DNA of 20,418 bases, from positions 1 through 20,418 of the IMG/VR virus record IMGVR_UViG_3300033552_000066; one strand, given 5' to 3'. This document shows, one piece after another, positions 1 through 20,418 of the stretch; the stretch's first letter is position 1; each line of letters starts with the position of its first letter. The notes beneath the pieces were generated by a model that saw only the letters and a list, made by a program, of their open reading frames with translations, was not told where the DNA came from and did not search any database. The position numbers and the translations under genes were made by a program. The stretch comes from a virus.

Positions 1-192
1 TGCGCGACCTCAAAGCCAGCATTGATAGTGCCGCCAGTACAGATACCACCCCCGAACCCGGAGATCATGGCGACCCCCGATCTAACATCATTGCCGGATG
101 TGCCAACACTGTTGTCATTCTGGACGAAGCAGTTAAACGATTGGCGGGCCAGACAACGGCTTTGCAAAGCTACACCCGCGAAATGTGCCTAA
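1..192 (+). CDS. Rz1-like outer-membrane spanin, 5'-truncated by window edge
   Basis: Frame 1 is open from the first base to TAA at 190-192 (63 residues). It begins with Cys-Ala-Thr and has a proline-rich stretch (VPPVQIPPPNP), then a charged tail ending in WRARQRLCKATPAKCA. Rz1 proteins are short proline-rich lipoproteins encoded in another frame inside Rz; they sit in the outer membrane and pair with Rz to breach it at the end of lysis. The first visible codon, TGC, could be the lipobox cysteine, but the signal peptide is outside the window. The overlap with the Rz-like frame is the main support. Confidence 0.65.
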   Translation, partial: CATSKPALIVPPVQIPPPNPEIMATPDLTSLPDVPTLLSFWTKQLNDWRARQRLCKATPAKCA

Positions 193-200
193 GTCGATAG
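3..200 (+). CDS. Rz-like inner-membrane spanin, C-terminal part
   Basis: Frame 3 is open from the left edge to TAG at 198-200 (65 residues visible). The tail, with CANTVVILDEAVKRLAG and then LQSYTREMCLSR, resembles the ends of lambda-type Rz proteins, which finish with a motif like LQ-x-Y-x-x-EQC. Rz is anchored in the inner membrane with a periplasmic coiled coil and contacts Rz1 through its C-terminus. The N-terminal anchor is outside the window. Presence of the lysis cassette directly left of the attachment region indicates phage, not host, DNA here. Confidence 0.65.
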   Translation, partial: RDLKASIDSAASTDTTPEPGDHGDPRSNIIAGCANTVVILDEAVKRLAGQTTALQSYTREMCLSR

Positions 201-219
201 CCATGCGCCAACGATGCGC

Positions 220-462
220 CTAGTATTCAATTATTGAAATCGAGGCTTGCGCTACTTCCAACGAATCAAAACAACCGCTCCACTCCATTGACATAGTTGG
301 CTGTCCAGTTTGGTCAAGCGCAGGGCCTGCAAATCGTAGCGTTAACTCACAAGACGCTGGTTTTTTGCCTTTTGAGGGCATGAGCTTGTAAATTTGTATG
401 AGAAGCCAATCCAGCCTGTAAAGGTAAACAGATCCACGATCTTTAACTTGCATCATTTTCAT
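220..462 (-). CDS. Small hypothetical phage protein between lysis genes and attP
   Basis: An 80-residue ORF starts with ATG at 462, with a plausible AAGG ribosome site about 9 bases upstream. It converges on the Rz genes, ending 19 bases after the Rz stop. The N-terminus is basic (MKMMQVKDRG) with a hydrophobic, aromatic stretch (YLYRLDWLLIQIYKLM) near residues 13-28, then a soluble-looking part. I do not recognise the family. Position between lysis genes and the attachment site is typical for optional cargo genes. It could be spurious; its composition is only moderately protein-like. Confidence 0.5.
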   Translation of the reverse strand: MKMMQVKDRGSVYLYRLDWLLIQIYKLMPSKGKKPASCELTLRFAGPALDQTGQPTMSMEWSGCFDSLEVAQASISIIEY

Positions 463-509
463 TGCACTGCCTTAAATTTGGTTGTGTGAAGTAACTCGCC
501 TGCACTTGG

Positions 510-518
510 CGCGGTAAC
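510..518 (-). repeat. Candidate integrase arm-type site 1 (GTTACCGCG)
   Basis: The + strand reads CGCGGTAAC, the reverse complement of the 9-bp word found again at 566-574 and 745-753. Its place about 100 bp left of the att core suggests a P-arm binding site for integrase or excisionase. Function is inferred from repetition and position. Confidence 0.45.
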
Positions 519-565
519 TGACCTCTGTAAACCCGCATTCTGACGTGCTTACTTAGCAGGCATTC

Positions 566-574
566 GTTACCGCG
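566..574 (+). repeat. Candidate integrase arm-type site 2 (GTTACCGCG)
   Basis: GTTACCGCG lies 42 bp left of the att core and is inverted relative to the copy at 510-518. The pair also forms a 9-bp inverted repeat about 47 bp apart. Probable arm-type site; function inferred. Confidence 0.45.
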
Positions 575-615
575 AAACCAGCCACAAGCCGCGCCAGCAT
601 TGAACGGATGCATAA

Positions 616-662
616 GATTGTGATTCCTGTTGTCGTGGGTTCGAGCCCCATCAGCCACCCCA
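616..662 (+). other. attP core: 3' part of tRNA-His(GUG)
   Basis: These 47 bases match the tRNA-His gene from the anticodon stem to CCA: anticodon loop TTGTGAT, T-arm GTGGG-TTCGAGC-CCCAT, acceptor strand CAGCCAC, discriminator C and CCA. No 5' half (D-arm, acceptor 5' strand) lies upstream, so it is not a working tRNA. A tRNA 3' end next to a tyrosine integrase is the classic att core. Integration would rebuild the host tRNA with the integrase side next to it. Because phage genes flank both sides, attP (or a junction of tandem prophages) is the best reading. Confidence 0.85.
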
Positions 663-718
663 TTCAAGTCCTTGTAAACAGGGCGTCGATAGCTACTAAA
701 AACATAGCAAGCTGTCAA

Positions 719-733
719 TTTACACAGTGTAAA
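719..733. promoter_or_regulatory. 15-bp perfect palindrome in attP right arm
   Basis: TTTACACAGTGTAAA is a 7-bp perfect inverted repeat around a single A. It lies between the att core and the integrase gene and is not explained by the terminator hairpin next to it. It could bind an excisionase, the DUF4224 protein or a host factor; no sequence evidence chooses between them. Confidence 0.4.
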
Positions 734-759
734 ATACCACCAAAGTTACCGCGGTGGTA
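731..759 (-). terminator. Probable intrinsic terminator after integrase
   Basis: On the minus strand TACCACC and GGTGGTA form a 7-bp stem (753-759 with 735-741) around an 11-nt loop, followed by ATTTTA. It begins 10 bases after the integrase stop and would end the leftward transcript before the att core. The T-run is short, so strength is uncertain. Confidence 0.5.
745..753 (+). repeat. Candidate integrase arm-type site 3 (GTTACCGCG)
   Basis: The third copy of the 9-bp word lies right of the core, just beyond the integrase stop codon. With the two left copies it gives sites on both arms of the core, as expected for a lambda-type attP. It overlaps the hairpin proposed as the integrase terminator. 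Confidence 0.45.
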
Positions 760-768
760 ATACCTGCC

Positions 769-1791
769 TCACAATGAACGCCTTTTTGCCTCCGTTGAGC
801 GCTCGTAAATTCGGGCTGTAGTCGCCGGATTCTTGTGCAAATTGGCCTGATTTCCGGTTTGCGCCTTGTGCTGCGTGGCATAGTAGGCCCGCAGGTCGTG
901 AAACGTGAAGTGCTGACTGATGGCTTTTGCCGCGGTTGCTGCCTTCATCAGCTTGCCCCACATCCCCTTGAATCCCGATCGCGTGTACGGATTGCCATGC
1001 CGATTGGCAAAAACCGTCTGGCTGTCGCCGCGGCGCAATTTAAGCCGTTCAAGCAATTCGCGCATGGCGGGTGATATTTCCACCTTGTCCACAATAACGG
1101 GCGCGCCTTTGCGCTGCTTGGCCCGGATGATGCGGATTTCGTCTTCGCCAATGAAAGACCAAGTTATCGGCAAAAACTCCACTTGCCGCGGGCCAGCCAG
1201 TGACGCAAACTCCGCGGCCATCACGATAACCGGCCACTGCCCGCTTTTTTCAAAGGCAAATTTGACCAGCGCCTGAATCTGGTCAGCGGCAGGCTCGACC
1301 CGCCGTGGCATTTCCTGATTTCGCCTGACTTGTTTACATGGATTTACATCAAGCTCACCGCGCTCAATAGCGACGTTTAGCAGGTTTGATAGCAGCGAGT
1401 TTTCCCGATTGGCCCGTACTGGCGCATCGGCGCGTTCAATTCTGAGGTAACGGGCAATGTCGGTCGGCCTGATTTGTGCCGCGGGCATGTCGCCAAAAAC
1501 AGCCAACAAGGGTTTTGAGCATTGGGTGTAATCGCGCTGCGTATCCGCGGCCAGCCGAGCCCATGCCGCGGTTTGCTGATACAGCCGCCATAGACTTTTA
1601 ACCATTCCTTCGTCCGGTGCGCGGCCCAGCATGTCCAACACCTTGCGAATTGCCGCGTGTTTGTCTGTCCCTAGATTTATTGCTTTGCGGTCAATGGTTT
1701 GATAGCGGTAGGTGGTCAAACCGTCTTTACGTGGCCGCGCCTCCATTCGTGGAAGTAGGCCGGATGCGGTTTGACGGTCGCGCTGTTTCAT
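769..1791 (-). CDS. int: Tyrosine-family phage integrase
   Basis: Site-specific recombinase for integration at the tRNA-His core. With the ATG at 1791 it has 340 residues. The N-terminus (GLLPRMEARPRKDG...INLGTDK) is the usual arm-binding part of phage integrases; a SAM-like core-binding segment follows at about 65-150. Catalytic residues visible: Arg202 in AGPRQVE, Lys225 or Lys228 in AKQRKG, His298 and Arg301 in HDLR, His319, and the nucleophile Tyr329 in ARIYERS. The frame stays open upstream to an ATG at 1860, but 1791 is preferred because it overlaps the preceding gene's stop as ATGA and matches the family N-terminus. Last gene of the leftward operon. Confidence 0.95.
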   Translation of the reverse strand: MKQRDRQTASGLLPRMEARPRKDGLTTYRYQTIDRKAINLGTDKHAAIRKVLDMLGRAPDEGMVKSLWRLYQQTAAWARLAADTQRDYTQCSKPLLAVFGDMPAAQIRPTDIARYLRIERADAPVRANRENSLLSNLLNVAIERGELDVNPCKQVRRNQEMPRRVEPAADQIQALVKFAFEKSGQWPVIVMAAEFASLAGPRQVEFLPITWSFIGEDEIRIIRAKQRKGAPVIVDKVEISPAMRELLERLKLRRGDSQTVFANRHGNPYTRSGFKGMWGKLMKAATAAKAISQHFTFHDLRAYYATQHKAQTGNQANLHKNPATTARIYERSTEAKRRSL

Positions 1792-2006
1792 TTTGTCCAC
1801 CTTGGTCCAGTGACCGGCTCGGCCTTGCCTCTGGCGACGGCTTGATTTATCGCGTCCCATGTTACGCGGACCCGTCCATCAGGGCGACGGGGTACGTTCA
1901 ACCCGTAAGCGCTTTGCAGGTATCTGGCCTGAGCAGCGCCCTGTTTGAGCCCTGAAAGCTCTTGCAGGTCGGCGTCGGAAAGAAGGGCGGTTTGTTGTGT
2001 GCTCAT
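1788..2006 (-). CDS. DUF4224 domain protein preceding integrase
   Basis: A 72-residue protein with the DUF4224-type pattern at its start (LLSDADLQELSGLKQGAAQ, then LNVPRRPDGRVRVTWDAI). Such proteins commonly precede phage integrases and look like small helix-turn-helix proteins; an excisionase-like or integrase-helper role is plausible but not shown. A GGAG ribosome site lies 7 bases before the ATG (TTGGAGTGACAAATG context). Its stop overlaps the integrase start, suggesting translational coupling. Confidence 0.85.
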   Translation of the reverse strand: MSTQQTALLSDADLQELSGLKQGAAQARYLQSAYGLNVPRRPDGRVRVTWDAINQAVARGKAEPVTGPRWTK

Positions 2007-2047
2007 TTGTCACTCCAATACCCGCGGGTCAAGTGTCAAAAGCTCGC

Positions 2048-2335
2048 TCATTCACCCTCCGCAGGTTGTGGTGTGGCTGGCTGCGTGCTAATTAAGTCAG
2101 CGTAAAAAGCAAGAGCATTGCAGGCATACACGTCTATACCGTGGCTCTGCGCAATCCAAAGCACTTCGTCATCGCTAAGTTTCTTAAACGCCTCGGCTGG
2201 CTGTGGTGGCATCGCTATAGCGTCACGCAGTGCCACAATAGCAGCGTCACCTTGGCTTAAAGTTTTGTCGGTACGCCCGTTTTGTTCAAAGTCTTCCAGC
2301 GCGTCATGCGCCTGCTGTAATAGTGCTATATTCAT
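2048..2335 (-). CDS. Hypothetical phage protein
   Basis: A 95-residue acidic, alanine-rich protein starting MNIALLQQAHDALEDFEQNG and containing KKLSDDEVLWIAQSHGIDVYAC near the middle-to-end. An AAGG site precedes the ATG. It lies 8 bases after the MazG-like gene in the same direction. Proteins of this general type (helical N-terminus followed by an 'LSDDEV' segment) are frequent in early regions of proteobacterial phages, but I cannot assign a function. Confidence 0.8.
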   Translation of the reverse strand: MNIALLQQAHDALEDFEQNGRTDKTLSQGDAAIVALRDAIAMPPQPAEAFKKLSDDEVLWIAQSHGIDVYACNALAFYADLISTQPATPQPAEGE

Positions 2336-2343
2336 ATCAAGCC

Positions 2344-2760
2344 TTAAAATTTCTTGCCATCTACGGCACGGCGGCTTTCAAGCGTATGGTCAATTCTGGT
2401 GCTGTTAAAAATTAGCTTTTCAGCTATCGCGCCTGCTACGTCCAGACCCAAACCGCCCGACATATCGAAAATGCGTATAACGGCATCAGCCAGCTCAACT
2501 TCAAGCATCGAGCGATTCGGTAGCTTGTCGTCTTTCAACAATTTGCGGTGGCCTTCCATTGCTTCGCTGATTTCGCTATGGACTAAGCACAACAGTTCGC
2601 CGACGTTTTTTGTCGGCGCTATCAGCGGATAACCCTTACTTGTCAAATCCGCGCCGGTCGTCATATCCGACCACCAGCCGTTCCGTTTGGCCTGTCCGTG
2701 GCATATCCACTGCAGCGTTTCGCCTGCTGTTTTAATCGTTGTCGGGCAAAGGTACGTCAT
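2344..2760 (-). CDS. MazG-like nucleotide pyrophosphohydrolase
   Basis: A 138-residue all-alpha NTP pyrophosphohydrolase candidate. The metal-binding pattern is visible as E63-I-S-E66 in HSEISEAMEGHRK and E89-L-A-D92 in EVELADAVIRIFDMSG, the ExxE/ExxD signature of MazG-type enzymes, which hydrolyse nucleoside triphosphates to monophosphates. In phages they may cleanse nucleotide pools or lower (p)ppGpp signalling; which applies here is unknown. ATG at 2760 is chosen over an in-frame TTG at 2772 because it has GGAAA 7 bases upstream and overlaps the preceding stop as ATGA. Confidence 0.85.
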   Translation of the reverse strand: MTYLCPTTIKTAGETLQWICHGQAKRNGWWSDMTTGADLTSKGYPLIAPTKNVGELLCLVHSEISEAMEGHRKLLKDDKLPNRSMLEVELADAVIRIFDMSGGLGLDVAGAIAEKLIFNSTRIDHTLESRRAVDGKKF

Positions 2761-2951
2761 GTTTGTTTCCAATTTGTCAGCGCCGCAAGTAATGCCTGCG
2801 GGTCAATTTTTAAGCTCGGGATTGCGTCAAAACCGCCGTTTTTTACTGATGCGCGGTATTTGACTTGATACGCAGCCCGAACTGCGAGCGCTTTGGGTGT
2901 TTTGTCATACGCCCGCTTTTGCTCTTTTTTTGTTTCTCCGGTGCTTGGCAT
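2757..2951 (-). CDS. Small basic hypothetical protein
   Basis: A 64-residue protein, rich in lysine at its start (MPSTGETKKEQKRAYDK), with YQVKYRASVKNGGFDAIPS and a C-terminal LLAALTNWKQT. The start at 2951 lies 2 bases after the SSB-like stop; an in-frame TTG at 2957 is the alternative. The stop overlaps the MazG-like start (ATGA). No recognised domain. Tight packing between SSB-like and MazG-like genes suggests a DNA-metabolism accessory, which is inference only. Confidence 0.75.
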   Translation of the reverse strand: MPSTGETKKEQKRAYDKTPKALAVRAAYQVKYRASVKNGGFDAIPSLKIDPQALLAALTNWKQT

Positions 2952-2953
2952 GA

Positions 2954-3232
2954 TCAAAAAGGAATCGAGCTATCGTCCAGATCATCAAAGCCGCTGCCCG
3001 CTGGCGCTGGCTTGTTTGCCGGGCGGCTCGGTGCTGACTGCTGGCGCTCCTGTTTCGGCTTTACCGATAAGCTCATGAACTTGTTACCGTTCTGCGCCGT
3101 CTTCAGCCAACTACTGATCTCGTATTGCACGCCGTTAAGCATTAGGTCGCCGCGATAGTCTGGGCGGGCTTCATTGCCGCCTTTGTCATTTTTGAACAAT
3201 GCGCCGCTGCCGTCTTTTGGTTCGTATGCCAT
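2954..3232 (-). CDS. Small SSB-like phage protein
   Basis: A 92-residue protein with an N-terminal part MAYEPKDGSGALFKND and VQYEISSWLKTAQNGNKFMSL typical of a small phage beta-rich (OB-like) family, then a proline-rich linker, and an acidic tip FDDLDDSSIPF. Acidic tips ending in IPF are the protein-interaction signature of bacterial single-strand DNA-binding proteins. It starts directly after the stop of the annealing protein gene (TAAATG), so the two are probably made together and may act together on single-stranded DNA. It is shorter than ordinary SSB (about 150-180 residues), so the role is inferred. Confidence 0.75.
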   Translation of the reverse strand: MAYEPKDGSGALFKNDKGGNEARPDYRGDLMLNGVQYEISSWLKTAQNGNKFMSLSVKPKQERQQSAPSRPANKPAPAGSGFDDLDDSSIPF

Positions 3233-3907
3233 TTATGCTGCCTCTTTCATTTGTGATTTAAGTGATTCGCCGTACTTTTTAATAGCCGCACGGCATTTGC
3301 TGTCTAGCTGTGACCAGAGCGCAATTTTTTCTTCTGAGTCGGTCAGTTCGCTGTAAAGCTCAAAGCAGGCCATTACGTCGTCTTTGTTAAACCTGATAGC
3401 AATCGCCTCTGTATAGTCAGCAATCATTGCCTGACGGTCTGGTGCGAGGCTGTTTAAAACGCCCATCGTTGGGCTGCTTCTAAACGTCGCTGGCACAGCC
3501 GTTACTTTTGCTGGCGTTGGGTTTTCTGACTCTGGCAAGTCTTCGCCAGCGTAGATATAAAGACCCAGGCCATGCATTGATATCGCCTTGGTCATGCAGC
3601 GCATGATTGCGGTGTTGACGGCAAAAGAGTCAGGGTCTTGAATGGCTTTGTTTCGGTGATCCATCACTGGAAGCAAGCACTCGCGCCGAAGCCCTTTGAC
3701 CGTGACTGATGTGTGAACCATCGCAGTCTTGCCAATCCGCATCATTGGCTCAGTGTTTCCTTCAGGGCCGTACAGGTGGACAACCCAAGTCGCGCTAGGA
3801 TCGTGCTTTAAGACCTCAGTCCACGCCCACGCCCATGACAAATAAGTCAGGTTGCCTTTTTTCTCAGCGTGTTCGTTAACACTGACCTTTAATAAATCGT
3901 TGCTCAT
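3233..3907 (-). CDS. Single-strand annealing protein, DUF1071/Sak3 type
   Basis: A 224-residue protein with LSWAWAWTEVLKHDPSATW at about 23-41, LPVMDHRN around 79-86, FAVNTAIMRCMTKAISMHGLGLYIYAGEDLP across about 94-124. These are hallmarks of the DUF1071 (Sak3) family of phage annealing proteins, which promote recombination between complementary single strands. The C-terminal 90 residues are less conserved and helical. A GGGGAT ribosome site precedes the ATG. The SSB-like protein follows directly. No exonuclease partner is seen in the operon, as is usual for this family. Confidence 0.88.
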   Translation of the reverse strand: MSNDLLKVSVNEHAEKKGNLTYLSWAWAWTEVLKHDPSATWVVHLYGPEGNTEPMMRIGKTAMVHTSVTVKGLRRECLLPVMDHRNKAIQDPDSFAVNTAIMRCMTKAISMHGLGLYIYAGEDLPESENPTPAKVTAVPATFRSSPTMGVLNSLAPDRQAMIADYTEAIAIRFNKDDVMACFELYSELTDSEEKIALWSQLDSKCRAAIKKYGESLKSQMKEAA

Positions 3908-3919
3908 ATCAATCCCCGG

Positions 3920-4042
3920 TTAAAAAGGTAAAGGCTCAAAAGCTGACTTCAAAGCCTTGATAGCGGCCATGATTCGCCCGTGGCCCTGTCGTCTGAAGTA
4001 CCTGTAATCCCAGACAAAAAACAAGCGTCGTATATGGTTCAT
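3920..4042 (-). CDS. 40-residue micro-protein with GHGRIM motif (copy 2)
   Basis: Starts MNHIRRLFFVWDYRYF and continues RRQGHGRIMAAIKALK, ending EPLPF. Its ATG overlaps the stop of the preceding 33-residue gene (ATGA). It shares an aromatic/arginine stretch and the motif GHGRIM(A/S)A with that neighbour although the DNA differs, so the two look like paralogues under protein-level selection. Strongly basic with an aromatic N-terminal half; it could bind nucleic acid or a membrane surface. Function unknown. It ends 12 bases before the annealing-protein ATG. Confidence 0.65.
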   Translation of the reverse strand: MNHIRRLFFVWDYRYFRRQGHGRIMAAIKALKSAFEPLPF

Positions 4043-4140
4043 ATCGCGCCCCAGGTAGCCAGCAACGCCGACATAATCCGGCCATGCCCGCAGTTACGTT
4101 CCATGCGGTAATACCAGCGCCACAGGTGTCGGTAGCTCAT
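4039..4140 (-). CDS. 33-residue micro-protein with GHGRIM motif (copy 1)
   Basis: Starts MSYRHLWRWYYRMERN and continues CGHGRIMSALLATWGAI. ATGA overlaps occur on both sides: its ATG with the stop of the 111-residue gene, its stop with the ATG of the 40-residue gene. Such precise coupling is unlikely for a spurious frame. Paralogous to the next gene (shared Y-R, R, GHGRIM, A). Rich in Trp, Tyr and Arg. No known function. Confidence 0.65.
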   Translation of the reverse strand: MSYRHLWRWYYRMERNCGHGRIMSALLATWGAI

Positions 4141-4472
4141 GTCTTTGCCTTTCCAATTTCAGCGGCTGCGCGGGTGATAGCGCGGCGGGTGGCTGTGTAG
4201 GGTTCGGGCTCAAGTGCTTCGTACAAAGGTACGGTCACACCGCCCTCAATGCGGTAGTCAACCCGCACAGCTTGATTTATGTACAAATGAATGTGCAACT
4301 TCACAGCCAACCGCAGCGCATCGCCGTCGTCGGTCAGTGGGTTCCAGCGCATTTGCCGACCTGCTATTGGGTCAAGCAACCAGAATCCGTATTCAGGATT
4401 GGCATACTCAAGATCAATAAACCCCGCAGCCTTAGCCGCAAGCTCAAGCAATTCACGGTCTGTTGTAGTCAT
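4137..4472 (-). CDS. Hypothetical phage early protein
   Basis: A 111-residue protein: MTTTDRELLELAAKAAG at the start, then FIDLEYANPEYGFWLLDP, RWNPLTDDGDALRLAVKL and a C-terminal AAAEIGKAKT. The pattern 'helix, W-N-P-L-x-D-D-G-D-A-L-R-L-A' is frequent in small phage proteins of the DUF2591-like type, function unknown. Its ATG overlaps the stop of the small membrane-protein gene (ATGA); no strong ribosome site of its own is seen, so translation may depend on coupling. Confidence 0.8.
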   Translation of the reverse strand: MTTTDRELLELAAKAAGFIDLEYANPEYGFWLLDPIAGRQMRWNPLTDDGDALRLAVKLHIHLYINQAVRVDYRIEGGVTVPLYEALEPEPYTATRRAITRAAAEIGKAKT

Positions 4473-4630
4473 GGCGCGCTAACAAAAGCAACGGAATAAA
4501 CGACGACCAGCACAGCGACAACTAGCAGCCAGCTAACAGCTTTATCGCCCAACGTTGCGGCGGTTGCAGGCTCTGCAATCGTGCTACACACGCATTGGCG
4601 ACCCTGCTGGCATTCATGTGTACAGTTCAT
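4469..4630 (-). CDS. Cys-rich single-span membrane micro-protein
   Basis: A 53-residue ORF beginning MNCTHECQQGRQCVCST, with cysteines at 3, 7, 13 and 15, followed by one hydrophobic segment at about 33-51 (SWLLVVAVLVVVYSVAFV). The four cysteines near the N-terminus could bind a metal ion or form disulfides. ATGA overlaps with both neighbours support it as a real gene. Small proteins with a Cys-rich head and one membrane span occur in phage early operons; no function is assigned. Probably an inner-membrane protein. Confidence 0.7.
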   Translation of the reverse strand: MNCTHECQQGRQCVCSTIAEPATAATLGDKAVSWLLVVAVLVVVYSVAFVSAP

Positions 4631-4827
4631 GCTGACACCCGCACAAGGCTTCCAAAATCGTCTACAACTGCGCGGCTTACCCCCTCTTTTGCAAAACTGG
4701 TTTCATGACAAACCACAAACCACTTGCCGGGGAAAAGCGCGTTAGTAAACCAGCTAAAACTCCCGCTATAACCGGCGTGGTGTTCGGTGTAGCCTTGGGT
4801 CTTAAAATGCTCAAAGTTAGTTTTCAT
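4627..4827 (-). CDS. Hypothetical protein
   Basis: A 66-residue protein starting MKTNFEHFKTQGYTEHHAGY, aromatic-rich in the middle (FSWFTNALFPGKWFVVCHE). GGAG lies upstream of the ATG, and the start and stop both overlap neighbours by ATGA. No family recognised; it looks soluble. Part of the leftward early operon. Confidence 0.75.
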   Translation of the reverse strand: MKTNFEHFKTQGYTEHHAGYSGSFSWFTNALFPGKWFVVCHETSFAKEGVSRAVVDDFGSLVRVSA

Positions 4828-5000
4828 TTTGATAACTCCATCGCAGTTTCACGTTTCATAGGTGCAGCCAATAACCACTTATCGCCCAACATTTCTACTG
4901 ATCGCAACCAAGCTCTGCGGTTAAATTTGTTGGTGCGTAGTGGCACGTAATCCGTGCTGAACAACCGCACGGCGCGGCGGGCTAGTGCTATGCGGCTCAT
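4824..5000 (-). CDS. Small basic hypothetical protein
   Basis: A 58-residue arginine-rich protein starting MSRIALARRAVRLFSTDYVP and containing NKFNRRAWLRSVEMLGDKWL. Both ends overlap neighbours as ATGA. The 'TNKFNRRAWLRSVEMLGDKW' type of segment looks like a conserved short phage family; I cannot name a function. High Arg content suggests nucleic-acid contact, which is inference. Confidence 0.75.
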   Translation of the reverse strand: MSRIALARRAVRLFSTDYVPLRTNKFNRRAWLRSVEMLGDKWLLAAPMKRETAMELSK

Positions 5001-5233
5001 GCTGCTTTCCTTTGGCGGTTATCAAAAGCAGTCGCCATCTGCTGCGCGACTAAATCGGCGTCAACGCGGTCGGCCAAGTCGTCAAGCTCGTCAACAACCA
5101 TCGTTTTGCATGATTCAGACAAACAGCCGCTTCGGTTAAACAGCGCTGCTATTGACGAGGTGAGGCTTGATAGCTCTGCGTGTGATGCGTTTTGCACGCT
5201 GCGTACAGCGGTTTTTGCTTGTTCAATATTCAT
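4997..5233 (-). CDS. First gene of the leftward operon, hypothetical
   Basis: A 78-residue, mostly helical, acidic protein: MNIEQAKTAVRSVQNASH, then LSSLTSSIAALFNRSGCLSE, and LDDLADRVDADLVAQQM. ATG at 5233 is preferred to an upstream start at 5317 because AGGAG sits 9 bases before it and because the upstream part overlaps the promoter and operators. It is the first gene after the proposed leftward promoter, the place occupied in lambda by N. It does not look like an arginine-rich antiterminator, so no such role is claimed. Confidence 0.78.
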   Translation of the reverse strand: MNIEQAKTAVRSVQNASHAELSSLTSSIAALFNRSGCLSESCKTMVVDELDDLADRVDADLVAQQMATAFDNRQRKAA

Positions 5234-5289
5234 GCTGTTGCTCCTAGTTGTTAAACACTGCAAACCGGGTGTTGGCTTGCGATGAATGA

Positions 5290-5332
5290 ATGATAGCAAA
5301 TGCGAAAGTAAAAGCAAGCAAATGCGAAAGTA
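5290..5332 (-). promoter_or_regulatory. Leftward early promoter (PL-like) with two operators
   Basis: On the minus strand TTGCTT (5312-5317), a 16-bp spacer and TATCAT (5290-5295) form a promoter about 50 bases before the first leftward gene. Two direct copies of AGCAAATGCGAAAGTA (+ strand, 5295-5310 and 5317-5332) lie 22 bp apart, one filling the spacer and one upstream over the -35. They share the GCGAAAGT core with the operators beside cro. Binding there would block this promoter, as in a lambda-type PL/OL. Confidence 0.65.
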
Positions 5333-5383
5333 TTTAAGCGATTTAAACCCTATAAGTAGAAACCCTTAGCCGTAGTACAGACG

Positions 5384-5408
5384 TAAAAAAGCCCGCGTGA
5401 TGCGGGCT
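5384..5408 (-). terminator. Intrinsic terminator after repressor-lipoprotein unit
   Basis: AGCCCGC (5390-5396) and GCGGGCT (5402-5408) form a 7-bp GC-rich stem with loop GTGAT; on the minus strand a T-run (5384-5390) follows. It separates the lipoprotein gene from the leftward promoter. Confidence 0.85.
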
Positions 5409-5461
5409 GTGTGTGGGGTGAGTGTTGCGCTATTTAGTAGCGGCGGGGTGGGGTGGTGTGG

Positions 5462-5737
5462 TTAGACGCACTTGAAAATAATCTCAGACCGTGGGTAATT
5501 GCCAAGAATGTAGGGTGGCTGGCTTTCCTGCGAGGAGACAAGCTCAAATTTTCTGCCTTCACTTGCGCATTTTGCAGTCCCCTCGGTAAGGATTTCAGCC
5601 TTGAGATTGCCAAGCCCTGGAAAGCCTGTTGCCTGCTGTTTGGCAATCATGTAAGTGCCTTGCCCAACCGATATAACTCCGGTGTGGCTCGCGCAACCAG
5701 TTAGAAACAACGCAGCCAAGATCAATGCCAGTTTCAT
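5462..5737 (-). CDS. Small lipoprotein co-transcribed with repressor
   Basis: A 91-residue precursor with a clear lipoprotein signal: MKLALILAALFLTGC, lipobox LTGC with the acylated cysteine at 15. The mature part has GVISVGQGTYMIAKQQATGF and two cysteines (about 57 and 90) that could form a disulfide. It resembles a widespread small envelope lipoprotein family of proteobacteria. A strong AAGGGAG site precedes the ATG. It lies 40 bases after the repressor gene, before a terminator, so it is probably expressed in the lysogen. That suggests a lysogenic-conversion or superinfection-exclusion role, which is inference. A short hairpin (5755-5771) lies between the two genes. Confidence 0.85.
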   Translation of the reverse strand: MKLALILAALFLTGCASHTGVISVGQGTYMIAKQQATGFPGLGNLKAEILTEGTAKCASEGRKFELVSSQESQPPYILGNYPRSEIIFKCV

Positions 5738-5777
5738 AGAACTCCCTTCAAACGCCCACGGGCCGCGTGGGTGCGGT

Positions 5778-6467
5778 TTACAAAGACTGGCTTTGCCAAA
5801 CTTTTAGGACTTTTGCAAAAACCTGAAAATCCATATCTGGCTGAATAGTCCAATCGCGGTATTTCGGATTCTCGCTAATCACGAGTACACCCTGGCCGGG
5901 TATGCGCTGCAGCCGCTTGATAAAGCCTTCATGACCTACACGGAAAAAATAAACGCCATCGAACTCGCAGGTCGTGACGCCCTTGTCAACCAGCAGCGGA
6001 TCGCCTGGGTTGTACATCCCCATCATTGAATCGCCAAAACCGGTCACCACGCAAAGATTGTCGACGCCGGTGTGATGCTTGACATTCATCCGAACCCACT
6101 CCCTGTCTACATTCCAGCTTTTGATCAATCCAGGTTGGTCTTCTAGCGTCAAACGTCCGCCGCCCATGCTGCCTCCGGCATCGTATTGTTTTATTTGAAC
6201 ATCGTCATCTGTGGATTGCATCGCCTGGGCTTGCGAATCGAAGTAGCCAAACGGCTTATTCGCTTTCTCCTCTAGCCTGCGAAGCGCCTTATCTCTGAGC
6301 GCGCGGTAGCCTGTAAACCACTGGTTTACCTGAGCCATCTTGACGGTGGTCGCTTCCTCAAATTTCGCCGGTTTCCCCTTGTACTCAGTATCAATCAACA
6401 TTTCGAGCGCGTTTAGCCGACCCTGCACAGTCGCGTCAATTGGGTATTTGGGGGTGGGCTTTTTCAC
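5778..6467 (-). CDS. CI-like repressor with S24 (LexA-type) peptidase domain
   Basis: A 229-residue phage repressor. The N-terminal ~75 residues are helical and basic (MAQVNQWFTGYRALRDKALRR) and should bind DNA. The C-terminal half has the S24 fold: catalytic Ser147 in GFGDSMMG, with NPGDPLLVDKG, and Lys184 in EGFIKRLQRI. Self-cleavage would be triggered by RecA filaments, linking induction to DNA damage. The linker YDAGGSMGGG (95-104) may contain the cleavage site. The start is GTG at 6467 (followed by AAAAAGCCC), with only a weak ribosome site. It lies opposite the Cro-like gene across shared operators. Confidence 0.92.
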   Translation of the reverse strand: MKKPTPKYPIDATVQGRLNALEMLIDTEYKGKPAKFEEATTVKMAQVNQWFTGYRALRDKALRRLEEKANKPFGYFDSQAQAMQSTDDDVQIKQYDAGGSMGGGRLTLEDQPGLIKSWNVDREWVRMNVKHHTGVDNLCVVTGFGDSMMGMYNPGDPLLVDKGVTTCEFDGVYFFRVGHEGFIKRLQRIPGQGVLVISENPKYRDWTIQPDMDFQVFAKVLKVWQSQSL

Positions 6468-6483
6468 GATTTAACTTTAGCGC

Positions 6484-6531
6484 TTGCAACTTTCGCAAAA
6501 GCATTTATACTTTCGCAAAAGCGAGAGTAAA
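6484..6531. promoter_or_regulatory. Divergent PR/PRM promoters with two operators
   Basis: Rightward: TTGCAA (6484-6489), 16-bp spacer, TATACT (6506-6511), just before cro. Leftward (minus): TTTACT (6526-6531), 16-bp spacer, TATAAA (6504-6509), leading to the repressor. Two direct copies of ACTTTCGCAAAAGC (6489-6502 and 6509-6522) lie 20 bp apart; CTTTCGCAAAAG is close to a palindrome. The first fills the PR spacer, the second the PRM spacer. The arrangement is that of a lambda-type OR with two visible sites. Confidence 0.75.
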
Positions 6532-6532
6532 C

Positions 6533-6769
6533 ATGCACCTGAAGTCTTATATCCAGTCTGAACGAGGCAATGCAACCGCACTCGCCGCCGTACTCGGAAT
6601 CCCCCTTTCCTACCTGTCTCAAATGGCTAGTGGCGACCGCGCTGTGACAGCCGAGCGCGCATCTGCCATAGAGCTTGCTACAGGTGGCGTAGTCACCCGT
6701 CAAATGCTTCGCCCCGACGACTGGCAAGCCATCTGGCCCGAACTCGCCACCCCTGCAAAGGCGGCTTGA
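6533..6769 (+). CDS. Cro-like repressor, YdaS family
   Basis: A 78-residue helix-turn-helix protein: GNATALAAVLGIPLSYLSQM carries the HTH (about 12-31), and the end RQMLRPDDWQAIWPEL is typical of YdaS/Cro-like phage regulators. It probably binds the operators directly upstream and represses early transcription or the repressor gene. The frame stays open upstream to 6440, but ATG 6533 has GAGAG 7 bases before it and lies just past the promoter. First gene of the rightward operon. Confidence 0.9.
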   Translation: MHLKSYIQSERGNATALAAVLGIPLSYLSQMASGDRAVTAERASAIELATGGVVTRQMLRPDDWQAIWPELATPAKAA

Positions 6770-6770
6770 T

Positions 6771-7001
6771 ATGAGCCGGCTTGACCGTATTGAGAGCCTG
6801 CTTACTTCATTGCTTGAAGAAATCCGATTGTCGAATCGCTCTCGCCTTGCGCCATCCATGCCACATATGACGCAGGCACAAACATCGTCATTACGCTGTT
6901 TCCCGCTTTCGCCTGAGGCACCAGTTGAAGAAATCCGTAGGAGGTTTCTCGAACACTCGTGCAATTCAGCAAGCGATAAGTCGCCTGGGAAGTCGTCATG
7001 A
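6771..7001 (+). CDS. Possible small protein downstream of cro
   Basis: A 76-residue frame starting 2 bases after cro, stop overlapping the next ATG (ATGA). Its first 20 residues, MSRLDRIESLLTSLLEEIRL, look like a genuine amphipathic helix; the remainder is rich in Ser, Arg and Pro (RCFPLSPEAP, SASDKSPGKSS) and less protein-like. A minus-strand frame over the same bases (6802-7071) looks at least as good. No family recognised. The overlap chain of the operon favours this one; composition favours the other. Confidence 0.45.
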   Translation: MSRLDRIESLLTSLLEEIRLSNRSRLAPSMPHMTQAQTSSLRCFPLSPEAPVEEIRRRFLEHSCNSASDKSPGKSS

Positions 7002-7071
7002 AATCTAACTGGAAATCGAATGCTTCTATTCGCGCTTCCGGATGGAATGCCACCGCTATTAATTGCGTCAT
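6802..7071 (-). CDS. Possible antisense gene opposite the post-cro ORF
   Basis: An 89-residue frame on the minus strand starting at 7071 (GGGG 6 bases upstream) or, with 65 residues, at ATG 6999. The reading has balanced composition: TYRLLNCTSVRETSYGFLQL, then VMTMFVPASYVAWMAQGE. It would be transcribed toward cro and the repressor, the place of the lambda PRE transcript. No homology is recognised and no clear promoter is seen, so it is recorded only as a serious alternative to the + frame. Confidence 0.35.
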   Translation of the reverse strand: MTQLIAVAFHPEARIEAFDFQLDFMTTSQATYRLLNCTSVRETSYGFLQLVPQAKAGNSVMTMFVPASYVAWMAQGESDSTIGFLQAMK

Positions 7072-7735
7072 GCCCGCCCCTTTTGTTGGAAATGGTTGTG
7101 TGAGAACTCCATTGTCCGGTGGAAGAGGGCTGGCACCAATTCAACGCTTGATCACTCCTGATTCGCGGATGCAGGCCAGCCAGGGCGGCTTCGTGGGCGG
7201 TGATCCAACCCTTCTTGATGTGTCCTCCAGCTTCGCCGCAATCCGGCGGGGTGCCTCCTGCAAGGGTGGTGCGGCTGGTCGGGCATATCAAAAAGGCTTG
7301 ATTTTTGGAATTCGTCATGCCTTTAGTTTTGTCCCGGTTCAACCGGTAACTCAACAGGTAATTCCATCGTATTTTTCTATGAAGGCACTCATGGAACAGA
7401 TTCAACTTCGCTTGCTTTGCAGGCTTGACGCTCCCAGCGTCGTCCCCCATTCAGAAATCAACAAATGCCGCACGTACCGCGACGCTGTTCAGCTTTGCTG
7501 GAACCTGCGCCGCGTTCACTACATGACACAAGCGCAACTGGCCTCTGAGGCTGGCTTGTATGCCCCGCACGTCAGCGGCTACTTGCATCAGTCCAAGTCG
7601 CAGCGCGATTTGCCTGGCGGTGCTGTTCGTGGTTTTGAGTGGGTTTGCGGCAATACAGCTATCAGCCAATGGATGGCGTCTGAAGCGAAGTTAACTGTTC
7701 TTGAAGAGATGCAACTAATAAGGACAGCAGCATGA
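6998..7735 (+). CDS. ORF with odd N-terminus fused to HTH protein (Icd/Ash-like?)
   Basis: A 245-residue frame whose ATG overlaps the preceding stop (ATGA). Residues 1-130 have no evident fold and odd composition (GGRGLAPIQRLITPDSRMQA, FAAIRRGASCKGGAAGRAY). This resembles, in general character, the 'Ash' and 'Icd-like' ORFs of other prophages, which overlie regulatory RNA in immunity regions. Residues 132-245 form a helix-turn-helix protein, also startable at 7391. Either a real long protein, or a leader segment with an independent downstream gene; I favour the latter. Stop overlaps the next ATG. Confidence 0.5.
   Translation: MKSNWKSNASIRASGWNATAINCVMPAPFVGNGCVRTPLSGGRGLAPIQRLITPDSRMQASQGGFVGGDPTLLDVSSSFAAIRRGASCKGGAAGRAYQKGLIFGIRHAFSFVPVQPVTQQVIPSYFSMKALMEQIQLRLLCRLDAPSVVPHSEINKCRTYRDAVQLCWNLRRVHYMTQAQLASEAGLYAPHVSGYLHQSKSQRDLPGGAVRGFEWVCGNTAISQWMASEAKLTVLEEMQLIRTAA
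7391..7735 (+). CDS. Helix-turn-helix regulator (internal start)
   Basis: From ATG 7391, with AAGG 6 bases upstream, this gives 114 residues. YMTQAQLASEAGLYAPHVSG (about 44-63) is a helix-turn-helix, followed by RDLPGGAVRGFEWVCGNTAI and LTVLEEMQ. The family, with 'W-V-C-G-N-T-A-I-S-Q-W', is common in early operons of phages of beta- and gammaproteobacteria. Position after cro suits a CII-like activator or a second regulator; no direct evidence of which. In frame with the longer ORF from 6998. Confidence 0.7.
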   Translation: MEQIQLRLLCRLDAPSVVPHSEINKCRTYRDAVQLCWNLRRVHYMTQAQLASEAGLYAPHVSGYLHQSKSQRDLPGGAVRGFEWVCGNTAISQWMASEAKLTVLEEMQLIRTAA

Positions 7736-7950
7736 CTTTAAGCCGTGTACTTCAGCGCAAAGAATCGCAAGCCCAAAAGCTCTACGCAGCTACAAAAGAC
7801 GCCAGCCTAGTACCGCCAAAAACTTACGGCAATGCAACGACTACCAGCCCGCTTGTCGCAATCCTCATGCGTTCTGCGCGTGATGACGCTGACAACAACT
7901 TATTGCACGCCAGCTTGCCTATGGGCGTGCAGATTGTGAGGGTTGTATGA
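7732..7950 (+). CDS. Hypothetical protein
   Basis: A 72-residue protein starting MTLSRVLQRKESQAQKLYAA, with a short conserved-looking tail (LLHASLPMGVQIVRVV). Both ends overlap neighbours as ATGA. Probably helical and basic at the N-terminus. No family recognised. Confidence 0.7.
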   Translation: MTLSRVLQRKESQAQKLYAATKDASLVPPKTYGNATTTSPLVAILMRSARDDADNNLLHASLPMGVQIVRVV

Positions 7951-8237
7951 ACACACTCACATTCACAGACACCCGCAGCCGCACGACTGACTGCGACACC
8001 AGCAAAGCCGCTGCAAAGGCCGCTGTAAGCCGTAAAGCTGACGCGGAACGTGTAGCTATCACTACAGCCGTTAAAGCCGCCCCTGATGGCCTGACGGCTT
8101 ACGAGGTGGCTGACCTGATCGGTGTTAATCGCCAAGAAACCAGCCGCCGCATTAGCGAGTGCGGTTTGTATAAAACAAAGCAAAGCCGCCCCAATGTTGA
8201 TGCTCGTCCTGGTGCTGTTTGGGTGGCGGTGAACTGA
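7947..8237 (+). CDS. Winged-helix-like small DNA-binding protein
   Basis: A 96-residue protein. After a low-complexity Ala/Thr/Lys start, residues 44-75 (APDGLTAYEVADLIGVNRQE then TSRRISECGLYK) read as a helix-turn-helix with recognition helix NRQETSRRISEC, and GAVWVAV may be the wing strand. Such proteins often stand just before phage replication genes. It overlaps the O-like gene by one base (TGATG). A role in replication control is inference. Confidence 0.75.
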   Translation: MNTLTFTDTRSRTTDCDTSKAAAKAAVSRKADAERVAITTAVKAAPDGLTAYEVADLIGVNRQETSRRISECGLYKTKQSRPNVDARPGAVWVAVN

Positions 8238-9022
8238 TGCGTGATTACGGCGTTGTATCTCCCAAGTTCTGGATTGGGGAAACAGGCAAGGCGCTGCGCG
8301 GCAATGCACCTGCCCAGGTTCTTGCGCTGTATTTGATGACCTGCCCACACGCCAACATGATTGGCGTTTTCCACTGCCCTGTTTTGTACATGGCTCACGA
8401 AACCGGCTTGGGTATGGAAGGGGCTTCGAAGGCCCTTCAAAGCCTTATTGAAGCTAAGTATTGCACCTATGACGAGGCTTCAGAGACCGTGTTTGTGCAT
8501 CGTATGGCCGCTTATCAAGTTTCGGAGTCTTTGAAGCTTGGTGACAACCGCGTAAAGGGCGTTGAACGTGAGTGGTTAAACATCGGTCCAGCCCAATTGA
8601 AATCAGCGTTTGAAGCTATCTATTCAGTAGCGTTTCATCTTCCAATTGAAACCAAAAAGAATAGCCCCTTCAAAGCCCCTTCAAAGCCCCTTGCAAGCCA
8701 AGAACAAGAACAGGATCAAGAACAAGACCAAGAAAAGGGCGCGGGCAAGCCCGCTGACGTTCCGACCGGCTTCGCCGACTTTTGGAAAACATGGCCATCC
8801 ACCGACCGGAAACAAGCCAAAGGCAAATGCCTTGACGCTTGGAAAAAGGCTCACGCTGAACGTGAAGCTGCGGTGATTTTGGCTCACGTTGGAAGCCTGA
8901 AGTTGACAAACGGATGGCTGAAAAACAGCGGCGAATTTATCCCCGCCCCGTTGGTTTACCTGAACAAACGAAGCTGGGAAGGCGCGGAACTTTCCGAACT
9001 GGCTTGCGAGAGGTTTGTATGA
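8237..9022 (+). CDS. O-like replication initiation protein
   Basis: A 261-residue protein with an N-terminal winged-helix-type region (YGVVSPKFWIGETGKALRG; then KALQSLIEAKYCTYDEAS at about 66-83), a Gln/Glu-rich linker (155-167) encoded by repeats, and a C-terminal helical domain (FADFWKTWPSTDRKQAKGK, then FIPAPLVYLNKRSWEGAE) seen in O-type and DnaT-like phage replication proteins. It should bind the phage origin and help load the helicase encoded two genes downstream. ATG 8237 overlaps the previous stop by one base, with GGCGGTGA upstream. The origin may lie inside the gene, as in lambda. Confidence 0.82.
   Translation: MRDYGVVSPKFWIGETGKALRGNAPAQVLALYLMTCPHANMIGVFHCPVLYMAHETGLGMEGASKALQSLIEAKYCTYDEASETVFVHRMAAYQVSESLKLGDNRVKGVEREWLNIGPAQLKSAFEAIYSVAFHLPIETKKNSPFKAPSKPLASQEQEQDQEQDQEKGAGKPADVPTGFADFWKTWPSTDRKQAKGKCLDAWKKAHAEREAAVILAHVGSLKLTNGWLKNSGEFIPAPLVYLNKRSWEGAELSELACERFV
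8663..8737 (+). repeat. Iteron-like repeats inside the O-like gene, candidate origin
   Basis: Two exact 11-bp copies of AGCCCCTTCAA (8663-8673, 8674-8684) and a variant AGCCCCTTGCAA (8685 on) are followed by an A-rich purine tract made of repeated CAAGAACAAG-like words (8701-8737). Repeats in the middle of O next to an asymmetric A-rich tract is the design of the lambda origin. The repeats also encode a flexible linker, so coding drift could explain them. Confidence 0.4.
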
Positions 9023-9387
9023 GCCTGATCGACATCCGGACCATGCGAATTAACCGCGTCAAACCGTCAAACCTTGTGTCGGTCGTCATTGGGCAAGCAC
9101 CTACCGCATGGAAGGGCGCAGCGGAGTTGATCGAGCTACCTCAGGGTTGCCAGCCGCGCTTGATGGATTGGAGGCCTGTTGTCGGGCTTTGGACAGCCTT
9201 TTACTTGGTCAAACCCGATTGGGCCGTGATGGACGCGGCGATTGATTGCGCCTCAAAAGCGGGCGCAAAGCTGTTCGGGTTTGTACACGCTGGACGGGCT
9301 TACTCGTTGGCTACTTTTGAAAAACCTGAAGACGAAACACGCGCAAATTATTTGATGTGTCTGGAATGGGAGGCTTTATGCAATTGA
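9019..9387 (+). CDS. Hypothetical protein between O-like and helicase genes
   Basis: A 122-residue protein: MSLIDIRTMRINRVKPSNLV, then a central LMDWRPVVGLWTAFYLVKPD and a C-terminal GRAYSLATFEKPEDETRANY. ATG overlaps the O-like stop, and its end overlaps the helicase start by 10 bases. Its place between an O-like protein and helicase suggests a replication accessory or helicase loader, which is inference; no AAA motif is present. No family recognised. Confidence 0.8.
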   Translation: MSLIDIRTMRINRVKPSNLVSVVIGQAPTAWKGAAELIELPQGCQPRLMDWRPVVGLWTAFYLVKPDWAVMDAAIDCASKAGAKLFGFVHAGRAYSLATFEKPEDETRANYLMCLEWEALCN

Positions 9388-10325
9388 TTACGCCCGATGA
9401 AATTGACTTTAGCTTTTACGAGCAGGTCACCGACCATCAACAAAAAGTTAAAAGCGCATCGCTTTATGTGCAGGCGCTGTTGGACCGGATGGCAAACCCG
9501 GTGCGCGAAAAAAAGGTTTTCATGCCTTGGTCAAAAACCCATGACCTGATTCAATTCCGACCCGGCGAGGTGACCGTATGGGGTGGTCCTAACGGTAGCG
9601 GTAAGAGCCTGGTTACGGGTCAAGTCGCTTTATCGCTTGCTGCGCAAGAAGAAAAGGTTTGCATCGCCAGCTTTGAAATGAAGCCAATCAAGACGATGGA
9701 GCGCATGGGTAGGCAGTGGACTGCTATGAGCCTGAATGACGAGTTTTTGATGTCAAACCCTGAGGCGCGCCGGATTTTGATTGATGAATACGAGCAATTC
9801 CGCGATTGGTCAGAAAACAAAATATGGCTCTATGACCAACAAGGGACCATTCAATGGAAACAGGTTTGCGCGGTCGCCAGGTATTGCGCCAAAGAGATTG
9901 GCGTCTCACACGTGTTTGTGGATAACTTGGGCAAGTGTGTATCTGGCGAGGATGACTTCAACGGGCAAAAAGCCTTTGTTGACGAACTTTGCTCGATTGC
10001 ACGCGACGCAAATATCCACATCCATTTGGTGCATCACATCAAAAAGCCAGCGACGGAAACCGCTAAGCCGACGAAGTACGACTTCAAAGGCACCGGCGCC
10101 ATTACTGACCAGCCGGACAACGTGATCGCGGTGTGGAGGAACAAGGAAAAAGAGCGCAAGTTACAGGACGGCAAGGCCGTTCCGACGACGGAGCCGGACA
10201 CCCTTTTGATCATCGACAAGCAGCGCAACGGCGAGGGATGGGAGGGAAACATCGGGCTTTGGTATCACCGGCCAAGCCAGCAGTTTCTAGAAGGCCACAA
10301 CGTTGACCCAATGGAGTTTTATTAA
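9378..10325 (+). CDS. DnaB/gp4-type replicative helicase
   Basis: A 315-residue RecA-fold helicase. Walker A GGPNGSGKS at 69-77, a following ASFEMKP (97-103), Walker B HVFVDN at 178-183, LVHH at 217-220 and KQRNGEGWEG at 281-290, where the arginine finger is expected. It lacks the N-terminal DnaB domain and any primase, so it is the core motor type of phage helicase; priming must come from host DnaG or another factor. Start 9378 has GGGAGG 4 bases upstream. Forms the fork motor with the O-like protein. Confidence 0.9.
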   Translation: MQLITPDEIDFSFYEQVTDHQQKVKSASLYVQALLDRMANPVREKKVFMPWSKTHDLIQFRPGEVTVWGGPNGSGKSLVTGQVALSLAAQEEKVCIASFEMKPIKTMERMGRQWTAMSLNDEFLMSNPEARRILIDEYEQFRDWSENKIWLYDQQGTIQWKQVCAVARYCAKEIGVSHVFVDNLGKCVSGEDDFNGQKAFVDELCSIARDANIHIHLVHHIKKPATETAKPTKYDFKGTGAITDQPDNVIAVWRNKEKERKLQDGKAVPTTEPDTLLIIDKQRNGEGWEGNIGLWYHRPSQQFLEGHNVDPMEFY

Positions 10326-10340
10326 TGTCCACCAACACAC

Positions 10341-10544
10341 ATGACCTGCATATCCTGCCAAAACTGGAAACTAAAAACCAGCAAGCTAGCGAAACACGGC
10401 CTAGCACCCTGCGCACATATGCCGAGTTGGGAGTATTTACCAGCAGCCGCAACTTGCCCCAAGCACCAACCGGCGCTGGATGCTGTGACGCGGGCCAGGG
10501 AGGTTTGGTTTGCGAGGCTGGATGCTGTGAAAGCGAGGGGGTGA
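10341..10544 (+). CDS. Small zinc-ribbon-like protein
   Basis: A 67-residue protein: MTCISCQNWKLKTSKLAKHG, PCAHMPSWEYLPAAATCPKH, ending FARLDAVKARG. Two Cys pairs (3/6; 24 and 41 region) suggest a small zinc fold common among phage early genes. No ribosome site is visible; the ATG is 16 bases after the helicase stop, so reinitiation is likely. A second frame (10325-10552) spans the same DNA with exact start and stop overlaps to both neighbours, but its product looks like a frame shadow. Confidence 0.65.
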   Translation: MTCISCQNWKLKTSKLAKHGLAPCAHMPSWEYLPAAATCPKHQPALDAVTRAREVWFARLDAVKARG

Positions 10545-10548
10545 AGGT

Positions 10549-10863
10549 ATGAATTGCAAACAAGGTGATTTGGCCGTGACTGTGGCGCTAAGCCATCAGA
10601 TCGGCGAGACAGCCAAAAGAAATTCAGGCAGGCTTGTCGAGGTCGTTAGATTCGTTGGGCGACATGAGTTTGGTTGCGGCAGGGTGGAGGTAGATGTTTG
10701 GTCGTGCGAGCTTTTGGGCGGGCCAGTAGTTGCCGCAAACGGTGTTTCTTGGCGCGGTCGGGTGTTTATTTGCGATGCAAACCTTCGCCCAATCCGCGAC
10801 ACCCCAGGCGAAGACGAAACTTTGCAATGGGCACCTTTGCCAAGCGAAAAGGTCGCAGCATGA
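10549..10863 (+). CDS. Hypothetical phage protein
   Basis: A 104-residue protein: MNCKQGDLAVTVALSHQIGE, GRLVEVVRFVG, VDVWSCELLGGPVVA, ending DETLQWAPLPSEKVAA. The pattern of beta strands around 'G-D-L-A' and 'LRPIRD' suggests a small SH3/KOW-like beta barrel, a guess from strand pattern only. Its stop overlaps the NinG start. Proteins of this look commonly stand before ninG in beta-/gammaproteobacterial phages. Confidence 0.82.
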   Translation: MNCKQGDLAVTVALSHQIGETAKRNSGRLVEVVRFVGRHEFGCGRVEVDVWSCELLGGPVVAANGVSWRGRVFICDANLRPIRDTPGEDETLQWAPLPSEKVAA

Positions 10864-11420
10864 GCAAGGTCTGCAAAACCTGCCGTACACGCTTTGACCC
10901 TGAATTACCGGGTGCGATTGTTTGTAGTGATAACTGCGCTGAATCGTTTGCAGTGGCTAAACGCGGCAAGGCTAAAAAGGTTGCAGCGGTGAAGGAGCGC
11001 AAAGCCGATGCAATCAAGCGCGAATCACAAAAGAATCCGTCGCAGTTAGAAGCGGAGTGCCGCACCATCGTCCAAAAGATCGCCCGCATCAGGGACAGGC
11101 GCGATGGTTGCATTTCTTGCCATATGCCAGCCGACTACACAGGACTCTGGCACGGCTCGCATTTTCGGCCAGCCGGGAATAACGCAGCCGTGCAGTTTCA
11201 CCTCTGGAATATCCATAAATCCTGCGCACAGTGCAACCTGTTCAAAGGCGGCAATCTGAGCGCCTACCGTCCGCGCCTGGTTGAAAAGATCGGCGCTGAC
11301 CGCGTGGAGTGGCTGGAGAGGCAGACCCAGGTAGTCAAGACAAGCAAGCCCTATTTGCTGCGCTTCAAGGTGGTTATGGGTAAGCGGTTACGCAGGATTG
11401 AGAAAAGGGCAAAAGCATGA
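10860..11420 (+). CDS. ninG: NinG recombination protein
   Basis: A 186-residue NinG (Rap) family protein. N-terminal zinc-binding part with C5, C8, C22, C26 (CKTCRTRF, CSDNC), a basic helical linker (33-60), and the core with C84/C87 (CISCHMPADYTGLWHGSHFR, H98, H101) and C122/C125 (HKSCAQCNLFKGGNLSAYR). Lambda NinG is a branched-DNA nuclease acting on Holliday junctions in phage recombination. ATG at 10860 overlaps the preceding stop. Here it would cooperate with the annealing protein of the left operon. Confidence 0.92.
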   Translation: MSKVCKTCRTRFDPELPGAIVCSDNCAESFAVAKRGKAKKVAAVKERKADAIKRESQKNPSQLEAECRTIVQKIARIRDRRDGCISCHMPADYTGLWHGSHFRPAGNNAAVQFHLWNIHKSCAQCNLFKGGNLSAYRPRLVEKIGADRVEWLERQTQVVKTSKPYLLRFKVVMGKRLRRIEKRAKA

Positions 11421-11620
11421 GCGCAAACGACACACAGGTAGCAGGCACGCACTACAAAGACAAAGCCATTCAGCCGTGGGATTTCATTTTGGCTAACGAC
11501 ATTGGCTACCTTGAGGGCAACGTCATCAAGTACGTCAGCCGCTGGAAGGATAAGGGCGGTGTGCAAGATTTGCTCAAAGCGCGGCACTACCTTGACAAAT
11601 TGATTGAGTCGCAAGCGTGA
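11417..11620 (+). CDS. DUF3310 family protein
   Basis: A 67-residue protein with the whole DUF3310 pattern: VAGTHYKDKAIQPWDFILAN, YLEGNVIKYVSRWKDKGG, LLKARHYLDKLIE. This short family is widespread in phages, sometimes called nucleotide-kinase-like; no biochemical role is firmly established. ATG overlaps the ninG stop and its TGA overlaps a GTG start downstream. Confidence 0.88.
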   Translation: MSANDTQVAGTHYKDKAIQPWDFILANDIGYLEGNVIKYVSRWKDKGGVQDLLKARHYLDKLIESQA

Positions 11621-11952
11621 GCGACGACCTACGCAACCCCGATGCCGCAGTTGATTTCATTATTTCCGTGTCCGGCAAATTCGCAGCCGCAAAAGCACAG
11701 CGCGTTTATTTGGAGGAATTCCGCAAGAGCAAAAAAGCGATCCTGATGGGTCAATCGCCCGCCAAGAGCGCCGTTGAGCGAGAGCAGTACGCATATGCCC
11801 ACGAAGACTATTTAGGGCTTCTGGGTGGCATTAAAGCAGCCGTTGAGATTGAGGAGGAATTGAAGTGGAAACTGATCGCCGCGCAACTCAGGGTGGAAAT
11901 CTGGCGATCAAAGGAGGCGAGCAACCGAGGGCAGGACCGGGCCACACGATGA
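11617..11952 (+). CDS. Conserved phage early protein, helical
   Basis: A 111-residue protein starting with GTG (GTGA overlap with the DUF3310 stop). Almost wholly helical: AAAKAQRVYLEEFRKSKKAI, VEREQYAYAHEDYLGLLGGI, LRVEIWRSKEASNRGQDRATR. I regard this as a familiar conserved family in phages of proteobacteria with no known function. The coiled-coil character suggests protein-protein contacts. Its end overlaps the next ATG. Confidence 0.82.
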   Translation: MSDDLRNPDAAVDFIISVSGKFAAAKAQRVYLEEFRKSKKAILMGQSPAKSAVEREQYAYAHEDYLGLLGGIKAAVEIEEELKWKLIAAQLRVEIWRSKEASNRGQDRATR

Positions 11953-12146
11953 CTAACCAGCAACCGCGAACGGTAGCGGACGAAATAGAGCTAACCCGTA
12001 CCGCTTTTGAAACGTGGGTACTGGACAACACGCAATGGAACCGGGCGATTGAACGCAACGGCGATATGTACCGCTTGGTCATCATTCAAAACAACTGGCA
12101 CGTTTGGCAAGCCGCCATTGCTTCACAACTGAATGAGCCACTATGA
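11949..12146 (+). CDS. Small hypothetical protein
   Basis: A 65-residue protein: ELTRTAFETWVLDNTQWNRA in the centre and NWHVWQAAIASQL near the end. The 'F-E-x-W ... W-x-x-W-Q-A-A' pattern is a common theme of tiny phage proteins of unknown role. ATGA overlaps on both sides. Confidence 0.8.
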   Translation: MTNQQPRTVADEIELTRTAFETWVLDNTQWNRAIERNGDMYRLVIIQNNWHVWQAAIASQLNEPL

Positions 12147-12286
12147 ATAAAACGCATATCACCAAGCTAAACGCCCAATTCGAGGCACAGGCAAAAAAGC
12201 TGGATTTGACCAATGACGGTCAGAGATACAAAAGCATCAGGACGGCGCGAGCTTGGACGAAGTTTCTGGCCCTTCACACCGTTTGA
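12143..12286 (+). CDS. 47-residue hypothetical protein
   Basis: MNKTHITKLNAQFEAQAKKL followed by DLTNDGQRYKSIRTARAWTK; basic and helical. Its ATG overlaps the previous stop. It ends 18 bases before the Q-like gene. Unknown function; overlap and composition support a real gene. Confidence 0.65.
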   Translation: MNKTHITKLNAQFEAQAKKLDLTNDGQRYKSIRTARAWTKFLALHTV

Positions 12287-12304
12287 GTCAATAAAGGGAA
12301 ATTC

Positions 12305-12685
12305 ATGATGCGCAATGACATTGACAACATTTTGGATTCACTTTTGACGGATTGGCATTGTTGGGCCAGCAACTTCAGGCACGTCTCCCAAAGCGGTAGT
12401 TGTGCAATGTTTACCGACGTTAAAAGCTCACGGCAATGGCAGGACGCCGACGAAGTGCTAGACAACGCAAAGCACAATTCGACCATGAAAGCGCTCGATT
12501 TCCACATTTCCGAGCTAGAGCCAAGCCACCGCACAGCTATCCAGATCAAAGCGCGCAACCTCTACACCGGCGTAAACGTATGGACAAGCGCAAGGCTACC
12601 GGCTGACCCTATGGAGCGCGCTGCAATACTTACGGCAGCTAAGAGCGCACTAATGACGAGATTAAGCGCGGCGGGGGTGATGTAA
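12305..12685 (+). CDS. Q-like candidate late regulator
   Basis: A 126-residue protein: IDNILDSLLTDWHCWASNFR, SSRQWQDADEV, STMKALDFHISELEPSHRTA, ARNLYTGVNVW, ALMTRLSAAGVM. The layout, with 'HISELEPSHRTAIQIKARN', recalls small phage proteins at the Q position, some of which are annotated as antitermination proteins of the Q or RinA kind. It is the last gene of the early operon, immediately before a new promoter, with terminators between there and the packaging genes, which fits an antiterminator role. AGGGAAA precedes the ATG at 12305; 12308 is an alternative. Confidence 0.72.
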   Translation: MMRNDIDNILDSLLTDWHCWASNFRHVSQSGSCAMFTDVKSSRQWQDADEVLDNAKHNSTMKALDFHISELEPSHRTAIQIKARNLYTGVNVWTSARLPADPMERAAILTAAKSALMTRLSAAGVM

Positions 12686-12709
12686 GGGTTTGTCCTGATT
12701 AAATAGTTG

Positions 12710-12737
12710 TTGACTGTTACGCGTAACGAGATAGAAT
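12710..12737 (+). promoter_or_regulatory. Promoter with palindromic operator after the Q-like gene
   Basis: TTGACT (12710-12715), a 16-bp spacer and TAGAAT (12732-12737). The spacer begins with GTTACGCGTAAC (12716-12727), a perfect 12-bp palindrome, so a dimeric regulator could control it. It lies 24 bp after the Q-like stop and 33 bp before the next ATG, the position of the lambda late promoter. Confidence 0.7.
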
Positions 12738-12770
12738 AGAGACATCAACAACACAACCAGGATAAACAAA

Positions 12771-12905
12771 ATGACCATCAATACCATCAAAATCAAGTTC
12801 CTCGGCAAAACCGCTGCTATGTATCGTGTCCTGAACTCTGCCGGTGAAGTTTTGCAAGTATTCGAAAGCAAGGCAGAAGCAGAGGCTTACATCAATGCAA
12901 TCTAA
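12771..12905 (+). CDS. 44-residue hypothetical protein
   Basis: Starts MTINTIKIKFLGKTAAMYRV and ends FESKAEAEAYINAI. The beta-rich start followed by 'F-x-S-K-A-E-A-E-A-Y-I' is a common small-protein pattern. AGGA precedes the ATG. First gene after the promoter at 12710. Unknown function. Confidence 0.72.
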   Translation: MTINTIKIKFLGKTAAMYRVLNSAGEVLQVFESKAEAEAYINAI

Positions 12906-13044
12906 CCAGACGGCGGCAGACAAAGAGGCCCGCCGAATGGTGCGGGTCGCTTTCGCAACGGGCGGCACCGTACCTTTTACGCTTGGGCGATTGATAGAGT
13001 TAAAAATATCAATTAAAGTTTTGCGGGCCGTTTATCGTGGCTGA
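12895..13044 (+). CDS. 49-residue hypothetical protein
   Basis: MQSNQTAADKEARRMVRVAF then TGGTVPFTLGRLIELKISIK. ATG 12895 lies inside the end of the previous gene, with GAGG 9 bases upstream. Its stop lies within the start of the next gene (GTG at 13037). Basic, possibly a small DNA-binding fold. Unknown function. Confidence 0.6.
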   Translation: MQSNQTAADKEARRMVRVAFATGGTVPFTLGRLIELKISIKVLRAVYRG

Positions 13045-13183
13045 CGCTAAGACAACAGCAGAGCGCCAGAAAGCGCTAAGAGCGCGCAGAGCGGCAGAAG
13101 GCAAGACGGAGGTGCGCGGTATCTATCTACCTCAAGCCAAGCACGCAGCATTAAAGAAAATTGCAAAGGAGCTACAAAAATGA
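13037..13183 (+). CDS. Ribbon-helix-helix candidate regulator
   Basis: A 48-residue protein starting with GTG: TTAERQKALRARRAAEGKTE, then VRGIYLPQAKHAALKKIAKE. A basic N-terminus, one short beta strand (VRGIYL) and a helix is the pattern of small ribbon-helix-helix repressors, also seen in phage proteins that begin 'TTAERQ-x-A-x-R-A-R-R'. Such dimers bind short palindromes, so the 12-bp palindrome in the promoter two genes upstream is a natural target (inference). Stop overlaps the next ATG. Confidence 0.68.
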   Translation: MADAKTTAERQKALRARRAAEGKTEVRGIYLPQAKHAALKKIAKELQK

Positions 13184-13602
13184 ATTCGATTTCAAAGGCG
13201 GTACAGCTAACCGCCGAGCAAGCGCAGCAAAAGCCGGTGGCGTGGCAGCATTTGAAAGAAACTGGTTACGCGATCACCAGCATTCCGCAAGTAGCCCGTA
13301 TTTGGCGTGACCAAGGAATGACTGTTGAGCCGCTTTACACAACACCCCGGCCAGCCTCAATAGAGTCAAGCCTGCGCAAAAAAGCGCTAGTGTCGCTGGA
13401 AGAGTACGAGCACGCACCAAGTCATGTCGGGCGCGAGCGCTGTGTTATTGAGGCTGTTGCTTACTTGAGCGGCTTAACCAATGCCCAGCCAGCACCCACA
13501 TGGCCAACTTCAGTAGCAGCGGAACTAGGTGTGACCAATCTCGCTGAGGCTGAAGCGCGTCAAGCTGGTTATGCCCCTTTGCCAGTACAGCCAAAGGAAT
13601 AA
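13180..13602 (+). CDS. Hypothetical phage protein
   Basis: A 140-residue protein: KPVAWQHLKETGYAITSIPQ near the start, then MTVEPLYTTPRP, and a helical part ALVSLEEYEHAPSHVGRERC. The 'PVAW...EPLYTTP' segment is a repeated theme in many phage proteins of unknown role. ATGA overlap with the RHH gene; no gene follows for almost 900 bases. Confidence 0.8.
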   Translation: MNSISKAVQLTAEQAQQKPVAWQHLKETGYAITSIPQVARIWRDQGMTVEPLYTTPRPASIESSLRKKALVSLEEYEHAPSHVGRERCVIEAVAYLSGLTNAQPAPTWPTSVAAELGVTNLAEAEARQAGYAPLPVQPKE

Positions 13603-13626
13603 AAGCAAAAAGATTTGCAAAATATA

Positions 13627-13656
13627 TTGCACAAGGCCAGTAAATAGGCGTAATAT
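13627..13656 (+). promoter_or_regulatory. Possible promoter for the gene-free region
   Basis: TTGCAC (13627-13632), 18-bp spacer, TAATAT (13651-13656). Nothing coding follows for over 800 bases on this strand, so if active it would make a non-coding RNA. Match is moderate. Confidence 0.4.
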
Positions 13657-13690
13657 GCGCGTGTGGGGCGTAAGCAATTGCAGAACCACA

Positions 13691-13765
13691 TTCAAAACGC
13701 ATGTTGATTGAATGTCTTAATGCTGGCTCTTGTCGTCCAGCCTTGTAGTCAACAGCCGCTTTGAT
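13691..13765 (+). repeat. 75-nt stem element A
   Basis: Left arm TTCAAAACGCATGTTGATT (13691-13709), right arm AGTCAACAGCCGCTTTGAT (13747-13765), loop 37 nt. The arms pair at 15 of 19 positions, plus one U-G, with a 2x2 internal loop (CA opposite GC). The loop holds an extra hairpin GCTGG/CCAGC (13722-13741). Its partner is at 14113-14187. Confidence 0.7.
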
Positions 13766-14112
13766 GGTTAAGCGAAACGGCAGGGCTAAATCCTGAAACG
13801 AACGCAGGATTGGGGGAACCCGGTCGCCATCAACCATGAAAGCAGGGTATAGCGCGTCAATTGCGACGCGCAGCCACAGCCAATCCGTCGAGAGCCCCAT
13901 GGTAGGCGGCGGACACCGTTTGATGCTCGGCCAGGGCGTAGGTGAAAGGGGCGCGCCTGGTAGCGACAGGGCCCTGCTTTGATGAATGCGCAGGCTGTTG
14001 CGCAAGGCTTAACGAACGGATGAATTTCCGCGTTTGGTTTGAACAGGCGTAGTCCTGGGAATCTTTGCAACTTAGCCAAGCAACAAAGCCGGAAATCAGC
14101 ACCGGCCATCAA

Positions 14113-14187
14113 ATCAAAACGCATGTTGATTACTGGTCTCGTCGTTACGAGGCCCTCCTTGCAAGGGTGGTCAGCAGCCGTTTTGAT
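14113..14187 (+). repeat. 75-nt stem element B
   Basis: Left arm ATCAAAACGCATGTTGATT (14113-14131), right arm GGTCAGCAGCCGTTTTGAT (14169-14187), loop 37 nt. All positions pair, counting U-G, except the same 2x2 internal loop as in element A. The loop is unrelated to that of A and contains CTCGT/ACGAG and the palindrome CCTTGCAAGG. Confidence 0.7.
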
Positions 14188-14258
14188 CGTCATGCCCTGC
14201 GAACTCCGGTAAGCAAAAGACATTTAGCGGTAAGGTACTCCGCAAGTCAAATTCATTC

Positions 14259-14291
14259 AAGCCGCCGATAGAAATGTCAGGCGGCTTTTTT
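14259..14291 (+). terminator. Intrinsic terminator before HNH gene
   Basis: AAGCCGCC (14259-14266) pairs with GGCGGCTT (14280-14287) across a 13-nt loop, followed by TTTTT. It ends the gene-free region and isolates the HNH gene from upstream transcription. Confidence 0.85.
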
Positions 14292-14489
14292 CGTTAAGCG
14301 GGCCGAATCAACAATCACAGCTACATGCTTAGATTCGCGTCCCGCACCTATTGCCGAGTCATCATGCAGTGTGGGCGCGAGCAGCGGAAGTGCTAGTGTT
14401 TATACAGTTGACGAGTTAAAATAGACGAGCCCGCAAAGTGCTGATACACGATGCAGGCTCTAACCAAACAACCTCTCTGAAAGGTCATC

Positions 14490-14981
14490 ATGGCTGCTGA
14501 AATTCTAACGTCATCTACACTTAGATCGCTTTTTTCTTATAACCAGGAAACAGGTCTCTTTATAAGGCTTATTGGTTGGCGTGCTCACAAAGCAGGTTCA
14601 ATCGCAGGCTACTTGGATATTGAGGGTTATGTCACTCTGAGCGTCAAGAACAAGAAATACAAAGCTCACCGCTTAGCATTTTTGCATGTTACTGGCCAGT
14701 GGCCGCTTGGCGAAGTTGACCATATCGACGGTGATCGGGCGAACAATACGTTGCGGAATCTGCGGGATGTGCCTCAACAATTGAATGCGCAGAATTTGCA
14801 TCGCGCTAGAAGCCACAACAAGCTAAAGATTTTAGGCGTCAGTCGCGATAAAAAACGCTTTTCTGCTCGCATCACAGTTAACGGCAAATTATCCACGCTG
14901 GGGTTTTTTGACACACCTGAAGAAGCGCACCAAGTCTACTTAGAGGCAAAGCGACGCTTACACCTAGGCTGCACCATATAA
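14490..14981 (+). CDS. HNH endonuclease with AP2-like domain
   Basis: A 163-residue free-standing HNH nuclease. Residues 60-95 have AHRLAFLHVTGQWPLGEVDH (His78 region) and IDGDRANNTLRNLRDV with Asn85/Asn90, the HNH_3-type metal centre; ILGVSRDKKRFSARITVNGK and FFDTPEEAHQVYLEAKRR (about 114-155) form the AP2-type DNA-binding domain. This domain pair is typical of mobile homing endonucleases in phages; nicking assistance to packaging is another known role of HNH proteins near terminase genes. GAAAGG precedes the ATG. It lies between two terminators, so it looks like a separately inserted unit. Confidence 0.9.
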   Translation: MAAEILTSSTLRSLFSYNQETGLFIRLIGWRAHKAGSIAGYLDIEGYVTLSVKNKKYKAHRLAFLHVTGQWPLGEVDHIDGDRANNTLRNLRDVPQQLNAQNLHRARSHNKLKILGVSRDKKRFSARITVNGKLSTLGFFDTPEEAHQVYLEAKRRLHLGCTI

Positions 14982-15012
14982 GCATCCCGATCATTCGTCG
15001 AGTGTGACGGCG

Positions 15013-15038
15013 AGCACGGCGGGTAATCCGTGCTTTTC
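15013..15038 (+). terminator. Intrinsic terminator after HNH gene
   Basis: AGCACGG (15013-15019) pairs with CCGTGCT (15028-15034) across an 8-nt loop, followed by TTTTC. It lies 31 bp after the HNH stop. Confidence 0.75.
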
Positions 15039-15128
15039 TCCTACGGCATCGCACCGATTACACGGCGGGAACGGTCTAACCCAGCGCCCAGGCGTAAACC
15101 CGATGGGTTTTGATTGAAAGTCTGTCAC

Positions 15129-15311
15129 ATGGATAAACCAACAGCCAAATGCAGTTGCCAAGACATGGCCGCGTTTTACAAATGCAAGTTTGGATGCAAG
15201 CCAGAGGACTCTGTGCAGTATTGCCGCAAAACCAATAACGAGCCGATCAAAGGCCCGCTACCCAATCGCCTACCAACAGGCGAGAAACCAACAACCACCA
15301 GCCCGCCTTAA
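15129..15311 (+). CDS. Small Cys-rich hypothetical protein
   Basis: A 60-residue protein: MDKPTAKCSCQDMAAFYKCK, FGCKPEDSVQYCRKTNNEPI, proline-rich tail. Five cysteines in the first 35 residues suggest a small zinc-binding or disulfide-rich fold. ATG 15129 is preferred over an upstream in-frame TTG at 15114; the ribosome site is weak. The stop codon lies within the loop of a terminator. Function unknown. Confidence 0.55.
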   Translation: MDKPTAKCSCQDMAAFYKCKFGCKPEDSVQYCRKTNNEPIKGPLPNRLPTGEKPTTTSPP

Positions 15312-15327
15312 ACCAGCGGGCTTTTTT
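15300..15327 (+). terminator. Intrinsic terminator before terminase genes
   Basis: AGCCCGC (15300-15306) pairs with GCGGGCT (15316-15322), 9-nt loop containing the stop of the previous gene, then TTTTTT. Transcripts reaching the packaging genes from upstream must read through it. Confidence 0.85.
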
Positions 15328-15375
15328 CATTGCGCGTACAGCGCGGATAAGCTGAATAAGCCCCAAGGAACGACT

Positions 15376-15795
15376 ATGGCAAGGCCAAGCGATTACACAG
15401 CCGCGCAAGCTGAAAACATATGCGAGCACATAGCAGGCGGGCGCAGTCTTGTTAGCTGGTGCGCAGTAGAAAGCCGTCCGTCTTACACGTCTGTCATGCG
15501 GTGGCTTCAGGCAAACCAGTCGTTTCGTGAGATGTACGCGTGCGCGAGGCAGGATCAAGCCGACTTCTTAGCTGAAGAGATTGTCCAGATTGCCGATGAT
15601 GGTTTGAATGACACATACGAAACAGAGGACGGCCCACGCACCAATCAGGACGTGATCGCCCGTTCGCGGTTAAGGGTTGATGCGCGCAAATGGTACGCAT
15701 CAAAGCTTGCGCCTAAAAAGTATGGCGACAAGGTTGAAACAACCCTCACAGGCGCGGTTGACCACAATCTGACGGTTAGCTTCGTTGGGCAATGA
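15376..15795 (+). CDS. Small terminase subunit, Sf6 gp1-like
   Basis: A 139-residue protein closely patterned on Sf6-type small terminase: RPSDYTAAQAENICEHIAGG (HTH start), SVMRWLQANQSFREMYACAR, EEIVQIADDG, RLRVDARKWYASKLAPKKYG. It recognises the pac site and activates the motor. The start 15376 has AAGGA 8 bases upstream; a longer frame runs to 15190 but covers the terminator. Stop overlaps the large subunit start. pac is often inside this gene in P22-like phages. Confidence 0.92.
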   Translation: MARPSDYTAAQAENICEHIAGGRSLVSWCAVESRPSYTSVMRWLQANQSFREMYACARQDQADFLAEEIVQIADDGLNDTYETEDGPRTNQDVIARSRLRVDARKWYASKLAPKKYGDKVETTLTGAVDHNLTVSFVGQ

Positions 15796-17039
15796 AGGTC
15801 GAACTTCCCGCAAAGCTGGCCCCACTGTTCCAGCCAAACCGCCTGAAGGTGGCGCATGGTGGCCGTGGCAGTGCGAAATCTTGGGGTTATGCCCGCGCTT
15901 TACTCATCGAGGCTGCGCAAAAGCCGCTTCGTGTGCTTTGCGCCAGGGAGATACAGAAATCAATCAAGGACTCGGTACACCGCCTGTTGAGTGACCAGAT
16001 TCAGGCTATGGGCCTGGGTCATATGTATGAGGTGCTGGATAGTGAAATCCGTTGCAAGAACGGCAGCTTGTTTCTGTTTGCAGGCTTGGCACAGCACACC
16101 GTTGAGTCGATCAAGTCATTCGAGGGTGTTGATAGGGTTTGGGTTGAAGAGGCGCAGACTGTTACTAAACGATCATGGGACGTGCTAACGCCGACCATTC
16201 GTAAGGACGGCTCTGAGGTTTGGATCACACTCAATCCCGATATGGAAACCGACGAAACCTATCAGCGGTTTGTCGTCAAAGCCCCGGCTGATGCGTTTGT
16301 AGTTCAAATGAACTGGCGTGATAACCCGTGGTGGCCCGCAGTGTTGGAGAAGGAGCGCCAGGAGACGCAGCGCCGCGACCCTGACAACTACGCGAACATT
16401 TGGGAGGGCGAGCCTAAACGGGTGTCTGAAGGCGCTATTTACCGCTTTGAGATCGAACGGCTGTACGCAGAAAAGCGCGTGCGTCCTGTGCCGTATGACC
16501 CGCTGTTAGCTGTTCATACCGTGTGGGATTTGGGCTGGAACGACAGCATGTGCATCGGCTTCTTTCAACGCTCCGGCGCTGAGATTCGTTGTATTGACTA
16601 CATCGAAGACAGCCACCGCACGCTTGATTATTACGTCGCAGAGATCGAGAAAAGGCCGTGGCGATGGGGTAGCGACTTTATTCCGCATGACGGGCGGGCG
16701 CGTGATTTCAAGACAGGCAAAAGCACCGAAGAACACCTGCAAGCAATGGGCCGTAAGCCTGTTGTATTGCCGATTGACAGCATTGAAGAGGGCATTAAGG
16801 CCGCTCGCTTGATGTTCCCGCGTGTTTACTTTGACGACACCAAGACCGCCGACTTGCTGGAGCATTTGAAGCGGTATCAACGCTCGATAAACCAGCGAAC
16901 CAGCGAAGCAGGTGCACCGCTACACGACGAACACTCGCATGGTGCTGATTGCTTTAGGTACGCAGCTATGGCTGTTGACCAGATGGGCAACGCAGGCCCA
17001 CAGAAACCAATTGAATACACAAGGAAACGCCTAGCATGA
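15792..17039 (+). CDS. Large terminase subunit
   Basis: A 415-residue packaging motor and nuclease of the Terminase_3 (PBSX/Sf6 gp2) type. ATPase: Walker A GGRGSAKS at 23-30, Walker B VWVEE at 116-120, coupling segment TLNPD at 146-150. Nuclease: acidic residues D246 (WDLGWND), D300 (IPHDGRARD) and D386 (HGADCFRYA). It cuts concatemers, probably by headful packaging given its relatives, and pumps DNA through the portal. ATG overlaps the small subunit stop. Confidence 0.95.
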   Translation: MKVELPAKLAPLFQPNRLKVAHGGRGSAKSWGYARALLIEAAQKPLRVLCAREIQKSIKDSVHRLLSDQIQAMGLGHMYEVLDSEIRCKNGSLFLFAGLAQHTVESIKSFEGVDRVWVEEAQTVTKRSWDVLTPTIRKDGSEVWITLNPDMETDETYQRFVVKAPADAFVVQMNWRDNPWWPAVLEKERQETQRRDPDNYANIWEGEPKRVSEGAIYRFEIERLYAEKRVRPVPYDPLLAVHTVWDLGWNDSMCIGFFQRSGAEIRCIDYIEDSHRTLDYYVAEIEKRPWRWGSDFIPHDGRARDFKTGKSTEEHLQAMGRKPVVLPIDSIEEGIKAARLMFPRVYFDDTKTADLLEHLKRYQRSINQRTSEAGAPLHDEHSHGADCFRYAAMAVDQMGNAGPQKPIEYTRKRLA

Positions 17040-17179
17040 CAAAAGAACAACTGATCGAAGCCCTAAAGATGCTGGGCCGTGGCCGTATCGACGCTGCTGA
17101 ATTGATTGCAGATCACTTGATGCCAGCGCCCAAGACCATCGCGGTTGAAGTGCCTAGCGCGCCTAAAAAGGGCAAGTAA
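17036..17179 (+). CDS. 47-residue hypothetical protein
   Basis: MTKEQLIEALKMLGRGRIDA then AELIADHLMPAPKTIAVEVP, basic tail SAPKKGK. A short helical hairpin followed by a proline-rich tail. ATGA overlap with large terminase and TAATG with the next gene. Its place between terminase and portal suggests a packaging or head accessory, not shown. Confidence 0.75.
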   Translation: MTKEQLIEALKMLGRGRIDAAELIADHLMPAPKTIAVEVPSAPKKGK

Positions 17180-17373
17180 TGCGCCAGCTTTACCTCTCAT
17201 TGTGTATGCGTATCGGAGTCTGGGCGATGGGCCAAAAGTACGCAGCCATTCGCAATGAAGCAGACGCACGATTTGCCACTATGCATGAGATGCGCCACCA
17301 GATTCAGGAATTGACCCGACAGCGGGACACCTGGAAGCTGCGCGAAAGCGTTAACAGGATGAAGGCGCAGTAA
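17179..17373 (+). CDS. 64-residue hypothetical protein
   Basis: MRQLYLSLCMRIGVWAMGQK then a helical, charged part RHQIQELTRQRDTWKLRESV. A short hydrophobic start and a likely coiled coil give it an Rz-like or membrane-anchored look, but it is too short to assign. TAATG overlaps both neighbours (17177-17181 and 17371-17375). Confidence 0.72.
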   Translation: MRQLYLSLCMRIGVWAMGQKYAAIRNEADARFATMHEMRHQIQELTRQRDTWKLRESVNRMKAQ

Positions 17374-19676
17374 TGGCAAAAATGACCGACGACCAATTAC
17401 TTAGCCACTGCCAAACGCTCGAAGAGGACAGCGCCGCGTTTACCTGGGGTCGCCTAGGTACTGAGCGTGAGACGGCAATGAAGGAGTACTTTCGCCAGCC
17501 GTACGGCACGGAAGAAGAAGGCTGGTCGTCTATCGTCACGTCTGAGGTGCAGGATACGGTTGAGTGGATATTGCCGAGCCTGCTGAAGATATTCACCTCT
17601 ACGGACCAAGCGGTTAGCTTTGAGCCAAGCAAGCAAGAGGACGTAAAAGCAGCCGAGCAAGCTACAGACACCTGCAATTACGTTTTCTACAAGTCAAACC
17701 CCGGCTTTCTGACGCTTTACACCGCGTTTAAGGACGCTTTGCTGGTGAAGAACTGCGCCGTGATGTGGCGTAAGGAAACCAAGCGCACGAAGGACGTGAC
17801 GCCAGTGCAGGGCGCAACGGCTGAGATGCTCACGATGTTGCTGCAAGAGGCCGGTGAGGATGCTGAGATTGAGGCCGCGACACCGCTTAAACCGCAGCCG
17901 ATAGCAGGGCCTGACGGTCGGCCGATGATCGACCCGTACACCGGCCAGCCTGTGCTTGGGCCTGAGTTGTACAACGCTCGCATTTGCAGCTACAAAGACA
18001 AGACGACGATCAAGGTAGAGGCTTTCCCGCCTGAAGACTTGCTCGTTAAACGTGATTGGACAACACCGTTGCTGGACGATTGCCCATACGTGGCACGCAA
18101 TATGCGCGTAACGCTGTCCGACCTTGCTGAAATGGGTTTCAAAGGCGTGACGGTTGAGGATTTGGACAGTTCCGACGATGCGGGTATGAGTGCTGATGCG
18201 TCATTCCGGCAGAACCGCGCTAACAGTAGCAGTGAGGTTTTCGGTGGCAAGCAGTTGCAGGAATCCGATGACGACAGCCTGACCGAAGGTTACCTGCGGA
18301 TCGAGTTCGTATTAGTTGACTATGACGGCGACGGCATTGCAGAACGTCGTTGTGTGTACCGCCTTAAAGACAAGATTTTGAGCAATGAGGAATGTGCGCA
18401 GGTTCCTATCGCTACAGCTTCGCCAATCCTGATTGCGCATCGCTGGGACGGCATGAGCGTAGCCGAGACTGTCAGCGACCTGCAGCAGCTCAAGACCGAG
18501 CTAACGCGCCAAATGGTTAACAGTGCGTACCTTGCTAACAACCCGCGCACCGAAGTATTAACCGACAGCAATAACGCACCGTTTGCCAACATTGATGATT
18601 TGCTGGACAGCCGACCCGGTGGCATCCTGCGCAAGTCGCGGCCTGATGCACTAAGCCAGAACATCGTCCCGTTTGTCGGCGGTCAGATGCTGCCATTGCT
18701 GGGCTATGTGGACGAAATGGGCGCAAAGCGTACCGGCGTTTCACCTTCGACGCAGATGGATCAAAACGTCCTGAGAAACGACCGCACAGCAGTAGAGGTA
18801 CAGCAGACCGCTAACGCCGCTGCAGCACGTATTGACCTGATAGCCCGTATCTTTGCCGAGACGCTGCTTAAGCCGATATTCAAGGGCATTCTGTGCCTTT
18901 TGACAGACGGCGAGATGGAAAAGGTGGCGTTTCGTCTTCGTAATGAGTTTGTGGAATACGACCCGAACGAGTGGCGCGATAACTACGACATGACGATCAA
19001 TGTCGGTCTTGGAACGGGTGATAAGGCACAGCAGCAAGTCGCACTACAAACCATATTCCAGAACCAGATGGCGTTATCACAGTCACCGTTTGGCCCGTTG
19101 CTGGTGCAACCGAAGTCGATATACAACACACAAGCGAAATTGGTTGAAAACGCAGGCTTTAAAAATGTTGCTGATTTCTTCGGAGACCCCAAAGACCAGC
19201 AAGTTCAACCGCAACAGCCACCGCCTGATCCTGCTGTGCAGATTGCACAAATGAAGCTACAAGCTGAGGCACAAAAGTTCCAGGCCGAATCAGGCCAGAA
19301 CATGCAAATGGAGCAGCTTAAGGCCAGCGCCAAATTGCAGGAAGTGCAGGCTAATCTTGAACTGCAGGCGTCCAACGATCAGCGCGACAGCGAGCGCGAG
19401 ATGATGACAGCGCAGCACAAGCGCGAACTGGCTGACCTGCAATTGCAGCTTGACCGCTACAAGGTAGACGCCGACAACTCGACACGCATCACGGTTGCAC
19501 AAATTGCACACCCGATTGAAGACCCGAACGATTACGACCCTGAAACCGGCGAAGCAGTGCAAAAGCCTGACCCGATGGCTGCGATTACGCAAGCCCTGGC
19601 AATGCTGGCCGACGCGCAAAGCAGGCCCAAACAGATCGTTCGTGATGCCGCTGGCCGCGTGGTCGGCGTGCAGTAA
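17373..19676 (+). CDS. Portal protein, P22/Sf6-like
   Basis: A 767-residue portal, close in size to P22 gp1 (725) and Sf6 gp3 (about 708). Features: EEGWSSIVTSEVQDTVEWIL near 48-67, SPILIAHRWDGMSVAETVSD near 350-369, LTRQMVNSAYLANNPRTEVL, then RTGVSPSTQMDQNVLRNDRT; the last ~150 residues (QMKLQAEAQKFQAESGQNMQ onward) are a Gln/Ala-rich coiled coil, likely the barrel-like C-terminal part inside the head. Forms the dodecameric ring at one head vertex and contacts the large terminase. Start overlaps the previous stop. Confidence 0.93.
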   Translation: MAKMTDDQLLSHCQTLEEDSAAFTWGRLGTERETAMKEYFRQPYGTEEEGWSSIVTSEVQDTVEWILPSLLKIFTSTDQAVSFEPSKQEDVKAAEQATDTCNYVFYKSNPGFLTLYTAFKDALLVKNCAVMWRKETKRTKDVTPVQGATAEMLTMLLQEAGEDAEIEAATPLKPQPIAGPDGRPMIDPYTGQPVLGPELYNARICSYKDKTTIKVEAFPPEDLLVKRDWTTPLLDDCPYVARNMRVTLSDLAEMGFKGVTVEDLDSSDDAGMSADASFRQNRANSSSEVFGGKQLQESDDDSLTEGYLRIEFVLVDYDGDGIAERRCVYRLKDKILSNEECAQVPIATASPILIAHRWDGMSVAETVSDLQQLKTELTRQMVNSAYLANNPRTEVLTDSNNAPFANIDDLLDSRPGGILRKSRPDALSQNIVPFVGGQMLPLLGYVDEMGAKRTGVSPSTQMDQNVLRNDRTAVEVQQTANAAAARIDLIARIFAETLLKPIFKGILCLLTDGEMEKVAFRLRNEFVEYDPNEWRDNYDMTINVGLGTGDKAQQQVALQTIFQNQMALSQSPFGPLLVQPKSIYNTQAKLVENAGFKNVADFFGDPKDQQVQPQQPPPDPAVQIAQMKLQAEAQKFQAESGQNMQMEQLKASAKLQEVQANLELQASNDQRDSEREMMTAQHKRELADLQLQLDRYKVDADNSTRITVAQIAHPIEDPNDYDPETGEAVQKPDPMAAITQALAMLADAQSRPKQIVRDAAGRVVGVQ

Positions 19677-19697
19677 CCCACTAATTACAGGTAACTG

Positions 19698-20418
19698 ATG
19701 GCAGATAACACTGTTTTGAACGCAGGCACGGGCGGCGATTTAATTGCTACTGACGAGCTGACAACGCTTAACGGTGCGGCTGCACCTGTAGGCTTAAAAG
19801 TGCAGCGTAGCAAAATAGGGTTTGGTGTTGACGGTGCTTTAAGAGATGTAGACGCGGCCAATGGCCTGCCAGTTGCTGGGGCATTCTTTCAAGCAACGCA
19901 GCCAGTATCTGGACCGGCCACCGATGCGCAGCTACGGTTGACGCCGTTGCCGGTCACCATGTCGAACACGCTTGCGCTGACAGATACGCAGCTTAGGGCC
20001 GCGCCCGTTCCAATCACAATGTCAAACACGCTGGCATTGACAGATACACAGCTTCGTGCGACGGCTGTACCCGTCAGCGGCGCGCTATCCATCACGGCCA
20101 ACGGCATCATATCGACGGTCAACAGCACGGCGGTTGCCTTGGCTGCAAACGGCGTGTTTACCGGCCCAGCCGAAGACATTACAGAATTTGCCGATGTTCG
20201 CTTGTTGGTGTTTGCAGACCAGCCGAGCGCTGTAGATGGCTTGCAGCTTCAGCAATCAGCCAACGGTACAAACTGGGATTCTGTAGACGCTTTCACCCTT
20301 CCAGCAACGACCGGCAGGCCCTTTAGCGTGGGCGCATCGGCGCGGTTTTTCCGGGTGGTTTACACCAATGGCGCAACAGCACAAACAGCTTTCAGGTTGC
20401 AAACCAAGCTGTATAAAG
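19698..20418 (+). CDS. Probable virion protein with 20-residue repeats, cut by window end
   Basis: The frame is open from ATG 19698 (CAGG 8 bases upstream) to the right edge (240 residues seen). It starts MADNTVLNAGTGGDLIATDE, with ADNT...GG-D-x-I-A-T-D-E typical of small phage head-tail or fibre-associated proteins. Residues 75-128 consist of 20-residue repeats (TDTQLRAAPVPI then TMSNTLAL). The later part (FADVRLLVFADQPS, QLQQSANGTNWDSV, FFRVVY) is a beta-sandwich-type, surface-binding pattern. Position directly after the portal, where P22-like phages usually have scaffold and coat genes, is unusual. Confidence 0.72.
   Translation, partial: MADNTVLNAGTGGDLIATDELTTLNGAAAPVGLKVQRSKIGFGVDGALRDVDAANGLPVAGAFFQATQPVSGPATDAQLRLTPLPVTMSNTLALTDTQLRAAPVPITMSNTLALTDTQLRATAVPVSGALSITANGIISTVNSTAVALAANGVFTGPAEDITEFADVRLLVFADQPSAVDGLQLQQSANGTNWDSVDAFTLPATTGRPFSVGASARFFRVVYTNGATAQTAFRLQTKLYK
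19920..20081 (+). repeat. 60-bp in-frame tandem repeat
   Basis: Units at 19920-19979, 19980-20039 and a partial unit 20040-20081 encode TDAQLRLTPLPVTMSNTLAL, TDTQLRAAPVPITMSNTLAL and TDTQLRATAVPVSG. Copies differ at the DNA level mainly in silent positions, so the protein repeat is maintained. Unit number may vary between relatives. Confidence 0.8.

Follow-up and report, generated by a model that had tools for sequence, protein, structure and literature searches.

Reusable RNA frames with exchangeable cargos as a reading of modular leader RNAs and tRNA islands in phages

Our best reading of the locus described here is that phages carry, in leader RNAs and in tRNA islands, what appear to be reusable RNA frames with exchangeable cargos. 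Comparative alignment, drawn like all the evidence given here from sequence, shows a structured RNA that is under selection for pairing, modular and exchangeable. The starting point was a stretch of virus DNA of 20,418 nt (IMG/VR record IMGVR_UViG_3300033552_000066), which as a whole is called the window in what follows. Two elements in it turned out to be copies of one frame within a chain of six modules, and a second frame in the same chain belongs to a much larger family distributed among coliphages, Klebsiella phages and prophages.

Frame B in the window and its relatives

The two elements lie at positions 13691-13765 and 14113-14187, each 75 nt long with a 37-nt loop. An earlier note on this DNA had described them as having near-identical pairing arms, and they are real. 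The left arm, TCAAAACGCATGTTGATT, is 18 nt long with the same letters in both elements, and it is absent from the rest of the window even at 3 mismatches (0.05 chance matches expected). On the + strand, the folding signal is moderate for element 1 (z -2.5) and strong for element 2 (z -5.5); the inner helix is paired at 8/8 positions in both, and the outermost pair is missing in element 1. The 2x2 internal loop (CA/GC) that the note had seen as kept is present in both elements. Its statement that differences between the right arms keep pairing through U-G on the + strand holds for two of them; the CGCTTTG variant of element 1 gives A-C on that strand and would pair solely on the - strand.

A search seeded with the arms and the leader, from which related phage contigs were fetched (L-numbers denote loci), gave 20 instances of this frame, called frame B, in 16 phage contigs; the frame is additionally found in one Polaromonas chromosome (L288). 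In a scan on CAAAACGCA and GCCGTTTTG alone, members had 6-8 of the 8 inner pairs and nearly all other matches had 5 or fewer. The alignment contains 14 distinct frames, with seven loci that have the same arms kept as one row, and its counts are therefore not inflated by copies. In total 96.7% of its cells are paired and 20 are compensatory, a result as good as which was obtained in 0 of 500 shuffles; slid controls left less than 50% of the cells paired. Seven pairs have changed on both sides. Compensatory inner helices include TGTTGATT/AGTCAACA, GGCTGATT/AGTCAGCC, GGATTATT/AGTAATCC, TGCGGCTT/AGGCCGCA and TGGGCATC/GGTGCCCA, there is one compensatory outer change (CAACACG/CGTGTTG), and the CA/GC internal loop is invariant across instances. 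This covariation gives good support to a predicted structure in which two helices are stacked and the CA/GC internal loop does not vary.

The cargos held by these arms are unrelated in sequence and mostly self-folding. Their lengths range from 28 to 87 nt (22 members) and are equal in 2 of 231 pairs, so a constant loop of 37 nt is not a trait of the family and the equal loops in the window are a coincidence. Free variation of loop length, which the earlier note had listed as evidence against its proposal, removes the length claim only, because the arm changes are compensatory. The proposal itself, that the RNA frame is fixed and its cargo varies, is supported by relatives in which the arms are retained, the inner helix covaries and the cargos differ: the arms in related phages, their covariation and copies with different loops, all of which that note had suggested looking for, were found. 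It is plausible that the loop, or cargo, is the specificity determinant.

Among 95 bacterial contigs with the left arm, the partner arm was present only in L288, and the contigs inspected mostly contained one conserved gene that happens to include the 17-mer. Four matches to the frame-B pattern in 401 Polaromonas-family genomes look like chance, a control pattern being about as frequent. Matches to the bare right-arm pattern and to GCGGTAAGGTACTCCGC, mostly chance occurrences in coding genes, were dropped on context. When the single-frame loci L002 and L003 were compared with phages by BLAST, nothing matched because the cargos share no sequence, and no match came from the plasmid search or from a search of bacterial genomes with the leader pattern.

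The RNA locus and its gene neighbours

Positions 13659-14291 (+ strand) apparently constitute a non-coding RNA gene, which reads as a leader hairpin, six modules and a terminator. The modules, B1, C1, C2, D, B2 and E, stand end to end, each with its own closing stem, and a 698-nt region folds as a whole far better than shuffles (z -5.7). All the parts that follow lie on the + strand. The 5′ leader hairpin, TGTGGggcgtaagcaattgcagaaCCACA (13659-13690), has a core that is exact in L002, L003, L008 and L009. B1 (13691-13765) and B2 (14113-14187) are the elements described above. Module C1 (13761-13833) is closed by the stem TTGATGG/CCATCAA, with 8 closing positions, and folds with z -3.6 against mononucleotide shuffles, and module C2 (13839-13980) is closed by AAAGCAGGG/CCCTGCTTT, with 10 closing pairs; no relatives of either were found, and the division of the RNA between them was drawn from thermodynamics and closing stems alone. 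Module D (13978-14113) is a frame D with an 82-nt cargo, written GATGAATGCGC-AGGCTGTT-GCGC ... GCCGG-AAATCAGCA-CCGGC-CATC. Module E (14182-14252; GTCATGCC..GCGGTAAGGTACTCCGCA) has the outer stem TTTGA/TCAAA and, folded alone, is thermodynamically not significant. A core that is 79% identical recurs on the 5′ side of tRNA-Arg in Pseudomonas phage nickie, and also in L028; each copy has a perfect outer stem, which is different and unrelated in sequence. The chain ends in an intrinsic terminator (14259-14291; G+C-rich hairpin plus T6, -17.4 kcal/mol) that is kept in relatives.

Upstream of the hairpin, a promoter-like segment (13626-13658, +) contains a weak -35, TTGCAC, and a TAATAT -10 located some 35 nt ahead of the first frame; promoter scans picked no significant promoter in the window. 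A sigma-70-type promoter 3′ of the gene in the Q position is good in relatives, reading TTGACA-16-TAATAT in L003 and L009 and TTGACA-16-CAGAAT in L156 and L157, with the same distance to the frame as in the window. From these we infer promoter activity in the window, where the -35 is weak. As in a lambda-type leader, an intrinsic terminator lies between the promoter-like segment and the late genes.

The genes around the locus follow a lambdoid map. Replication genes and a NinG gene are followed by a gene for a 126-aa protein in the Q position (12305-12685, +), which is conserved upstream of the arrays and has homologues in L002, L003, L008, L151, L156, L159, L163 and L165 and in Comamonadaceae genomes. 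The protein has no Pfam match and falls in no known Q family of Pfam, NCBIfam or PHROGs; its AlphaFold model (pLDDT 77) has a weak likeness to sigma region 4 (3hug, E 0.8). It might be a new type of late antiterminator, for which we regard it as a candidate. Downstream come an HNH endonuclease (14490-14981, +), the small and large terminase subunits (15190-17039, +) and a portal gene, as context. In 12 loci where a terminase could be recognised, the array precedes this gene on the same strand, and the terminase families differ. Between the terminator and the HNH gene, a conserved segment (14295-14386, +) with GCGGG...CCCGC dyads is 93% identical to L003 despite the different terminase families, and is possibly a cos or late-operon control site. 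In L002, a contig of a window-related phage, positions 3089-3211 of the - strand match Rfam RF02932 (Betaproteobacteria-1 RNA) with 78 bits.

Frame D and the distribution of modules

The number of modules at this site varies from phage to phage. In L008 the leader hairpin is followed directly by a terminator, and L322, reached via the Q-position protein, has that gene, a TTGACA-17-TAATAT promoter, a hairpin and a terminator, again with zero modules. L003, L009, L002 and L317 contain B plus at least one other module, L165 and L168 two tandem B frames plus more, and the window six modules. One site is thus empty in some phages and filled in others, with up to six modules.

The region between the two reported elements of the window matches P22-like, Klebsiella and other phages. 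It contains frame D, which is far commoner than frame B: 57 distinct frames were collected from coliphages, Klebsiella phages and prophages. Its parts come in the order closing stem, GCGC hairpin (loop AGGCUGAU), cargo, GCCGG hairpin (loop AGAUCAGCA) and closing stem, and the cargos, 24-152 nt long, form 39 clusters. The closing stem covaries strongly: 245 of its 285 cells are paired, whereas no more than 177 were reached in 1000 shuffles. An alignment of distinct frames only is 93.8% paired, with 47 compensatory cells (0 of 500 shuffles). Several D frames come from related coliphages, and their cells therefore do not count as independent. Complementarity between the loops GCUGAU and AUCAGC is present in at least 49 of 57 frames at every position, which suggests a kissing contact. 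This helix is nearly invariant and covariation is therefore no test of it. Sampling of frame D began from a single 15-mer, matched exactly, and the invariance of the frame in that stretch is thus partly built in.

Cargos also move between frames. The same cargo stands within different closing stems in L006/L047, L037/L117 and L068/L171, which is direct evidence of exchange, and cargos are conserved across distant phages, as in a cluster of 7. A 261-nt query from the SCNJ1-C array, covering several modules, matched 336 phage records.

The modules occupy several kinds of site. HK633 has a D array in the late leader, after PR′ and before the holin gene; P22-like and Pseudomonas aeruginosa phages have D frames in the repressor-to-N interval, and the N4-like phage IME11 in a 2-kb gene-less gap. 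In SCNJ1-C a D frame stands 5′ of a tRNA gene, and another module of that array recurs, with a similar cargo, between tRNA genes of ESCO13. Modules lie among or adjoin tRNA genes in ESCO13, SCNJ1-C, nickie and IME11. A true tRNA-Thr adjoins a B array in L201, and a tRNA-like 3′ module (GATAGTGGAAAGC...GGTTCGACACCGTGCC) with different closing stems is present in L003, L009, L187 and L327.

Some further observations concern the same tRNA regions. In nickie (L004:1100-1360), two more stem-closed segments upstream of tRNA-Arg, AGGTCTGAACCAT...ATGGTTCAGACCT and AGGCCCTTCTG...CAGAAGGGC, resemble additional module types. Among the ten tRNA genes of ESCO13 (L172:1700-4200), several gaps contain unannotated long stem-closed segments, for example around 3005-3086. 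In IME11 (L170:4721-4878), two odd tRNA genes adjoin modules: in one the anticodon is not readable, and the other is a tRNA-Ile (AAT).

Possible roles of the cargos and comparison with known systems

What might the cargos do? The account we favour, to which we give somewhat less than an even chance, takes the window elements as frame copies in the modular leader RNA of a temperate-type phage and the cargo as a trans-acting payload. A promoter 3′ of the Q-like gene would make an RNA composed of a leader hairpin, zero to about six stem-closed cassettes and, ahead of the terminase operon, an intrinsic terminator. A cassette would be a conserved frame plus a hypervariable, mostly self-folding cargo, and cassettes and cargos would be swapped among phages. 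The RNA would be made, abundant and stable, and cargos might act as decoys or sponges for host RNA-binding factors, some of them mimicking tRNA T-arms. Diversification of cargos could be driven by an arms race, and the frame might serve folding and protection. A T-arm motif occurs in 5 of 60 non-redundant cargos (0.08 in shuffles); together with the neighbouring tRNA genes, this suggests that some cargos imitate tRNAs, though most do not. The broader proposition, a shared pool of RNA cassettes in early and late leaders and in tRNA islands in which each cargo disarms or titrates a host factor, is a tentative one that we hold with more doubt than belief.

The main rival is a cis-acting role, in which RNA polymerase or Rho would be the target of the frames, in the manner of HK022 put or nut-type elements, allowing transcription through long untranslated leaders and tRNA operons, and the cargo is tolerated filler. 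It would fit the locations, namely antitermination-controlled leaders (late in the window and HK633, and repressor-to-N) and untranslated tRNA operons, as well as the fact that the frame is the conserved part. It fits less well the empty sites, since relatives with zero modules keep promoter, hairpin and terminator and the modules are thus dispensable, and the conservation of cargos between distant phages (the cluster of 7), which is unexpected for filler; also, one site is occupied by different frames. On balance we consider it unlikely. Still less probable are selfish or recombinational cassettes whose arms provide homology for phage recombinases at no benefit to the phage. The boundary bases common to the tandem frames of L165 and L168, the same cargo in different stems and the identical arms around unrelated cargos in the window would all agree with such cassettes, but compensatory changes indicate that RNA pairing, not sequence homology alone, is selected, and closing stems that differ among phages remove the homology. 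Nor is the DNA recombination element considered in the earlier note supported, the strongest signal being RNA-type covariation within a promoter-leader-terminator unit.

We find it very improbable that the modules are a degenerate island in which tRNA genes and spacers have decayed. The T-arm motifs of some cargos, the odd tRNAs of IME11 and the tRNA-Thr by the B array of L201 point that way, but decay would yield neither covariation in closing stems nor strict retention of the CA/GC loop, tRNA features are missing from most cargos, and ARAGORN found no tRNA in the window, nor in most frame-B loci. A protein encoded on the minus strand, conserved at its ends (TIK, INMRF) and variable between them, raised earlier because minus frames are open across both window copies, has a negligible chance of being right, as cargo lengths are spread evenly over the three frames (7/7/8), L002 has stops in all three, the open frame differs among instances and conservation tracks pairing.

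If frames with exchangeable payloads are the correct reading, they would be the RNA equivalent of the 'moron' or anti-defence islands that encode proteins, with tRNA-directed defences among the targets. Hundreds of phages, well-known coliphages and prophages among them, appear to hold covariation-supported RNA families that are blank in genome annotation and absent from Rfam. Because a fixed frame with hypervariable cargo usually means an arms race or recognition, these families offer a defined set of RNAs for testing in host takeover and counter-defence in ordinary laboratory phages of E. coli K-12, carriers such as SandraMuster_Bas78 and HK633 among them, and also natural frames able to accept RNA inserts of widely differing kinds.

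The frames are undescribed in Rfam 15 and in the literature searched. Rfam 15, at gathering and relaxed thresholds, gave only weak sub-threshold matches for the window and a frame-D example and just two ordinary tRNAs for seven related loci; the literature search, which included sequence strings and had most subscription papers outside its coverage, found no description. Two known systems were considered and rejected: integron attC sites, because GTTGATT of the arms GTTGATT/AGTCAAC misfits GTTRRRY and the inner helix varies among members, and retrons or DGRs, ten ORFs (9357-19676) having no reverse transcriptase match. Frame D resembles a tRNA in that its closing stem, together with two hairpins whose loops are complementary, recalls the acceptor, D and T arms; unlike a tRNA, it has no CCA or anticodon arm, and a 6-nt loop-loop complement replaces the T-loop motif. 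The location is compatible with an antitermination RNA like HK022 put.

The layout, in which a promoter (in the window a putative one), a short leader and a terminator separate the Q position from the late genes, is like that of the lambda late leader (PR′ to tR′, the '6S' RNA) with Q. The lambda leader is about 194 nt long and is not known to contain cassettes, and the Q-position protein here matches no known Q family in the three databases named above. Late-region prophage sRNAs such as PasA-D, STnc100, AgvB and AsxR are also small, structured and near Q, lysis or tRNA genes, and some target host regulatory RNAs (PMC13192938); each of these is a single sRNA that works by base pairing, and several have Rfam models, none of which matches here. 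GOLLD and ROOL (RF01998, RF03087), whose function is not known, are ornate non-coding RNAs of large size that phages and prophages encode, often close to tRNA islands; they have kissing loops and combine conserved regions with variable ones (PMC12286853). Their covariance models have no match to the window and, unlike them, the RNA described here consists of individual cassettes in a row, whose cargos are exchangeable and whose number and kind vary from zero up.
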